The notes beneath the pieces were generated by a model. It was not told the origin of the DNA and did not search any database. It worked only from the letters and a program-made list of their open reading frames with translations. The translations under genes were made by a program, and so were the position numbers. A DNA stretch of 64,000 nucleotides from an uncultured Planctomycetales bacterium (lineage in GTDB: Bacteria; Planctomycetota; Planctomycetia; Isosphaerales; Isosphaeraceae): contig CAIYJE010000189.1 of NCBI GenBank assembly GCA_903926465.1, positions 62,001 through 126,000 on the forward strand, read 5' to 3'. Numbering within the stretch: the first letter of the stretch is position 1; each line of letters begins with the position of its first letter. Of the stretch, positions 1 to 64,000 are shown one piece after another.

Positions 1-70
1 TCAATACGAGCCCGAAGCGCGAGCGTGTGGATCTCTTCCATGGCCGCTAGAGGTCCAGAAACACCCGGGT

Positions 71-528
71 TGATCACATTCGAGAATGGCCTCTTTCAGA
101 GCCCGGAACGAGAGTGACGGGGCAATCTGAAAGGTGTTCACGTGGCCAAGAACACCGGGTTGATTGCATGCGAGTATGGCCTCTTTCAGAGCCCGGAACG
201 TGAGTGACGGGGCAATCTGAAAGGTGTTCGCGTGGCCAAGAACACCGGGTTGATTGCATGCGAGTATGGCCTCTTTCAGAGCCCGGAACGTGAGTGACGG
301 GGCAATCTGAAAGGTGTTCGCGTGGCCAAGAACACCGGGCTGATCGCATGCGAGTATGGCCTCTTTCAGAGCCCGGAACGTGAGTGACGGGGCAATCTGA
401 AAGGTGTTCACGTGGCCAAGAACACCGGGTTGATCGCATGCGAGTATGGCCTCTTTCAGAGCCCGGAACGAGAGTGACGGGGCAATCTGAAAGGTGTTCA
501 CGTGGCCAAGAACACCGGGTTGATTGCC
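71..528. repeat. Five-copy 90-bp tandem repeat
   Basis: Five head-to-tail 90-bp units begin at 71, 161, 251, 341 and 431, and a broken sixth starts at 521 and diverges after about 8 bases. The units differ at only a few positions (A or G in the GTGTTC[A/G]CGTGG stretch, A or T in CGGAACG[A/T]GAG, T or C at the junction), which suggests recent expansion or gene conversion. Every unit carries the inverted repeat GTGTTC-N10-GAACAC (first copy 134-155). Because 90 is a multiple of three, reading frames stay open across the array, but no start signal or known domain supports a gene. Confidence 0.93.
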
Positions 529-540
529 TTGGAGTTTCTT

Positions 541-1188
541 GATTGCAGGCCAATAACCTGGTGTTCGCGGTCCTAAAGGGTCTTGCTGAGTGGGTCGCTC
601 ACTTGCGCTCGCGGTTCGGTCTGAAAAACGGGCTACGCATTTTCGCCCACGCGTGCAAGCTCGGCCCGGTCCCCCTATCCGGCCTTTGGCCAACCTTCTC
701 CCGCAGTGCGGCAAAAGCGGTTCTGCGCCTGAACCGTGCTGCGAGCGCCTGGGAGTGGATTTCTTATGGAATGACTGGCACGTGAGGAATTCAGCCTCGT
801 TTGCCGCAGTGCCCTTCTTGGGAAACCGAAAGCGATCCACTCGCTCGCTCTTCGGGCTCGTGTTCGGAGAAGAGAAACCGAACGAGATCCACTCGCTCAC
901 GCGTCTCGCTAATATTGTAGGCGTTGTGCCCAGCAAAACCCCAGGAAGCGCAACTTCCAAGCTCACGCGTCGGGCTAAGAGGAGTACCGCGTACGCCGCT
1001 TTTTGCGGGCTCTGGTCCCAATAGCGTAACGTCCAGGCCCGCGCCTTGGACTTGTGATTTAGCTCAACCGCTTGGCCAAGTTGTGGGTAATGCAGATCAG
1101 AATTGCCCGTACGGCTTTAACTGGATTCTATCTTTCTCCGACACGCTCAATAGGCGCAGTTGTTGATACGCCTGATCGCCCAGGGAAC
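541..1188. other. Repeat-rich stretch without a supported gene
   Basis: This interval lies between the tandem array and the end of the YhaN-like gene. Open frames exist on both strands but lack ribosome-binding sites and family resemblance, and they read through direct repeats. I see no tRNA and no convincing promoter. It looks like decayed or interspersed repeat DNA of the kind that yields spurious frames in planctomycete genomes; that interpretation is inference. Confidence 0.55.
822..898. repeat. Imperfect 25-bp direct repeat pair
   Basis: Two near-identical 25-base blocks lie at 822-846 and 874-898, 52 bp apart in phase. Both start GAAACCGAA and end GATCCACTCGCTC, and they differ only in the few bases between. 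They sit in the non-coding stretch right of the 90-bp array and may be part of a dispersed repeat family. Confidence 0.75.
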
Positions 1189-4100
1189 TCAGTCACCCCG
1201 CAAAGAACGGACATAAAGCGAGTCTGCGGGCAGGCAGGTTTCGGCCAGGTCTCGCAAGTGTGCATGGTGCGTGAACAAGAGAACCTGGGTTTTCTTGGAG
1301 AGATCTGCAAGCACCTGAAGAGTGGCTCGGGCTCGGCTATCATCAAAGTTTACCAGCACGTCATCAAGCACCAGGGGCAGTACCGGTCCAGAGCGCAGAT
1401 GCTCTTCAAGGCTGGCAATCTTGAGGGCCAGATAAAGCTGATCTCGGGTCCCTTCGCTCATTTCTCGGACCCTCAATGGCTGTCCGGTCCCTGGCCGAAG
1501 TCCGATCAGGGCCAAGGCGCCGTCCTCTTCATGTGAATCGAGCCCTACCAGCGAGCCGCCCGTCAATTGCTCGAAAATCTGGCCGGCCCGTTCCAGGATC
1601 CCCCCCTGGTTCTGCTTCCTGTAGGTTTCAAGTGCGCGTTTCAGGATGGCTGAGGCAATCCGAAGCTCGGCGTAGTGGTCGGCCTCATTCCCAATACGAG
1701 CGATCAGATCCTGGATTGCGCCGGCCGCCTCGATGCTCTTTCCGCCCCGGGCCGAGGCCTCCATCAATTCCATTTCCTTGCGATCTTCACCCACCCGCTG
1801 ATTGAGCAGGTCTAGCCTTGCCTGGAGTTCCTGGATCTGGCCCTGAAAATCTGCGATCCGGCCTGCGCGGGTCATTGAGTCGTCGGCCTCGGCTTCCGTT
1901 GCCAGTTCATCAACGGTCAATCGCTTGGAGACGGCGCGGAGACGGTTCTCCACCGCCTGGGCTTCTACCTGTAACCCCATCCTGGCCCTCAAGCGTTCCA
2001 CCAAGCCTGGTAGTTCCAGCGCCCCAAAACCAGCCTCTGCGGCCAGGGCGTCCATCCTCGCCTGGCTCTCTTTCAATGACCTGGAAGCGGTTTCGAACTG
2101 CTTTTCAAGGGCGGCGAGTTGCTTCTTTCGATCCGTTCTGCGACTGGCCGCCTCGCGCTGGGGCACAAGCCGAGCCGAGAGCGATGAGACCACGGTCTCA
2201 AGTGGTGCATCAGCATTTTCGAGCCCCAGATAAACACTCAGGCGCAAAACCTCCGCACGGATCGTGGCAAGCTTTTGCTCCGCCTCCTCAGAATGCTTCG
2301 CTGATTTCTCGGCCGTTTCCCGGGCTGCGTCGTAATTGGCTCGATCTTCTAGGGCAGGGGCGGCCTCGCCTGGTTCGGAGTTCAGAGGCAGCCCGGCTGC
2401 GGCAAGTGCCTCTGCCCATTGCTCGGCCCACAATTTCAGCGCCTGGCGGGCAGACTCCAGGGCAGACGCTTGTTCCAAAACCGCAGCGCGGGCCAGCTCT
2501 AAATCTGCAACCAGAGTCTTGCGCTGCTGGTCCAGAGTGCGATCGGCGGTCACGAGCGCACGAGCACGCGCTACCAGCCCCGGCAAGGGAAGCGTTTCCA
2601 GGCTTGCCGATTCTTCAGACGCACGCATGCAGATCTGATCAAGCAACACCCTTGAGGTCTTTTGAAGTCCTTCAAGAATCGCCGTTCGTTTCGACGCCAG
2701 TTCCAGTGCATTCGTCCGAGCCGTCCGAGCTGTCTCCAGTCTTGCTAACCAGGCTCGCTGCTCGGCCACGGTTCCCGGATGGATCGAAAGCGGCTCCCAC
2801 ACGGCTAGCCAGCGTTCCTGCAAGGAACGACGCTGGTCAGCCAGGTCCGTGCGTCGTTCTTCAAGCCGAGCCTGCTCGTCTTCATGACCGCGTTTGGCTA
2901 CCAGCAGGCTTGCCTTGCGAGCCACCCGATCGGCCTCACGACGCAGTCGATCGGCCAGAAGATCGGCCCGTTTCATCGCCTCTTCAAACTCAGAAATCAT
3001 CACAGGTTCAGCGGTAGCTACCCCAGCCGACCTGATCGATTTCCAGAGGTTGTCTCGCTGAGTCCGCGCCTGTTCCAGGTCCACCTCAGTGGGAACGTCA
3101 AGCGTTTCACGGAACGCTTCCAGCTCTTGCTCGCACTGTTTCAGCTCTTTGGAAGTGCGTTTGAGATCACCAGCCAGTGAGGTTTCGTTCTTATCAATGG
3201 CCGCGAAATCTGCCTGAAAAACGGCGAGCCGGGCCTCGTCGGGCACCAGGCCCGGCACCAGTTGCTCAAGCTTACCAGTCCAAGGGGCAAGCGCAACAAT
3301 TGCCTCGTGAACACGGGTTTCCGCAGTGTCCAGATCGGTCGCCAGTTCTGTTACCCGGCCATGATCCACCAGTCGAAGTTCTGCGTCGGCCAGGGCCGCA
3401 TCCAGAACTGCGGGTTGTACCGGTCTCGGCGCCGCTTCGAGAACCCGAACGGCGTTTTGCTCATTGCCAATCGCCCGATCATGAGCACGCTTGGCGCGAT
3501 CCACGTCACCGGTTGCGGTCTGAGCCTCGGTGAGCAATCGTGCCACTTTTCGCCTGGCAACCGAGGTCAGGCGAGGTGATTCATCGTCTCTGGGAAGCCC
3601 CAGCTTTTCACGGCAAATGACCACGGCGCGGGCATCGGTCTCCATCTGGGCTCGCAAGCTATCCAGGGCCAGGATCGCCGTTCGAGATTCGGTCCACGAG
3701 TCTCTGAGCGCCTCGATTGAGGCTTCGCATTCCAGCCAGCGGTCGTCAACCACAACCTCGTTCAGTTGAGCCTGCAAATCCAGGCGCTGAGCTTCCAGGA
3801 TCGTGTGCTGAAGGGCAGAGTTGCGGTGCGTGCCGGCAGCCTCGTCATATTCTTCGCAGAAGCCCGCGCGAAGCGTGGGAAGATCGGCATACGTTGCCAG
3901 CTCGGCCCGAAGTTCCGCTCGCCTGAGCAAGTCCAGCGTGGCGTCATCGAACAGGCGAAGCCGTTCGAGCCGGGATTGATGTTCCGCCAGCTCCAGGTGT
4001 GTGGCCGTCACGGCCTTGTCGGCTTCCGCACGCGACCGGCGCAGGCCGTCCCAGCGCTCACCGCTAAGCACGATGCTACTACGATTTGTTTTGGCGGCCG

Positions 4101-4674
4101 AAAGCAATGAGACAGCCTCATTGATTCTGGGCTTCTTGCCACCGGCCTTGAATAGCTCTTCCGACTCCTTCTCAAGCTCGTTCTGAAACCGTCGCAAGCG
4201 AGCCAGGTCGGTTCCTGCTCCAAAGAGCGCTTCGCCCAGCCTGCCAGAGGCTTTGGCCAGGTCGTCTCCACCGGCCCGAAGGCGGTCTTGGTCCAGGCCG
4301 AACAAAAGCTGAAACTGGGGCCGGTCGATACCACCCAGCATCTGCTTGAGTGGTGTTTCGTCAATCGTCTGCTTGCTGTCTTCCGGATCGACAAGTCCTG
4401 GCTTGTTCGTCTTCTTCCGCAAGAATGAAAACCGGCTGCCATCCTCGCCGGCCAGCGTGGCCCCAACACGCATCAACGAATAATCAACCTCAAAATCATC
4501 GCTGGATCGTGGAGGGATTCCAAACAGCAGGTCGTTAATGGCGCGCAGGGCGGAACTCTTACCGGCCTCATTGCGTCCATAAATCAAATGCAGGCCACGT
4601 TGCCCGCCAGAAAGGTCAAGCTTGACATCACGGAACGGCCCAAACGCTCGCAAATCCAGTTCAAGGAACCTCAA
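1189..4674 (-). CDS. YhaN-like SMC/SbcC-type ATPase
   Basis: A 1161-residue protein with the split-ATPase layout of SbcC/RecN/YhaN proteins. The N-terminus has the AAA_23-type start and a Walker A loop GRNEAGKSS at residues 33-41. A long Glu/Arg/Leu-rich coiled coil fills the middle. The C-terminus carries an ABC-like signature (EMSEGTRDQ) and a Walker B strand (LPLVLDDVLVNFDD) followed by THH. Such proteins pair with SbcD-like phosphoesterases and are thought to act on DNA ends or structures. Its start overlaps the stop of the upstream phosphoesterase gene by 4 bp (ATGA), so the two are translationally coupled. The exact DNA substrate cannot be told from sequence. Confidence 0.9.
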   Translation of the reverse strand: MRFLELDLRAFGPFRDVKLDLSGGQRGLHLIYGRNEAGKSSALRAINDLLFGIPPRSSDDFEVDYSLMRVGATLAGEDGSRFSFLRKKTNKPGLVDPEDSKQTIDETPLKQMLGGIDRPQFQLLFGLDQDRLRAGGDDLAKASGRLGEALFGAGTDLARLRRFQNELEKESEELFKAGGKKPRINEAVSLLSAAKTNRSSIVLSGERWDGLRRSRAEADKAVTATHLELAEHQSRLERLRLFDDATLDLLRRAELRAELATYADLPTLRAGFCEEYDEAAGTHRNSALQHTILEAQRLDLQAQLNEVVVDDRWLECEASIEALRDSWTESRTAILALDSLRAQMETDARAVVICREKLGLPRDDESPRLTSVARRKVARLLTEAQTATGDVDRAKRAHDRAIGNEQNAVRVLEAAPRPVQPAVLDAALADAELRLVDHGRVTELATDLDTAETRVHEAIVALAPWTGKLEQLVPGLVPDEARLAVFQADFAAIDKNETSLAGDLKRTSKELKQCEQELEAFRETLDVPTEVDLEQARTQRDNLWKSIRSAGVATAEPVMISEFEEAMKRADLLADRLRREADRVARKASLLVAKRGHEDEQARLEERRTDLADQRRSLQERWLAVWEPLSIHPGTVAEQRAWLARLETARTARTNALELASKRTAILEGLQKTSRVLLDQICMRASEESASLETLPLPGLVARARALVTADRTLDQQRKTLVADLELARAAVLEQASALESARQALKLWAEQWAEALAAAGLPLNSEPGEAAPALEDRANYDAARETAEKSAKHSEEAEQKLATIRAEVLRLSVYLGLENADAPLETVVSSLSARLVPQREAASRRTDRKKQLAALEKQFETASRSLKESQARMDALAAEAGFGALELPGLVERLRARMGLQVEAQAVENRLRAVSKRLTVDELATEAEADDSMTRAGRIADFQGQIQELQARLDLLNQRVGEDRKEMELMEASARGGKSIEAAGAIQDLIARIGNEADHYAELRIASAILKRALETYRKQNQGGILERAGQIFEQLTGGSLVGLDSHEEDGALALIGLRPGTGQPLRVREMSEGTRDQLYLALKIASLEEHLRSGPVLPLVLDDVLVNFDDSRARATLQVLADLSKKTQVLLFTHHAHLRDLAETCLPADSLYVRSLRGD

Positions 4675-5930
4675 GAGACCTCCTCCGCGTCTAGTAGGCC
4701 GGCTTCCAGACGCGCCTGGGCACGATCGAGTACCGCGGAAAGCCAGGCTTCATCTTCAGGCTGAGGGCCAAAATCCCCCTCGCTCAACTCATGAGGAAGT
4801 TTCTTCCGCATGTCATCGATTGCCTGGCTCACCAGCGTGGCCAGCTCCGCAGGTTGAGCCCGGAGATCCGCAACCACCTGCGAAAGTGTTCCCAGCGGGC
4901 CCTCTTCAAAAGACTGCCGGCGCGGTTCACGGGTCCCCAGTTTCACCTTCTCCACCCACACCGGATACCCGGGCACCATGCCCGCCAACCGCCTGATTTC
5001 CGCGGTCAGCCGTTCACGACCAGACACCAGCTTGCCATGCGCGGAGGTCAGTCCGAAAATCTCTACCCTGGCGGCAAGTAATGCCGCGCCTGCTGTTTCC
5101 GCAGTGCCCGCCAGCGCTCGCTCTGCACGGTCCAGAACTTCCTCCAGGCCGCTCGCCCCCGTGGCATCCACCTTCACAATTTCCCAGCGAACCACGTCTA
5201 GATAACTCTTGATCAGCTTGGGCTTGGCTCCAAGCGCAGTCTCAATCCAAACGAAACCACGAGGACCGCATTCCCTTACATGCCGACCCTGAAGGTTTCC
5301 TGGCATGACCACCAGCGGGTCTTCACAAAAATCTTCAGGCTTGTGCACGTGCCCAAGCGCCCAGTAGTCATAGCCACGCGCCACCAGCTCCGCAACAGAG
5401 CAGGGGGCGTAGTCTTCGTGCCCTTCTCGACCTTGCACAGACGTATGCAAAATCCCCAGGTTGAACAGGCCTGGTACGGCCTTGGGGTAGGCAATGGCCA
5501 GGTTCTTTGTCACCGCCCGGCTGGCAAAACTTTGACCGTGAACCGCCACGCCGATCTCATCAAAAAACTTCGTTTGCGGCTGGTCGGCCGTCAAAATATG
5601 CACGTTCGGCGGACAGTGCAGGTACCGAGTTAACTGGCTCACAGCATCATGATTACCACGTATGACGCAAACCGGAATGTTCGCCTGATGCAGGCGATCC
5701 ATCTGGCTATTAAGAAACAAGGCCGTGCCGTAATCGTCACCGTCACCGTCGTAGAGGTCGCCGGCGATGACCACAAGATCGGCCGGTCGCTCAAGCGCCT
5801 GGTCAACCATCTGTTCAAGCGCACGCCGAGTGCCGCCCCGCAACGCATCCAGAGGGGCCCCCTGGTACTGCTCCAAACCTCGTAGCGGGCTATCCAGGTG
5901 GATATCGGCGGCATGCAAGATATTCGGCAT
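4671..5930 (-). CDS. YhaO-like metallophosphoesterase (SbcD family)
   Basis: A 419-residue calcineurin-like phosphoesterase opening with the family start HAADIHLDSPLRGLE. It has the metal-binding blocks GDLYDG, GNHD (in RGNHDA) and GHVHKP in the usual order over roughly the first 210 residues, followed by a C-terminal accessory region. Family knowledge makes this the nuclease partner of the SMC-like ATPase encoded immediately downstream, with which it overlaps by 4 bp. The pair matches the Bacillus yhaO-yhaN arrangement and is analogous to SbcD-SbcC and Mre11-Rad50. No strong Shine-Dalgarno precedes the ATG. A short inverted repeat lies about 20 bp upstream. Confidence 0.9.
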   Translation of the reverse strand: MPNILHAADIHLDSPLRGLEQYQGAPLDALRGGTRRALEQMVDQALERPADLVVIAGDLYDGDGDDYGTALFLNSQMDRLHQANIPVCVIRGNHDAVSQLTRYLHCPPNVHILTADQPQTKFFDEIGVAVHGQSFASRAVTKNLAIAYPKAVPGLFNLGILHTSVQGREGHEDYAPCSVAELVARGYDYWALGHVHKPEDFCEDPLVVMPGNLQGRHVRECGPRGFVWIETALGAKPKLIKSYLDVVRWEIVKVDATGASGLEEVLDRAERALAGTAETAGAALLAARVEIFGLTSAHGKLVSGRERLTAEIRRLAGMVPGYPVWVEKVKLGTREPRRQSFEEGPLGTLSQVVADLRAQPAELATLVSQAIDDMRKKLPHELSEGDFGPQPEDEAWLSAVLDRAQARLEAGLLDAEEVS

Positions 5931-5949
5931 GGTTGTCCCACGGAATTAC

Positions 5950-5964
5950 GTGACAAATCGTCAC
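5950..5964. promoter_or_regulatory. Small inverted repeat upstream of yhaO-like gene
   Basis: GTGAC (5950-5954) and GTCAC (5960-5964) form a perfect 5-bp inverted repeat with a 5-base spacer, 20 bp upstream of the phosphoesterase start. It could be an operator, but it is short enough to be chance. Confidence 0.2.
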
Positions 5965-6165
5965 TAGTGTAGCCGTGTATCCTGATCAATGTAAGCCCCA
6001 CACGCGGCAGCCCGGCGTTCAGTTGGGGCGGTTATGCAAAACAGGCAAAATAGATAGCTTTGGGTTCCGAATTGACGGTCTTGGGGGGAAGCCGTATCCT
6101 TCGCCGCGCAGACTTGGACCGGTCTACTGATCCAGGCGCGTCCTTCAGGGAGGGAGGTCGAACCG

Positions 6166-8415
6166 ATGAGCGTGGCACTACTTTCGTTGATTTTACTGGG
6201 AAATGGCCTGGCTATCGACTCGGGTCAGCCGATCGGATATCAGGTCAAGGTTCATGAGATGGAGGGGCTCGAATGGCGCAGCAGTCTCCATGCACGGCTC
6301 ACCCAGATCGATCGACCTGGACGCGCAACCGTTTGGGTTGCTCCCAAGGATACAGCGTCTGAAATCGCAGGCAAAGCAAGCCGCGTACTCTTCGCTCCCA
6401 AAATGGTTGGCGAAGGGGGTATTTCTGGTTCGGTCAGGCAGACCACCGAGCACCCTTACATTGCCGATCTCACGCGTGAAGCCAACGGGCCCGTGGACCA
6501 GGCAACTGCCCTGATGTTCAAGCCCACCATGGACTACTGGCAAGAATCGCTTGCGGTTGAGGCGCATTGCCAGCGAATGCCCACCGGCGTGCTCACGGCC
6601 GTGAAGCTGGAAGAGTCTCACCTGATCTCCATGGTCACTTACAATTTCAGTGAGCAGGTCAAGCTGGTGAACGCCACTGGCCAAGTTCAACTCACCCGGC
6701 TCAACGGCCAGATTCAGGTACCAGAAGTGGCCACCGGTCAGGTGGATGGTGAGTGGCTTATCCCTCACGAACATACACTCATTGTTTCGCTTGGAATCCA
6801 CACGGTCTTGCGCGAAAACAAGCCGGTGGTTACGGAACGGGTGGCTGTGATCACACCGGAACCCTCGCACGTACTGCCGGTAGATTCTGCCCCAGCAGAT
6901 AAGGCCATGACGCTGGCGGCCACGCCACCGAACACGCCACTGGGCGGCAAGAAGCCGTTGAACGACCGCAAAAAAGTGGCTCCGCCGCTGCCGATCGGCG
7001 AATCTGGGCAGTGGGTCGCTTCGGCTAGCCCACCTGCCGCTCCGAGCGCCGCGACCTCCGTGAGCCCGATTGTGATCAATGCACCGACCCAGGGAGCGAT
7101 TGTCGTGATCATTCCTGCTCAGGGGCAGGGGACGGCCGAGCTGGTAAACCTGGCGTTGAATACGCTGAGCGCGAAGCCAGCCCCAGAGCCAGAGATCCAG
7201 AGCACGCAGCCTGCTCAGGAGTTAGCACCAGACGCCGCACCGCCACCGCCAGACACCGCAACTCTCCCCTCTGCGTCCTCGCCACCGCCAGACTCGGTTC
7301 CGCCGCCGCCAGCCGCGCCTGCTGACGCCACTCCGGCTCCGGTTACGCCCGACCCGCCGGTGAGCCCGTTCGCTGACAAGTATCCTGTGCCCACCGATCC
7401 AGTGGCCAACTTCGCCCCACCGCTGCCAAGCGTGTCGCTTCCGTTGGCGCTCGATGCCGATGGCAATGTGATCGCTTTGCCGCCAGGCGACGACACCGTT
7501 TTGCCAGTTGGCTTACCAGGCGAGCAAGGCCCCGCGTTGCCATCTCCTTCAAGTCCAGCCATCCCATCGGGACCAGACGCGTTCTCACTCGCCCCCACCT
7601 ACCACGCGCAACGGACGATCCGGATCACCGGCACGTTTCACGATGGCCAGGGCTGGAAAGCCTTGTCCGAGAGCAAGTCTGGGGCTGATACGGTTGCCGG
7701 CAAGAAGGCCGCTTCTGCTACCTCCGCCGACCGACTTCATGCCTGCGACTCTGGCGAGGAACAACTTTCCGAGGGAGCAGAGCAGGCAGGCACGCTTTCG
7801 TGCCCCAAGGATCAAGTATCGACAAGCATTCTCGACGAGATCCGCCAGCGTCTGACCACCTCGCTTGGTATCGCTCCAGATGGTGAAGTCATCCGGGTCA
7901 AGGATCTTACGACCGAGGAACTGCCGGCCCCAGCCCCTGAAGCAGACAGTTGTTGCGAGGACGCCAAGAACAGCGTAACTCTGAAGCCGCACCGCCCCAC
8001 GTTCCAGCAATTCATGGGTTACAGTCAGGCCTGCTCGATCAGCACGGAAATTGCCACGGCACTGATGGGCGAATTTTCAGCAGCGCTGCCGGTCCAGATG
8101 TCCCAGGTCGAAATTGGGACTCAAATCATGGTTCATCTTCAGCGGTGCGGTCGCCAGCCGGTTGTGTTCCTGGGCACGGCTCCAGTGGCGTATCGCGACA
8201 TTGAGCTGGCTCGAACCTCGGACGATGGGGCCGCTACGCCGGTCAAGCCGATGCGAGCCATCGGGCTGGTGGTTGGCAATCAGACGCTTTCGGTCCGAGA
8301 TGGGCAGTTTCCAGGCACAACGCGGGTTCGGCTGCCGATCGGCGGCCTTCTCGCCGTTGAGTTCCGCAATGACGTGCGTCCAGCAGAGTGCCGGACGTTG
8401 CCCGCAGCCAAATGA
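6166..8415 (+). CDS. Secreted proline-rich protein of unknown function
   Basis: A 749-residue protein I do not recognise. The start is supported by a strong GGGAGGGAGG Shine-Dalgarno at 6148-6157. The first 16 residues are hydrophobic (SVALLSLILLGNGLA) and look like a short signal sequence. Residues about 17-230 are a folded-looking region rich in beta-type sequence. A long Pro/Ala/Ser-rich linker occupies roughly residues 270-480, and a second compact region with several cysteines follows (SCCED near 600, QACSIS, LQRCGRQ). The layout suggests two extracytoplasmic domains joined by a wall- or periplasm-spanning linker. The gene is monocistronic, flanked by a hairpin at 8429-8463. Confidence 0.75.
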   Translation: MSVALLSLILLGNGLAIDSGQPIGYQVKVHEMEGLEWRSSLHARLTQIDRPGRATVWVAPKDTASEIAGKASRVLFAPKMVGEGGISGSVRQTTEHPYIADLTREANGPVDQATALMFKPTMDYWQESLAVEAHCQRMPTGVLTAVKLEESHLISMVTYNFSEQVKLVNATGQVQLTRLNGQIQVPEVATGQVDGEWLIPHEHTLIVSLGIHTVLRENKPVVTERVAVITPEPSHVLPVDSAPADKAMTLAATPPNTPLGGKKPLNDRKKVAPPLPIGESGQWVASASPPAAPSAATSVSPIVINAPTQGAIVVIIPAQGQGTAELVNLALNTLSAKPAPEPEIQSTQPAQELAPDAAPPPPDTATLPSASSPPPDSVPPPPAAPADATPAPVTPDPPVSPFADKYPVPTDPVANFAPPLPSVSLPLALDADGNVIALPPGDDTVLPVGLPGEQGPALPSPSSPAIPSGPDAFSLAPTYHAQRTIRITGTFHDGQGWKALSESKSGADTVAGKKAASATSADRLHACDSGEEQLSEGAEQAGTLSCPKDQVSTSILDEIRQRLTTSLGIAPDGEVIRVKDLTTEELPAPAPEADSCCEDAKNSVTLKPHRPTFQQFMGYSQACSISTEIATALMGEFSAALPVQMSQVEIGTQIMVHLQRCGRQPVVFLGTAPVAYRDIELARTSDDGAATPVKPMRAIGLVVGNQTLSVRDGQFPGTTRVRLPIGGLLAVEFRNDVRPAECRTLPAAK

Positions 8416-8428
8416 ATGCGAGGAGCTG

Positions 8429-8463
8429 GGTCATGTCCAAGGAGATTGAACCTGGACATGACC
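8429..8463. terminator. Bidirectional hairpin between convergent genes
   Basis: A perfect 10-bp stem, GGTCATGTCC (8429-8438) with GGACATGACC (8454-8463), sits in the 59-bp gap between the convergent proline-rich protein and SDR genes. There is no U-tract on either side. Its position supports a shared terminator. Confidence 0.7.
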
Positions 8464-8474
8464 TGCCGGCCTTC

Positions 8475-9242
8475 TCACAATGCGCACGAGTAACCACCGT
8501 CCACCGGCACGGCGATTCCCGTGACGTAGTTACTGGCCGCGCTCGATAGCCAAACGGCGGTGCCTGCAATTTCTTCGGCGTTCCCCCATCGGCCTGTGGG
8601 GATGCGGTTGGAAACGCGATTATAAAGGTCGGGCACTTCTTGTCGTGCGGCCTGGGTTAGCTCGGTTTCAAACCAGCCGGGCAGAATTGCGTTCACCTGA
8701 ATATTTTCTGGGGCCCAGGCAATCGCCAGACTTTTGGTGAGCTGGACTATGCCCCCCTTGCTGGCGGCGTAGGCCGGCGCAAAGCCTGCGCCAAAGATTG
8801 AGGTCATGCTGCCAATGTTGATGATCTTGCCACCCCCCTGACGCTTCAGCTCTGGGTACGCGGCCTTGGACACCAGAAACGCGCTGGTAAGGTTTACGTC
8901 CATCACCTCGTGCCACTGCTCAAGGGTCAGGTCTTGCGGGGGGCGTCGAATACTGATTCCAGCATTGTTAAACACAATGTCGAGCCGTCCGAACCGATCC
9001 ACGACATCATGAATCAGCTTTTCGGTCTGGTCGGCTTTGGAGATATCGGCCACAAGAGAGAGTGCGCCGGTCTGGAAGAAGTCGGCCAGGTAGCCGGCGG
9101 CGGCGGCTGTCTTTTTCCGGTTTCGGCCTACGATGGCCACCGATGCACCGGCGGCCGCCAGGCCGCGTGCAATTCCGAGCCCGATGCCGCCATTGCCGCC
9201 GGTGACCAGCGCCACTTTTCCTTTGAGGTCAAAGAGTTTCAT
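8475..9242 (-). CDS. SDR family NAD(P)-dependent oxidoreductase
   Basis: A 255-residue classical short-chain dehydrogenase of typical length. It shows the dinucleotide-binding TGGNGGIG loop at residues 14-21, the NNAG motif (FNNAGIS), the catalytic Ser in NIGSMTS and the YAASK Tyr/Lys pair, and ends with a PVDGGYS-type C-terminus. The overall pattern resembles gluconate 5-dehydrogenase or glucose 1-dehydrogenase-like SDRs, but substrate cannot be assigned. It is transcribed away from the M29 aminopeptidase gene, with a 160-bp divergent region between them. Confidence 0.9.
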   Translation of the reverse strand: MKLFDLKGKVALVTGGNGGIGLGIARGLAAAGASVAIVGRNRKKTAAAAGYLADFFQTGALSLVADISKADQTEKLIHDVVDRFGRLDIVFNNAGISIRRPPQDLTLEQWHEVMDVNLTSAFLVSKAAYPELKRQGGGKIINIGSMTSIFGAGFAPAYAASKGGIVQLTKSLAIAWAPENIQVNAILPGWFETELTQAARQEVPDLYNRVSNRIPTGRWGNAEEIAGTAVWLSSAASNYVTGIAVPVDGGYSCAL

Positions 9243-9402
9243 TGCGCGACTCTTTCTTCGATGGCCAGACGATGTTCGCCGGCTTGCTGGACAGACCAGG
9301 CTTTGCGTCCATACGTTGGAAATGCCCCTCGTTGCGGCTGGCGTAGGTTACTCCACGCTGTATCAGAGCCGCAATACCCCAAGCCTCCCGGAGCTTTCTC
9401 GG

Positions 9403-10518
9403 ATGCCCGACCCTCGCTGGCAAACCCTGGCCGATATCCTGCTTGGTCATTCCCTGAAGCTCAAGGCGGGCGAACGGGTGCTGATTGAGTGCTTTGACCT
9501 GGCCGACGATACCTTGCCCAGGCTGCTGGTGCGGGGCGCCAGCCGGCTGGGCGCTTCTCCGCTGGTTGCCACTTATCAGAACCGGATCCTGAGAGAGCTG
9601 GTGATGAACGGGTCCGAGGACCAGATTCAAACCTGGGCCGAAGTTGACACCCTCCGCATGGACAAGATGCAGGCCTATCTCGGGCTTCGAGGCAGCCTGA
9701 ACATCAACGAACTCTCGGATGTTCCAGCCGATAAGATGGAACTTTACAACCGCCGGTACCAGAAGCCGGTCCACTTTGATCGGCGGATCACCCGCACCAA
9801 GTGGTGCGTGCTCCGGCTACCGGGTCCGGCCATGGCCCAGCAGGCCGGCATGAGCACCGACGCGTTTGAAAACTTCTACTTCGACGTCTGCAACATCGAC
9901 TACCCGAAGCTTGAGAAAGCCTTGAGCCCGCTCATCAAACGGATGGAGGCTGCCAGCGAGGTGACCATCAAGGGGCCAGAAACCGACCTCCGGTTCTCAA
10001 TCCAGGGAATTCCCGTGGTTCCCTGCGCAGGGCGTTGCAATATTCCCGATGGCGAGGTGTTCACGGCCCCTGTGCGAGATTCCGTAGAGGGGGTAATCCG
10101 GTTCAATACCCCAACCATTTATCAGGGACGCCCGTTCGATGGCGTGAAACTGGAATTCAAGCAGGGGAAGATCGTCAGGGCGGAATGCTCGGCCGGAGAC
10201 TCTACCCAGCTTCAACGGATTTTTGATAGCGATGAAGGGGCCCGGTTCACCGGCGAGTGGTCGATTGGCTGCAACCCACGCATTCTCAACCCAATGCGTG
10301 ACATCCTGTTCGACGAGAAGATTGCCGGCAGCTTCCACCTCACGCCAGGAAACGCCTACGACGAGGCCGATAACGGCAACCGATCCAAGATCCACTGGGA
10401 TCTGGTTCAAATTCAGCGCCCCGAGTACGGAGGCGGAACCATCTCGTTTGACGGCGAGCCGATCCGGATCGATGGTCGGTTCATTCCCAAAGATCTGCAA
10501 GCGCTTGACCCTGAATAA
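9403..10518 (+). CDS. M29 family aminopeptidase
   Basis: A 371-residue peptidase of the AmpS/aminopeptidase T family (M29), predicted cytoplasmic and dependent on two metal ions. The family start WQTLADILLGHSLKLKAGERVLI follows the chosen ATG directly; longer in-frame starts would run back into the divergent SDR gene. Likely metal ligands are visible: Glu in FTGEWSIG, Glu in DEKIAGSFH with the His, and the His and Asp in KIHWD near the C-terminus. The length is usual for the family. It is probably its own transcription unit, 106 bp ahead of the next gene. Confidence 0.88.
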   Translation: MPDPRWQTLADILLGHSLKLKAGERVLIECFDLADDTLPRLLVRGASRLGASPLVATYQNRILRELVMNGSEDQIQTWAEVDTLRMDKMQAYLGLRGSLNINELSDVPADKMELYNRRYQKPVHFDRRITRTKWCVLRLPGPAMAQQAGMSTDAFENFYFDVCNIDYPKLEKALSPLIKRMEAASEVTIKGPETDLRFSIQGIPVVPCAGRCNIPDGEVFTAPVRDSVEGVIRFNTPTIYQGRPFDGVKLEFKQGKIVRAECSAGDSTQLQRIFDSDEGARFTGEWSIGCNPRILNPMRDILFDEKIAGSFHLTPGNAYDEADNGNRSKIHWDLVQIQRPEYGGGTISFDGEPIRIDGRFIPKDLQALDPE

Positions 10519-10624
10519 TGGGTTCTCGGTGGGAGTCTATTCCCATGAATCGCTCCCGAATGTCAGTATCATTGGGTACGTCCGATCAGTGTCAGCCTGA
10601 ACGAACGCCAGGAGGAGGGTGAAG

Positions 10625-12994
10625 ATGAGGCCCAAAGCATCGCATTGCGGTCGGCCGGCGAATCTCGTCGGATGGCTCGCGGGGCTGGTTGCAGTTGGCC
10701 TGATCAACGGCTTGTATGCCGACGTCATTCGCCTCAAAGACGGCATGACACTGATCGGACTGAGCGCCAAGGACGGCACCCTGGTTGATGTCTTCGATCC
10801 CGAAGGGCTCAAGCAGACGGTGTTGCGAGACAGCAAGATTGCCGAGAACCGCTCGGAACCGGCCCCCAAGGCCGAACGGTTTGAGCTGGTGCAGCCAATT
10901 ACGGTGCATGGCGGAGAAATGCCGCCGTTCGCCCATACCATTGAAGCTACGCCCTGGGACCCCCTGGGACGCAGGAACTTCTCGTTTGTGGGGACCAAGT
11001 CTGGCAAAGCCACGAAGATGAGCCAGGCAATTAACGTCCTCGGGCCGTTCTCCGTGCGCTATCGCGGAATCGACGGCTTCTGGAAAGGAAGCGAGGCCAC
11101 CTCTCGTATCCCCAAAGAGGTGGTGCTTGGCCTGCTGGCAAAAGTGGATCGGACGAATCAGGACGAACGGCTGCGGGTGGGTCGGTTTCTGATCCAGGCC
11201 GAGTGGTATGAAGATGCCAAGGCGGAACTCGACCGGCTCGAAAAAGATTTCCCGGATCTCAAAGAGACCATCAACACGGTGCGTGGGCTGGTGCTGGAAG
11301 CTGAGAACCGGAAGTTGATGGCCGAGATCACGCTCAGGCAAAAAGCCCAGCAACCGCGGGGCGTAGAACAAAGAATCAAGTCGTTTCCCACCGAAGGGGT
11401 ACCGGCCGAGATCCAGGTTGAGGTGCGCAACCAGTCTCGGTTAACGCAAGCCAGAGCGCTGGAAGATCGTGCGCTTGCATCGAGCCTGCAACAAACCGCC
11501 GATACCCTGACAGCGGAGGGACGGGCGGCGATTGAACCACGGCTACTGGAAATTCTTAGAGACCTGGCGGGCGCACCAGAAGTGGTTCGTGAACGGCTGG
11601 AACCGTTTCGAGCGGCCGACCCCAGCACGCCACCAGCCGCAAGGCTGGCGCTGGCGTTCTCTGGCTGGGCCCTGGGACCTGACCGCGCGAATTCGGACTC
11701 AGAGTCTGCCAACGCACTTTGGGCGGCCCGCGAGCTCATGACCCAGTACCTCGGTTCACGCGAGGACCAGACCGGTGTTCGCGAAGATGTGATCCAGCAA
11801 CTTCAAGACCTGCGGTGCCGGTCTGGCGAAGGGAACCAGCAGGAACCTGGACCGATCACCATTCCCACACTCTCAGCCATCGCTCAACGGCTCAGGCCGC
11901 CGCTGCATGAGGACCGGTTGGCAACCCCCGAGCGAACGCGTGTGGTGCGTGTGTTCGATGACCCGAACCCCGAACAGCCCAGCGAATACGCAGTATGGCT
12001 GCCGCCAGAGTATCACCCGCTCAGAAGCTATCCGGCTGTGGTGGTCCTGCATGGCCCAGAAACTCCCACCGCAAGCCTGGCCCCTTGGATCTTTGAGGCG
12101 GCTCGACGCGGCTATATTTTGATTGCGCCAGAGTGGGCCAACCCCAACCGTGACTCGGGGCCCCAGGCCTATACCTACAGTGAGAATGAGCATGCCGCCG
12201 CATTGCTCAGCATTCGCGATGCGTTCAGGCGGTTCGCCATCGATCCCAACCGCGTCTATCTCTCAGGCATGCTTGAGGGAGGAAACATGGCCTGGGACTT
12301 CGGACTTGCACACCCCGACCTGTTCGCTGGCGTCTCCGTGCTTGCCGGCCTGCCGGGCAAATACGCCTGGCCATACCGCCCCAACCTGGCCGGGGTGCCG
12401 TTCTACATTGTTGAGGGGAACCTCACCCCCGGTGAAAACGAACTCGTGTTTGAGCAATGGGCCAAACCCCAGATTCAAAAAAACCTGGACGTGCTCTATA
12501 ACCGGTACTTCAACCGCGGCATGGAACCGTTCCCCGAAGAGATTCCCACCCTCTTCGAATGGATGTCTGGCAGGAGCCGGAACCCGGCTCCCAAACAGTT
12601 TGAAATGGTCACCGCACGCGAAGGTGACGACCGTTTCTATGGAATTGTCGTGAAGGAGTTCGCCCAAGGCCGAACGGTCCGCCCAGAAGGGGCAGACCCC
12701 ATGGGCCGCAACATCAAACCGGCCGATATCAAAGTTCGCGCAAATAACGTGCTGAACAAGCTCACCGTCGATGCCGCCGGCCTCACCGTGTTCGACGTCT
12801 GGCTCAGCCCGCTCTCACTCGACCTTGAGAAAAAGGTCGAGGTACAGGTGAACGGCAAAAGCGTGTTCAAGGACCAACTCAAGCCCGAGTACGTGATTCC
12901 TTATCTCGAAGATCTCAGAATTCGAGGCGATCGCGAACAACCGTTCTGGTTCAAGGTGCCGGTCAACCTCGGCGTGCGCCGATCCGGGAGATAA
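10625..12994 (+). CDS. Secreted protein with inactive-looking esterase domain
   Basis: A 789-residue protein. GGAGGAGG at 10611-10618 fixes the ATG at 10625 rather than the GTG six bases earlier. Residues about 10-30 are a signal-like hydrophobic stretch, followed by a DVIRLKDGMTL segment and a helical middle (about 190-390) with an AERL-type repeat-like character. Residues about 440-680 resemble a PHB-depolymerase/esterase alpha-beta hydrolase (VVVLHGPE; DPNRVYLSGMLEGG; DLFAGVSVLAGLP). The nucleophile elbow normally reads G-x-S-x-G; here it is GMLEG with Leu550 in the Ser position, so the domain is probably not a serine esterase. First gene of a plus-strand run, 3 bp before the oxidoreductase. 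Confidence 0.78.
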   Translation: MRPKASHCGRPANLVGWLAGLVAVGLINGLYADVIRLKDGMTLIGLSAKDGTLVDVFDPEGLKQTVLRDSKIAENRSEPAPKAERFELVQPITVHGGEMPPFAHTIEATPWDPLGRRNFSFVGTKSGKATKMSQAINVLGPFSVRYRGIDGFWKGSEATSRIPKEVVLGLLAKVDRTNQDERLRVGRFLIQAEWYEDAKAELDRLEKDFPDLKETINTVRGLVLEAENRKLMAEITLRQKAQQPRGVEQRIKSFPTEGVPAEIQVEVRNQSRLTQARALEDRALASSLQQTADTLTAEGRAAIEPRLLEILRDLAGAPEVVRERLEPFRAADPSTPPAARLALAFSGWALGPDRANSDSESANALWAARELMTQYLGSREDQTGVREDVIQQLQDLRCRSGEGNQQEPGPITIPTLSAIAQRLRPPLHEDRLATPERTRVVRVFDDPNPEQPSEYAVWLPPEYHPLRSYPAVVVLHGPETPTASLAPWIFEAARRGYILIAPEWANPNRDSGPQAYTYSENEHAAALLSIRDAFRRFAIDPNRVYLSGMLEGGNMAWDFGLAHPDLFAGVSVLAGLPGKYAWPYRPNLAGVPFYIVEGNLTPGENELVFEQWAKPQIQKNLDVLYNRYFNRGMEPFPEEIPTLFEWMSGRSRNPAPKQFEMVTAREGDDRFYGIVVKEFAQGRTVRPEGADPMGRNIKPADIKVRANNVLNKLTVDAAGLTVFDVWLSPLSLDLEKKVEVQVNGKSVFKDQLKPEYVIPYLEDLRIRGDREQPFWFKVPVNLGVRRSGR

Positions 12995-12997
12995 CGA

Positions 12998-14098
12998 ATG
13001 GATCGTGCGATTCGGGTTGGAATTATTGGCTCCCAGTTTGTGGCCAGCATTCACGCGGAATCCGTGAAACGGTTTCCAGGCGCGGTTCTGAGTGCAGTAG
13101 CCTCACCCACGGCCGAACACGCGGAAGCCTTTGCCAGACGATTCGATGTTGCTCGCTGGTCGACCGATCCCTACACGCTGATTGCCTCAGATGATCTTGA
13201 TGTGGTGATCATTGCCTCACCCAACGACACCCATGCGCCACTGACCCTGGCGGCGGCCAAGGCCGGCAAACACGTGATTTGCGAAAAGCCGCTCTGCCTG
13301 AATCTGGCCGAGGCCGACGCCATGATCGAGGCGTGCCGCGTGGCGAACGTGAAGCTGATGTACGCCGAGGAACTCTGCTTCGCCCCCAAATATGTTCGCC
13401 TCAAACAACTGCTAGATTCAGGCGCACTCGGGAAACCAACCCTGCTCAAGCAGAGCGAAAAACACGATGGCCCCCACGCCGACCATTTTTATAACGTCGA
13501 GCGATCGGGCGGCGGCGTGACCATGGACATGGGCTGCCACGCCATTGCCTTCTTTCGGTGGCTGCTGGCGAACCAGCCAATCACTTCGGTCTACAGCCAG
13601 ATGAACACCTTTGTTCATGGCGACCGAACCCGTGGTGATGACAATGCCCTGATCGTGCTCGAATTCGAGGGGGGCTGCGTGGCGCTTGCTGAAGAAAGCT
13701 GGACCAAGCTTGGCGGCATGGACGACCGAGCCGAGATTCAAGGCACCGAGGGGGTTGCCTACGCCGACCTGCTCCAAGGCAACTCCATTCAGACCTATAG
13801 CCGTACAGGCTATGACTACGCCGTTGAAAAAGCCGGCAGTACGCGCGGCTGGTCTTACACCATCTATGAAGAAGCCTGGAACTACGGATTTCCCCAGGAA
13901 ATTGCCCACTTCCTGGAATGCATACGTGACGACCAAACGCCAATCGTTACCGGCGAAGACGGCCGTGCCGTACTAGAGGTGCTATTCGCAGCGTATGCCT
14001 CGGCCGGGCAGGGGCGCAAGGTCCACTTGCCGTTCCAGACGCAGGCATCGAGGCCCGTCGATCTCTGGAAACCGGCTGAGAATCCTGGCCCGTGTTGA
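12998..14098 (+). CDS. Gfo/Idh/MocA family oxidoreductase
   Basis: A 366-residue NAD(P)-dependent sugar or cyclitol dehydrogenase-like enzyme. The N-terminal Rossmann fold opens with IRVGIIGSQFVA, and the family signature CEKPLCLNLAEAD lies near residue 93. A C-terminal dimerisation/substrate domain follows (GGGVTMDMGCHAIAFFRWLL). These motifs and the length are typical. It begins 3 bp after the preceding stop with GGGAG at 12986-12990, so it is certainly co-transcribed with the gene before it. Substrate is unknown; in Planctomycetes such enzymes are numerous and often linked to carbohydrate use. Confidence 0.92.
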   Translation: MDRAIRVGIIGSQFVASIHAESVKRFPGAVLSAVASPTAEHAEAFARRFDVARWSTDPYTLIASDDLDVVIIASPNDTHAPLTLAAAKAGKHVICEKPLCLNLAEADAMIEACRVANVKLMYAEELCFAPKYVRLKQLLDSGALGKPTLLKQSEKHDGPHADHFYNVERSGGGVTMDMGCHAIAFFRWLLANQPITSVYSQMNTFVHGDRTRGDDNALIVLEFEGGCVALAEESWTKLGGMDDRAEIQGTEGVAYADLLQGNSIQTYSRTGYDYAVEKAGSTRGWSYTIYEEAWNYGFPQEIAHFLECIRDDQTPIVTGEDGRAVLEVLFAAYASAGQGRKVHLPFQTQASRPVDLWKPAENPGPC

Positions 14099-15516
14099 AC
14101 TCCATGAGCCGTCAAGCAACACCCAGAATGCTCATAACCTGGAGCCTGTGCACTGGCGCGGGATTCTTCCTGATCCACCTGGCTCTTGCCGGACTCATGC
14201 GGCAGGGCGGCTTTTCACTTGGGGCGGTGACCCCGGATCTGACTCCACTTTATGCGTACTGGAATCCCCACCTGAAGCCAGGCTTGCTCGCCCCCTTGGC
14301 CTGCGCATTCCTGTACACTCGCTGGGTTAGACGGACCGCAGTCTGTCAGAAATTGAGCGACCTCAGGGCCATCCTTGGTTTCATGGCCTGGTTCCTCACC
14401 CTTGCACTCACGCTCCCGCTCATTGACGGTGGTCCCAGCGTTTGGATTGCCCCCTACGTCTCACGCCCCGAACTTGAGTACTTTGGCGCCATTGACCAGG
14501 TCCAAAGCATCCAAACATTCCTGGGCACTTACGTGAACCGGCTCGACAGCCTTCCCATGCATGCCCGGGTTCACCCGCCTGGCGCCATCATACTGCTGTC
14601 GGTGCTGGCCAGTTTGCTAGGAGGAGGCCCCTGGGGCGCCGCACTCGGGACCATTGGTTTTTCCACACTGGCCGTTCCGTTAGTGTTTGGGCTGGGCCGA
14701 TCCATTGGCGGACCTGCGCTCGCACGCCAATCTACGGCGCTATTTGTGGCCACCCCATGCGTGCTGCTGTTCACGGCAACGTGCATGGACGGTCCCTTCA
14801 TGGTGGTGCTCATTGCAACCCTCTGGGCTTTCTGGTTAGCCCTTACGGAGAAGCCAATTGCAATGGGGTTACTGGCCGGCAGCCTGGCCGCCACCGGCGC
14901 ATTGCTGACCTATTCGGTGGCCATTGTGCTAATCTTCTGCGCCATCGCCTGGTTCTGGCGGCTCCTGAGCCAGCCAGACCGCCGAGTGGACACTCTGGCA
15001 GCAGGGGCATCGGCCTTGATGGCGTTCCTGATTGTCCCAACGATCCTCTGGGCCACGACCGGATTTAACCCGGTTGAAATGCTCCAGAAAGCGATCGGGC
15101 AAGATCATAAGATCATGTCTGGAACCCGCCATGAATCACTATTGCGCCATGGCATCTTGGCCGTGGGGAACTTATCGGCATTCGCCATCAGTGTGGGACT
15201 CCCCACGGCTGCCTTTTACCTTGGAACTCTGAGCCAAACCAGCCGTTTTGCCGGAGTGAACCTGAAACAAGGCGGCTCCCTGACCACCTTCCTGTTCAGT
15301 GGCGCAGCCACACTCTTGATTGCCGCGGCTCTGCCGGTTTACACCATGGAGGTGGAACGGATCTGGCTCTTCCTGGTCCCACTGGTTGTGATTCCAGCCG
15401 CAGCCCTGCTTGTTGAAAACCAGGACGAATCTAGCCCATCACTGTCCATCTGGGCCGTACGGCTTCTGCTGGGCCAGGCAATCCTGACCGAGGTACTGCT
15501 GGGCACTTACTGGTAA
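14092..15516 (+). CDS. Polytopic membrane protein, possible GT-C glycosyltransferase
   Basis: A 474-residue integral membrane protein with about ten hydrophobic segments. After the first two helices comes a loop with MHARVHPPGAIILL; an HPPG motif before a helix is seen in lipid-linked-sugar glycosyltransferases of the GT-C/PMT-like class, so a mannosyltransferase-like role is possible. The GTG at 14092 overlaps the oxidoreductase stop by 7 bp; an ATG at 14104 is an alternative start. The overlap suggests translation coupled to the upstream gene. No close family was recognised. Confidence 0.7.
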   Translation: MLNSMSRQATPRMLITWSLCTGAGFFLIHLALAGLMRQGGFSLGAVTPDLTPLYAYWNPHLKPGLLAPLACAFLYTRWVRRTAVCQKLSDLRAILGFMAWFLTLALTLPLIDGGPSVWIAPYVSRPELEYFGAIDQVQSIQTFLGTYVNRLDSLPMHARVHPPGAIILLSVLASLLGGGPWGAALGTIGFSTLAVPLVFGLGRSIGGPALARQSTALFVATPCVLLFTATCMDGPFMVVLIATLWAFWLALTEKPIAMGLLAGSLAATGALLTYSVAIVLIFCAIAWFWRLLSQPDRRVDTLAAGASALMAFLIVPTILWATTGFNPVEMLQKAIGQDHKIMSGTRHESLLRHGILAVGNLSAFAISVGLPTAAFYLGTLSQTSRFAGVNLKQGGSLTTFLFSGAATLLIAAALPVYTMEVERIWLFLVPLVVIPAAALLVENQDESSPSLSIWAVRLLLGQAILTEVLLGTYW

Positions 15517-15665
15517 AATGACCTGCCTCACCACCACGACCTCCTGAGCACAGCTCGAACGAACTTGAGATCTCAGAACGGTGGCATCTTTTCTCAACCT
15601 GGCCAGGCAGCAAAGACTTACCAAGAGCCAGCCACCGGTTGTCCAATCTTCAATCAGGACTTGAC

Positions 15666-17177
15666 GTGAGTAGCGCAGTAACCACCCCGAACTGGGTCCG
15701 CGATGCGATCTTTTACCAGATCTTTCCCGATCGATTCGCACGCAGTGTGACTGTGCCCAAGCCTTCGAATCTCCAACCCTGGGGCAGCACGCCCACGTAC
15801 CTGGGGTATATGGGGGGCGATCTGATTGGCGTGTGTGAGCGGCTGGATTACCTGACAGATCTGGGAGTGAATGCGCTTTATTTCACACCGGTCTTCCGCT
15901 CGGCCTCCAATCACCGTTACCACACCCATGACTACGAGCAGGTGGACCCGATGCTGGGAGGCAACCCCGCACTCCGCCGCCTGGTTGACGAGGCGCATTC
16001 GCGTGGGTTCAAGATCATGCTTGATGGAGTGTTCAATCACGCCTCACGCGGATTCTTCGCCTTTCACGACATCCTGGAGAATGGGGCTGACTCTGCGTAC
16101 CTGGACTGGTTCAACGTGCGAGCTTTTCCCCTGCACGCCTACAGCCCCGATCAAAAACCCAATTACGATGCCTGGTGGAATCTGCCGGCCCTTCCCAAGT
16201 TCAATATCAAGACCGAAGCGGTTCGCAGATATCTCTGGGACATTGGCCGAAAGTGGGTCGATTTCGGAATCGATGGCTGGCGTCTGGACGTTGCCAATGA
16301 AATTGAAGACGACAACTTCTGGCGCCAGTTTCGTCACGTTGTCAAAAAGGCAAACCCGGATACTTACATCGTGGGCGAGGTCTGGCAAGATGCTCCCCAC
16401 TGGCTCCAAGGCGACATGTGGGACGCCGTGATGAACTACCAGTTCACCAGGGCCTGCATCGCGTTCTTCATTGACGATCGCGTGAATGAAGCACTTCTCA
16501 AGAAAACATCACTGCACCCAGCAGGCGAATCGGGAGCACCAGCGTTTGCCGCATCACTCCAACGATTACTGGCCCTTTATCACCCTGCCGTGTCGGCCGT
16601 GATGCTGAACCTGCTGGATAGCCACGACATGGCTCGGTTTGTGACCCTGGCCCAAGGCGATCTCTCTGCGCTTAGACTTGCCACCGCGTTCCAGATGACT
16701 TACATCGGCGCGCCCTCAATTTACTATGGTGACGAGATCGGCCTGGCCGGCGGCCATGATCCCCAGAACCGAGGCGCGTTCCCCTGGGATCGGGACGCAT
16801 GGAACCTGGACCTGCTCCATGAATTTCAGAGACTCACCTTGCTAAGGCGAGAGTCGGTGGCGCTTCGTCGTGGAAGCTTCGCGCCTGTACTGGCGGAAGG
16901 CGGAGTGTTCGCCTACCTGCGACGGCATGAGCAAGAAATGGTGCTTGTTGCACTCAATACCGAAGCGCGATCACGCTCCCTCGACCTGGATTTCCAAGGG
17001 CAACTGGGCGAGAACGTGATCCTCTCAGAAATCTGGGGGAAAGCCGCACACAAGGTCGAGGCGGGCAAACTTCGAGCTGTCAGTATACCGCCACGCTCGT
17101 ACCTCATTCTCAGGTCCTTGGATTGCCCATCGACCCCGACCGAACCAGGTTCCGCCACACGAGGCGTTCATGGCTGA
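15666..17177 (+). CDS. GH13 alpha-glycosidase (neopullulanase/cyclomaltodextrinase-like)
   Basis: A 503-residue alpha-amylase superfamily enzyme expected to cleave alpha-1,4 glucosidic bonds in maltodextrins. It starts PNWVRDAIFYQIFPDRFA, typical of cytoplasmic maltogenic enzymes. The four conserved regions are present: DGVFNHAS, GWRLDVANEI (nucleophile Asp), GEVWQD (acid/base Glu) and NLLDSHDMARF (transition-state Asp). There is no N-terminal signal or N domain, so it is probably intracellular. I chose the GTG at 15666 because it lies closest to the conserved start; a TTG at 15639 is an in-frame alternative. It overlaps the methyltransferase gene by 8 bp. Confidence 0.9.
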   Translation: MSSAVTTPNWVRDAIFYQIFPDRFARSVTVPKPSNLQPWGSTPTYLGYMGGDLIGVCERLDYLTDLGVNALYFTPVFRSASNHRYHTHDYEQVDPMLGGNPALRRLVDEAHSRGFKIMLDGVFNHASRGFFAFHDILENGADSAYLDWFNVRAFPLHAYSPDQKPNYDAWWNLPALPKFNIKTEAVRRYLWDIGRKWVDFGIDGWRLDVANEIEDDNFWRQFRHVVKKANPDTYIVGEVWQDAPHWLQGDMWDAVMNYQFTRACIAFFIDDRVNEALLKKTSLHPAGESGAPAFAASLQRLLALYHPAVSAVMLNLLDSHDMARFVTLAQGDLSALRLATAFQMTYIGAPSIYYGDEIGLAGGHDPQNRGAFPWDRDAWNLDLLHEFQRLTLLRRESVALRRGSFAPVLAEGGVFAYLRRHEQEMVLVALNTEARSRSLDLDFQGQLGENVILSEIWGKAAHKVEAGKLRAVSIPPRSYLILRSLDCPSTPTEPGSATRGVHG

Positions 17178-17997
17178 TTTCGATAAATCTGGATCGGTTG
17201 GAAGTACAACTCCAGGGCAAGTTCCGCCAAGCTGGCAAATGCCGGTGGGGGTTGATCGTGCGCTCTGGTCTTATACCCATGAACAGCGGCTGGCCGATGA
17301 CGAAGATGCGTACTTCACGGGCCATCCCTTGTTGGCCGCTGACTTGCCCAGGGTTTTGAACGCAATTCGGCCCAACTCGACGGTGGCCGATCTCGGCTGC
17401 GGGACGGGCAGAGCCGCACTGGCGCTGGCAAGGGCAGGGCACAGGGTGGTGGCGGTGGACCTTTCTCGGCCCATGCTTGCAAAACTTGATCAAGACGCCC
17501 GAGGCGCAGGTTTGCCAGTGCTGCCGGTGGAAGCCAACCTCTGCGATCTTCGAGGGCTGGCTGCCGGTCAGTTCGATGCCCTGCTACTTCTGTTTAGCAC
17601 GCTGGGGATGATCCGTGGTAGGACCGCTCGGCAGCGAGCGCTGGCAGAAGTCGCGACGCTGGCCAAGCCGGGAGCCGACCTTTTCCTGCATGCCCACAAC
17701 TTGTGGCACAACCTGGCAGACCCGAGCGGGCGTGGCTGGCTGCTGAGCAATGCGCCCGGTCTGCTCTCTGGGCGTGATGAGGCGGGGGATCGCCCGATGA
17801 CCTACCGGGGGATCCCGAATCTGGTCGTTCACCAGTACCGGCTCGGAGAGCTACGGGCCGATCTGAAAAATGCAGGCTGGAGGATCGAGAATCTGGAACC
17901 GCTGAACGCGGCCACCGCGGAACGGGTGGCTGGGCCGGCGTTCTGGGCCCGGTTCCGATGCGGCGGCTGGTTCATCAGGGCGAGGAAAACGTCTTGA
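17170..17997 (+). CDS. Class I SAM-dependent methyltransferase
   Basis: A 275-residue methyltransferase. Motif I is VADLGCGTGRAALALA near residue 75, followed by the acidic strand-2 end VVAVDLS and a motif IV-like FDALLLLFSTLGM. The acceptor cannot be predicted. The start overlaps the end of the GH13 gene by 8 bp, giving translational coupling, and the gene ends 38 bp from the convergent serine acetyltransferase. It is the last gene of the plus-strand run that began at 10625. Confidence 0.88.
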   Translation: MADFDKSGSVGSTTPGQVPPSWQMPVGVDRALWSYTHEQRLADDEDAYFTGHPLLAADLPRVLNAIRPNSTVADLGCGTGRAALALARAGHRVVAVDLSRPMLAKLDQDARGAGLPVLPVEANLCDLRGLAAGQFDALLLLFSTLGMIRGRTARQRALAEVATLAKPGADLFLHAHNLWHNLADPSGRGWLLSNAPGLLSGRDEAGDRPMTYRGIPNLVVHQYRLGELRADLKNAGWRIENLEPLNAATAERVAGPAFWARFRCGGWFIRARKTS

Positions 17998-18035
17998 GCT
18001 GACGCGGTAGCTTTCAGGTTCACCCTTAGACTCTC

Positions 18036-18986
18036 TCAGATCGCACGGGCTCGATCTTCTGGAACACTGTCTGGCCGCTTCTCTCGGAGCCTGGGGCTTT
18101 CGATCGTGAGCGTGGTGAACGGTTCCACACTACGTGTAATCCAGACCGAGGAACCGATGACCGAGTGGTGGCCAATCACCGTGTCTCCACCCAAAATTGT
18201 GGCATTGGCATAAAGGACGACGTAATCTTCGATGGTTGGGTGCCGTTTACGATTGCGGACGATTTGCCCCTCTTCGTCTTTTGGAAAACTCAGGGCACCC
18301 AGGGTTACTCCCTGGTAAATCTTGACCCCCACGCCAATGTCTGAAGTCTCGCCAATAACCACACCGGTACCGTGGTCGATAAAGAAGCGAGATCCGATGG
18401 TCGCGCCAGGGTGGATATCGATACCGGTTTTCGAGTGCGCATACTCGGTCATCATCCGGGGGATCAGCGGCACATCGAGTTGGTGAAGTTCATGGGCGAG
18501 CCGGTAAATGGTAACGGCGGCAAGCCCCGGGTAGCAGAAGATGATCTCATTCAGGTCTTTGGCGGCAGGATCACCGTCAAAGGCGGCCTGTGCATCCTCG
18601 GCAAGCAGTTTTCGGAGTTCAGGGAGTCGGTCGAGAAACCGAACGGCCGTCTGGTGGGCTGTTTGCTCAACCCCCTCGGGTCGATCTGTGGAACCACAGT
18701 CGGTGTGACGTAAGGCCCGCGTAATCTGAACGCTCAGGCGTTCCAGCAGGGCATCAAGCAGGTCACCCACGTGGTAAACCACGTTCGTCAAACTCAAATT
18801 CTGACGCCGCCCGTACCCCGGATACAAAAGCTCTCTCAGATCGATCAAAATCTCAACAATTTCCGCATAACTTGGAAGCGGCGTATGCCCCAGGTGGTGA
18901 ATCCGGCCGCACTCCTCGTAGGTGCCAACCAGGCGTTCCGTCAGGCTGGACAAAAATTTATCGCGGGAGCGATCAATGGGAGCCAT
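18036..18986 (-). CDS. cysE: Serine O-acetyltransferase
   Basis: A 316-residue enzyme that would transfer acetyl from acetyl-CoA to L-serine, the committed step of cysteine synthesis. The left-handed beta-helix is evident in the C-terminal half ([50 protein letters not shown]), with the catalytic His residues in the DHGTG and HPTIEDYV segments. The N-terminal helical domain is longer than in E. coli CysE and resembles the EpsC/long SAT group. I chose the start [11 protein letters not shown]; a further-upstream in-frame ATG at 19082 would overlap the divergent gene region. Confidence 0.88.
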
Positions 18987-19185
18987 GGCATTCTCGATAC
19001 AGTCTAAGCAAGATCTTCCCGGAGTCCGGCAGAAAAACGGGTAGACTGTGATTGTTGCAAATCGGGTTTCACCCGATTTCATTCCCTTGGGAATATTGGT
19101 ACCGATTCCAGAGTTACTCAGGATCTTACGACCAGTGAACCGACCCGGTCAAACACCAAGACCTCCTTCTCTGAGCTTGCGCGGC

Positions 19186-19911
19186 ATGGTGGCATTCGTT
19201 CTGAGCCGCTTAGCATGGACCTGCTTGCTGGCCTACCTTTTTTTGTTTCTCGTTTTGGATTCGGCCATCGTCCGTCAATTCGATGTCGATGATTCCAGGA
19301 AAATGCTCGGTCGGCTCCATCGGATTACCGCCGGCACCTTCTTTACGGGCCTGGCAATCCTGACCTTTTACTATTACCGGTTCCACAGAAAACCTAGACC
19401 CTACCCGCCAGCGCCTGGAGTTTCCCTGCTTGCCATCTGGGTCGGTAGTCTGACGGTTTACGGGTTGCTCTTGCTGCCGGCTTTCACCCGCATCGTCGGT
19501 CGGACCGAGGCGGCCCTGATCACCCGACCGTTCTCCTTGGCGTTAAACCTGGTTTGCACACTCGCACTGATTGCCGAGGGCGTAACCCTGGTCAAAAACT
19601 TTCGTGCCTGCCAAAACCAGAGGCAGCGGGCCATGCTAACCCTCAGGGCCCTGCTGATTGGCGTTTCCGCCGTTCTATTGGTCGTCCTTTTCGGCCTGCA
19701 TGCCTCCCTCTCCAGTCAAATTGACCAAGCTCAGCACACCGGTTTTGTAGCCGCTCACAAAATCTATCTCTTCGTCGTGACAGCACAGTGGCTCGTCAAT
19801 CTCGCCTTGCTGTTCACGCCCCAGGTGTTCAACCCGTTCCTACTGGATTCTCCCAGGCTTCAACGTGTTCTGAACTTTGGGCGCAAGCAACCTGCCCATT
19901 CCGCCGTGTAA
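19186..19911 (+). CDS. Multi-pass membrane protein of unknown function
   Basis: About 241 residues with five or six hydrophobic helices (AWTCLLAYLFLFLVLD, GTFFTGLAILTFYYY, LLAIWVGSLTVYGLLLL, FSLALNLVCTLALIA, ALLIGVSAVLLVVLFG, a final one near 220). Several His and Arg residues lie at helix ends, but no heme or transport motif is clear. I favour the ATG at 19186; an in-frame ATG at 19048 would add 46 residues overlapping the divergent serine acetyltransferase upstream region. A weak hairpin follows at 19927-19959. Confidence 0.65.
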   Translation: MVAFVLSRLAWTCLLAYLFLFLVLDSAIVRQFDVDDSRKMLGRLHRITAGTFFTGLAILTFYYYRFHRKPRPYPPAPGVSLLAIWVGSLTVYGLLLLPAFTRIVGRTEAALITRPFSLALNLVCTLALIAEGVTLVKNFRACQNQRQRAMLTLRALLIGVSAVLLVVLFGLHASLSSQIDQAQHTGFVAAHKIYLFVVTAQWLVNLALLFTPQVFNPFLLDSPRLQRVLNFGRKQPAHSAV

Positions 19912-19926
19912 TCGTTCACCCGCGAA

Positions 19927-19959
19927 CCGGGAATATGAGCCCACCCAGCCCCTTCCCGG
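19927..19959 (+). terminator. Possible terminator hairpin
   Basis: CCGGGAA (19927-19933) pairs with TTCCCGG (19953-19959) across a 19-base loop, just after the membrane-protein stop and before the next gene. A pyrimidine-rich tail with several T residues follows. The loop is long, so support is moderate. Confidence 0.4.
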
Positions 19960-20001
19960 GCACGTAGTCTTTCCCTTACCTGCTTCCCAGGTCACTCTCC
20001 G

Positions 20002-21054
20002 ATGCCCCAGAACCTGCCGATCAGCGATCCCGCCCCCATCTTCGACCACTTTCGCGGGAACTTTGCCACGGAACTCCTCACGGCGGCCGTGGCTCACTTT
20101 GGTCTGTTCGGCCGGCTGGCCACAGAAGGGCCAACCCCGTTTGAAACTCTCAGGCAATCGCTCGGGCTTGAGCAGCGACCGATGCAGGTCCTGACCACTG
20201 CGCTCAAGGCCATGAACCTTCTCCAGGACCAAGCCGGAGAACTCGCCCTGACCGAACTGGCGCAAACCCACCTCGTTCCTGGAACCCCTTTTGATGTTGG
20301 TGATTACATCGGCCTCATGGCCGACAATCCTGGCGTCAAGGCCATGGTGGAACGGCTTCAGTCCAACCGCCCGGCCGGATCAGGCGACTCAGAAGGGCCT
20401 GGCGTTGCGTACATCTATCGAGAAGGAATGGTCTCGGCCATGGACGGCGATGCCTCCGCACGCCACTTCACCATGGCGCTTGCCGCCCGGGCCCGGAACG
20501 TGGCCCCCGTGCTGGCCCAGGCCTGGCCGCTGCCAACGGCCAAACGCCTGCTCGACGTTGGTGGCGGTTCCGGACTTTACGCCATCGCTTATCTCCTGGC
20601 CCACCCATACCTGGAAGCCGTGGTGTGGGACCGGCCAGAGGTCCTGAAAGTGGCGGCTGAGCTCGCACGCCAGTCCGGTGTCGAAAGCCGACTCGTGCTC
20701 ACTCCGGGTGATATGTTCAGCGACCCCGTCCCTGAAGGTTGCGATGTTCACCTGGTCTCCAACGTCTTGCATGACTGGGATATTCCCGAATGCTGCAAGC
20801 TCATCAATCGCCTGGTCCCAGCCCTGGCACCTGGCGGCCAGTTGCTGGTGCATGACGTGTTCCTGAACGACACCCTCGACGGCCCCTTGCCGATTGCCCT
20901 CTACTCCGCCGCTCTGTTCTCCCTTACCGAAGGCCGGGCCTATAGCGCGGCCGAGTACCGAACCTGGCTCAACTCCGCAGGCCTCGAAACCAGCCGCCAG
21001 ATTGTGCCAACTTTGGTGTCTTGCGGCGTTCTGGCCGCCACCAAGCCCGCTTGA
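20002..21054 (+). CDS. O-methyltransferase-like protein (Methyltransf_2 family)
   Basis: A 350-residue protein with the architecture of acetylserotonin/hydroxyindole O-methyltransferases and polyketide-tailoring methyltransferases. An N-terminal winged-helix dimerisation region (about 10-100) is followed by the SAM-binding fold with LLDVGGGSGLYAIAYL near residue 180, the acidic VVWDRPEV and a VHLVSNVLHDW motif bearing a His at the position of the usual catalytic base. Members methylate small-molecule hydroxyls, but the substrate is not predictable here. It is transcribed alone, with 269 bp before efp. Confidence 0.85.
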   Translation: MPQNLPISDPAPIFDHFRGNFATELLTAAVAHFGLFGRLATEGPTPFETLRQSLGLEQRPMQVLTTALKAMNLLQDQAGELALTELAQTHLVPGTPFDVGDYIGLMADNPGVKAMVERLQSNRPAGSGDSEGPGVAYIYREGMVSAMDGDASARHFTMALAARARNVAPVLAQAWPLPTAKRLLDVGGGSGLYAIAYLLAHPYLEAVVWDRPEVLKVAAELARQSGVESRLVLTPGDMFSDPVPEGCDVHLVSNVLHDWDIPECCKLINRLVPALAPGGQLLVHDVFLNDTLDGPLPIALYSAALFSLTEGRAYSAAEYRTWLNSAGLETSRQIVPTLVSCGVLAATKPA

Positions 21055-21323
21055 TTCCAATCAGGCAGCGGTGCCAGAGTCATCGGCAAGGCTTTCTGAC
21101 CAGCCACCAGGCATTTTAGCTGAAAAACCAGGGAAACGCAGTTACAAAATCCGCCCACAAACCGCACGTTTGTGCACCACACGAACCCAAAAGCCCTGTT
21201 CAAGGGAGGCTCTATTGGGTTATGTTTGGTTAATCTGCACCCAGGCTCCAGATGCCCTGTGCACAGGCGACCACCAACGGCGACCTGAACCTCAAGACAC
21301 TCTCTCACTCCGACAAGACTGCC

Positions 21324-21878
21324 ATGAAAGCTTCTGAAGTCCGCAAAGGCCAAGTTGTTGTTATGGATGGAACGAACTTCATCGTTCTTGACTTTGCGCA
21401 CCGGACTCCCGGTAACTTACGCGCATTTGTCCAGATGAAGCTTCGGAACCTCTCAAGCGGATCCCAAGTTGAAAAGCGGTTCCGGTCCGACGAGCAACTC
21501 GACGTTCCGTATGTAGAACATCGTGACTTCGAGTACCTGTACTCGCAGGGCGACGAGCACGTGTTCATGGACGTGGAAAATTACGACCAGCTCACGTTTG
21601 CCGAGAGCATGGTGGGAGACTCGATGAAGTACCTGCTGCCCAACATCCGGGTGCAAGTGACCTACATCGACAACAAGGCCACCTCCATTGAACTGCCGGC
21701 CACGGTGGAACTGGTTGTGACCGACACCCCGCCCTCCATCGCCGGCGCAACCGCAACCAACCAGTACAAAGATGCAACGCTTGAGACGGGCCTGATTGTG
21801 AAGGTTCCTCCCTTCATTGAGGTTGGGACCAAGATCAAAGTGGATACCCGATCGAGCGAGTACCTTTCCCGCGTCTAA
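21324..21878 (+). CDS. efp: Elongation factor P
   Basis: A 184-residue EF-P of normal length with the three beta-barrel domains. EF-P binds between the P and E sites of the ribosome and relieves stalling at polyproline. The start MKASEVRKGQVVVMDG and the C-terminal KVPPFIEVGTKIKVDTRSSEYLSRV are typical. The domain I loop that usually reads PGKGxAF or PGRGxAF reads TPGNLRAF here, placing Asn31 where the modified Lys or Arg normally sits. This may mean an unmodified EF-P or another modification route. An in-frame TTG at 21252 is rejected because the family begins at MKAS. A hairpin terminator follows. Confidence 0.93.
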   Translation: MKASEVRKGQVVVMDGTNFIVLDFAHRTPGNLRAFVQMKLRNLSSGSQVEKRFRSDEQLDVPYVEHRDFEYLYSQGDEHVFMDVENYDQLTFAESMVGDSMKYLLPNIRVQVTYIDNKATSIELPATVELVVTDTPPSIAGATATNQYKDATLETGLIVKVPPFIEVGTKIKVDTRSSEYLSRV

Positions 21879-21893
21879 AGTTTTTTCCAATTA

Positions 21894-21930
21894 CTGGGAC
21901 TGGTTGGCCGTTCCACGGTGACAGTCCCAG
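21894..21930 (+). terminator. Hairpin after efp
   Basis: CTGGGACTG (21894-21902) pairs perfectly with CAGTCCCAG (21922-21930), 16 bp past the efp stop, followed by GTTTTG. Good candidate intrinsic terminator. Confidence 0.6.
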
Positions 21931-21977
21931 GTTTTGCGATCTGCTGGAATCCGTAATTTCTGGAAGGCATGGATGCC

Positions 21978-22475
21978 ATGACCAAGAATAGCGCAACGCG
22001 TTTGGGTTTCGGTTCGTTTGCGTTCTGGCTATTACTGCTGGTAACAGTGGCGCCTGGCTGCGGCGGCAGCGGTTCCATGCCCCCCTTGGCGTCTATTCCA
22101 GGCCCAGCGCCGGAACTGAAAGTGGGCACCATTCGGCCTGGCGATACCGGCTGGATTCGCTTGACAGACCTCTTTATTGATGACAACGGCATTGCCTGGG
22201 TCGATGCCGATGCCACGGTCTATCGCAAGTCAGACACAGGGCTAGCTTCATTACCACCGATGGAGCGAGCCTTCATTGGGACGGCCAGCGGCTATCTTCA
22301 CGTGAGTATGAGCCGGGATGTGAACGCCATGACGGTGGTTCGGACCAGCCCGAGAGACGCCCACTGGCTACCCGCTCGGAACCTGGGCGCGGTTGTCCAG
22401 GCCATTCGTGGTGGATATCAAGACGTGGCGCTTCCCAGAGACTCCGCAGCCAAGCAAGAGACCCCGGGATCTTGA
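21978..22475 (+). CDS. Small lipoprotein of unknown function
   Basis: About 165 residues. A hydrophobic signal segment (FAFWLLLLVTVAPGCGG) ends in the lipobox-like APGC, so the protein is probably lipid-anchored. The rest, about 130 residues, is a soluble domain with no family I recognise (TIRPGDTGWIRLTDLFIDDNGIAWVDADATVY). I chose the second ATG at 21978 because GGAAGG at about 21962 spaces well from it and too closely from the ATG at 21969. Confidence 0.7.
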   Translation: MTKNSATRLGFGSFAFWLLLLVTVAPGCGGSGSMPPLASIPGPAPELKVGTIRPGDTGWIRLTDLFIDDNGIAWVDADATVYRKSDTGLASLPPMERAFIGTASGYLHVSMSRDVNAMTVVRTSPRDAHWLPARNLGAVVQAIRGGYQDVALPRDSAAKQETPGS

Positions 22476-22643
22476 CGGTTTGAGGCGGCCCTCGTATCGT
22501 GCCGGATAACACTGGAAGAGTTCGGAAACCGGTCAATCGATCGGTTTCGGGCCCACCCGGCGGTCTTTCGGCCCGCGCCTGAAGACCTCGCCTGCCTGCG
22601 CCAGCGCACCGGGATATCCAGCCTATTGCAGCGGGAGCTTTTT

Positions 22644-23816
22644 GTGGATCTCGTGACACAACTTCTGTCGGATCTGGTTCGCATTCCAAGCGTGAACCCG
22701 ATGGGACGGGCAGGAGCCACGCGAGCAGACGGTTTTTTTGAAACCGATGTCACGAATTATCTGGAAACCTACCTGACCGCTCAGGGGGTGACGTGCCATC
22801 GGGTTCCGGTTTCTCCCGGACGAGATAACCTTTTTGCGTATTACGAAGCACCCAATCCCGGCAAGCGGCTTCTGTTCGACGCCCACCAGGACACGGTTCC
22901 TGTTGAGGGGATGATTGTGCCGCCGTTCGGGGCACACATCGAAGGGGGACGGCTGTACGGCCGGGGGGCCTGCGATATCAAGGGGGGCCTGGCCGCCATG
23001 GTGCTCGCGTTCCTGCGGCTGGTCCGGGAACGACCCAAGCATTCCGCCTCGGTGGTTCTCGCCCTTACCGTGGACGAGGAATATACCCATATGGGCAGTT
23101 CGGCAATTGCCAAGTTACCCCCAGAGGGGATCGACCTGGCCATTGTTGCCGAGCCCACCCGATTCGACCTGATCACCACCCACAAAGGGGCCGTTCGGTG
23201 GAAAATTGAGTCGCGCGGCACCGCCTGCCATAGCTCAACCCCAGACCGGGGCGACAACGCCATTTACAGGATGAGCCGGGTACTCCACGTTCTTCAACGT
23301 CATGCCCAGGAGCTCCAGGGGAGCACACCAGACCCAATCCTTGGCGCACCCAGTCTCTCCGTGGGAACCATTCACGGTGGCGTGAGTCCGAACGTGGTTC
23401 CTGATGAGTGCGTCATCGAACTCGATCGGCGGGTGATTCCGGGCGAGAACCCAGACCATGTCCCCACGCTGGTCACCGAAGCGCTTCGCTTGCACCTGTC
23501 CGCGGAAGACTTTGACCAGCTTGCATTCCACGTTCCATGGGTGCGAATGCCGGCTCTCAGGTCCTCTGTTTCCAGTTCGACGTTAGAAATTCTGAGCCAG
23601 TGCGTGGCGCGTCAGACGGGCCGAAACCCCCTGGTAAGCGGCGTGCCGTTTGGAACCGATGCGGGGCCACTGGGGCAAATAGGCATCCCCTGCGTGGTGC
23701 TTGGACCTGGAGACATTGCCCAAGCACATACCAAAGACGAATGGATTGATCTCGACCAGTTGCGATATGCAGTCGATGTCTACTTTGACCTCGCCTGCTG
23801 CCTGGGTGCCAGTTGA
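22644..23816 (+). CDS. M20 family deacylase/peptidase (ArgE/DapE-like)
   Basis: About 390 residues. This is a two-zinc amidohydrolase of the ArgE/DapE/CPG2 type, acting on N-acyl amino acids or small peptides. Metal-binding motifs appear in order: DAHQDTVP, GACDIKGGLAA, the catalytic Glu pair in TVDEEYTHMGS, the Asp/Glu ligand in VAEPT and the final His in AQAHTKDEW. The dimerisation lid domain lies around residues 175-290. The GTG at 22644 is preceded by GGGAG with good spacing; a TTG at 22626 is possible. It could serve arginine or lysine synthesis, but the sequence does not choose between ArgE and DapE. Confidence 0.86.
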   Translation: MDLVTQLLSDLVRIPSVNPMGRAGATRADGFFETDVTNYLETYLTAQGVTCHRVPVSPGRDNLFAYYEAPNPGKRLLFDAHQDTVPVEGMIVPPFGAHIEGGRLYGRGACDIKGGLAAMVLAFLRLVRERPKHSASVVLALTVDEEYTHMGSSAIAKLPPEGIDLAIVAEPTRFDLITTHKGAVRWKIESRGTACHSSTPDRGDNAIYRMSRVLHVLQRHAQELQGSTPDPILGAPSLSVGTIHGGVSPNVVPDECVIELDRRVIPGENPDHVPTLVTEALRLHLSAEDFDQLAFHVPWVRMPALRSSVSSSTLEILSQCVARQTGRNPLVSGVPFGTDAGPLGQIGIPCVVLGPGDIAQAHTKDEWIDLDQLRYAVDVYFDLACCLGAS

Positions 23817-23888
23817 GTTGATTGGCTTAGAGCCCAGATGGTTCTCTGGCTGACAGCTGCCACCCCATCCCTCGCGTTGACCAATCGG

Positions 23889-23908
23889 GACAGCCGCCTT
23901 CGGCTGTC
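23889..23908 (+). terminator. Hairpin downstream of M20 gene
   Basis: GACAGCCG (23889-23896) and CGGCTGTC (23901-23908) form a perfect 8-bp stem with a CCTT loop, followed by a GT-rich tail (TTGTTCTTG). It probably ends the M20 transcript. Confidence 0.6.
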
Positions 23909-23982
23909 GCCTGGGGTTGTTCTTGTGTGCAACCCAATCATGAACCGCTGGTGCCCACTCACGCTCGAACGATCAATAACAA

Positions 23983-24021
23983 GACCGGCTGGTCAGGATC
24001 GTTGATCCTGGCCAGCCGGTC
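23983..24021 (-). terminator. Strong hairpin after small secreted protein gene
   Basis: An 18-bp stem with a single G-U-type mismatch joins 23983-24000 to 24004-24021 around a 3-base loop. On the minus strand it is followed by TTGTTATT. It lies about 40 bp past the stop of the minus-strand secreted protein and is the clearest terminator in the window. Confidence 0.8.
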
Positions 24022-24061
24022 AGTATTTCTCGATCTGAAGGCCGTGGGGCCTTGAGGTCAC

Positions 24062-24403
24062 TCAGAACACGTCGAGCGTGAAGTGATGACCCTGGTAGAA
24101 CTTCTTGTTGGTCCAGTCGCTGAACCAACCGTGTGGGTGACGCATTCCAAGAACGCGCTGACCACCGTAGTAATTGCGGTACATCGGACCTTGAATCTGA
24201 GGTACGATGCGCTGCTCACGAGGGTAACGGTACCACCCGTCGTAAAGCTGGTTACCTTCAGCGCCGTTTCCTGGCGTCTGCGGTGGCGCATAAGGCCAGT
24301 GCAGGTAATCGTTCCAATCCTGGGCGCGGGCCGAACCAGCACCGGTCGAGAGCAGCATAGCAGCGCCAAGCAAGGCCGCTGTGAAGAGAGATCGAGGAGC
24401 CAC
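24062..24403 (-). CDS. Small secreted Tyr/Trp-rich protein
   Basis: A 113-residue protein read from a GTG preceded by a perfect GGAGG. Residues 1-27 form a signal peptide ending SARA, with cleavage expected before QDWNDY. The mature 86 residues are rich in Tyr, Trp, Pro, His and Gly (LHWPYAPPQTP; YDGWYRYPREQ; YRNYYGGQR; HPHGWFSDWTN) and end in a FTLDVF tail. No family recognised. The strong Shine-Dalgarno, signal peptide and strong terminator argue for a real, well-expressed gene. It is divergent from the M28 peptidase. Confidence 0.8.
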   Translation of the reverse strand: MAPRSLFTAALLGAAMLLSTGAGSARAQDWNDYLHWPYAPPQTPGNGAEGNQLYDGWYRYPREQRIVPQIQGPMYRNYYGGQRVLGMRHPHGWFSDWTNKKFYQGHHFTLDVF

Positions 24404-24573
24404 GTTTTATCCTCCATGACTAGGGAAGCTCCGTACCTGGTTTACGATCGACCGAGGGAACCGAGAAACTCATGATCGACAACCAAATTCGCTCCCCGCT
24501 TGGATGGAATGCGCCGGCCAGAACGATCGTAACGGAACCCATTCATCGGCTCGATGGATCGAGAGGTGGCATC

Positions 24574-25749
24574 ATGACGATTGGCCCAGTTCGGAGCATT
24601 GCAGCAGTTCTTCCGCTTGTGCTGGCGTTCACGGGGTTACCCCGCACGGCGCAAGGCGAAGATCTGGTCAGGGTTCCGCTAGAGGCAACCCTGGTGACCC
24701 ACGTTCAAACCCTGGCCTCACCTGCGTTTCAGGGCCGCCGGGGCCCAGGCGCTCGGCGCGCCGCCAGCTACATTTTGGACGCCTGGAAAACGTTCAACCT
24801 GAAGCCGCTCTTTGATACTCGCTTCACGCAAGATGTGGTGGATGAAGCCACCGGGCTGATCATAGGCCAGAATCTGGGCGCGATTATTCCAGGCTCAGAC
24901 CCAGCTCTGGAACGTGAGTGGGTGCTGCTGGGGGTTCATTATGACCACCTGGGGGTGCATCGAGGGGTAGTTTTCCCAGGCGCAGACGATAACGCGTCTT
25001 CGGTCGCCATGATGCTTGAGGTTGCAAGGTGCCTGAGCCAGGCCGGCCCTGAGTTCGCTCCCCGGCGAACCATCGTGTTCATGGCATTCGACCTTGAGGA
25101 GGACGGGCTGGTGGGATCTCAGTACTTTGTGAACCACCCGCCCAGGCCACTGGAAGACCTGAAGTTGATGGTTACCGGCGATATGCTCAGTCGGGCGCTC
25201 GGGGGGGTCTGCAAATCCGACCTCTATGCCATGGGCACCGAGTTCTCGCCAGGTATCCGCGAGCCGCTCAGGCGTGCCTCGGTAGACATGCCGCTGACGC
25301 TGAAGATGATCGGGAACGATATGCTGGCCGTGGACCGGAGCGATTACGGACCGTTCCGCCGCCGCCATATTCCGTTCCTCTTCTTGAGTACCGGGGAAAA
25401 CCCCACCTACCACACGCCCGACGATCGCCCAGAAACGATCGACGCTGCAAAACTTGCTGCCGCCAGCCAGCTCGTCTTCAAACTCCTGACCGAGTTGCTC
25501 AACCAGAAGCAGTTGCCGCCCTGGTCAGATCAACCCACGCATGAGTTGAGTGAAGCCGAGGCCATTCGCGATACGCTCAGGCAACTGGTTGATCACGCCC
25601 AGGAACTGAAATTGAATGTGCTGCAGACGACCATGATCCGTGGCGTGGTCCGGGATCTGGACGCCGCCATTGGACGCGGCCAACTGACCGGGCCTGAACG
25701 CCAGAAGCTGGTGACCCAGGCTCAGGTCATCCTGTACTCCATCCTCTGA
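24574..25749 (+). CDS. Secreted M28 family metallopeptidase
   Basis: A 391-residue protein with a signal peptide (about residues 1-27, ending TAQG) and a co-catalytic di-zinc M28 aminopeptidase domain. Likely ligands are the His in GVHYDHLG, the bridging Asp in PGADDNASSVA, the Glu pair in DLEEDGLVGS, an Asp in VTGDMLS and the His in TYHTPDD. Such enzymes remove N-terminal residues from peptides outside the cytoplasm. I chose the ATG at 24574 (GAGAGGTGG just upstream) because the signal peptide starts there. A C-terminal helical extension of about 70 residues follows the peptidase core. Confidence 0.88.
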   Translation: MTIGPVRSIAAVLPLVLAFTGLPRTAQGEDLVRVPLEATLVTHVQTLASPAFQGRRGPGARRAASYILDAWKTFNLKPLFDTRFTQDVVDEATGLIIGQNLGAIIPGSDPALEREWVLLGVHYDHLGVHRGVVFPGADDNASSVAMMLEVARCLSQAGPEFAPRRTIVFMAFDLEEDGLVGSQYFVNHPPRPLEDLKLMVTGDMLSRALGGVCKSDLYAMGTEFSPGIREPLRRASVDMPLTLKMIGNDMLAVDRSDYGPFRRRHIPFLFLSTGENPTYHTPDDRPETIDAAKLAAASQLVFKLLTELLNQKQLPPWSDQPTHELSEAEAIRDTLRQLVDHAQELKLNVLQTTMIRGVVRDLDAAIGRGQLTGPERQKLVTQAQVILYSIL

Positions 25750-25866
25750 TTGCGTTGAGTGGTACAAACCCGCAGAGACCAAGAATCTCAGGCCAAGAAT
25801 CGACCCAGATGATTGGAATGGGCCAGGAGCGATGGGCCAAGAACGTTGCCAGGCTTGCCCGGCGGC

Positions 25867-27822
25867 TTACTCGTCCTCGGGTTCAATGAGGATCGGCCGG
25901 CGTTTCTGAAGGTCAACCGGCGGCGCTGGGGCCGGCGGCCCTGGCATGTCAAGGTCGCGCTGGGGAATCATGCGTTCTGGGCCAGCCGCGCCATCTTCGG
26001 GAACCTGCATCCGCAAACCGAGCGGCGAGAGCAAATCGGCCGCCGGTTTGGTCTTACCACTCTCAACATCCTTGATCCGATCTTGAAGCGAATCGATCCA
26101 GGTCAGTCCGTTGGGAATCACGGGTGGACCCAAAACGGTCCGTCCTCCGAATTCGCTCATTTCCAGACCCGAACGCTGGGCTTGAAATCTCAGATGGTCC
26201 ACCACGGCCGAAGCCCGCGCCAGATCTCCTCCAGAAAGGTAAAGCTGCGCCCGTAAACCTTGAAGCCGTAGCCTGGTCTGGAGGTCCAGATCTTCCAGGT
26301 TCAGTCGATCGAGTTCTGCCAGCGCCTGGTCCTGGTCTCCGCTGGCAATCGCGGCAACCAGCGGATAGACCGAGGGCTCGGACGGACCGAAATTACCGGA
26401 TGTCGCTTGAGCCAAATTCTCACGAAGAAGCTGGCCCTGAAGTCCTAACCTCCTCATCTTCAAAAGCGTGGGGTGGTCAAGAGCCAGCTCTCCACGCACA
26501 GGCATCCGCGTGGGTCGATTCTGAAAGATCGCCTTCGGATCCGCGCCGGCTTCGTTTGTCTCGGACGCAAGCAAGAGAATTCCCTGAGCGATCGTTCGCT
26601 GCCAGAGTTCGTTGCTGGCAGCATCGGGTACCAGCGGCTCAAAAGACTCATGGCCTGGATCACAGATTGCGGGCGGGGAAACCCCGTCCCTTCCCATCAC
26701 ACGGTAAGCAATCCGGCGCATCCCAGGCCGAGAATTGAGACTCATCGCCACCAGCGGAGACCGCTGATCAAAGGGGCTAAACCGCTTGTAGACCGCACCA
26801 TTGCCACCACGGAACCAGGTGAAGGTCGAGAGCGAACCGGAGACGGCGTGGCTGGTAAAAATCCCTTCGCCCTGCGGGTCTACCGCAATTTCAAAGCTCT
26901 GAATGGCCCGGGTCGGGGCATTGACCGGAATAATCATTTCTTGGGCGGCCGCTTTTCGGCCATCCACGGAAAGAATGCCGATGAGAAGCTGATCGACCTG
27001 AGAGGCTGGAGCTTGCCCCTTGGCAGACGGAAAGAGCAGGAATTTCCCTTCTTCAATCCATTCGGGCCGCCCAGGAACCGCCATGAGAACGGTAGAGGGC
27101 AGGGGATGGGACTTGCTGGAACCACCCCCAGGTGCCCAGACCCCAATGCCAGATTGCGGATTCTTCAGATCTGGGCCCTGATAAACATAAGCAAGACTCG
27201 CCCCTTCTGGGTTCCAGGCCGGAAACGAGGCACCCGGTAGCCTGGCAACCAGGCTGCCATCCCCGGCTCGAACGACCAGTAACCCCCGGCTCCCGTCAGC
27301 GGCAAACGGTACCGTGAGTAAGGAACCGTCTGGGTTCCAGGTTACCCCCTGGGCGGCCTGTGAGTTTTCAGTCTCAAGCGCTGGGGACCAGGGCCAGGAA
27401 CCAGCAACCCGGCTCTGGTCCAGGGAGTCACGAACCACCAGTTCCAGTCGGGCCGGTTGTCCCTGGCCAGGGCTGATCACACGCCCGTAGGCCAGGGCAC
27501 GCCCTTTCAGTCCCCAGGCCGGCTCGGTAATCCAGCCGTCCACCTGCTCGTCAATCTGTACCGAATCATTGGTGTCGATTCGTGTCGTCCAGAGCCGCGA
27601 ACCCCCATTCCGGTTCAGAGACCAGGGATCGGTCGAATCTCGTTCCACTGGCACCTGAACTAGTTCGTCCACAAACGCGTGGCGGCTGGAGGCAGAAACA
27701 ACCCTGGGCGTGGTATAAGCCAGCCACAACCCGTCGGGTGACCAGCTCTGCCCGAACGTCAGGGCTCCCATGGAGAGCCAGGCCCAGCCGGCGATCAGAA
27801 TTGCGAAGGTTCGAAGACCCAT
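25867..27822 (-). CDS. Secreted TolB-like beta-propeller protein
   Basis: A 651-residue protein with a signal peptide (MGLRTFAILIAGWAWLSMGA, cleaved near TFGQ). Several repeats resemble PD40/TolB blades: QSWSPDGLWLAYTTP, VTWNPDGSLLTVPF, FPAWNPEGASLAYVY and RPEWIEEGKFLLFP. The C-terminal third is helical with TPR-like character (LALDHPTLLKMRRLGLQGQL; LLSGGDLARASAVV). The likely role is protein interaction outside the cytoplasm; no enzyme motif is seen. I chose the start at the signal peptide; upstream in-frame codons lack support. A GTGCA-type palindrome lies right upstream. Confidence 0.78.
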   Translation of the reverse strand: MGLRTFAILIAGWAWLSMGALTFGQSWSPDGLWLAYTTPRVVSASSRHAFVDELVQVPVERDSTDPWSLNRNGGSRLWTTRIDTNDSVQIDEQVDGWITEPAWGLKGRALAYGRVISPGQGQPARLELVVRDSLDQSRVAGSWPWSPALETENSQAAQGVTWNPDGSLLTVPFAADGSRGLLVVRAGDGSLVARLPGASFPAWNPEGASLAYVYQGPDLKNPQSGIGVWAPGGGSSKSHPLPSTVLMAVPGRPEWIEEGKFLLFPSAKGQAPASQVDQLLIGILSVDGRKAAAQEMIIPVNAPTRAIQSFEIAVDPQGEGIFTSHAVSGSLSTFTWFRGGNGAVYKRFSPFDQRSPLVAMSLNSRPGMRRIAYRVMGRDGVSPPAICDPGHESFEPLVPDAASNELWQRTIAQGILLLASETNEAGADPKAIFQNRPTRMPVRGELALDHPTLLKMRRLGLQGQLLRENLAQATSGNFGPSEPSVYPLVAAIASGDQDQALAELDRLNLEDLDLQTRLRLQGLRAQLYLSGGDLARASAVVDHLRFQAQRSGLEMSEFGGRTVLGPPVIPNGLTWIDSLQDRIKDVESGKTKPAADLLSPLGLRMQVPEDGAAGPERMIPQRDLDMPGPPAPAPPVDLQKRRPILIEPEDE

Positions 27823-28203
27823 ATTTGTATGTGCACCGATGCACACCCTGGAGGATCGGATCGTCGATCTCGTGAACCTGGAACGCGAGCTATGAATTAT
27901 AAGTCCCTGGGCCAAGAAAGCGACACGTTGCGTTCTTAATGGGGTCTAGAGTTTGGAAAGTAACGGTTTGAACGATAAGGGACCCAGAGTGAGCTCATCA
28001 GGCATTTGACTTGATGGGCCACGACAGCGACATTTAATTTGTGGCAACGTGGAAATTGAAAAGCTGCGGCCTGCGCCTCAGCAATTCTTGTTGCCACGGG
28101 ATCGGTTCTTCTAGAATACGATCAAACCGCCTCGCGAATTTGCCCCGGCGACCCTGTCAGGGCGAGTGTTCAGGACCTGTATCACCCAAGAGATCGCCCT
28201 ACC
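27823..28203. other. Divergent intergenic region
   Basis: About 380 bp between the beta-propeller gene (minus) and the first dehydratase gene (plus). It must hold promoters for both. Near the minus gene is the palindrome TGTGCA-CCGA-TGCACA (27830-27845). Toward the plus operon is a long imperfect stem-loop (28041-28097). No additional gene is supported. Confidence 0.7.
28041..28097 (+). promoter_or_regulatory. Long stem-loop leader of the acyl-assembly locus
   Basis: GTGGCAAC (28041-28048) pairs perfectly with GTTGCCAC (28090-28097). Inside, GAAATTG-type and CAATT-type bases pair across an internal loop, and GCTG/CAGC closes an apical loop. The 57-nt element lies about 106 bp before the first dehydratase ATG. 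No plus-strand gene precedes it, so it is more likely a 5' leader or protein-binding element than a terminator for a coding gene. Confidence 0.45.
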
Positions 28204-28755
28204 ATGCGCTTCGTCCTGATCGACCGCATCCTTGATATTCAGCCTGGTAAGAGCATTGACGCCATCAAGAATCTCTCCCTTGCGGAAGAGTATCTCGCGG
28301 ACCATTTCCCAGGCTTCCCGGTCATGCCGGGGGTTCTGATGCTGGAAGCGCTTACTCAGACCGGCGCGTGGCTTATCCGCGACATGGAAGACTTTGCCCA
28401 CAGCGTGATCGTGCTGAAATCCGCCAAAACGATCAAGTACGGTAGTTTTGTGGAGCCAGGCCGGCAGCTTCAGTTACGTGTGGAACTGGTGGAACATGGT
28501 CCACATGAGACCGTGCTGAAGGGTCAGGGCTCGGTGGAAAATCAGGTGGTGGTCAAGGGGCGCATCACGCTTGCCCGCTGGAACCTCCGCGACAAGAATC
28601 CAGCGCTTCACCCCACCGACACCTCGATTGTTGAGCATCTCCGCGATCTCTACGCCACCCTGCGCAAGGGCTCGGTCGGCTCCAAGGCCATGGTCCGAAC
28701 CAGCCACGGTGAAGTTCATCCTGCGCTGGCGGCGATACCGGGATATCCTGCCTGA
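28204..28755 (+). CDS. FabZ-like 3-hydroxyacyl-ACP dehydratase (DH1)
   Basis: A 183-residue single hot-dog-fold protein, longer than E. coli FabZ (151) by a C-terminal tail. The active-site helix reads DHFPGFPVMPGVLMLEALTQTGA, holding the catalytic His and Glu at FabZ positions. It would remove water from 3-hydroxyacyl-ACP to give the trans-2-enoyl-ACP. It is the first gene of the cluster with an ACP, a second dehydratase, a ketosynthase-like partner and a ketosynthase, so it is probably specific to that product rather than housekeeping FabZ; this is inference. The tail (about residues 145-183) is of unknown role. Confidence 0.85.
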   Translation: MRFVLIDRILDIQPGKSIDAIKNLSLAEEYLADHFPGFPVMPGVLMLEALTQTGAWLIRDMEDFAHSVIVLKSAKTIKYGSFVEPGRQLQLRVELVEHGPHETVLKGQGSVENQVVVKGRITLARWNLRDKNPALHPTDTSIVEHLRDLYATLRKGSVGSKAMVRTSHGEVHPALAAIPGYPA

Positions 28756-29061
28756 TCGTTGGAAACCCAACTTTTCCTCAGAGTTTCAGCGGATGAACGT
28801 GGGATGACTGAAGGCTACGCACCCCACGGACCGATGATGTTGCAAGGATTGGGGGAAGAGGTCACAATCGGTAGAGTATTCGGGCAGAGACGTTTGGAAG
28901 GCGGTCACCACTGTTCTGCTCCAACATTCACCGAGGTTTGGCCACAGACTCGACAATCACCATTTGCCTTGGCACTGAAGATCCGCTGAACCCGGATTTG
29001 GCCAGGTCTTACCGTCCGCTCTCAGGGCGGGTCTGCGGCCTCCCTTACTTTCGAGGACGAT
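28756..29061 (+). other. Spacer between dehydratase 1 and ACP genes
   Basis: 306 bp with no convincing gene. A 61-codon frame starts at 28801 but has no Shine-Dalgarno support and no recognisable protein features. I see no strong hairpin. The gap is unusually long for a fatty-acid-type operon and may hold a separate promoter for the ACP gene. Confidence 0.5.
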
Positions 29062-29448
29062 ATGCCTACACAAGACCAGATTTTCGAGAAGGTCCAGTCA
29101 ACGCTCGTCGACGCGCTAGGTGTTGACGAAGAAGATGTCACTTCTGGTGCTGCTCTTTTCAAAGATCTGGGTGCCGAGTCGATCGATTTGCTCGATATCG
29201 TCTTCCGTCTCGAACGGAACTTCGGCATCAAGATCCCTCGCGGGGAACTGTTCCCTGAGAACGTGTCTGATCCCGATATGGTCGAGAACGGCATTCTGAC
29301 CCCCAAGGGGCTCAGCGAAATCAAGCAGCGGATGCCGTACGCAGATCTTTCGGAATTCGAAAAGCACCCCGAGGTTGAGAAGCTTCTCGATCTGTACACG
29401 GTGGATACGCTCGTACAGTACGTCGCAGGAAAACTCGGGTCCAACTGA
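29062..29448 (+). CDS. Acyl carrier protein with large insertion
   Basis: A 128-residue carrier protein, far longer than canonical ACP (about 78). The N-terminal half is textbook ACP, with the phosphopantetheine attachment Ser40 in DLGAESIDLLD. After the helix II segment (FRLERNFGIKIPRGELF) there is an insertion of roughly 40 residues (ENVSDPDMVENGILTPKGLSEI and onward) before the closing helix (LYTVDTLVQYVAGKL). GAGGACG just before the ATG is its ribosome site. Between two dehydratases and a ketosynthase pair, it is best read as the dedicated carrier of this locus. Activation would need a phosphopantetheinyl transferase encoded elsewhere. Confidence 0.9.
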   Translation: MPTQDQIFEKVQSTLVDALGVDEEDVTSGAALFKDLGAESIDLLDIVFRLERNFGIKIPRGELFPENVSDPDMVENGILTPKGLSEIKQRMPYADLSEFEKHPEVEKLLDLYTVDTLVQYVAGKLGSN

Positions 29449-29573
29449 ACCCGGCTTTGTTTGAGTTTTTCATGTAGGTCGGCAGCCTGAACGGCCCCTG
29501 AGCGGGGGGTCGTCTTGGGCGCCGATCTCTCCTTCCGGGCGATATTCGGTCGCCGCTCCAGGACCGTCTGCCC

Positions 29574-30125
29574 ATGCGTTGGATCTGGATCGATAAGTTT
29601 CTTGAGTTTCAAAGCGGCCAGTTCGCGCGTGCCGTGAAGAATTTGACGCTGGCAGAGGAACACCTTCATGACCACCTGCCTGGCTATCCCGTGATGCCAG
29701 CCAGTTTGATTATTGAAGGACTTGCTCAGACCGGTGGAATTTTGGTGGGTGAGGCTTCTGGCTTCACAGAGAAAGTCGTTCTCGCCAAAATCCCGCGGGC
29801 CGAGTTCCTTGGCGTTGCCTGCGCAGGTGACCAGTTGATTTATGAGGTGCGGCTTACCGACCTACGCTCTGAGGGGGCGGTGGTTGATGCTAAAGCATTC
29901 CTGAACGGCGAATTGCTCGCCGACCTGGAAATTGTTTTTGCCCACCTTGATAATACGCGCTCCAATCAGATTTTCGGCCCGAAGAATTTTGTTTTCACCC
30001 AGCAGTTACTGGGTGTGCTTGACCTGGCCAAAGCCCAGGAACGAGCACGCCTTGCTGAAGCGGATTCTGCTGCAGGGAACGGTCTTTCCCGTCCACTGCC
30101 GACCAGCGAAGGCGGTAGCAGTTGA
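29574..30125 (+). CDS. FabZ-like dehydratase, second copy (DH2)
   Basis: A 183-residue hot-dog protein, a divergent paralogue of DH1 with the same length and the same start style (MRWIWIDKFLEF against MRFVLIDRILDI). The active-site helix is DHLPGYPVMPASLIIEGLAQTGG: the catalytic His and Glu are kept, but the usual PG is PA. It could dehydrate a different chain length, act as an isomerase or form a heterodimer with DH1. The C-terminal tail (LGVLDLAKAQERARLAE onward) is helical, then Ser/Gly-rich. It follows the ACP by 125 bp. Confidence 0.82.
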   Translation: MRWIWIDKFLEFQSGQFARAVKNLTLAEEHLHDHLPGYPVMPASLIIEGLAQTGGILVGEASGFTEKVVLAKIPRAEFLGVACAGDQLIYEVRLTDLRSEGAVVDAKAFLNGELLADLEIVFAHLDNTRSNQIFGPKNFVFTQQLLGVLDLAKAQERARLAEADSAAGNGLSRPLPTSEGGSS

Positions 30126-30230
30126 ACGCTATCCGCTTACAGGCCGGTTCTGGGCCTGATTGCTGGACCACAGGGTACAAGTTGACTCTTTTGGATCGGT
30201 TTTCGCCCCGGTCGAGTTTTGAGTGGGTCC

Positions 30231-31559
30231 ATGGTTGAAAACGAACGTCGCGTCGTCATCACCGGTCTCGGCCTGCTCACTCCCCTGGGTATAGGCGCTG
30301 ATGCCTATGTACAAGGGTTACGCGAGGGCCTGGCAGGAATTCACGACCTGAGTGAATTTCCTGTCGATGGGCTTCCGTCGAAGGCGGCAGCCGTTGTTCC
30401 TCCCTTCGATATTCGGACCCTCGCGCAGCCAAATCACCGCAAGGCGATCGCGAAAAATCTCAAATACATGGCGCGGGATATTCAGCTTTCCGTGGGCGCC
30501 GCGGAAATGGCGATGGCCGACGCCGGCCTGACCGACGGAGGCGTGGACCCCAACCGGATCGGGCTCGATCTGGGAGCAGGCCTGATTTCGACCGACCTCG
30601 ACGAACTGGCCCCCGCCATCAATCATTCGCTCAAAGGTGATGGACCATTTGACTTTGCGGCGTGGGGACAGGAAGGAATTCCGAAGATCACCCCCATCTG
30701 GCTGCTGAAATATCTTCCGAATATGCTGGCTTGCCACATTTCGATTTTTTCAGACTGCCAGGGCCCTAGTAACTCGATTACCGAAGCCGATTCCGCCAGT
30801 ACTCTGGCCATGGGTGAATCCCTTCGCATTCTGCGTCGGGGTCGGGCCGACGTGATGATTACCGGTGGGGCAGATTCCAAAATTCATCCGCTCAGCCTGG
30901 TTCGCATGATGTTGCTCAACCAGCTCACACACTGGCAGGGGAACTCGTCCGAAGCCTGTCGGCCGTTCGATCGCGATCGTGATGGGTGGGTGCCCGGCGA
31001 AGGGGCTGGAATCATCATTTTCGAAGAACTGGCGCATGCCCAGAAACGGGGTGCCAAGATCTACGGTGAAGTTCTTGGCTTTGGAGCGGGAACCGACGCC
31101 AATCCGGATGGTGGGATTGATCCCAACGGACGTGGAATTGAAATCGCCATTCGAGCCGCGCTCCGAGACGCGAGGCTGAATCCAGATCAAATTGGCCACG
31201 TCAATGCGCAAGGCTCTGCTCAGGTTGCAACCGACCTGGCCGAGGCTCGTGCCCTGAACCGGATCTTTGGACCCCATGGTGTTCCTGTGACCGGCCTGAA
31301 GGGGTACCTCGGAAACACCGTTTCCGGTTCTGGTGCCATTGAAATGGCCGGTAGCCTGCTTGCGGTGAATGCCGGTTTCATTCCGCGCACCCGCAACTGC
31401 GATCATCCTGACAAGGCCCTCGAACTTGACATTGTGACCCAGCAAGACCGCAAATCGTCTAACCCTATTTTCATCAAATCAACGTTGACCCGTCACGGTC
31501 AGGCAGCAGCTCTGGTGATACGTGGATATCCCGGTGGTGTGGCTTCCGATGCGGTCTGA
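30231..31559 (+). CDS. Ketosynthase-like protein without catalytic residues (chain-length-factor-like)
   Basis: A 442-residue thiolase-fold protein aligned end to end with FabF/KAS II (VVITGLGLLTPLG; SRPFDRDRDGWVPGEGAG-type block). All three catalytic positions are changed: the nucleophile TAC is EAD with Asp187, the HGT histidine is Gln327 (VNAQGSA) and the GH histidine is Asn362 (YLGNTVSGSG). It cannot condense on its own. In type II polyketide synthases such a partner (KS-beta or chain-length factor) dimerises with an active KS and sets chain length. The active KS lies 18 bp downstream. The ATG at 30231 is the likely start; an earlier GTG is possible. Confidence 0.88.
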   Translation: MVENERRVVITGLGLLTPLGIGADAYVQGLREGLAGIHDLSEFPVDGLPSKAAAVVPPFDIRTLAQPNHRKAIAKNLKYMARDIQLSVGAAEMAMADAGLTDGGVDPNRIGLDLGAGLISTDLDELAPAINHSLKGDGPFDFAAWGQEGIPKITPIWLLKYLPNMLACHISIFSDCQGPSNSITEADSASTLAMGESLRILRRGRADVMITGGADSKIHPLSLVRMMLLNQLTHWQGNSSEACRPFDRDRDGWVPGEGAGIIIFEELAHAQKRGAKIYGEVLGFGAGTDANPDGGIDPNGRGIEIAIRAALRDARLNPDQIGHVNAQGSAQVATDLAEARALNRIFGPHGVPVTGLKGYLGNTVSGSGAIEMAGSLLAVNAGFIPRTRNCDHPDKALELDIVTQQDRKSSNPIFIKSTLTRHGQAAALVIRGYPGGVASDAV

Positions 31560-31577
31560 GCCAAGGAGTTCCCCGCA

Positions 31578-32867
31578 ATGAGGAGGCGCGTAGTTGTTAC
31601 TGGTATGGGGATGGTCACGCCTGTTGGTCGTGACATGGAATCCTCATGGAAGTCATTGCTGGCCGCAAAAAGCGGTGTGGGCTACATCTCACTGTTTGAT
31701 GCGCGAACCTTTCCGACCCGGATCGCCGCCGAGGCCCGTGGCTTCAACCTGGCCGATTACATTTCGGACGGCGCTCGCTGGGAAGAGTACAGCCGCAATA
31801 CCCAGTTTGCCCTGGCTGCAGGCCAGATGGCCATGGATCATTCTGGCCTACTGGAAATGAAGCACCTGGACCGGTCTCGATTCGGGATCTATCTGGGATC
31901 GGGCGAAGGGCAGCAAGACTTCTTCCGGTTCGTGAATCTGGTGCACCGCAGCAGCACACCGGATAACCAGGTTGATACGGCAAAGTTCGTTCGGGACGGA
32001 ATCACCTCTCTGAACATGATCAAGGAATCTGAGCAAGAGCCCGGCACGCCTGGCGGCCATCTGGCCAGCCATATTGGTGCAATGGGCCCCAACGCCAACT
32101 GCCTGACCGCTTGCGCGGCCAGCAGCCAGGCCATTGGCGAAGCCACCGAACTGATCCGTCATGGCGATGCCGACGTGATGATTTCCGGCGGCACCCACAG
32201 CATGATTCACCCGTTCGGAGTGACCGGTTTTAACTTGCTGACCGCCCTCTCCACCAGAAATGATGAGCCAGAACGGGCTAGCCGTCCGTTCGATCGAGAA
32301 CGAGATGGGTTCATCCTGGGTGAAGGGGCAGGGATGCTCGTGCTTGAGGAACTGGAGCACGCTCGCAAGCGGGGCGCCAAGATTCACGGCGAAATTCTAG
32401 GCTACGGCTCAACCGCCGATGCTTTCCGTTTAACAGACACGCACGAGGAAGGGCGGGGGGCCATCGCCGCCATCAAAGAAGCCCTGGCAGACGCCCAGAT
32501 CTCTGGCGATCAAATTGACTACATCAACGCTCACGGAACCAGCACCCAGGTCAACGATTCCGTGGAAACGCTGGCAATCAAGAAGGCGCTGGGCGCACAC
32601 GCTTACAAGGTGCCCGTCTCAAGCACCAAGAGCATGATGGGGCACCTGATTGCCGCGGCCGGAAGCGTGGAGGCGATCGTCTGCCTGCTGGCCATGCGTG
32701 ATTCGATCATGCCACCCACCATCAACCTGGAAAACCCGGACCCCGTTTGCGACCTCGACTATATTCCGCATCATGCGCGTCCTGGGAAAGTCGATATCGC
32801 GATGTCGAACAGCTTTGGGTTCGGTGGACAGAACATCACACTCATCCTGGGCCGCGTAACCGATTAA
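31578..32867 (+). CDS. Active beta-ketoacyl-ACP synthase (KAS II-like)
   Basis: A 429-residue condensing enzyme preceded by a perfect AAGGAG. The catalytic triad is complete: Cys179 in CLTACAASS, His319 in INAHGTST and His356 in MMGHLIAA. It would carry out decarboxylative Claisen condensation of malonyl-ACP with an acyl thioester. Tight spacing (18 bp) behind the catalytically dead paralogue argues for a heterodimer of KS-alpha/KS-beta type. It differs from ordinary FabF by an extended region around residues 115-160 (FRFVNLVHRSSTPDN and IKESEQEPGTPG). It may not replace the housekeeping FabF, which should be elsewhere. Confidence 0.92.
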   Translation: MRRRVVVTGMGMVTPVGRDMESSWKSLLAAKSGVGYISLFDARTFPTRIAAEARGFNLADYISDGARWEEYSRNTQFALAAGQMAMDHSGLLEMKHLDRSRFGIYLGSGEGQQDFFRFVNLVHRSSTPDNQVDTAKFVRDGITSLNMIKESEQEPGTPGGHLASHIGAMGPNANCLTACAASSQAIGEATELIRHGDADVMISGGTHSMIHPFGVTGFNLLTALSTRNDEPERASRPFDRERDGFILGEGAGMLVLEELEHARKRGAKIHGEILGYGSTADAFRLTDTHEEGRGAIAAIKEALADAQISGDQIDYINAHGTSTQVNDSVETLAIKKALGAHAYKVPVSSTKSMMGHLIAAAGSVEAIVCLLAMRDSIMPPTINLENPDPVCDLDYIPHHARPGKVDIAMSNSFGFGGQNITLILGRVTD

Positions 32868-33080
32868 TCCGGCAAGGCTCGCCTCCACGATCTGGATTCG
32901 GATCTCTCCAGTGGTTCGGTTGCGTGTTATGATCTTTGAGCGACTTTGTGTTTCTTTCACTAGAAACACTCCATTCGAATCACATTGGAATAGCGACAGT
33001 CCCGAACCCTGAGCCCTGGCAGCAAACCCTGGGCTCAAGGCGAGACGGCCGGAACGACGTCTTCGGAGCGACCCCACGTA

Positions 33081-34196
33081 ATGGCCTCCCTGACATTTTC
33101 GGACCTCCTGATCTGGTCTCTCTGGATCATTGCCGGTCTCGCAGCGTTCATTGCTGCCGGTTTCGGTATTTTCTGGGTTTACCTCTGGGTCAAATACGTA
33201 CCCAAGGTCGCCCGTATGTTCCAGCAACCCCCTATCTTTCGGCCCCAGGTGAGCCCGCCCGATCCCGAAGGGGAACCGGTGCGATTCCGGACCACTGACG
33301 GATTTGAACTCGCCGGCAGCTACCTACCGGCCACCACGGTGAATCGCGCTGGCGTGGTTGTGTTCTGCCACGAATTTTTGGGCGATCGCCATAGTGCGTA
33401 TGCCTACATTGGTCACCTGCGCTCCCTGGGCTTCGATCTCTTTTCCTTCGACTTCCGCAACCACGGAGAAAGTGCTGCGGAAGCAGGATTGATTCAACTG
33501 CAATGGCTCTCGGATCGAGAGTTGACCGACCTGCGAGCGGCGCTGGCCTACCTGCGTACCCGGCCAGACGCAGACCCCGCGGGCGTGGGGCTGTTTGGGG
33601 TAAGCCGGGGCGGCGCGGCTGCGTTATTCATTACCGCCCAAGAACCTAGCGTCTGGGGCGTGGCCACCGACGGAGCCTTCCCAACCCGCACCACAATGCT
33701 GGCTTACGTTCACAAATGGGCCCCCATCCTGGTTCAGCAGTGGTCCTTGAAGATCATGCCCAATTTTGTGTTCCGCTGGGTGGCATGGTCGGCACGGGTC
33801 CAGACCGAAAAAGAACTGAACCGGATTTTTCCGCGCCTTGAGAGCATGATTCCCCGGATTCCGCCTCGCCCCTGGCTAGCGATCCATGGCGCCAGAGATT
33901 CCTACATCGGCCCGGATATCGCCCGAGACCTGGTCCGTTGTGCCGGCCCCAAGGCCCCCATTGACCTCTGGCTAGTTCCCAAGGCCAAGCACAACCGGTG
34001 CCGTGAAATTGATCCTCAGGGTTATGAGCGCCGTGTCTCGGAATTCTTCTCCGCACACTCGCCACGTCGTCCTGAACCTGTTTTGGCTCCCAGCAGTCTG
34101 CCTGTTGAGTCCAAGAGCGGTGACCTTGTGGTGGTCGTTAACCACCCGTCCGACCCCGACCGGCTGCTAACCGCCGGTCGAGACGCTCACCAGTAA
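33081..34196 (+). CDS. Membrane-anchored alpha/beta hydrolase
   Basis: A 371-residue protein. An N-terminal transmembrane helix (LLIWSLWIIAGLAAFIAAGF, about residues 8-38) is followed by a soluble alpha/beta hydrolase fold. The nucleophile elbow is GVSRGGA, the strand leading into the fold reads VVFCHEFLGDRHS, and the probable acid and base lie in IHGARDSYIG and PKAKHNRC. This resembles membrane-tethered acylglycerol-lipase or thioesterase-like hydrolases. Lying between the ketosynthase pair and a GH3-type ligase, it may release or transfer the acyl product, but this is inferred from position alone. It starts 213 bp after the KS gene. Confidence 0.8.
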   Translation: MASLTFSDLLIWSLWIIAGLAAFIAAGFGIFWVYLWVKYVPKVARMFQQPPIFRPQVSPPDPEGEPVRFRTTDGFELAGSYLPATTVNRAGVVVFCHEFLGDRHSAYAYIGHLRSLGFDLFSFDFRNHGESAAEAGLIQLQWLSDRELTDLRAALAYLRTRPDADPAGVGLFGVSRGGAAALFITAQEPSVWGVATDGAFPTRTTMLAYVHKWAPILVQQWSLKIMPNFVFRWVAWSARVQTEKELNRIFPRLESMIPRIPPRPWLAIHGARDSYIGPDIARDLVRCAGPKAPIDLWLVPKAKHNRCREIDPQGYERRVSEFFSAHSPRRPEPVLAPSSLPVESKSGDLVVVVNHPSDPDRLLTAGRDAHQ

Positions 34197-34245
34197 ACGG
34201 CCGGCCGGAATCACATTCTTCCAGGGACGGAGCGATTTCCACGCC

Positions 34246-35949
34246 ATGTACTGGATGCTGTTGAAAGCGGCTGGCACGCCGGTTGCCAGAAAAGCGCGAG
34301 CACTTGCTGCGGAATTCAGAGCCCAAACACATAAGGCTGGCGAATTTCAAGCTTTGCGCTTACAGGAACTGATCGGCCGAAATGCCGACAGCCAGTTCGG
34401 GCGTGATCATCATTTTCACGAGATCAAGTCGACGGCCGACTTCCGACGTCGGGTCCCCATTCGCGGCTATGACGGGCATGAGCCTTACATTGCCAAGGTC
34501 AGGGCCGGCGATCTGAACGCCCTGTTCGGTCCCAAGACCGATGTGCTGATGTTCGCCATGACGTCTGGGACCACGGCCCAGCCCAAGACGATTCCGATTA
34601 CCCGAGAGGCGCTCAATAACTATCGGGAAGGCTGGAAGATCTGGGGAATCCAGGCGTTTGACGGCCACCCAGAGATGATGCGCAAAGGGCTCAAGCCAAT
34701 CCTGCAACTGGTGAGCAACTGGAAAGAACAGTACACGCCCGGCGGCATCCCTTGTGGAGCAATCACCGGATTGACGGCCGCCATGCAGAACCCCCTGATC
34801 CGGAGCAGCTACTGCATGCCACCGGTCACCATGGGGATCAAGGATATCGAGGCCAAATACTACACAGCGCTCCGGCTCTCAATTCACCGCCGAGTTGGAG
34901 CAATTATGGCCGCCAACCCTTCCACTCTGCTCGGAATTGTGAAGCTGATCGATCGGGAAAAGGAAACCCTGATTCGCGACCTCCGCAACGGCACCCTGGA
35001 CGAGCGATTCCAAATTCCGGCCGATGTGCGTCGAGCGCTCCACCGAAAGATCAAGAAGCAGCGGCCGGAAGTTGCCGGTCACCTCGAAGAGATTGTCCAG
35101 CGCACGGGTCGGTTGCTCCCCAAAGATTACTGGCCCAGCCTGGACTTTCTGGCGAATTGGACCGGCGGCACAATGGGTGCCTACCTCAAGCAATACCCAG
35201 AGCACTTCGGCAACCTACCGGTTCGAGATATCGGGCTCATCGCCTCTGAAGGGCGGTTCACTATCCCGATCCATAACGGTACGCCGGGAGGAGTGCTGGA
35301 TATTCGCCGGCACTACTTCGAGTTTATCCCAGAAGATCAGGCGCACCTGGAACAACCCGAGACAGTCGAGGCGGTCGACCTGATCGAGGGACGCAACTAT
35401 TTCATTCTGCCAACCACGGCCAGCGGACTCTACCGCTACCAGATTCACGATCTCGTACGCTGCACGGGCTTTGAAGGGCGTGCCCCCGTGCTTGAGTTCC
35501 TGAGCAAGGGGGCCCACATTTCCAGCCTGACCGGCGAGAAGCTCTCCGAGTTCCAGGTGGTTAGCGCAGTGAATGCGGCCGTGACCGGCCTGGGGCTGCC
35601 CGTGTCGTCTTACTTGTTATTGCCAAGCTGGGGTGACCCGCCGAACTACAGCCTGCTCATCGAATCGCGGGACCTGCCAAACTCAAATCCGGCATCCCTG
35701 GAACGTCTGTCCAGGTCCGTTGATTCCGAGTTACAACTGGCGAATCAGGAATACGAGAATAAACGGACAACCCTTCGGCTTGGACCAGTCGTTACACGCC
35801 TAATCACCGACGGATCGTGGGACGAATTCAAGAAGAGGCGGTTGGCGCGCAGTGGTGGTACCGCCGAACAATACAAAAAGCCATGTTTGTTACCCGATCT
35901 CCACGCACTTGCTGAATTTCGGCTGGTGGATGGGGTCGGAACATCGTGA
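34246..35949 (+). CDS. GH3-family acyl-adenylating enzyme
   Basis: A 567-residue protein of the GH3 auxin-responsive superfamily, which adenylates a carboxylic acid and couples it to an amine or similar nucleophile. The ATP-binding SGTT motif is in FAMTSGTTAQPKTIPIT near residue 106, and later conserved blocks include FWANWTGG-type (LANWTGGTMGAYL), IASEGRFTIPI, YRYQIHDLVRCTGF and SLTGEKLSEFQV. In plants these conjugate jasmonate or auxin to amino acids. Bacterial relatives often sit in lipid or secondary-metabolite loci, and the substrate is usually unknown. It begins 49 bp after the hydrolase, so it is probably in the same transcript and could tail the acyl product. Confidence 0.88.
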   Translation: MYWMLLKAAGTPVARKARALAAEFRAQTHKAGEFQALRLQELIGRNADSQFGRDHHFHEIKSTADFRRRVPIRGYDGHEPYIAKVRAGDLNALFGPKTDVLMFAMTSGTTAQPKTIPITREALNNYREGWKIWGIQAFDGHPEMMRKGLKPILQLVSNWKEQYTPGGIPCGAITGLTAAMQNPLIRSSYCMPPVTMGIKDIEAKYYTALRLSIHRRVGAIMAANPSTLLGIVKLIDREKETLIRDLRNGTLDERFQIPADVRRALHRKIKKQRPEVAGHLEEIVQRTGRLLPKDYWPSLDFLANWTGGTMGAYLKQYPEHFGNLPVRDIGLIASEGRFTIPIHNGTPGGVLDIRRHYFEFIPEDQAHLEQPETVEAVDLIEGRNYFILPTTASGLYRYQIHDLVRCTGFEGRAPVLEFLSKGAHISSLTGEKLSEFQVVSAVNAAVTGLGLPVSSYLLLPSWGDPPNYSLLIESRDLPNSNPASLERLSRSVDSELQLANQEYENKRTTLRLGPVVTRLITDGSWDEFKKRRLARSGGTAEQYKKPCLLPDLHALAEFRLVDGVGTS

Positions 35950-36219
35950 CCAGGTAACTCAAAGCGACTTTGTGGTGCTGGAGCGAGAGGATTCGCCCAC
36001 CATCTTGCGCTGATTCGGGTTGCTTGATCGCGGGCATTGTGTTAACCGAACAGCATGTCATTCGACGGATCGTTCCAGGGAAGGAAGGACCCGTGGCAAA
36101 AAGGCGCTCAACCGCCGCTTGCCGCCCCGACCTGCCCGGCCGCCCGACTGACAGTCTTTCACCTTTGGGTCATACCCGGGGGCTGGAAGACGAATGGATG
36201 CGAAGCGCAGCGGAGGACC

Positions 36220-37548
36220 ATGGTGGGTCGCATAAATCGAGTACGCAGAAAACCGATCCTCAACTGGTGTCTCACCGGTTTAGCCATCATGGCCCTGACG
36301 TCGGAATCTGGCTGCGCAAAGCTCGGGAATCGCCTGCGGCGAAAACCGGCACCCATGCTGCAAGCCTCACTCGCACCGCCAACGATCGAGGGTTCCGCCG
36401 TTCGATCTCAGGACGCGAGCAAGCTCACCAGAAGAGTGGGCAGCAAGAGCGGGGCCATTGTTCCGCCCCCAGCCCAACCGGCTGCCAAAGTTCCCACGGT
36501 GATCGCAGTCAAGGAACCCGAACCAGCTTCCAACCCCGCCAGGGAAGTGGATGAGCCAGTTGTGACGGTGGCCACGCCACCCATGCTGGTTTCTGAACGA
36601 TCAAGCCAGGTGGCCCCAATTCCAGAACCACCGGAATTGCCAGCCGACCGAACCCCCTCTACGCTGCCTTCCATTGCCAGCCCGACTGACGCGTCTCGCG
36701 GCGTTTCGGAAGACCTGATTGCACTCTCTCCCTCCGCGGTCGGCTCTCCAGCCTCAATAGTGAATTCGGCTCCCACGATTCAGGAACCCGTTTCCCCGGT
36801 TGCTGAAAGTGTGGTTGCGGCCGACGACACAACGGCCATCCGCACCCTGATTGGCAATGCAAAAGCCCGGCTGAGCCAGACAATCTCGTATCAAACGCGA
36901 CTCCGAAGGCAGGAGCGGGTCGGCACCAATCTTCAGCCGGCTGAAGAAGTACTGCTCAGCATTCGTCGAGAACCGGTGGCGGTGCGTTTGGAATGGCCCA
37001 ACGGAACGAACAAGGGGCGAGAGGTCCTGTTCTCGCCCGTGGAAACCAACGGCAAGCTCCAGATTTACCAGCCCAATTCGCTGATGCCCAGAATGACGCT
37101 GAACCCGGAAAGCCCGCTGGTCCTCAAGAACAGCCGCCATCCGATCTCTGAGGCTGGTTTCGACGTCTTGCTCAGAAATCTGGAGCGTTCCCTGGATGCC
37201 GACCGATCCGGCCAACCAGGCGGTAACCAGATGAGCTATCAGGGAACCGTTGAGGTTGCCGAACTGGGTCGGGCTTGCCACCAGATCACGGAAGTTCGCG
37301 CCAATGGAGAAAGCTGGGTTGTTTGCCTGGATGCAGAAACCCTGATGCCGGCAATGGTCCGGGGGCAGGCGGCCGATGGCGCCCTGCTTGAGATGTACCT
37401 GTTCCAGGATCTGGCTCTGAACGTTCCGGAACTTGCGACCGAAACGGCGTTCCTGCCCGACGCACGCTGGGGCAAAGGCGGATTGCTGAACCGGCTGGCC
37501 AAAGCTGCGGCCGAACCGACAGAATCGGCCGAATCAACCACCCGCTAA
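36220..37548 (+). CDS. DUF1571 domain lipoprotein
   Basis: A 442-residue protein. CGGAGG at 36211-36216 fixes the ATG at 36220; an upstream open frame from 36055 is rejected for lack of a ribosome site. Residues about 12-32 form a signal ending ESGC, a lipobox. A Pro/Ser-rich segment (about 60-200) follows, then a DUF1571-type domain from about residue 215 (IGNAKARLSQTISYQTRLRRQERVG; EEVLLSIRREPVAVRLEWPNG). DUF1571 is a planctomycete-enriched domain with no assigned function. A strong hairpin follows at 37562. Confidence 0.82.
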   Translation: MVGRINRVRRKPILNWCLTGLAIMALTSESGCAKLGNRLRRKPAPMLQASLAPPTIEGSAVRSQDASKLTRRVGSKSGAIVPPPAQPAAKVPTVIAVKEPEPASNPAREVDEPVVTVATPPMLVSERSSQVAPIPEPPELPADRTPSTLPSIASPTDASRGVSEDLIALSPSAVGSPASIVNSAPTIQEPVSPVAESVVAADDTTAIRTLIGNAKARLSQTISYQTRLRRQERVGTNLQPAEEVLLSIRREPVAVRLEWPNGTNKGREVLFSPVETNGKLQIYQPNSLMPRMTLNPESPLVLKNSRHPISEAGFDVLLRNLERSLDADRSGQPGGNQMSYQGTVEVAELGRACHQITEVRANGESWVVCLDAETLMPAMVRGQAADGALLEMYLFQDLALNVPELATETAFLPDARWGKGGLLNRLAKAAAEPTESAESTTR

Positions 37549-37561
37549 CTGTCAAACTGAC

Positions 37562-37591
37562 GGTCTGAACCCGCGGCAACGGGTTCAGACC
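37562..37591 (+). terminator. Terminator after DUF1571 lipoprotein gene
   Basis: A perfect 12-bp stem: GGTCTGAACCCG (37562-37573) and CGGGTTCAGACC (37580-37591) around the six-base loop CGGCAA, 13 bp past the stop. There is no U-tract, but the stem is strong and well placed. Confidence 0.75.
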
Positions 37592-37758
37592 AAGTGATTC
37601 CGTTTGATTTCCTGCATCGAATCGCTCTATTGTGAACAGTTAACGGTTAATCTGAAGATTTCAGAATCGACTTTAATTGCGGTTTGGTCCTGTTTTTGCT
37701 CGGTTAGGGTTTTACCTGCCTGGCAATTTCTGGGCTGGCGGTTCTCCGAGGCGTGCAG

Positions 37759-38178
37759 ATGCTCACCACTCCGATGCTTCCCACACCCTACAGTCTACTA
37801 ATTGCCGACGATGATCGTGTGGCACGTGAGACGTTGCGTGATTGCCTGGAACCGATTGGCTTTCGGACCTTTCTTGCCTGTGATGGTGAAGAAGCCGTTG
37901 ATGTCATCCGGGAACACCGGGACATCCATCTGGCCCTCATGGACATGCACATGCCCCGCCTGAGTGGCCTGGAGGCCCTGGAACTGGTACGCCAGATCAA
38001 GCATGGCCTGCCCATGATTTTGCTCACCGCCGATCGCGATGATCAGTTGATGAGACAGGCACTCTCTGCTCATGTTTTCAGCGTGGTTGCCAAGCCTATC
38101 AACAAGAATTTGCTGATGTACGTTGTCAGCAAGGCGATCCAGAAGTTTTATCACATCTCAGGCCCCCACCAAGCCTGA
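37759..38178 (+). CDS. Single-domain response regulator (CheY-like)
   Basis: About 139 residues, consisting only of a receiver domain. It has the acidic pocket IADDDRVA, the phosphoacceptor Asp in ALMDMHMP, the Thr in LLTADRD and the Lys in AKPINKN. No output domain and no histidine kinase are in the neighbourhood, so it must signal by protein interaction. CCGAGG at 37747-37752 supports the ATG at 37759; a GTG at 37753 would add two residues. Confidence 0.9.
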   Translation: MLTTPMLPTPYSLLIADDDRVARETLRDCLEPIGFRTFLACDGEEAVDVIREHRDIHLALMDMHMPRLSGLEALELVRQIKHGLPMILLTADRDDQLMRQALSAHVFSVVAKPINKNLLMYVVSKAIQKFYHISGPHQA

Positions 38179-38179
38179 G
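38157..38179 (+). terminator. Weak hairpin overlapping response regulator stop
   Basis: CTCAGGC (38157-38163) pairs with GCCTGAG (38173-38179) across nine bases and includes the TGA stop. There is no T-tract. It could be a terminator or simply coincidental. Confidence 0.3.
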
Positions 38180-38346
38180 CCTTGCGCAATTCAGGGTTGC
38201 CGGCCGTGAAGCAAACCGAGGTGGTTGGTAGTTGCCTGTACTGCCAGCTCTCTCGTTCAGTAACTCCCTCAGGTCTGATCACACGCAAGCTACTGCGTGG
38301 TTTCGCTCCCTGTTATGGGGCTCTTCCCACGCAACTTGGGCCTACA

Positions 38347-39717
38347 ATGCCGCCCACCTTGGCCCGCTTGTTCGCTCTGATGCTACTAGCGTGTGCCGCG
38401 CTTGGCACCTCAACCCTGGCTCACGAGATTCCCGACGCGCGTATTGATCGGGCGTTGCAGGTGGTGGTTTTACCAGGGTTGTTGAAGCTCGATTATGAGG
38501 TCAGCCTGGCGGAACTCACCGCAGTACAGGACCTTCGCAGGCTTGAAGGGCAGTTATCGGGACTCGACCGAAACCAGCTTCTTGAGCGATATGGCGAGGT
38601 AGTGGGGGCGCTGAATGCGCGAGGAATTCAGGTGGAGGTGGATGGAGTTGAAGCCCCACTGGGGATTCAGGGGTTTGAGCTAACGATCCAGGAACATCCA
38701 AGGTATCTGTTCCACCTCCAGTGCGGGCTTCCTGTCCGCGGCCGCGTTGAGGTGCGTGACCAGAATTACATCTCTAGTGAAGGAACCAGCCGGCTTGCAG
38801 TTCGCCCGGAGGGGGACGCAACGATCTCTGGCTATTCAGGCCCTGGCGATGTTGAAGAGGTGCCGAATCGGCCGGTCTGGATGATGGATGATGCCGAGGA
38901 AGCCGCAACCCATCAGGTTGCCTTTGAATTCGAGTCCTCCGGGCCGAGTCGTCGAACCTCGGTCAGCCCCGCTCCGGCCGTTGAGGCCAATCCCCAAGAG
39001 GGTCCAGAATCAGGGGTCCGCGTAGACTCGACCTCCCGGACCACGCTCAGTCGCCTGTTGGGCCCGGTACAGGGCTGGGGCACGGTTCTGACCTGGTGCC
39101 TGGCTCTCTTGCTAGGCGGCATTCATGGCCTACAACCTGGGCATGGCAAAACTCTGGTTATTGCCGCCACAGCCAGTAGCCGCCATCCGGCCGCCGGGCT
39201 GGTGGTGGCAATGGCAACCACTTTAACGCACATGTCCAGCGTGATCCTGATCGCCGTACTCCTCTGGTTTTCCGGTTCTACCAGCTATTCGGCCATTCAA
39301 ACCCCGCTGATGCATGCCGCGGGGTTCGTGATTGCGACCACGGGGATGTATCGACTGGGAACCGCGCTCGGCGGCCAACCGCGCCAGGCCGGGGTGAAAA
39401 ACGGGGTTCCTCCAAAACCTCAAGGGCTCAAAGAACTGGCCTTACTTGGTATCTCGGGAGGAGTTGTACCGTGCTGGGACGCCGTACTGCTGCTCTTGCT
39501 GGCCGATCTGGGTGGTAGACTGGCCTGGGGCATAATGCTCTTGCTAGGTTTTAGCCTGGGAATGGCGGCCGTACTGACCGCCGTTGGGCTAGGCGCCGGG
39601 CGGGTGCGTTTCTGGCTCACCAGCCTGGCGGATTTTCCAAATATCGAACGTGACCTGAGCCTGCTCGCGGGAGTAGCCCTCACCACGCTCGGTGGGTACC
39701 TTTGGATTCTGGCCTGA
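38347..39717 (+). CDS. NicO-like nickel/cobalt exporter family protein
   Basis: A 456-residue membrane protein. Residues 1-23 are a signal peptide (LARLFALMLLACAALGTSTLA). About 200 residues of extracytoplasmic domain follow, and then six predicted helices from about residue 240. Two His motifs of the RcnA/NicO family are present, GIHGLQPGHGKTLV and TLTHMSSVIL, which bind the metal in the channel. Related proteins move Ni2+ or Co2+ across the inner membrane. Which metal, and import or export, cannot be decided. The long periplasmic domain before the channel is not part of the minimal RcnA layout. Confidence 0.8.
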   Translation: MPPTLARLFALMLLACAALGTSTLAHEIPDARIDRALQVVVLPGLLKLDYEVSLAELTAVQDLRRLEGQLSGLDRNQLLERYGEVVGALNARGIQVEVDGVEAPLGIQGFELTIQEHPRYLFHLQCGLPVRGRVEVRDQNYISSEGTSRLAVRPEGDATISGYSGPGDVEEVPNRPVWMMDDAEEAATHQVAFEFESSGPSRRTSVSPAPAVEANPQEGPESGVRVDSTSRTTLSRLLGPVQGWGTVLTWCLALLLGGIHGLQPGHGKTLVIAATASSRHPAAGLVVAMATTLTHMSSVILIAVLLWFSGSTSYSAIQTPLMHAAGFVIATTGMYRLGTALGGQPRQAGVKNGVPPKPQGLKELALLGISGGVVPCWDAVLLLLLADLGGRLAWGIMLLLGFSLGMAAVLTAVGLGAGRVRFWLTSLADFPNIERDLSLLAGVALTTLGGYLWILA

Positions 39718-39878
39718 ACCGGCCGTTTTGAGCTCGTTGCCCCCGGTTTTGGGCTTATCCAGAATAAAATACGGTCGGCCCGCTGTTGCTTCCGATGCTT
39801 ACTTGGTTTCGCGCATTTTCAAGCAAAGATGCGGTTCCTGAGGCAATCTCCGAAGCCTGAACCGACCCTGGAGAGTTT

Positions 39879-41069
39879 GTGGTGAATGTTCGGCTCAGCC
39901 AGATTGATCTTTATCACGTGGCGGTCCCTCTCAGGTCCAAGGTAAAGCACGCCTCCCACGAGCGAATTTCCAGTGATAATCTGGTTGTTCGGGCCCGGCT
40001 TTCGGATGGCTCCGTGGGCTTTGGAGAAGGGGTACCTCGCTCCTACGTCACGGGGGAGACGATTACGACAACCTTCCAATCACTTCGAGCGTTCGACGCG
40101 GCCAAAGCGATTGGAACCTGTCGGAATCTGGGAGAAGTTAGCGCCCGGCTGAAATCACTGGTGCTCCCGGAAACCGAGGCCGATCCCCGTGGTATGGCCG
40201 GAAACGCGGCCCGGTGCGCCCTGGAACTGGCGGTGCTTGACGCGTTTGGGCATCACTTCCAACGCTCGATCGGTGAACTGATCCACGAGTCTGAACCGGG
40301 GCGGAGTTGGAGCCTGACAGCACCAGAACCGGTTCGCTACAGTGGCGCTATTACTGCGGCATCTGCGCGTGCTGAGCGGATTGGTGCCTTCAAGATGCGT
40401 CTGTACGGCTTCAAGGATGTCAAATTGAAGGTCGGCGTGGCGGGGCAGGATGATGCGAGCCGCCTACGCACGATGCGCCGGATCCTGGGACGAAAGACCG
40501 ATATTCGCATCGACGCTAATGAAGCCTGGGACGCGAACACGGTTGTAGACCAGGTCCGGCCTTTGCTCCCTTACTGCCCATCACTGCTGGAACAACCGCT
40601 ACCCCATGCGCAAGTGGAACTTCTGAAGGAACTCAGGCCACGCCTGGGAATTCCTGTCATGCTCGATGAATCGCTTTGCGGCTGGCCCGATGCAGAGAAG
40701 GCCGTGAACCATGGGCTGGCAGACTTCCTGAACGTCAGACTGTCCAAATGCGGCGGAATCTTTCCTAGCATCAAGATCATGGACCTGGCCTGGCGGAACC
40801 AGCTTGGAGTGCAACTGGGCTGCCACCCTGGCGAAACGGGAATCCTGTCAGCCGCTGGCCGGCAGGTTGCCTCATATCTTCCAAGAATCAGATACCTGGA
40901 AGGCTCATATGATCGCCACGTGCTGGCCGAGAACCTGATCACCGAAGACATCACGTTCCATTATGGTGGCAAGGCTAACCCGCTAACCGGCCCCGGGCTA
41001 GGCATCACGGTCGATCCAGCCAAGCTCGCACTGCTCACGGTTCTTAGCGAGGAGATCTCTTATGAGTGA
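39879..41069 (+). CDS. Enolase-superfamily enzyme (MLE subgroup)
   Basis: A 396-residue enzyme of the mandelate racemase/muconate-lactonising family. The alpha/beta barrel shows the MLE-subgroup catalytic set: Lys182-x-Lys184 (KLKVG), Mg2+ ligands Asp212 (RIDANEAW), Glu238 (LLEQPL) and Asp263 (MLDESL), and Lys290 (RLSKCGG). Members are dipeptide epimerases, o-succinylbenzoate synthases or N-succinylamino acid racemases; the sequence does not choose among them. GTG GTG starts with GGAGAG just upstream. The last 8 bp overlap the next gene, a hydrolase, so the two are translationally coupled. Confidence 0.88.
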   Translation: MVNVRLSQIDLYHVAVPLRSKVKHASHERISSDNLVVRARLSDGSVGFGEGVPRSYVTGETITTTFQSLRAFDAAKAIGTCRNLGEVSARLKSLVLPETEADPRGMAGNAARCALELAVLDAFGHHFQRSIGELIHESEPGRSWSLTAPEPVRYSGAITAASARAERIGAFKMRLYGFKDVKLKVGVAGQDDASRLRTMRRILGRKTDIRIDANEAWDANTVVDQVRPLLPYCPSLLEQPLPHAQVELLKELRPRLGIPVMLDESLCGWPDAEKAVNHGLADFLNVRLSKCGGIFPSIKIMDLAWRNQLGVQLGCHPGETGILSAAGRQVASYLPRIRYLEGSYDRHVLAENLITEDITFHYGGKANPLTGPGLGITVDPAKLALLTVLSEEISYE

Positions 41070-42030
41070 GACACCAAGTCCCATCTGGCCCCCCGCGGCG
41101 ATTTTCCCCGCGCAGGGGCTCACGGCAGACGAGCAATCAATCGAGCCCCGCGCCTGGCGCTTTGTCACCTCAGACGGTTACCACCTCGGAATCCTTTCCT
41201 GGCCCGTACTCAGAGGCCCCAAACGGGGGAGCGTTCTGGTGCTGCACGGCGTACAGAGCCATGCAGGCTGGTATCACGGGTTAGGCCGCAGGCTGGCCGG
41301 CCATGGATACGAAGCTCATTTCCCAGACCGCCGCGGTTCAGGCTCCAACTCCGAGAACCGAGGGCACACCCCGTCCGCCAAACGGCTGGTCGATGATCTT
41401 CTAGAGCTCAACTCCGCGCTCAAAACACACGAACACGGAACATCTTCACCGCATGCCGTTGTGGGAATTAGCTGGGGCGGCAAGCTGGCCATTTGCCTGG
41501 CCGCTCAACACCCGCAGGCGTTCCAGGCGGCGGCCCTGATTTGCCCTGGCTTGCACCCGCGTGTGGGGGTAAGCGGGCGTGAAAAACTGGGAGTGGGACT
41601 CGCCCTGATCACAGGACGTTCGGCCAGCAAATACTTTCCCATTCCCCTGGCGGACCCACGCTTGTTCACAGAGAACCCCCAGGGCCAGGCGTTCATTGCC
41701 GCCGATCCCCTGAGCCTGCGGACTGCCTCTGCGTCTTTGTTATTCGCGAGCCGAGTGATTGATACCTGGGTCAAACGTGCCCCCGCGCAGATCCAAATTC
41801 CTCTGCTACTCATGCTCGCTGGACAAGACCTGGTTGTTCATAACCAGCAAACGCGCAACTATTTCCAAACGATTCCAAGCCCTGCCAAACAGATCATCGA
41901 GTACCCCGAAGGACATCACACCCTGGAATTTGATCCCAACCCTCGCCAATACGCAACCGACCTTTGCGCGTGGCTGGATTCCCAGTTCAGCCAGCAGACC
42001 GCGAACCTTGGGCCGACGATCCTCGTCTGA
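41062..42030 (+). CDS. Alpha/beta hydrolase (lysophospholipase-like)
   Basis: A 322-residue serine hydrolase. The oxyanion loop is VLHGVQSHAGW, the nucleophile Ser is in VVGISWGGKLA, the acid is probably in LAGQDLVV, and the base His is in YPEGHHTLEF. This is the monoglyceride lipase/PldB layout. Its start overlaps the enolase-superfamily gene by 8 bp. Co-expression suggests the two share a pathway, for example release and epimerisation of a small acyl or peptide compound, but that is inference. Confidence 0.85.
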   Translation: MSETPSPIWPPAAIFPAQGLTADEQSIEPRAWRFVTSDGYHLGILSWPVLRGPKRGSVLVLHGVQSHAGWYHGLGRRLAGHGYEAHFPDRRGSGSNSENRGHTPSAKRLVDDLLELNSALKTHEHGTSSPHAVVGISWGGKLAICLAAQHPQAFQAAALICPGLHPRVGVSGREKLGVGLALITGRSASKYFPIPLADPRLFTENPQGQAFIAADPLSLRTASASLLFASRVIDTWVKRAPAQIQIPLLLMLAGQDLVVHNQQTRNYFQTIPSPAKQIIEYPEGHHTLEFDPNPRQYATDLCAWLDSQFSQQTANLGPTILV

Positions 42031-42091
42031 TCGTTACGGGCAGAACGTGGAGCCGCGCCTGAGCAAGGTGAAGGGCCAAGGGAGAGCGGCC

Positions 42092-42307
42092 ATGCAGCAA
42101 GACGACAAGCGTGAAATTCGACGGTTGAAGCGAGAGATCAAACGCCGGGGGAACCACCACGTGCGCCGTGAGGCCAAGCGAGCCTTGCAAGAAAACCCAG
42201 AGGAAGCGTCTGAACTTGGCGTGAACTACGGCCGCTATTCGTCAGCCAGCCTGAACGGACTGGATCGGAAGCCGGCCATTGATAACACGGCCCACCCCGA
42301 AGACTGA
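42092..42307 (+). CDS. Small basic protein of unknown function
   Basis: A 71-residue protein with an AGGGAGAG ribosome-binding site upstream. The N-terminal half is a charged helix rich in Lys/Arg (DDKREIRRLKREIKRR, then RREAKRAL), possibly a nucleic-acid-binding tail; the C-terminal half is polar (ELGVNYGRYSSASLNGLD). It lies 61 bp after the hydrolase. Good start signals and coding character support a real gene; the family is not recognised. Confidence 0.65.
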   Translation: MQQDDKREIRRLKREIKRRGNHHVRREAKRALQENPEEASELGVNYGRYSSASLNGLDRKPAIDNTAHPED

Positions 42308-42435
42308 TGACGAAGGCTTATAGATATTCAAATGTCGTAGTATTTCGATTATTTGTCCGATGAACACCGGCGGCAAAATGCTATAGGGGCCCGGGTTATT
42401 GCGCGTGGCTGTTTTTCGACACGGTTTCAAATGCT

Positions 42436-42470
42436 GGGGATAGACGCCGCGCAGGGCCGCGTCTATCCCC
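42436..42470 (-). terminator. Hairpin between convergent genes
   Basis: A perfect 12-bp stem: GGGGATAGACGC (42436-42447) and GCGTCTATCCCC (42459-42470). It lies 18 bp beyond the stop of the minus-strand metalloprotease and after the plus-strand small basic protein, so it may end both transcripts. Confidence 0.7.
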
Positions 42471-42487
42471 GCTTGAAGCCGCTTGGC

Positions 42488-43951
42488 TCAGGGCTTGGGG
42501 GATTCAGGAGGGGCCACGGGGGTAGCAACCTTCATGGCAAGCTGGGCCTTCCAGGCGGCTTCCACGAGCTTGCTTTGCTCATCTTTGTTGAAACCTTCAA
42601 CACCGACCACGTCTGGCCCCCGGAGTTCGAGGCTATAAATGGCTCCGTCTTTCTCTCGGGTAACGGAGGTTGCATCTGGGGTCACGTCGTCGCCACCGAA
42701 CCGCGACTGCTGATACTTCGCATAAGCCAGGAAGAATTCCTTGGCGTCGGCCTCGCTGTCCCAGTTGGTGCGCCAGACCAGCCCGAGTTTCCCCTGTGGG
42801 CCTTCAAACAGTGCGAACCGGTCTCCATCCCAGCCGGCGGCCGCGGTTTTGCTTGCCTTCTGGTTTTTCAGGAGGATTCCGATCTGCAGTTCGCCCATCA
42901 CATTGCGGGTCAATTCTTTCCAACCGTCGAGTGAGGGGAGCGTTCCGAGGTCGACATCGGTCGGTGGGTCTGGCTGATCCCTGTACTTCTCAGGGTGCAA
43001 GATCTGTTCGGTGGAAAGCGGCACATTGTGGTACGCCGTATCGATCCCCGGCCAGCCTTCGGAGTTGGTCAAGCGAGCGCAAAAGACCATCCCCTGCAGG
43101 TATGGAAAGACCAGGGGTTCGCTCATGATGGGGGGCACGGACGAGATCTGGGCTCCACCGATCATGCGAAGCATGGGGGCCATCATGCTCATGGTCTGGC
43201 CAAGGGCTTCAGACGGAAGATCAGCGGTTGCCTTACCGTCCCAGTCTTTTCCCTGGGCCGCCATCATTACCAGGGTGGCTTCCCCTTCGATGAGGGCCGA
43301 GAGAGCCATCTCACGATCGTCGTCGTGCTTGATCGCCTTGCTCAAGGCGTGAAGGTCATAATGCTGGTCGGCCAGGGCATGCGCCAGTTCGTGAGCAATG
43401 ACAGTTTTACTATTGTCCTTGTCAAAGCCGCCGGTGGCACCAAACAGCTTGGCGAAAAACCCTGGTTTCTTCTTGAGCTGTTCTTCCGGCTCAAGGATCA
43501 GGTGCATGGTGTCGGTCTTGGGATCGTAAAACGCACCGATCTGCTCGGTGAGCAGCTTCATCAGCGTTTCCGTATAGTCCATTTCCTTGGGCAGCAACCC
43601 GAACGCCTTCATGGCCAGTTCATCCGCGCGAAACTCTTCGGGTGAAGAATCTTCGGCGATCTCCTTGAGCAACACGTCTCGAATCTTGTCTCGCGGCGTC
43701 ACGTCTCGCTTGACCGTAACCTTGAACGGAAGGTGGCGGATACCCGGCAGCAGTTGCTCCATCGCCTGCTGGTACAACACCTCGGCCTCGGTCGATTTGC
43801 CGCCATCAGCCCGCTGGTCTCCTTGCGTCAGCAACTCAAGCCCTGCGAGCTTGCCAGGCTGCTGAGCAGGTTCCTCGGCCAACGCCCAACCCGTGCCCAC
43901 GGCCAGACCTAACCCCAGAACCAACGCGTTTCGGTTCAATCGCCAATCCAT
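42488..43951 (-). CDS. Secreted HExxH zinc metalloprotease-like protein
   Basis: A 487-residue protein starting at an ATG preceded by GGGAGAG. Residues 1-25 are a signal peptide (ALVLGLGLAVGTGWALA, then EEPAQ). The zinc motif HELAH is at residues 187-191 (KTVIAHELAHALADQHYDL), and Glu-rich helices around it resemble gluzincins. The family is not one I can name, but the domain architecture looks like proteins annotated as secreted peptidases in Planctomycetes. Predicted outside the cytoplasm. A strong hairpin follows the stop. Confidence 0.78.
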   Translation of the reverse strand: MDWRLNRNALVLGLGLAVGTGWALAEEPAQQPGKLAGLELLTQGDQRADGGKSTEAEVLYQQAMEQLLPGIRHLPFKVTVKRDVTPRDKIRDVLLKEIAEDSSPEEFRADELAMKAFGLLPKEMDYTETLMKLLTEQIGAFYDPKTDTMHLILEPEEQLKKKPGFFAKLFGATGGFDKDNSKTVIAHELAHALADQHYDLHALSKAIKHDDDREMALSALIEGEATLVMMAAQGKDWDGKATADLPSEALGQTMSMMAPMLRMIGGAQISSVPPIMSEPLVFPYLQGMVFCARLTNSEGWPGIDTAYHNVPLSTEQILHPEKYRDQPDPPTDVDLGTLPSLDGWKELTRNVMGELQIGILLKNQKASKTAAAGWDGDRFALFEGPQGKLGLVWRTNWDSEADAKEFFLAYAKYQQSRFGGDDVTPDATSVTREKDGAIYSLELRGPDVVGVEGFNKDEQSKLVEAAWKAQLAMKVATPVAPPESPKP

Positions 43952-44297
43952 GCTGCTCTCTCCCACTGCAAACAACCCAGCCAACGGACCATGAGGTTCG
44001 TAAGATTGTATAGGACCAGGAAGCGTTTGGAACCTCTCGACTCTGATCCGTTCCTGAACACGGGGCGCAAACGAGAACCTCCAGGGCGGTTCCCTGTCGC
44101 ATGACACACGGTTCCTCTTGAGGGCCAACGGCCCAATTCAAGGCAGCCCAGCGTTACACCTCTTGAAGTTGTGCGGCTTGGGGTAGTCGCCTGGAATGGG
44201 TCGGAAAGCCATGCGCAACGCAAGGGTCAACCGATTCACGGTTTGCCGCCGGCCTGGCCCCAAAACCGATCGAACGGGTTGAAGCGACCGGAACGAA
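43952..44297. other. Intergenic region upstream of metalloprotease gene
   Basis: About 350 bp between two minus-strand genes. No supported gene, tRNA or clear hairpin. It must hold the promoter of the metalloprotease and the end of the upstream transcript. Confidence 0.6.
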
Positions 44298-45491
44298 TTA
44301 CCTGCGCGAGGAGACTGGAAATTTGAGAGGCCGAGGCTGAACACGCCCTGACGCAGCGGCCGGCTTGACCGGCTGCAAGTCTGGCGGTGGAACAAACTGG
44401 GGTGTAAGTGCCACCTCCAAAAGTTGACGAGCCGCACGCAGGGTTGCCTCCGAGTCGGTTTTGGGGCCGTTTCGAGATACCCGGTTCCTCAAATTGTCCT
44501 GCTCAAGCTGTCTCAAAATCTCGGACTCGGCCACCTTGGCCGTTCGGAGCCAGCGAATCCGATCGACCCGGCCGGTTCGCCGCTGGCCAAACGCAATCAT
44601 TCCGGCGGTTAGCCCGGCCTTGGTTTTCCCAGATTTATCCGTGAGCGCGTGTATTTGCCCTGCGATATTCTCTTCATTGGTCAGGCTCGCCTGCTGCACA
44701 AGCTCTCGAAGTTCTGAAAGGAAGAGTTTTCTTGCCTCCATCTCCTCGGCAATGTCCTCTTTGCGAGATTCGTCGAGCAGGTCAGCCTTGAGCTCTTCAA
44801 GTTCTTGGCGGTCCTCCTGTATTGCGTTGGCGGCTCTGGCGATATCGGCCAAGGTCTCACCAACCGGCGGAGTTTGTACAGCCTTGGGTTCCGCACCCAG
44901 TCGCAGATTCGCCACATCAGCCGACGGTTCGGTTGCGGCGTCTGAACCACCCAGAGTTGGCTGGGGATCTGCCTCTGGCTTGCGCTCGGAGGGGGGCTTG
45001 ATACTGACCACCAGCCGGCTTGGCTCTTCTTCCGTGACCACTGCGGCAACTTCAGCTTCTGGAGTGACATCAATGGTGGCTGGCGCGGGGTCGGGATCGA
45101 GACTTGTGGGTTCCTCAACGACATGGGTTACGGCCACCGACACCGGCTGGGGCTCTGGTTCCTGGGCCGGTGGAGCTACGTCCGCATCGGTCACGACCTC
45201 GGCCGGTTGAACTGGAGCTTTGATAGCCGTCTGACTGAATGGCCCTGCCGGGCTTGCGGCCAATCCTACCCAGTCTGGTACCCAGATTCGGTAAGACAGG
45301 ATTCCGCAAGCCAGCAGCAACAACACCGCCGGCGGTAACAGCGACGACCACCACCGTTGCGGACGGTAGTGAACCACGACCACGGCTGGAGCCTGGCCCT
45401 GAACGAGCGCAGCTTCGCTTTCCGCAATCGGGTCGATTTCCCGGTCTGTCAGGGGGTTCATCGCTGTTCTCCGCGGCTCGGCCTCGCTCAT
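44298..45491 (-). CDS. Membrane-anchored Pro/Glu-rich protein with coiled coil
   Basis: A 397-residue protein. A single transmembrane helix (LLPPAVLLLLACGILSYRIWVP) is at about residues 50-73. It is followed by a long acidic Pro/Val/Glu-rich linker (about 85-200), a Glu/Lys helical segment predicted as coiled coil (about 215-270, EDRQELEELKADLLDESRKEDIAEEMEA) and a basic C-terminal tail. The topology suggests a cytoplasmic N-terminus and an extracytoplasmic linker. The start codon overlaps the fumC stop (ATGA), so translation is coupled to fumarase, an odd pairing. No family recognised. Confidence 0.75.
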   Translation of the reverse strand: MSEAEPRRTAMNPLTDREIDPIAESEAALVQGQAPAVVVVHYRPQRWWSSLLPPAVLLLLACGILSYRIWVPDWVGLAASPAGPFSQTAIKAPVQPAEVVTDADVAPPAQEPEPQPVSVAVTHVVEEPTSLDPDPAPATIDVTPEAEVAAVVTEEEPSRLVVSIKPPSERKPEADPQPTLGGSDAATEPSADVANLRLGAEPKAVQTPPVGETLADIARAANAIQEDRQELEELKADLLDESRKEDIAEEMEARKLFLSELRELVQQASLTNEENIAGQIHALTDKSGKTKAGLTAGMIAFGQRRTGRVDRIRWLRTAKVAESEILRQLEQDNLRNRVSRNGPKTDSEATLRAARQLLEVALTPQFVPPPDLQPVKPAAASGRVQPRPLKFPVSSRR

Positions 45492-47020
45492 CCTCCGCCT
45501 GCCCGTCCGACCCCGGTTCCCCGGATCGTCTGTGCATGAGGGTCAAGCATCTCCTCGATCTCCTGGGCCGAAGGAACTCCTTGCTCACGGAGTGCCAAAG
45601 CCGCAGCATCGTCCAGTCCAAGCAAAGCCTGAACCTCGTCCACCCCCAACTTGGAGAGCTTGAGGGCAATCTGTCTTACCGTCTGACCTTCGGCAAACGC
45701 CTTCTTGGCAACAGCTGCGGCGGCGTCGTACCCAATACGTGGAGCAAGGGCGGTACACATGGCCAGGCTGCCTTCAATGAGCGAGCGACAGCGGTCGGCG
45801 TCGGCTTCAACTCCCCGAACATGGCCCCAAACCTTCACCTCGGGTCCGCAGTCAATACAGCGATCCGCCAGATGCGTGGCAGCCGTGGCCAGAAACTCAA
45901 TGGACTGCAACAGGTTATAAGCGATCACGGGCATCATGACGTTCAGTTCGAAGTTCGAACCCAGCGAATTGGCCCAGGCAATCGTAGCATCGTTCCCAAC
46001 CACCTGTGCCGCCGCCATCATCACGGCCTCTGGAATGACCGGGTTCACCTTGCCCGGCATGATGGAACTGCCCGGCTGAAGCTCAGGAATCTGGATCTCC
46101 CCCAGGCCGCAGCGCGGCCCAGAGGCCAGCCAGCGAATGTTGTTGGCGATGTTGGAAAGGCTCACCGCAATCGTACGCAGATGACCAGACGCTTCAACTG
46201 CGGCGTCTTTGTTCGCCATCGCTTCAAACGTATTATCAGCGGGCCGGAACGGCAGGCCTGTCACCTGAGCCAGCTTCGCCGACATCCGTTCAGGAAATTC
46301 CGCATGCGTGTTGATTCCGGTGCCAACGGCCGTGCCGCCAATCACCAGTTCGCTCAGCGTGGAGGTGGCCTGGTCCAACCGCTTCAGCGCATGAGCCACC
46401 TGGCTGGCGTAGCCAGAAAACTCCTGGCCCAACCGGATCGGCACGGCGTCTTGAAGGTGGGTTCGCCCAATCTTGACGATCGAATCAAACGCCGCGGCTT
46501 TGGCATCAAGCGCTTGGTGCAGGTGCACAAGTGCCGGCTTCAAGCGGGAATGCAGAGCGTCGGCCGCAGCCACGTGAATGGCCGTGGGAATGACGTCGTT
46601 CGACGATTGGCCCATGTTCACGTGGTCATTGGGATGGATTGGGCTCTTGCCGCCCCGCCCCTTACCAAGAATTTCATTGGCCCGGCCCGCCACCACCTCA
46701 TTGGTGTTCATGTTGCTTGAGGTGCCGCTGCCGGTCTGGAAGATATCGACCACAAAATGATCGTCATGCTTTCCGTCGGCCACTTCCTGAGCCGCCTGGC
46801 GAATGGCGGTCTCGCGATCAGCATCCAGCAGACCAAGATCCCGGTTCACCTCACCGGCAACTCGCTTGATGAGCCCAAGCGCTTTGATGAGCGACCTAGG
46901 TGCACGAAGCGGGCTGATCTGAAAGTTCAGCTCCGCGCGTCGGGTCTGCGCCCCGTAGTAGGCTTGGGCTGGAACTTCCATTTCCCCCATCGAATCCTTC
47001 TCAACACGAAACTGAGACAC
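45488..47020 (-). CDS. fumC: Class II fumarate hydratase
   Basis: About 510 residues. It interconverts fumarate and L-malate in the TCA cycle. The N-terminus matches FumC (SQFRVEKDSMGEMEVPAQAYYGAQT), and the catalytic signature GSSIMPGKVNPV is present, with the TGSGTSSNMNTNEV and HPNDHVNMGQSSND blocks. GGGGAGAG precedes the GTG at 47020. It is longer than the usual 465 or so residues. A short insertion near CIDCGPEVKVWGHVRG and a C-terminal tail of about 20 residues account for part of the difference. The 3' end overlaps the membrane-anchored gene by 4 bp. Confidence 0.93.
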   Translation of the reverse strand: MSQFRVEKDSMGEMEVPAQAYYGAQTRRAELNFQISPLRAPRSLIKALGLIKRVAGEVNRDLGLLDADRETAIRQAAQEVADGKHDDHFVVDIFQTGSGTSSNMNTNEVVAGRANEILGKGRGGKSPIHPNDHVNMGQSSNDVIPTAIHVAAADALHSRLKPALVHLHQALDAKAAAFDSIVKIGRTHLQDAVPIRLGQEFSGYASQVAHALKRLDQATSTLSELVIGGTAVGTGINTHAEFPERMSAKLAQVTGLPFRPADNTFEAMANKDAAVEASGHLRTIAVSLSNIANNIRWLASGPRCGLGEIQIPELQPGSSIMPGKVNPVIPEAVMMAAAQVVGNDATIAWANSLGSNFELNVMMPVIAYNLLQSIEFLATAATHLADRCIDCGPEVKVWGHVRGVEADADRCRSLIEGSLAMCTALAPRIGYDAAAAVAKKAFAEGQTVRQIALKLSKLGVDEVQALLGLDDAAALALREQGVPSAQEIEEMLDPHAQTIRGTGVGRAGGG

Positions 47021-47547
47021 GACAGACTCTCCCCGCCTCACTGGCCGACATGATTCTTCAGGCTCCCAGTCGCGTACGCCGACCGGGTTTCCCACTACCT
47101 CATATCGTAGAGATTTGGGTCCCGATGCGGCAAGCGGAGGAACGGGTGCAACCCAGAACAGATACCGAACTCAACGTTTTTCCGTGACAGTCTCCCGGCC
47201 AGGCCATAAACGAATGGCAGGGGTCAGGAGAGGCAAAAAACCGACATTTCACCCTGGCCCCAGGCCCATGAGGCTCACCCTTAAACCCATAATCAAGAGT
47301 TCTCAGACGCATGACCAGGAAGTTTGAGACCGCTGGAAAGATTGAATCGAACAACCCGGCAACAGGGCCAAGTAGCTGGCCAGATCGGGCTGGGCTTCAA
47401 AAAACCAGAACAAAAAATTGCGGCAGACTTTCCGCTTGGAAGCCTTCGCCTAAAACAGGTTCAAAGATCGACAGGGTTTTCGACCTGACACAAACGGTTC
47501 AGGTCCGATAGACCAGCTTCACCTCGTGTCTCTACCAGGAGTTTTCG
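47021..47547. other. Divergent intergenic region fumC / fasciclin
   Basis: About 530 bp with no supported gene. It should hold both promoters. A GACCTGA (47482-47488) / TCAGGTC (47499-47505) stem-loop lies in the likely 5' untranslated region of the fasciclin gene, 43 bp before its ATG, and AGGAG sits just before that ATG. Confidence 0.6.
47482..47505 (+). promoter_or_regulatory. Stem-loop upstream of fasciclin gene
   Basis: A 7-bp perfect inverted repeat (GACCTGA and TCAGGTC) with a ten-base loop, in the leader of the fasciclin gene. It could influence mRNA stability or bind a regulator; chance is also possible. Confidence 0.3.
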
Positions 47548-48207
47548 ATGATTCGCAGGACACTCGGCACACTCTGCCTCGCCCTGATTGCCAGCCCGCT
47601 GTTCGCCGCTGATAAAGACATTGTGGACACGGCTGTAGCCGCCGGATCATTCAAAACGCTGGCCACAGCGCTTCAGGCTGCAGGGCTTGTGGACACGCTC
47701 AAAGGTCCCGGCCCTTTCACCGTGTTTGCCCCCACCGATGAAGCCTTCGCCAAGCTGCCGGCAGGCACCGTAGAAGAGTTGCTCAAGCCTGAAAATAAGG
47801 AAAAGCTCACTCAAATCCTTACCTACCATGTTGTTGCCGGCAAAGTTCCAGCCTCGGAAGCAATCAAGCTCAATGGCCAGAGCGTTCAGACCGTGGCAAA
47901 GCTGCCCCTGCCAATCAAGGTGCAGGACGGTAAGGTTATGGTGGGGCCCGCCACCGTGGTGCAGGCAGACGTGGAAGCCACCAACGGCGTAATTCATGTG
48001 ATTGATACGGTCTTGCTACCGCCACCATCCGCCACAGCCCAGCCTGCTCCTCGGGTGATCACGGTCACGATGGCTCCGGCCGCTCATTCCAACTATACGC
48101 CCGTGGCACCGGCCCCTGTGTATTACGCACCTGCACCGGCTTCGGTTTACCATGCTCCTGCTCATCGCGGCTGGGGCACGATGACTCGGCGCCGGGCTTG
48201 CCACTGA
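47548..48207 (+). CDS. Secreted fasciclin (FAS1) domain protein
   Basis: A 219-residue protein with a signal peptide (residues 1-20, ending SPLFA). The FAS1 domain covers about residues 25-155, with the H1 motif [16 protein letters not shown] and the H2 motif region ([26 protein letters not shown]). FAS1 domains mediate adhesion in cell-surface proteins. The C-terminal 60 residues are Pro/Ala/Tyr-rich and end in a basic RRRACH tail. There is no membrane anchor, so it is probably exported and possibly cell-surface-bound. It is followed by a terminator with a U-tract. Confidence 0.9.
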
Positions 48208-48233
48208 GCTTAAAGCGTTTTAGATGACAAAAG

Positions 48234-48281
48234 AAAACCAGACACCCACTTACAGGCTTTTAGGTGTGTGCCTGGTTTTTT
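48234..48281. terminator. Bidirectional terminator after fasciclin gene
   Basis: AAAACCAGACAC-type bases (48234-48249) pair with AGGTGTGTGCCTGGTTTT (48262-48279), followed by TTTTTT. On the minus strand the same hairpin is followed by TTTTCTTTT, so it also suits the convergent phosphoesterase gene. Confidence 0.7.
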
Positions 48282-48304
48282 CGCATTGAGACTGTGGCAA
48301 TCAC

Positions 48305-49063
48305 TCAGATCGCCGCAATTGGCACCGATTGGGTTGTTGCTAAACGGGCAGACGCGACCGCCGGTTCAGAGGTTTCTTGGCCCGGCATTGGCCATGTTTC
48401 CAGCTTCGCCTCGGTACCACGAATTGCGAGAAACGGGCAGGGGGGATGCTCAATCCAGGTGCCGGTATTATAGTAACTCACACCATCATGCGTGGAAGTC
48501 ATCGGTAAATGCGTATGGCCACAGGTCACGTGATTGCAACCGCGTACGCGGGCAAATTCCAAGGCTCGCCGCTCTACCAGTTCACTATTTCTTTGCCAAC
48601 GCTTTGAAATTCTTCGAATCCAGCGAGACGCCTGGTGTGGTGCGAATTTCTGAATGTAATAGAAAATTCCACAGCCGATCTCGGTAAGCCAGGCATGCTT
48701 TGTGATAAACGTATCAAACTGGTCACCGTGCAGGATCAGCAACTTCATCCTGCCATTGTCATAAATATACTCATCCAGAATCTCAACTCCCACGATATGA
48801 CTGATTATATCAACCGGCCCATCATGGTTGCCACGAATCCAGATCAGCCGAAAGTCATCACGGTCGGAATTGCGTCGGATCACTTTCAGGCATGCAAATT
48901 GCCGTTTTGAGAGCCTGGTGAAGTTCAGGTCGTCAAAGATATCACCGTTGATGACCAGTTGCCTTGAATGCGAGCAGGCCCAGATCAGGAACTCTTCAAG
49001 CAACTTGGCCTGACAAACCAGGCTCCCCAAGTGCAGGTCGCTGATCACAATGCAGTCATACAT
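48305..49063 (-). CDS. LpxH-like metallophosphoesterase
   Basis: About 252 residues. It is a calcineurin-like phosphoesterase with metal motifs ISDLHLGS, NGDIFDD, IRGNHDG, LHGDQFD and CGHTHLP, the pattern of UDP-2,3-diacylglucosamine hydrolases and related phosphodiesterases. LpxH generates lipid X in lipid A synthesis, but planctomycete lipid A pathways are incompletely known, so the substrate is not certain. I chose the ATG at 49063, next to the first motif; a GTG at 49162 would add 33 residues. By eye the gene has more A and T than its neighbours, which may hint at transfer. Confidence 0.8.
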   Translation of the reverse strand: MYDCIVISDLHLGSLVCQAKLLEEFLIWACSHSRQLVINGDIFDDLNFTRLSKRQFACLKVIRRNSDRDDFRLIWIRGNHDGPVDIISHIVGVEILDEYIYDNGRMKLLILHGDQFDTFITKHAWLTEIGCGIFYYIQKFAPHQASRWIRRISKRWQRNSELVERRALEFARVRGCNHVTCGHTHLPMTSTHDGVSYYNTGTWIEHPPCPFLAIRGTEAKLETWPMPGQETSEPAVASARLATTQSVPIAAI

Positions 49064-49304
49064 CTGCGAATCGCTGACCTGCCCAGCAACAGGATCAAGA
49101 TGAACCTCAGGAACCCCAACTTCAAGGGAGTGTGCCACAACAGGTGCTCCAGTTTTCAGCACGCCGCCAGGTGGTTTCGCACGAAACTCGACCTATTTCA
49201 TGCTCGTCAATAATATCGAACACCCTGTGAATATTGCGTGAAAATTAGCAGAAACTGTTTTCTGGCCATCCCTCCGCGTTTCAAGAGCTCAAAGGATGGT
49301 CGCA

Positions 49305-49321
49305 CAGGCGATAACCGCCTG
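49305..49321 (-). terminator. Possible terminator after helicase gene
   Basis: CAGGCG (49305-49310) and CGCCTG (49316-49321) form a 6-bp stem, 19 bp past the minus-strand helicase stop. Weak, with no U-tract. Confidence 0.3.
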
Positions 49322-49340
49322 CTTCCTTCCAGTGCTCGAT

Positions 49341-52300
49341 TCAGGTCCAGCTTGCATAAAAGGCCATACCGCCCAGGTCACGCACAAAACCAGCGCCAGC
49401 CAGCCAGGTAACGGCGGGGCTTTCATGAATGGGGGTGGTGTTGTAAGTCTCCACTTTCAAAACCCGTCGCGCGGGGCCGGCCAGCGTGGGAATCAGGCCG
49501 ACGGCCTGCTGAAGCTCTTCCTCCGTCGCAGACAGCAGGCCAGTGAGCCGCTTACCCCAGGCTTCAATAATCAGAATTGGTCGGCCTGTCATTTGAATGA
49601 GGTAGTTCCCCGGCTGGCGAACAAAACGAGCCTTTCCTCCCTCAAGCAGCGGGATATCAAACGGCGCACCAGAACCATAAAGATTCGCGGGGTCCAGGCT
49701 GTGAATGAGCAGTAACGCCGTGTCTCGCGCAGAGCCCGCGGAACGGGCCAGCGCGTCCACGGTTTCGGGCAGGGCATATTGCAACCCGGACAGCCCCTCT
49801 ACAAAGAAGCCGCGTCGAAGCTCGTCTCTAAGTTCCGCACGCGCCAAGGGCTCAATGAACTCACGCCAAGCCGGGGCGCAAGAATCAAACGTCACCGTCT
49901 CCCGCGTCAAAACTCCGTAGCGATCCAGCAATTGAGAGGCCCAGGCCAGAGTCATCGCTTCACGTTGATCGGGATCATTGGCCAGTGGCTTCGGTTCCAA
50001 AAGCAACCACCGGGCCTCCGGCAATTGACTGGCCCGCCTGCGAAATGAGCCCAGCCTTGGCCGCTGCGCACCCGGATTGGAGCGGGCGGCCTGAGCAGCC
50101 TGAAGCGCAGACAGGGTGGGATCGCCCCCGGACCGCAGCGGATCGAACCGGTCGGGGAACACCCGTCCTTCGGCCAGAAGTTGCTGCAACAATGCTCGAA
50201 CGGAGCTGGGGCTCAGGCCGGTGGCTTGGCAAATCCCTTCTACAAAGCAGGGCCCACGTCCTTTCAGATACTCAAGAACCAACCGGCCCTGTACGCTCTC
50301 GCTGACCCGCGATCCTTCAATTTCAACGTCCGGCCATGCCCCTTGAAACTCACGACTGAGGAAGGCCACCCGAGGCTCTCCCCGCGCCGCATCAGCCGCC
50401 CAACCGGTCCAGGTTCCAGACGCCAGCAGGCTGTCGAGCCAGGCTGGGCGGTAGCCTGAGATCCGCCGGGGCAAGATCTCGGTCTCCCAGAGGCCGGCCG
50501 ACACGGCATGCCCCTCCAGCCGTTCCAGCACGAGGTCCAGCCCCGCTTCCCCCTGCAGGCGACTGGCGGGGTGCAAATATTGTGTCCGGGCCACGAACCC
50601 TGCAAAAACTTCGGGCGTGACCGCCAGGCTTTCCTTCCTGCGCAAGGCCAAGGTCACCCGTCTCGCCGCGGCCAGATTCTGCCGATCGGCCCACTGTACC
50701 TGCGTTCCCTGCTCATCGGTAATCTTGACCAGCCCCCCCGCCTGCACCAGTTCATCCAGCAGCAAGGCCGCATCCACCCGTTCCAGCGCATAGCGATTCA
50801 GGATCTCTTCAAGCCCCACGAGCGCACGGGTAGAAACATAACGCCCAACCCACTGGGTTCGAGCATCAAGCTGGTCTTTGGAAGGTTCGCGGCCAGGCTC
50901 CCGCTCGGTCGGGAAGGCTCGCTTAAAAAGCGGCAGATCCTCGGTGCCAATCCACCGATCCGGTTGAAGCTTGGGGGGCATCGAGATTCGTGTCGCCCGG
51001 CCCTGAATCTCAAGCTCTTCCAGGAAGCTGGCCATGGGACCAGCCAGTTCCAGCTCTGTCAGGTCGCCAAGCCTGCGAAGCCACTCCGCCATTTCCTCGG
51101 TGGTTCGTGGGGGTCGGCCTACACCCCTGAGCTGGGCATCAATCCGACGTACGGCATCTGGATCCAGGCCAGACGCGGGGTCAGGCGTGGCCAGCAATCC
51201 ATCCAGGAACCGGTCATCCACGCTGGCCGCCGCCGGCTGATCTCCGCGCCTGGGCTCGTCCCACTGATAAAGATAGGTTTGCGTGAACAGGAAGATCAAT
51301 TCCGAGGCAAACGCCGATGGCGTTTCGGCCTGGCGCTGAACGACCTGGATTGAACCATCGTGAATGGCGGCAAAAAAGGCCTTCAGCCTGGGAAGGTCCA
51401 GGTCATCATCCAAACACTCGCGATACGATTCCACCACGATCGGAAAATCCGGAAACCGGCGCACGGCCTGCAACAGATCTCTCGCTCGTAGTCGCTGGAG
51501 CCAGAGCGGAGTTCGCTTGCTCGGGTCTGGGCGTGGTAAGAGTAACGCTCGGCCCGCATTCTGGCGAAACCGGAGTCCAAACAAGGCACTCTGGCCAACC
51601 GTCTCACGAAGAAGCGACTCTGCCTCCTCAGGCCCGAGATCCTTGAACAGATCGGTTAGTGGCTCGTCCATTCCAGGGAGCCTGAACAAGATCCCGTCGT
51701 CGCTATGAAGCGCAGCCACCTCAATGCCCAGCCTGCGCCTGAGAGATTCCACCATCACCAGCTTCAGGGCGTGGTTGTGCTTGTTTCCGAGCGGGCTCAA
51801 AATCACGAGCCCGGTTTCGCCGGCAGGGTCTGTAAAGGTCTCGACCAGCACGGTCCGATCATCGGGAACCGCCTTTGAGGCAACCTTTTGCCTGCGGATG
51901 TACCCAGCCAGAAGTCGAGCCGACTCAAGCTCAAGATGACACTCACGCATCAGCCATGCAGCGGGGTCAGCCGTGGGATCTTCGGATTGCGCGGCCACCA
52001 GTCGCGTGAGTGCCCCAACCGCCTGGCCCAGTTCCAGGCTTCGGCCGGCCCCTTCGCCGCGCCAGAAGGGCATGAGTGCGTCTCGCCCCTCGGCCGGCGA
52101 GACCAGAACCCGGTGCGGCTCGATGACATCGATACGCCAGGTTCCCTGTCCCAGGCGAAAGGTTTCTCCAGCACGCCGCTCAAGAACGAACTCTTCATCA
52201 AGCTCGCCCAGCCGAGGGCCACCCTCGCCCAGATAGCATGGGTACTGGCCGGTATCGGGAATGGTGCCTCCGCCAGAGAGCGCGCGATGGGCCGTGCCCG

Positions 52301-53879
52301 GCAACGGGCGAAGCTTGTTATGAATCTGGTCCCAGCTCAACCGGGGCGAAAGGTCTCTGAAGGTTTCGAGCCCGAACCGGCCTGACACCATTTCCAGAAC
52401 GTGCGAGAACGCCTCAGCCGGCAGGTCCGCATACTGGGCGGTCTGCCTGACCAGGTCATACAGTTCCACCGCGTCCCACTCATCCACCGCCACACTGGCA
52501 ACAATTTGCTGCGCGAGCACGTCGAGACAGTTGCGAGGGATGCGCAATTCCTCCACGTCTCCGCTTAGCATGGCGCGGGCCAGTGCCGCAGATTCGAGCA
52601 GGTCGCCCGCAGTTTTGGCAAACAGTCGGCCCCGGCTAACTTTGCCAATCACATGGCCTGCCCGCCCCACGCGCTGAAGGGCACGGGCCACCGAGCCTGG
52701 CGATTCCACCTGGCAAACAAGCTCAACCGCCCCCATGTCGATGCCAAGCTCAAGTGAGGCGGTGGCCACCACGGCCGGCAAAACCCCTTCTTTGAGAGCC
52801 TCTTCGGTTGAACGGCGCACATCCATGCTCAGGCTACCGTGGTGCGGGCGGGCCAGGACGGGCGGAGATGGACTGGCCTCCGCAAGGTCTTCGCTTCCAG
52901 CCTCACCGCGCGCGGCGTGTCGCTCATTCAGGGCGGCCGCCAGCCGCTCGACCACGCGTCGGTTGTTGGCGAACACGATGGTGGACTGGTGCTGGCCGAT
53001 CAGTTCAAGCAGGCGTTCTTCGATGGCCGGCCAGACCGACTCACCCGGGCGCATCCGACCTGCGGGCTGAGAAACCAGGATGTCCAGATCTTTGCGCTGG
53101 CCGGCATCTATGATGGTCACCGGTCGGGGCTCGAAAATTGCCGAGCCGCCGCGCCCCGATACCTTCTTACGCCCACCCAGATAGCGAGCCACTTCTTCGA
53201 GTGGGCGTTGCGTGGCAGAGAGTCCGATCCGCACAAATTCGGTGTTTGAATGTGCCGCCAGCCGTTCCAGCAACAGGCTTAGAAACACGCCACGCTTGTT
53301 GCCGCAGACGGCATGGATTTCGTCGATGATCACATGGCTGACACCCGTGAGCATCTGTCGAGACCGACCCGTGAGCAACAGATGAAGAGATTCGGGCGTT
53401 GTGATCAGGATATCGGGCGGGCGACGAACCATTCTCTGCCTGTCGGCCGCAGGCGTATCGCCCGTACGCACGCCCACCTGAAGCGGCCTGAGTGGAAACC
53501 CGGTCCGTTCCGCCTGTTGCAAAATCTCGGCGAGTGGACCTTCGAGGTTGCGTGCAATGTCTACGTTCAAGGCTTTCAATGGCGACAGATAAAGCAATCG
53601 CACGCCTTTGGACTGGCCGTGGTCTGGCTGTTGCCACAGCCAGTTGAGCGCAGCCAGAAACGAAGCCAAGGTTTTACCTGAGCCGGTAGGAGCCACAATC
53701 AGAGTGTTTTGTCCGGCCGCAATGCTCGGCCAACCCAGCCGCTGCGGAGGAGAAGCCACTCCAAACCGTTGCTCAAACCACTCTCTCACAGGAGGCAGGA
53801 AGCCGCTCAGTGCAGAATGCGCCTGCACATCCTGATCGGTTTTGAGCCGTTTTCGGGCCAAAGAGGCACTCTCGCACAA
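49341..53879 (-). CDS. Lhr-type large ATP-dependent helicase
   Basis: A 1512-residue superfamily 2 helicase. The RecA1 domain has Walker A APTGSGKT near residue 65 and the DEIH box (VIIDEIHAVCG). RecA2 motifs include FANNRRVVERLA and the VI-region QRVGRAGH, followed by the winged-helix and Lhr-specific C-terminal extension (the DUF1998-like part is not obvious). This matches the long Lhr proteins of bacteria, which unwind DNA or RNA-DNA hybrids and are linked to DNA repair. Its length is typical of long Lhr proteins with a large C-terminal domain. The N-terminal 25 residues are polar and poorly conserved, so the exact start is uncertain. Confidence 0.9.
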   Translation of the reverse strand: MCESASLARKRLKTDQDVQAHSALSGFLPPVREWFEQRFGVASPPQRLGWPSIAAGQNTLIVAPTGSGKTLASFLAALNWLWQQPDHGQSKGVRLLYLSPLKALNVDIARNLEGPLAEILQQAERTGFPLRPLQVGVRTGDTPAADRQRMVRRPPDILITTPESLHLLLTGRSRQMLTGVSHVIIDEIHAVCGNKRGVFLSLLLERLAAHSNTEFVRIGLSATQRPLEEVARYLGGRKKVSGRGGSAIFEPRPVTIIDAGQRKDLDILVSQPAGRMRPGESVWPAIEERLLELIGQHQSTIVFANNRRVVERLAAALNERHAARGEAGSEDLAEASPSPPVLARPHHGSLSMDVRRSTEEALKEGVLPAVVATASLELGIDMGAVELVCQVESPGSVARALQRVGRAGHVIGKVSRGRLFAKTAGDLLESAALARAMLSGDVEELRIPRNCLDVLAQQIVASVAVDEWDAVELYDLVRQTAQYADLPAEAFSHVLEMVSGRFGLETFRDLSPRLSWDQIHNKLRPLPGTAHRALSGGGTIPDTGQYPCYLGEGGPRLGELDEEFVLERRAGETFRLGQGTWRIDVIEPHRVLVSPAEGRDALMPFWRGEGAGRSLELGQAVGALTRLVAAQSEDPTADPAAWLMRECHLELESARLLAGYIRRQKVASKAVPDDRTVLVETFTDPAGETGLVILSPLGNKHNHALKLVMVESLRRRLGIEVAALHSDDGILFRLPGMDEPLTDLFKDLGPEEAESLLRETVGQSALFGLRFRQNAGRALLLPRPDPSKRTPLWLQRLRARDLLQAVRRFPDFPIVVESYRECLDDDLDLPRLKAFFAAIHDGSIQVVQRQAETPSAFASELIFLFTQTYLYQWDEPRRGDQPAAASVDDRFLDGLLATPDPASGLDPDAVRRIDAQLRGVGRPPRTTEEMAEWLRRLGDLTELELAGPMASFLEELEIQGRATRISMPPKLQPDRWIGTEDLPLFKRAFPTEREPGREPSKDQLDARTQWVGRYVSTRALVGLEEILNRYALERVDAALLLDELVQAGGLVKITDEQGTQVQWADRQNLAAARRVTLALRRKESLAVTPEVFAGFVARTQYLHPASRLQGEAGLDLVLERLEGHAVSAGLWETEILPRRISGYRPAWLDSLLASGTWTGWAADAARGEPRVAFLSREFQGAWPDVEIEGSRVSESVQGRLVLEYLKGRGPCFVEGICQATGLSPSSVRALLQQLLAEGRVFPDRFDPLRSGGDPTLSALQAAQAARSNPGAQRPRLGSFRRRASQLPEARWLLLEPKPLANDPDQREAMTLAWASQLLDRYGVLTRETVTFDSCAPAWREFIEPLARAELRDELRRGFFVEGLSGLQYALPETVDALARSAGSARDTALLLIHSLDPANLYGSGAPFDIPLLEGGKARFVRQPGNYLIQMTGRPILIIEAWGKRLTGLLSATEEELQQAVGLIPTLAGPARRVLKVETYNTTPIHESPAVTWLAGAGFVRDLGGMAFYASWT

Positions 53880-54015
53880 TGGTCTACGAACAGACGATCA
53901 ATCGCCTGAAACAGATGTTCCAGAATTGGATCAATCTTTGATTGTGCTGAGAAACTCTGTCAAACGCAAGCCCGCAAGGTGTACGTAAAACCAGATACTC
54001 ATCCATCAAGCAGGT

Positions 54016-54213
54016 TCAACACGCCACGTTGGTCACAGTAAGTTCGCGTTCAATCAAACTCCTGAGAATCTGACCCACGCTTTGGCCCCGATTCTTGGAG
54101 AGGTCCATCAGGGCCTCCAGGCGAGTGCTTGGTAGCAGCAGTGCAACTTCGATCACCTCGTCTTCTTGACGGGTGCTTAATCGTTCAACATCAGTGCCTT
54201 TTCTCGCGACCAT
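54016..54213 (-). CDS. Small ribbon-helix-helix-like protein
   Basis: A 65-residue protein. A beta-strand-like segment VIEVALLLPSTRL is followed by two helices (LEALMDLSKNRG and SVGQILRSLIERELT), the fold order of CopG/Arc-type DNA-binding proteins. The ATG at 54213 begins after a run of unlikely upstream sequence; a longer frame to 54327 lacks support. It may be a regulator or the antitoxin-like half of a lost pair; no toxin is adjacent. Confidence 0.55.
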   Translation of the reverse strand: MVARKGTDVERLSTRQEDEVIEVALLLPSTRLEALMDLSKNRGQSVGQILRSLIERELTVTNVAC

Positions 54214-54382
54214 GGCTGAAATCAACCTCTGGCAATCCAATGAGTTTCTGGACCGGTCTGGAAGTGCGGCAAACATTACATGCAAATTAAATACCAATGC
54301 CGCAAAAGCTTTCATCCGTGATTTCAAAGTTCAGAAACTGCCATGGCAGTGGGTATGAACCTGGCCGAGTTTTGAATGACTT

Positions 54383-55741
54383 TTAGAGAATCCACCTGAA
54401 GAACACCAGAGTCAGCACGGTGAGCAGAGCCAAGCCGGCAAGCAGGAGAGGCATCCGACTGGTTGCTGGCGCATTCCCCTGATGGAACGAACTCAAAGAC
54501 TTGCGCGTGTGGACCCGTCGGGGAAGCACGGGAGGCGGATTTCTGGGAGCGGGGGCAATTTCGGAACTCCCCAGGTTTTTCAGGCTGTCTGTTGAGATCC
54601 TGGAATCAGAAACGGATTCTTCCAGGAATTTGAGTTCGTGATCATCCATTTCGGGGGGTGGCGGTCGGAACGTTCTGACTGTGCCAGATTTCGTGGCTGC
54701 CAGGTTTTTCAGCAATTTGGGATCGAGCCAGCGAACGAGGTCGGCCCGCACGTCGGCACAGTTCTGATACCGGTCTTCAGGCCGCTTGGCCATCATCTTG
54801 CGAACGATCGCCGCGAACGCCGCCGGAACGCCCGCGGCCATCTGTTCCAGCGGTGGGGCATCCTCCATGCGTTGCTTGTAAATCTTGTTGATCGCGTCTC
54901 CACCGGGGAACGGCGGCTGGCCTACAAGTGCAAAATACAGCGTGCAACCCAGGCTGTAGATATCGCTTCGAGCATCGGCTCCGGCCGCGTCTGAAAGTTG
55001 CTCAGGGCTGGCGTAGTCCAGCGTTCCTACAATGCTGAACTCGCGTGTAAGTCGATCCGATTCCACGTCATCCAGGGCCCTGGCCAAGCCCAGGTCAAGA
55101 ATCTTGGCGTCTCCCTTGGGTGTAACCATCAGGTTGGAGGGCTTGATATCTCTGTGAATCACGCCGGCCTGGTGCGCGGCCTGAATGCCTTCCAGAACCT
55201 GGGCAAAATATCGGACGGCTTCAGGTACGGTCCAGGGGCCGCCGGTCTTGGATTTGACCAGTTGATAAAGACTTGCGCCGGGGACGTATTCCAGCACAAG
55301 ATAGTGAACACCATCATGCGTATCGAATTCCAGTGTCCGGGCGATGGAAGGGTGATTCACGCGTTGGGATAAGCGGGCCTCGCGGATGAACCGTTCCAGT
55401 GACCGTGGGTCTTCAAGGGCCTTCTTGGGTGGTAGCACCTTGATGGCCACCCGGGAACCCTCTCCCTTTCTGGCCAGGTAGACCTTACCCATGCCTCCCT
55501 CACCGATACGTTTCAGGAGCCGGTAACCACCCAGAAAGAACCCCTTGGTTGCTCCCTCCAGCACTTTCTTGGCCTGATAGCTGGTGAGAGCACCCTGTAT
55601 AATCAGCGCTCGCGCCATCCGTAAAGAGGCATCCTCGGCAGGCTCGCAGGCAAGGCTTGCGCGAGTGGCCCTTAGCACCTCTGGAGATACCAGTCCCGTG
55701 AGTGCCAGATTTGCCAGAAATTCTTCAAGACGGGGCGGCAT
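54383..55741 (-). CDS. Membrane-tethered Ser/Thr protein kinase
   Basis: A 452-residue Hanks-type kinase. Residues 1-70 form a helical N-terminal region (LTSYQAKKVLEGA) common in planctomycete kinases. The kinase domain spans about 73-340: glycine loop GEGGMGKVYLA, Lys101 in VAIKVL, catalytic HRDIKPSNL (Asp198), DLG (Asp216) and SPEQ replacing APE. A Pro/Ser-rich linker leads to a C-terminal transmembrane helix (LLLAGLALLTVLTLVFF) with almost nothing after it, so the kinase domain is cytoplasmic and tail-anchored. The PP2C gene lies 48 bp upstream on the same strand. Confidence 0.92.
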   Translation of the reverse strand: MPPRLEEFLANLALTGLVSPEVLRATRASLACEPAEDASLRMARALIIQGALTSYQAKKVLEGATKGFFLGGYRLLKRIGEGGMGKVYLARKGEGSRVAIKVLPPKKALEDPRSLERFIREARLSQRVNHPSIARTLEFDTHDGVHYLVLEYVPGASLYQLVKSKTGGPWTVPEAVRYFAQVLEGIQAAHQAGVIHRDIKPSNLMVTPKGDAKILDLGLARALDDVESDRLTREFSIVGTLDYASPEQLSDAAGADARSDIYSLGCTLYFALVGQPPFPGGDAINKIYKQRMEDAPPLEQMAAGVPAAFAAIVRKMMAKRPEDRYQNCADVRADLVRWLDPKLLKNLAATKSGTVRTFRPPPPEMDDHELKFLEESVSDSRISTDSLKNLGSSEIAPAPRNPPPVLPRRVHTRKSLSSFHQGNAPATSRMPLLLAGLALLTVLTLVFFRWIL

Positions 55742-55789
55742 AGGAGGGGATCTTGCCCAAAAAAGGCCGACGTCCCAGCAAAACCAGGG

Positions 55790-56785
55790 TCACGAAACCT
55801 GGATAACGATACAGGTAATGTTATCTCGCGAGCCGTTTTCCAGTGCCCGGTTAATCAGCAACTGTGCGGCCCGCTGGGGGTCCTTGGTACTGACGAGCAC
55901 TCCGGCAATGACTTCATCGCGAACCACACCGGTCAGACCATCGGTCGCCAGCAAGAACTGATCGCCGGGCCGGCAATCGACCTGAAGGATATCCTCGGGC
56001 CCATCTCCCAGGTCTCGGCTCCCAAGATAAAGGTAAAGGATGTTCTTGAACTTGTGAGTCTCAACTTCCGCCCGACTAATGGTGCCAGCCTCTCCCAGCG
56101 CCTCTGCCAGCGAGTGATCTCTGGTAAGTTGCTTGATCTTCCCATTTCTCAAATGATAAACCCGCGAATCACCAACCCCGGTCACAAAAGCCCGGCCATT
56201 CTTCAAGAACACCAGCGCCACCGTGGTACCCATGTTTGCGTACTGGTACTGCAGGTGGCTCTGAGCCAGAATCTCGCGGTTTGCGCTCCCTACAGAGTCT
56301 CTTATGGCACGCACCAACCCAGACTGTCCTTCAACCGAACCTAGCCGTTTGGAAAGCTCATGGGGAATCAATTCCACGGCCATCTCACTGGCCTTCTCTC
56401 CGGCAAGCTGACCGCCCATCCCGTCGGCCACAATAAACAACCCATCGGGCCCTGGAATTCCAGGTTCCTCAGGAATGGCCTGAGCTTCCGTTGTCGAGGC
56501 CTCGGAAGCAGTCATGTCTACAGAAACCGAACCTGCGCTACCCGAGAGGACGCCTGCCTCTCGTACCCCAGGACGGCCCGGAACGTAATAGTTATCTTCG
56601 TTGCTCGGCCGTACGTTGCCCCGGGTGGAAACCACCCCAACCATGAACTTCCCACCCTCGGCAGTGAGGGTCAGCGGAGGCAGGGATTCAAAATCCAGCG
56701 TTGCTTCGGTGGCGGAAACCTGTGATTGGGCTAACCCCTCAGGCTCGCGAGACCACATTCTCTTCCACCACAATCGCCAATCCAC
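55790..56785 (-). CDS. PP2C-family protein phosphatase
   Basis: A 331-residue Mn2+/Mg2+-dependent Ser/Thr phosphatase. Metal-binding motifs are RPSNEDNYYV, VADGMGGQ, TDGLTGVV and GSRDNITCI; GVGDSRVYHL and TRDHSLAEAL also match. The N-terminal 60 residues, before the phosphatase core, are non-conserved. It precedes the kinase gene by 48 bp on the same strand, a standard reversible-phosphorylation module, and probably reverses the kinase's work. A hairpin at 56869-56893 may separate it from the deacetylase gene upstream. Confidence 0.92.
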   Translation of the reverse strand: MDWRLWWKRMWSREPEGLAQSQVSATEATLDFESLPPLTLTAEGGKFMVGVVSTRGNVRPSNEDNYYVPGRPGVREAGVLSGSAGSVSVDMTASEASTTEAQAIPEEPGIPGPDGLFIVADGMGGQLAGEKASEMAVELIPHELSKRLGSVEGQSGLVRAIRDSVGSANREILAQSHLQYQYANMGTTVALVFLKNGRAFVTGVGDSRVYHLRNGKIKQLTRDHSLAEALGEAGTISRAEVETHKFKNILYLYLGSRDLGDGPEDILQVDCRPGDQFLLATDGLTGVVRDEVIAGVLVSTKDPQRAAQLLINRALENGSRDNITCIVIQVS

Positions 56786-56868
56786 AGCAAGGCCTTCTCT
56801 GTTCCACGCGTTGGGCTAGATCGAAATTGGCACGATCTGGCGGCTTTGTTCGCCTTAATTGTAACACC

Positions 56869-56893
56869 TCCTGCCCAGTTGAGTAGGGCAGGA
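56869..56893 (-). terminator. Hairpin between deacetylase and phosphatase genes
   Basis: TCCTGCCC (56869-56876) pairs with GGGCAGGA (56886-56893) around a nine-base loop, about 40 bp past the bshB1-like stop. No U-tract, so moderate support. Confidence 0.45.
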
Positions 56894-56931
56894 TTCCAGT
56901 AACCACAAACTAGCACCCCGCAGACGTGGCA

Positions 56932-57693
56932 TCAGCCCGAAGCTCGGCCACTCTGCGGGCAGGCCCAGTCAACCAGGTCGTCAACGCCCACCGTCCGGTA
57001 GGTTAAGAACAGTTCGCCAGCCTCAAAACCGGCCGTCATTCCCTGGTACCGGTTCATGGCCTCCACCACTCCAAAAACTCGCCCCTTGGAGGTAGGAAAC
57101 TGGGTCTGGTAGGCCCGAATCGCCTCCATCTTGGTTTCTAACGTATCGCTGATGTCGGCCACAATATGCCCAGAGGCCTCAATGGGTAGCGAAAGCGTGT
57201 GAAGACCAATCGGAAACGCAAGCTGATTGGTAATCGAATGCGTGGGGAGCCCGTCGAAGTACTCGTCCCACTTCGTCAAGCGGCTATAAAAAACCGCCGC
57301 ATCCGTGATCAGCATGGCCTGGTAGTGGTCTGGAGAGGCCATCACCGTTTTGCCTCCAAACCCAAGCACCACCCGGGGACGGTACTTGCGAAAGACCTTT
57401 GCCAATGCAAGCCGGGGCTCAAAGCCATCAAGCAGCCTGCGATTCGGCAAATTCAGCATCTCTCGCACGGTTACCCCAAGAATTTCACCAGCCCGCCTGG
57501 CTTCAGCCTGGCGAACATCGGGGCCTGGAGAGAGTGGCGTCGGCTCACCGTCTGTCAGGTCCACAATGCCAACCTTGTAACCAAGGCGACTCAAGCGGGC
57601 CAGGGTCCCACCACAGGCAATCTCCACATCGTCTGGGTGGGCACCAACGGCAATCAGATCCAGTTCGATATCACTGACCGGGGTGTGGCTCAT
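56932..57693 (-). CDS. BshB1-like PIG-L/LmbE deacetylase
   Basis: About 253 residues. It carries the zinc motif [15 protein letters not shown], then the BshB1-like [15 protein letters not shown] and ASPDHYQAM. BshB1 removes acetate from N-acetylglucosaminyl-malate on the way to bacillithiol. The match is to family level; bacillithiol in this organism is an inference, and other PIG-L deacetylases are possible. I chose the ATG at 57693; other in-frame starts reach 57717. It overlaps the upstream DUF4380 gene by about 20 bp, so the two are likely translated together. Confidence 0.82.
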
Positions 57694-58750
57694 TACCGTC
57701 ATTTCCCTTGCCTGCAATGGCAGCCTGAACTGCGGCCCCTAGCTCATCGGCGGAACCTGCCTGCCCACCAGCATAAGGCAGTAAAGTCCAGCGTTCCACG
57801 TGTTCTGTAGAATCTCCTCCAGGCGCCAGCACGACCAGAGGCCCTAGAGACTCCATCTCGACCATGTTGGAATTCGAAAATGTCTCGTAATTCACCCCCC
57901 GGTCGGGGTAAAGCTTTTGAGATTGATAGCTCATGAATTTCACAAAAATCTGCTTTTCATTCAGATAGGCAGCCCAGCCAGGCGTGTGAGCCAGCCCAAT
58001 TTTGGTCGGACCGCGATCCTTCTGCGTCAGCGTGATGAACCGTTCGCCAAACTGCCAGCGGTCATCGGTAAACGAGAAGTAAGGCCAGAGGACCAGCGAA
58101 GCCGATGGGGCAAAATCTGCCGGGCTCCGGGCTCCCGCCGGCGAGCCAGGATGCGCTGCCTTGGCCGGCAGCGGTAAAACCTCAACCCCGCCCCCTTTCA
58201 TCACCGTAAGTGCCCAAGGGGCCAACTCGGCCGGTTCATTGCCAAGATTCGACAGCTCATGGGTGACCGTCACGACCGGCCCCTTCCTGGCCATTTGAAT
58301 ACTGATCCGCTTCTCAATCCCGAATTCGTCGTTCGGCTGAGTCAGCACCACCCCGTCTTCGATCTCTGCCCAGCGAATCTTGCCATTATCAGGCGCATAG
58401 GTTCGTGTCAGATCTTCGGGCCCGGCCCAGAGCCGGTGCCCGCCACGGCCAACCCAGCCCGGCTCGCCAGACTTGCCGCCAAGCTGGTCGTCGAATTCTT
58501 TCAACACATTGGGGCCATCCGGCAGCAGCCGGTAACTCAGAATCCGGGGCCCTATATCTGTGGTAGCAATCAACTCAACCTGCCCGTTGGTGATTTTGAG
58601 GCAGTTGGGATACCCCTTGTAAGGGCTTTGCGCCACCAGAACACGCTCTTTGGCAGACGGGGCGGGAGACGATTGCCAGGCCACTGCCTGACGTTCCGCC
58701 CCCCCAAGAACAACCACAGCCAGCAGTAAAAATCGCCTTGGGCCAAACAT
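57671..58750 (-). CDS. Secreted DUF4380 family protein
   Basis: A 359-residue protein with a signal peptide (about residues 1-25, ending AVAW). The rest resembles DUF4380/galactose-mutarotase-like beta-sandwich proteins ([56 protein letters not shown]). Such domains bind carbohydrate but are unassigned for function. Its 3' end overlaps the bshB1-like gene. It is divergent from the 1147-residue membrane protein. Confidence 0.78.
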
Positions 58751-58988
58751 GGAAACGGTCCCTTGAAAGCGGTAAGGCAGACATCGGAATTCGTTCGAGG
58801 CTGCCCTGGTGATCTTGCCTTATCGGAGTGGGTCTTGAAAGGGCAGACCAGGCTTCAAGCCGGTCTTGATATTGCGAGATCTCCCCCCCATCCCTGGCAC
58901 CTCCTGCAAACGCTGGACTCGACTTTGAGAGCGTTCAAGATCAACATGAGCATGTATTGCCGGTGCCGGGAGTCTCAGGGATGGATTG

Positions 58989-61900
58989 ATGACAGTCACT
59001 CAAGCCGTTGAACCATGGACAATCAAACGCCTGCGTGAGCTGATCCAGGCCGTGGATCCCGGCGCGACGTTTGTTCCTTCCAAGGTTCTCAGACGCTTTG
59101 GAATAGCCCACAGACCGGAAGGGCGTGGGCCAAACCCATTCGGACACCGTCCCGCACTCATCGTCTCAACCAAGCAAGCCAGGGCGCTGACCGAACCCGA
59201 CGAACTTGGGTTCACAAATTTCCCCTATCACCTCGATCGCTTGATCCTGCTGGAACGCCCAGACCCTGCCTGGCTCCAGAAAACCGCCCCAGAGGAAGTA
59301 CTGTCGGCCCTCTGGAGGGCTCTGTTCCATTCCATGGTGCATGAGGCGATCGCGACCCAGAAGATTCCCAACGCCGAAATCTTGCAAAGGATCGAGAAGC
59401 TGGGGGTTTCTAACTTTGCAGAAGCCAGGGCCGTGCTCGAAGAGAAGCACAGGCTCATCCCCGCGGAAAGCGAACGATTGGCCCTGACCGAGTTCACGGC
59501 GACGTTTCTTGAGCTGCTGTACTTCGACCCCGAACTTTTGAACGCCACCTGGCCTGGCATTGGCCTGCACTCCGAGGTCCGAAAAATCGTCTCTCAAGAC
59601 CTGAGTGTTGAAACACTTCTTGAGCGATCTTGGCCGCCGGGCGCCAGCCTTACGCAGAATTCTGCTTCTGAGGCCGAACACGATCAGAGCGGCGAAGAAG
59701 ATCTTGAGCCCGAGGAAGATCAGCCGGGAACTCCGCCCGGCTGGCGGCGTGAATGGCTGTTTCGTCGGCTGATGGCCCAAGCAACCAAGGCCGAGAAGAC
59801 CGGCAATGACGTTCGTGCGGCCATCTGTGGCGCACGCGCGGCGGCCCTGGTTGACCCCACGCTAGGGCAGCTTCCCAGCGATACCAGTCGAGAGGCCATC
59901 GAACGGCTGGCCCTGCGCCTCCAAATTGCGACCGAAGGCTCTCCGAGTGAACTCGAAGAGTGGACGGAAGCGCTTTTACCACTTGGACAGCGGGTGGCCG
60001 TTGGTTTTCGAGGCTCCTCCGCGCGGTTGCTTTATGACCTCCAGCTCGTGGCACTAGAATTTGAACGACCTGCCTACAAGATCAATCTGCTGAAATGGGC
60101 GTTCTCGCTTGGCCGCCAGTTAGCCAGGCGGCCGCTACCCAATCACCGAGAAGTGCAGATTGTGCGGCACCTGAGACGCGCCGTGGCCAGGCTGGGTCGG
60201 GTGCGAGTGAGTGATGGAGACCGCCGCCGGCTGGCGGAGTTGCTGCATACGGTCATCGACCGGGCCGAGCAGAGGCTCAGAGAGCGGTTTCGGCCGCTGA
60301 TCGCCAGGTCACTTGAACGATCGGATCTGAAGCCCACAGGAATTGCAGAGAAGGTGGCGTTCCACAAGCTCATTGAGGAGCTACTGGACCAGGTGGTTGA
60401 GAAGGGATTCCTGACGTCGGGCGACGTTCGCGATGCGCTGTCTCGCAATGCGCTAAAGCTACCGGATCTGGTTCCACAGGATATGCTGGTTGGCGATCCC
60501 TATTTGAGGACCGACCGGCACCTGGGAGTTGCGCTCGATGGTATTTACAGGCGTGCAGAGATTTACATGCGAGGGCTTCAAAAGGGAAGCTCACTCGCTT
60601 TTGGGACCGCCCTGGGCCGGTTTCTGACGCTCTGGCTCATCCTTCCATTCGGAACCGCTTTTGTGTTTCTGGAAGGGCTTCAGCATCTGATTGAGCCTCT
60701 GCTGGGATTGTTCAGAGGCGAGATTCCCTTCTTTTCCAAGAAGGAGCATGAGCCGGGCCCAGAGCCGCATCACGGCCTGGAATTGCTTACCCCTTTGCGG
60801 TTGTTTCTGCTGGGCGTTTTCTTCCTTGCGCTCATCCATTCGCCAGGATTTCGCAGGCAGGTGCTGCTCTTGCTCAGGGGAATCGGTAGCGGCCTGCGCG
60901 TGATCTTTCTGGTAGCCCCGCGCGCTTTTGCACGGTTGCGTTGGGTCAAAGCGATTACCGGCAACCCCGTAACGATCATGATCTGGCGATGGCTGATCCG
61001 GCCGGCCATTCCCGCATTGCTCACCGGGATTTTTCTTGGCACCCTCATCGGGCATCGTCTGGTCTGGACCATCACCGCATTCGCATATTTGACAATTCTT
61101 TGGCTCACTCATACCCGGCTCGGCCGATTCATTGAAGAAGAAGTTCGAGAGTGGCTCAGGCATCATCTGGATCATCTCCGATTCAACCTGATACCCGGGA
61201 TTTACCAGGTGATCATGGGGTCGTTTGCCTACTGGCTGGATGCCCTTGACCGCTTCTTGTATGCGGTGGATGAGCTTCTTCGCTTTCGTCAGGGAGAGGG
61301 ACGATTTGCGCTGGTCTGGAAAGCCGTGGCGGGCTCGCTTTGGTCCATCATGTCTTATGTGGTTCGCTCGGTGGTGAACCTGCTGGTGGAACCCCAGATC
61401 AACCCAATCAAGCACTTCCCGGTGGTGACCGTGGCCCACAAGCTCACGCTCCCATTCATGCTTGCCTTGCCAGGGTTTCTTACGGTCCCGCCCTTGCAGA
61501 TGAAGCCGGTGACCGCCAGCGGTATTGCGTTTGCGCTCCAGCTCCTGATCCCCGGCGTGTTCGGGTTTTTGGTGTGGGAACTCAAAGAGAACTGGCGGCT
61601 CTACAAGGCGAACCGGCCTAAAAACCTGAACCCGGTCATTGTGGGAAGCCACGGCGAAACGGTGGTTCGCTTGCTCCGCCCTGGTTTTCACTCAGGCACC
61701 GTGGCACGCGCTTTTGCCGGTTTGCGACAGGCCAGAGACTCAAACACGGGCACCGGTCGATCACGCCAGACCCACAAGCACCTGGAAACCCTGATCCACG
61801 TCGAGCACGCCGTTTCCAATTTTGTGGACCGAGAATTCTTGCAGGTGCTCCATCTTTCAAGAGGGCTGGGCCGGTTGCCGCTCCGCGTTGCCCACACCAC

Positions 61901-62432
61901 TCCCACGCCTCGGCGGTTACGCGTGGAGGTTGTTCATGACCATGATTTCTGCCAGCCACTGGCGATCGTCTTTGAAGATCGGGGCGGGTGGCTGGTGGCT
62001 GGTCTCGATGGTCTGCCGGACTGGGTGAAAGCCCTGGATGTGGAAACGCGACGCACATTGGAATTGGCCTTAGCGGGGCTTTATCATCGCGCAGGCGTGG
62101 AACTGGTCAGGGAGCAGGTAGAGCAGCTGGCTGCACCGGCCGGCTCCTATACGCGGCTGGATCGCCGCGGACTCCGGGTATTCCTGGCGGGGCCCGATCA
62201 TGAGGAACTCTGGTTCCCCATGCGTGAGGTTGCGCGGCAAGGGCCCGAATCTTCAAGAATTACGCGAACTTCGGTTTCCACAACTCGCCAGCTCATGTTT
62301 CAGCAGCATCCGATTTCATGGTCGGACTGGGTGACGAACTGGGAGTACGAACAGGCGGGCGCTGGACTACCAACGCTGGTTTTGCCGGATATTTTACCGC
62401 AACTGGCCATGAGTTCCCAGACCACAGATTGA
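58989..62432 (+). CDS. Giant multi-domain membrane protein of unknown function
   Basis: A 1147-residue protein, not recognised. Residues about 1-520 are soluble and helical (including MVHEA near 120 and an acidic patch around 230). About seven hydrophobic helices follow between 540 and 710 (LTLWLILPFGTAFVFLEGLQ, FLLGVFFLALI, LLTGIFLGTLIGHRLVW) and near 820-870. A soluble C-terminal region of about 270 residues follows (HHRAGVELVREQVEQL near 1050). The layout resembles a membrane platform with two cytoplasmic flanks. A TTG three bases earlier is in frame; the ATG is preferred. Confidence 0.75.
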   Translation: MTVTQAVEPWTIKRLRELIQAVDPGATFVPSKVLRRFGIAHRPEGRGPNPFGHRPALIVSTKQARALTEPDELGFTNFPYHLDRLILLERPDPAWLQKTAPEEVLSALWRALFHSMVHEAIATQKIPNAEILQRIEKLGVSNFAEARAVLEEKHRLIPAESERLALTEFTATFLELLYFDPELLNATWPGIGLHSEVRKIVSQDLSVETLLERSWPPGASLTQNSASEAEHDQSGEEDLEPEEDQPGTPPGWRREWLFRRLMAQATKAEKTGNDVRAAICGARAAALVDPTLGQLPSDTSREAIERLALRLQIATEGSPSELEEWTEALLPLGQRVAVGFRGSSARLLYDLQLVALEFERPAYKINLLKWAFSLGRQLARRPLPNHREVQIVRHLRRAVARLGRVRVSDGDRRRLAELLHTVIDRAEQRLRERFRPLIARSLERSDLKPTGIAEKVAFHKLIEELLDQVVEKGFLTSGDVRDALSRNALKLPDLVPQDMLVGDPYLRTDRHLGVALDGIYRRAEIYMRGLQKGSSLAFGTALGRFLTLWLILPFGTAFVFLEGLQHLIEPLLGLFRGEIPFFSKKEHEPGPEPHHGLELLTPLRLFLLGVFFLALIHSPGFRRQVLLLLRGIGSGLRVIFLVAPRAFARLRWVKAITGNPVTIMIWRWLIRPAIPALLTGIFLGTLIGHRLVWTITAFAYLTILWLTHTRLGRFIEEEVREWLRHHLDHLRFNLIPGIYQVIMGSFAYWLDALDRFLYAVDELLRFRQGEGRFALVWKAVAGSLWSIMSYVVRSVVNLLVEPQINPIKHFPVVTVAHKLTLPFMLALPGFLTVPPLQMKPVTASGIAFALQLLIPGVFGFLVWELKENWRLYKANRPKNLNPVIVGSHGETVVRLLRPGFHSGTVARAFAGLRQARDSNTGTGRSRQTHKHLETLIHVEHAVSNFVDREFLQVLHLSRGLGRLPLRVAHTTPTPRRLRVEVVHDHDFCQPLAIVFEDRGGWLVAGLDGLPDWVKALDVETRRTLELALAGLYHRAGVELVREQVEQLAAPAGSYTRLDRRGLRVFLAGPDHEELWFPMREVARQGPESSRITRTSVSTTRQLMFQQHPISWSDWVTNWEYEQAGAGLPTLVLPDILPQLAMSSQTTD

Positions 62433-62587
62433 TCTGGCCTTGAGCTGCCAAGTGGCGTCGAACTCAGAGGCGGCTCAACTCTTACCAAACGTCAGCGGTT
62501 TCCCAAGGTGTGTCAGCCCTGTTATTATCAGGACTCTCCGCTACTCGCCGGTCCTCAGCCGCGCTCACCGTTTCGATGGGGTTGGAC

Positions 62588-64000
62588 ATGATTCGCATTC
62601 CCGAAGGCCCTGCCTGGTATGCCCTTGCGTTATCCCTTGTTCTCTGGCCGTCACCTGGCTGGTCTCAGACCAAGTCCGAGGATATCGGCGTGCTGCCCGT
62701 GGGGGCAGACGGCAAGCCGCTGAACCTCGACTTTGAGACCGGCACGCTCAAAGACTGGACCGCCGACGGCCCAGCATTCGAAAATCAGCCGATCGAGGGA
62801 GATCTGGTTGCGGTGCGTCGGCCAGACATGAAGAGTGATCACCAGGGCAAATACTGGGTCGGCACCTATGAGCAAACCGGCGACGCCCCCCAGGGCACGC
62901 TCACCTCGGCCACCTTCACCGTGACCCACCCTTGGGCCACCTTCCTGGTAGCTGGCGGATCTGAGCAGGGCACCGCCGTGGAACTGGTGCGTGCCGATAC
63001 CGAGAAGGCGTTTTTCAGAGCGACCGGCGATGTGACCGAGACTCTCAAACGCGTGCTGGTGGACCTCAAGGAACACCAGGGCAAACCAATCTATATTCGG
63101 GTGATCGACGACCTTGCAGGCGGCTGGGGGCACGTCAATTTTGACGATTTCCGGTTCCACGCCCAGAAGCCAACCTTCCCGGTTCGCTCGGTTGCCGCCG
63201 CCCCAGACGTTTATGCCCACAACGGACTCACGCCCGAAGAAGCCGCCAAGGCCATGACCGTGCCACCAGGATTCTCGGTGAGCCTGTTTGCCGGTGAGCC
63301 AGACGTGGTCCAGCCCATTGCCATGAGCATCGACGAGCGAGGTCGCTTGTGGGTGGCAGAAGCTTACAGCTACCCAACCAAGCTGCCAGACGATCAGGCC
63401 AAGGACCGGATCCTCATCTTTGAGGATAAAGACAATGACGGACGCTTTGACACCAAGAAGGTGTTTGCCGACAAGCTGAACCTGGTCAGCGGTTTGGAGC
63501 TGGGTTTTGGCGGTGTGTGGGTGGGAGCCGCCCCTCACTTGTTGTTCATCCCAGACGCCAACCACGATGACACACCGGATGGCCCACCGCAGGTGCTGCT
63601 TGATGGCTGGGCCATGCAAGACACGCACGAAACCTTGAATTCATTCATCTGGGGGCCCGACGGCTGGCTTTACGGCTGCCACGGCGTGTTCACTCACAGC
63701 CGCGTAGGAAAGCCTGGCACGCCAGACGACGAACGGACGCCGATCAATGCCGGTATCTGGCGGTATCACCCCACCAAGCACATTTTTGAGGTCTTCTCTC
63801 AGGGGACCAGTAACCCCTGGGGAGTCGATTTCGACCGCAACGGCCAGTGCTTCATTGAAGCCTGCGTGATTCCCCACCTGTACCACATGATTCAGGGTGG
63901 CCGGTATGAGCGTCAGGCTGGCGGCCACTTCAACCCGTTCACGTATGACGACATCAAGACCATTGCCGACCACCGTCACTACGTGGGCGGTAACCCGCAC
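62588..64000 (+). CDS. PVC-type membrane-bound dehydrogenase, partial at right edge
   Basis: 471 codons before the window ends; no stop is seen. A signal peptide (WYALALSLVLWPSPGWSQ) is followed by a beta-sandwich of about 150 residues resembling the GH32 C-terminal/LamG-like type (LNLDFETGTLKDWTADGPAFENQP; GWGHVNFDDFRF). The planctomycete dehydrogenase N-terminal domain comes next (FSVSLFAGEPDVVQPIAMSIDERGRLWVAEAYSYP, IFEDKDNDGRFD). Full-length relatives go on to HEAT repeats and a cytochrome c. The family acts outside the cytoplasm; substrates are unknown. Confidence 0.9.
   Translation, partial: MIRIPEGPAWYALALSLVLWPSPGWSQTKSEDIGVLPVGADGKPLNLDFETGTLKDWTADGPAFENQPIEGDLVAVRRPDMKSDHQGKYWVGTYEQTGDAPQGTLTSATFTVTHPWATFLVAGGSEQGTAVELVRADTEKAFFRATGDVTETLKRVLVDLKEHQGKPIYIRVIDDLAGGWGHVNFDDFRFHAQKPTFPVRSVAAAPDVYAHNGLTPEEAAKAMTVPPGFSVSLFAGEPDVVQPIAMSIDERGRLWVAEAYSYPTKLPDDQAKDRILIFEDKDNDGRFDTKKVFADKLNLVSGLELGFGGVWVGAAPHLLFIPDANHDDTPDGPPQVLLDGWAMQDTHETLNSFIWGPDGWLYGCHGVFTHSRVGKPGTPDDERTPINAGIWRYHPTKHIFEVFSQGTSNPWGVDFDRNGQCFIEACVIPHLYHMIQGGRYERQAGGHFNPFTYDDIKTIADHRHYVGGNPH

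Follow-up and report, generated by a model that had tools for sequence, protein, structure and literature searches.

The window, that is, the whole 64,000-nucleotide stretch of DNA analysed here, carries a gene for elongation factor P (EF-P) flanked by an O-methyltransferase-like gene and a peptidase gene (Table 1). By translation the EF-P gene is complete, and its product passes the NCBIfam family models TIGR00038 (216.7 bits vs. a cut-off of 185.8) and NF001810, contains all three Pfam EF-P domains (PF08207, PF01132, and PF09285), and falls below both EfpL models (152.3 bits, cut-off 216; 143.5 bits, cut-off 264.05). An AlphaFold2 model built from 22 sequences (mean pLDDT 88.2, pTM 0.65) adopts the EF-P fold, and its top PDB matches in Foldseek were EF-Ps. 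Because the modelled strands span residues 17–27 and 35–42, the beta3/beta4 loop at residues 28–34 would have the standard seven residues. Codons 28–36 read ACT CCC GGT AAC TTA CGC GCA TTT GTC. In an alignment with solved EF-Ps, Asn31 lies opposite the lysine of the PGK motif, whose E. coli counterpart is the modified Lys34; codons, translation, and alignment thus uphold the central claim of the initial annotation, namely that an asparagine occupies the usual modification site. That reading missed a second, coupled residue—Arg33, the counterpart of E. coli Q36 rather than a tip residue—on which the working of the loop may depend.

Table 1. Features of the efp locus, in window coordinates
Feature	Position	Strand	Basis
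O-methyltransferase-like gene (PF00891), upstream neighbour of efp	20002..21054	+	domain match; adjacency to efp partly conserved in the family
efp, elongation factor P, 184 aa, Asn-tip type	21324..21878	+	family and domain scores, alignment, AlphaFold2 model
beta3/beta4 loop codons TPGNLRA (residues 28–34)	21405..21425	+	model strand ends, codons
Asn31 codon AAC, E. coli Lys34 position	21414..21416	+	alignment, codons
Arg33 codon CGC, +2 arginine accompanying Asn tips	21420..21422	+	alignments, tree comparison, codons
M20-family peptidase / ArgE-DapE-like gene, downstream neighbour of efp	22626..23816	+	domain matches, family neighbourhoods

Proline-rich proteins are indeed encoded near efp, as had been pointed out for positions 6166–8415. 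This forward-strand open reading frame of 749 residues (11.5% proline, five overlapping PPP, no Pfam match) holds the motifs APPPPD, SPPPD, and VPPPPA; across 37 hand-picked open reading frames of the window we counted 88 PP and 11 PPP, and the PPPNVTG motif is kept in the source genome's own ValS. Together, the ValS motif and the PPP and PPD motifs of window proteins point to a need for relief of stalling. Elsewhere in the neighbourhood, a small reverse-strand open reading frame (24062–24403) separates the M20 and M28 peptidase genes; its N-terminus resembles that of a secreted protein, and counterparts with 58–77% identity stand at the equivalent position in most of the family neighbourhoods that were read. 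An Rfam search of the window returned no match.

We surveyed EF-P loops in a class sample of 148 genomes, reading them in 124, with the rest mostly lacking a match or falling outside the matches listed. The tip was asparagine in 71 genomes, lysine in 51, and arginine in two, counts that are not independent, as genomes cluster by family: the 71 comprise 37 genomes from the window's own family (f1), 30 from a second family (f88), and four from a third (f91). Within f1, 37 of the 38 sampled genomes yielded a loop (the exception, G357, had no match), in every case with asparagine, which makes a sequencing or base-calling error an unlikely source of Asn31, and we rejected it. Likewise, all 30 f88 genomes with a match have the Asn tip. 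Outside the class, asparagine was found in 65 of 102 genomes read (two of these also have a Lys-tip copy), and the other 37 have lysine only. This sample took the leading entries of a ranking by similarity to the window's Asn-type protein, plus 17 regions chosen for EpmB (15 of which gave an EF-P), so its proportions are biased and we use from it only the lack of overlap between Asn tips and EpmB. A search of a named-locus collection with the window protein recovered the Asn tip at 10 of 42 loci, of which five bear Acidobacteria, Thermoanaerobaculia, or Holophagales in their titles and one bears Puniceicoccaceae. As judged from these loops, the Asn tip is the rule in the window's family and frequent in its phylum; a view of it as unusual for the lineage is not supported.

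Profile searches were made for EarP and EpmA in the class genomes and for EpmB in the class and the wider phylum, covering the known modification-enzyme families as judged by curated cut-offs. A check for epmA, epmB, and earP had been recommended, and in the source genome none was found above cut-off: the EarP and EpmB models had no match, and the EpmA model gave only matches below its cut-off, such as every genome yields from lysyl-tRNA synthetase. Class-wide, EpmB is present above cut-off in 67 of the 148 genomes and EpmA in 71; neither passed in any of the 71 Asn-tip genomes, where EarP is absent too. The 51 Lys-tip class genomes include 49 with EpmB above cut-off, 47 of these with EpmA as well and the other two just under the EpmA cut-off. 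The Lys-tip genome G260 has EpmA and an EpmB score of 367.7 (cut-off 369.3), and G249, also Lys-tip (TPGKGVP), has neither enzyme. EarP was detected in two class genomes, both with an Arg tip in the loop SGRNAA. These two genomes, of one genus (G291 and G311; loci L063, L062, and L109), have no EpmB match, but their EpmA-model match exceeds the cut-off at about 300 bits and may be a remnant of an earlier system.

Beyond the class, EpmB did not reach its cut-off in any of the 65 Asn-bearing genomes, nor in the ten genomes of the named Asn-tip loci, two of which apparently repeat the class genomes G365 and G264. Among the 37 Lys-only genomes it was found in 15, which were chosen for it, and not in the remaining 22, mostly with PGKGP or LGKGG loops. 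Some relatives have lysine 2,3-aminomutase-like genes, which were considered as candidates; their products, at 460–600 aa, score under the EpmB cut-off, and the source genome has none. Such a gene lies within about 3–7 kb of efp in three family genomes (G361, G294, and G365; loci L299, L300, and L301), followed at L300 by two ATP-grasp genes resembling D-Ala-D-Ala ligase, a GNAT gene, and a GNAT-histone-deacetylase fusion; the aminomutase gene is absent from most family genomes, the window's own included.

The source genome (G000; 6.9 Mb, 207 contigs, 99.7% complete) encodes two EF-P homologues, the second on another contig (G000:C200, locus L001). Its loop, QSPSARGAATLY (SPSARGAAT), is Arg-tipped and of the EfpL type; the protein scores best on the EfpL model, at 205.2 bits just under the cut-off of 216, and reaches 181.9 bits on TIGR00038 (cut-off 185.8). 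By these scores and its loop we class it as EfpL-like, without being a standard EF-P. The initial annotation had raised a second EF-P with a standard Lys or Arg loop elsewhere in the genome; an Arg-loop paralogue does exist, but it is this EfpL-like protein, and no EF-P with a standard Lys or Arg tip is encoded in the genome. At least two homologues occur in 35 of the 38 sampled f1 genomes, and the loop P[S/T]ARGAA is found in all ten second copies read from the family, that of the source genome among them. The source genome also has two ABCF-type C-terminal domains above cut-off, so other factors, the EfpL-like paralogue among them, may help on polyproline. In f88, 28 of the 32 sampled genomes have one detected homologue, two have two, and two have none; the single homologue is of the Asn type, so the Asn-type EF-P must carry the function there, if any does. 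A different second homologue, with a Gln-type tip (QKTAQRKPVLQ), sits beside an Asn-tip EF-P in G343 (L122).

The asparagine does not vary on its own. Across 19 aligned Asn-tip EF-Ps, no variation occurs at P29, G30, N31, or R33; in a larger set of 221 dereplicated sequences, arginine at +2 accompanies 112 of 115 Asn tips vs. 2 of 93 Lys tips, leaving three Asn-tip exceptions without it and a few without the proline. Position 28 is threonine in 108 of the 115 Asn-tip rows vs. lysine in 20 of the 23 Lys-tip rows that share their clade, and position 32 is leucine, tryptophan, lysine, or arginine in Asn-tip rows vs. glycine in all 23. Within these alignments, then, the asparagine appears as one part of a cassette, TPGN[L/W/K]R, in place of KPGKG[P/Q/N/G]. 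G375 has a pair of tandem Asn-tip efp genes (L071:4083-5281), one of which reads PGNLP and lacks the +2 arginine.

In a tree built with the loop columns removed, 55 Lys-tip rows of the EpmB type formed one clade (SH-aLRT 99), and a 147-row clade (SH-aLRT 94; many inner branches weak) held all 115 Asn-tip rows together with 23 Lys-tip Planctomycetota rows, these last from genomes without EpmB above cut-off. Parsimony counted 14 Asn/Lys changes. On a first, quicker tree only four independent pairs had good support, too small a number for a test (p 0.125). On a more careful tree of 108 rows, again with the loop columns removed, there were eight independent pairs, and for trait pairs picked after the loops had been seen, the +2 arginine went with asparagine in 7.2 of them on average (median p 0.016, range 0.008–0.070), loss of the +1 glycine in eight of eight (p 0.008), and the −3 threonine in five, with three not differing (median p 0.06).

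How does this protein compare with characterised EF-Ps? With the EpmA/EpmB-modified type of E. coli it has in common orthology, domains, loop length, and proline at −2; it differs in its Asn tip, its +2 arginine, threonine rather than lysine at −3, and the lack of EpmA or EpmB above cut-off. The EarP type, with rhamnosyl-Arg at the tip, has no proline at −2 and occurs with EarP, as in the two class genomes noted above; the window protein, with Asn31, Pro29, and no EarP match, differs in all three respects. EfpL (YeiP) is likewise an EF-P paralogue, with a longer loop and arginine at its tip, whereas the window protein has a loop of standard length in the model and scores below both EfpL models. 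Finally, an actinobacterial subfamily, reportedly described by Pinheiro in 2020, is said to be active unmodified with the motif PGKGP, and PGKGP loops occur in genomes related to the source genome. The logic proposed for both is the same, loop sequence in place of modification, but the actinobacterial type keeps lysine and stiffens its loop, whereas the window type (TPGNLRA) has asparagine and arginine.

By its tip, its proline, and the lack of EpmAB, the window protein belongs instead with the Asn-tip EF-Ps of the literature, as that group is described in the available text of PMC2821294 and PMC6544042. Such proteins have been counted in print since 2010 and again in 2019: in those portions, asparagine makes up 2.2% among organisms without yjeA/yjeK (PMC2821294) and is always accompanied by proline at −2 (PMC6544042), and an excerpt of PMC11611912 lists asparagine among EF-P tip residues. 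The same excerpt describes Arg33 of EfpL as unmodified and its Arg loop as working in that state, and the stiffer loop of the actinobacterial subfamily as also active without modification. The available portions of these three papers hold no mention of the +2 arginine coupling, which is a testable new detail. A literature search of incomplete coverage, hence a weak sign of absence, returned no assay or experiment on any Asn-tip EF-P and nothing on EF-P in Gemmata. The window protein therefore joins a group that is recorded but uncharacterised.

We think it reasonably probable that the Asn-tip EF-P is a normal orthologue that acts unmodified on polyproline-stalled ribosomes, Arg33 standing in for the modified side chain. 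In the available text of PMC2821294, Arg32 of Thermus thermophilus EF-P is reported to contact or lie near C75 of the tRNA CCA end, so an arginine in an EF-P loop can do such a job. We accordingly picture the protein as follows, starting from what holds for the family at large. EF-Ps are usually taught as requiring a modified loop, and their entry into the E site is established. The window protein would enter in the same way, and the modified tip side chain (beta-lysyl-Lys or rhamnosyl-Arg) would give way to the chemistry of TPGN[L/W/K]R, presenting a short, neutral asparagine at the tip and an Arg33 that could reach the P-site tRNA at its CCA end or 23S rRNA close by. More broadly, we put at about an even chance the proposal that this four-position cassette, with the +2 arginine taking over, constitutes a third route to modification-free EF-P, repeatedly swapped with KPGKG in genomes without EpmB (the 14 parsimony changes) and extending beyond Planctomycetota to the loci titled Acidobacteria/Thermoanaerobaculia and Puniceicoccaceae.

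Four other explanations were weighed. First, Asn31 or Arg33 might be modified by a yet-undescribed enzyme such as a glycosyl- or methyltransferase, for which the upstream O-methyltransferase-like gene is the candidate. We consider this unlikely: although the gene immediately precedes efp here and in a number of relatives, only some of the family neighbourhoods keep it there, a homology comparison did not recover it around efp in f88 loci, and PF00891 enzymes act on small molecules. According to the available text of PMC6544042, over half of bacteria lack a known EF-P modification enzyme, which leaves room for such an enzyme, but the repeated swaps between Asn/Arg and Lys-Gly-Pro loops in genomes without EpmB are simpler without a dedicated one.

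Second, the Asn-type EF-P could have lost the classic polyproline role, leaving that work to EfpL and ABCF proteins. The EfpL-like gene and ABCF domains of the source genome, like the frequency of second homologues in f1, fit this idea, yet we hold it to be rather improbable, given the single Asn-type homologue detected in most f88 genomes and a loop conserved more strongly than expected under decay. Third, the site may have drifted neutrally after its modification ceased, Arg33 having no particular role. Loss of EpmAB would lift selection for lysine, and Asn-tip EF-Ps were already known, but only lysine and asparagine are common at the tip, with no spread of residues, and positions 28, 31, 32, and 33 switch together; we regard drift as quite improbable.

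Last, addition of an aminobutyl group to EF-P by the deoxyhypusine-synthase-like (DHS-like) protein of the source genome (G000:C126, 232 bits) seems highly improbable, since asparagine lacks the type of side-chain amine on which DHS acts, and we rejected the protein as a strong lead: such genes, which pass the cut-off in 122 of the 148 class genomes, are spread over both Asn- and Lys-tip families, and this one scores 567 bits on a homospermidine-biosynthesis model (cut-off 450), falls below the cut-off of every DHS model listed, and follows a pyruvoyl-dependent arginine decarboxylase gene, fitting polyamine synthesis. The available text of PMC6544042 suggests that DHS-like proteins might modify EF-P in certain prokaryotes whose tip is Lys or Asn, but a Thermus homologue couples two agmatine molecules toward homospermidine (PMC10981699, in the part available), which together with the model score and decarboxylase neighbour makes a polyamine role likelier.

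Returning to the reading that we prefer, in which the unmodified loop does the work, the many Asn-tip bacteria without EpmA, EpmB, or EarP, including one family without a second homologue, make the replacement of modification by loop sequence directly testable, with Arg33 singled out as the residue to change. Two genomes, G220 (L022 and L161) and G231 (L134 and L135), each encode both EF-P types, Asn-tip (PGNLRAF) and Lys-tip (PGKGPAY), and would be useful for comparing the two within one cell.
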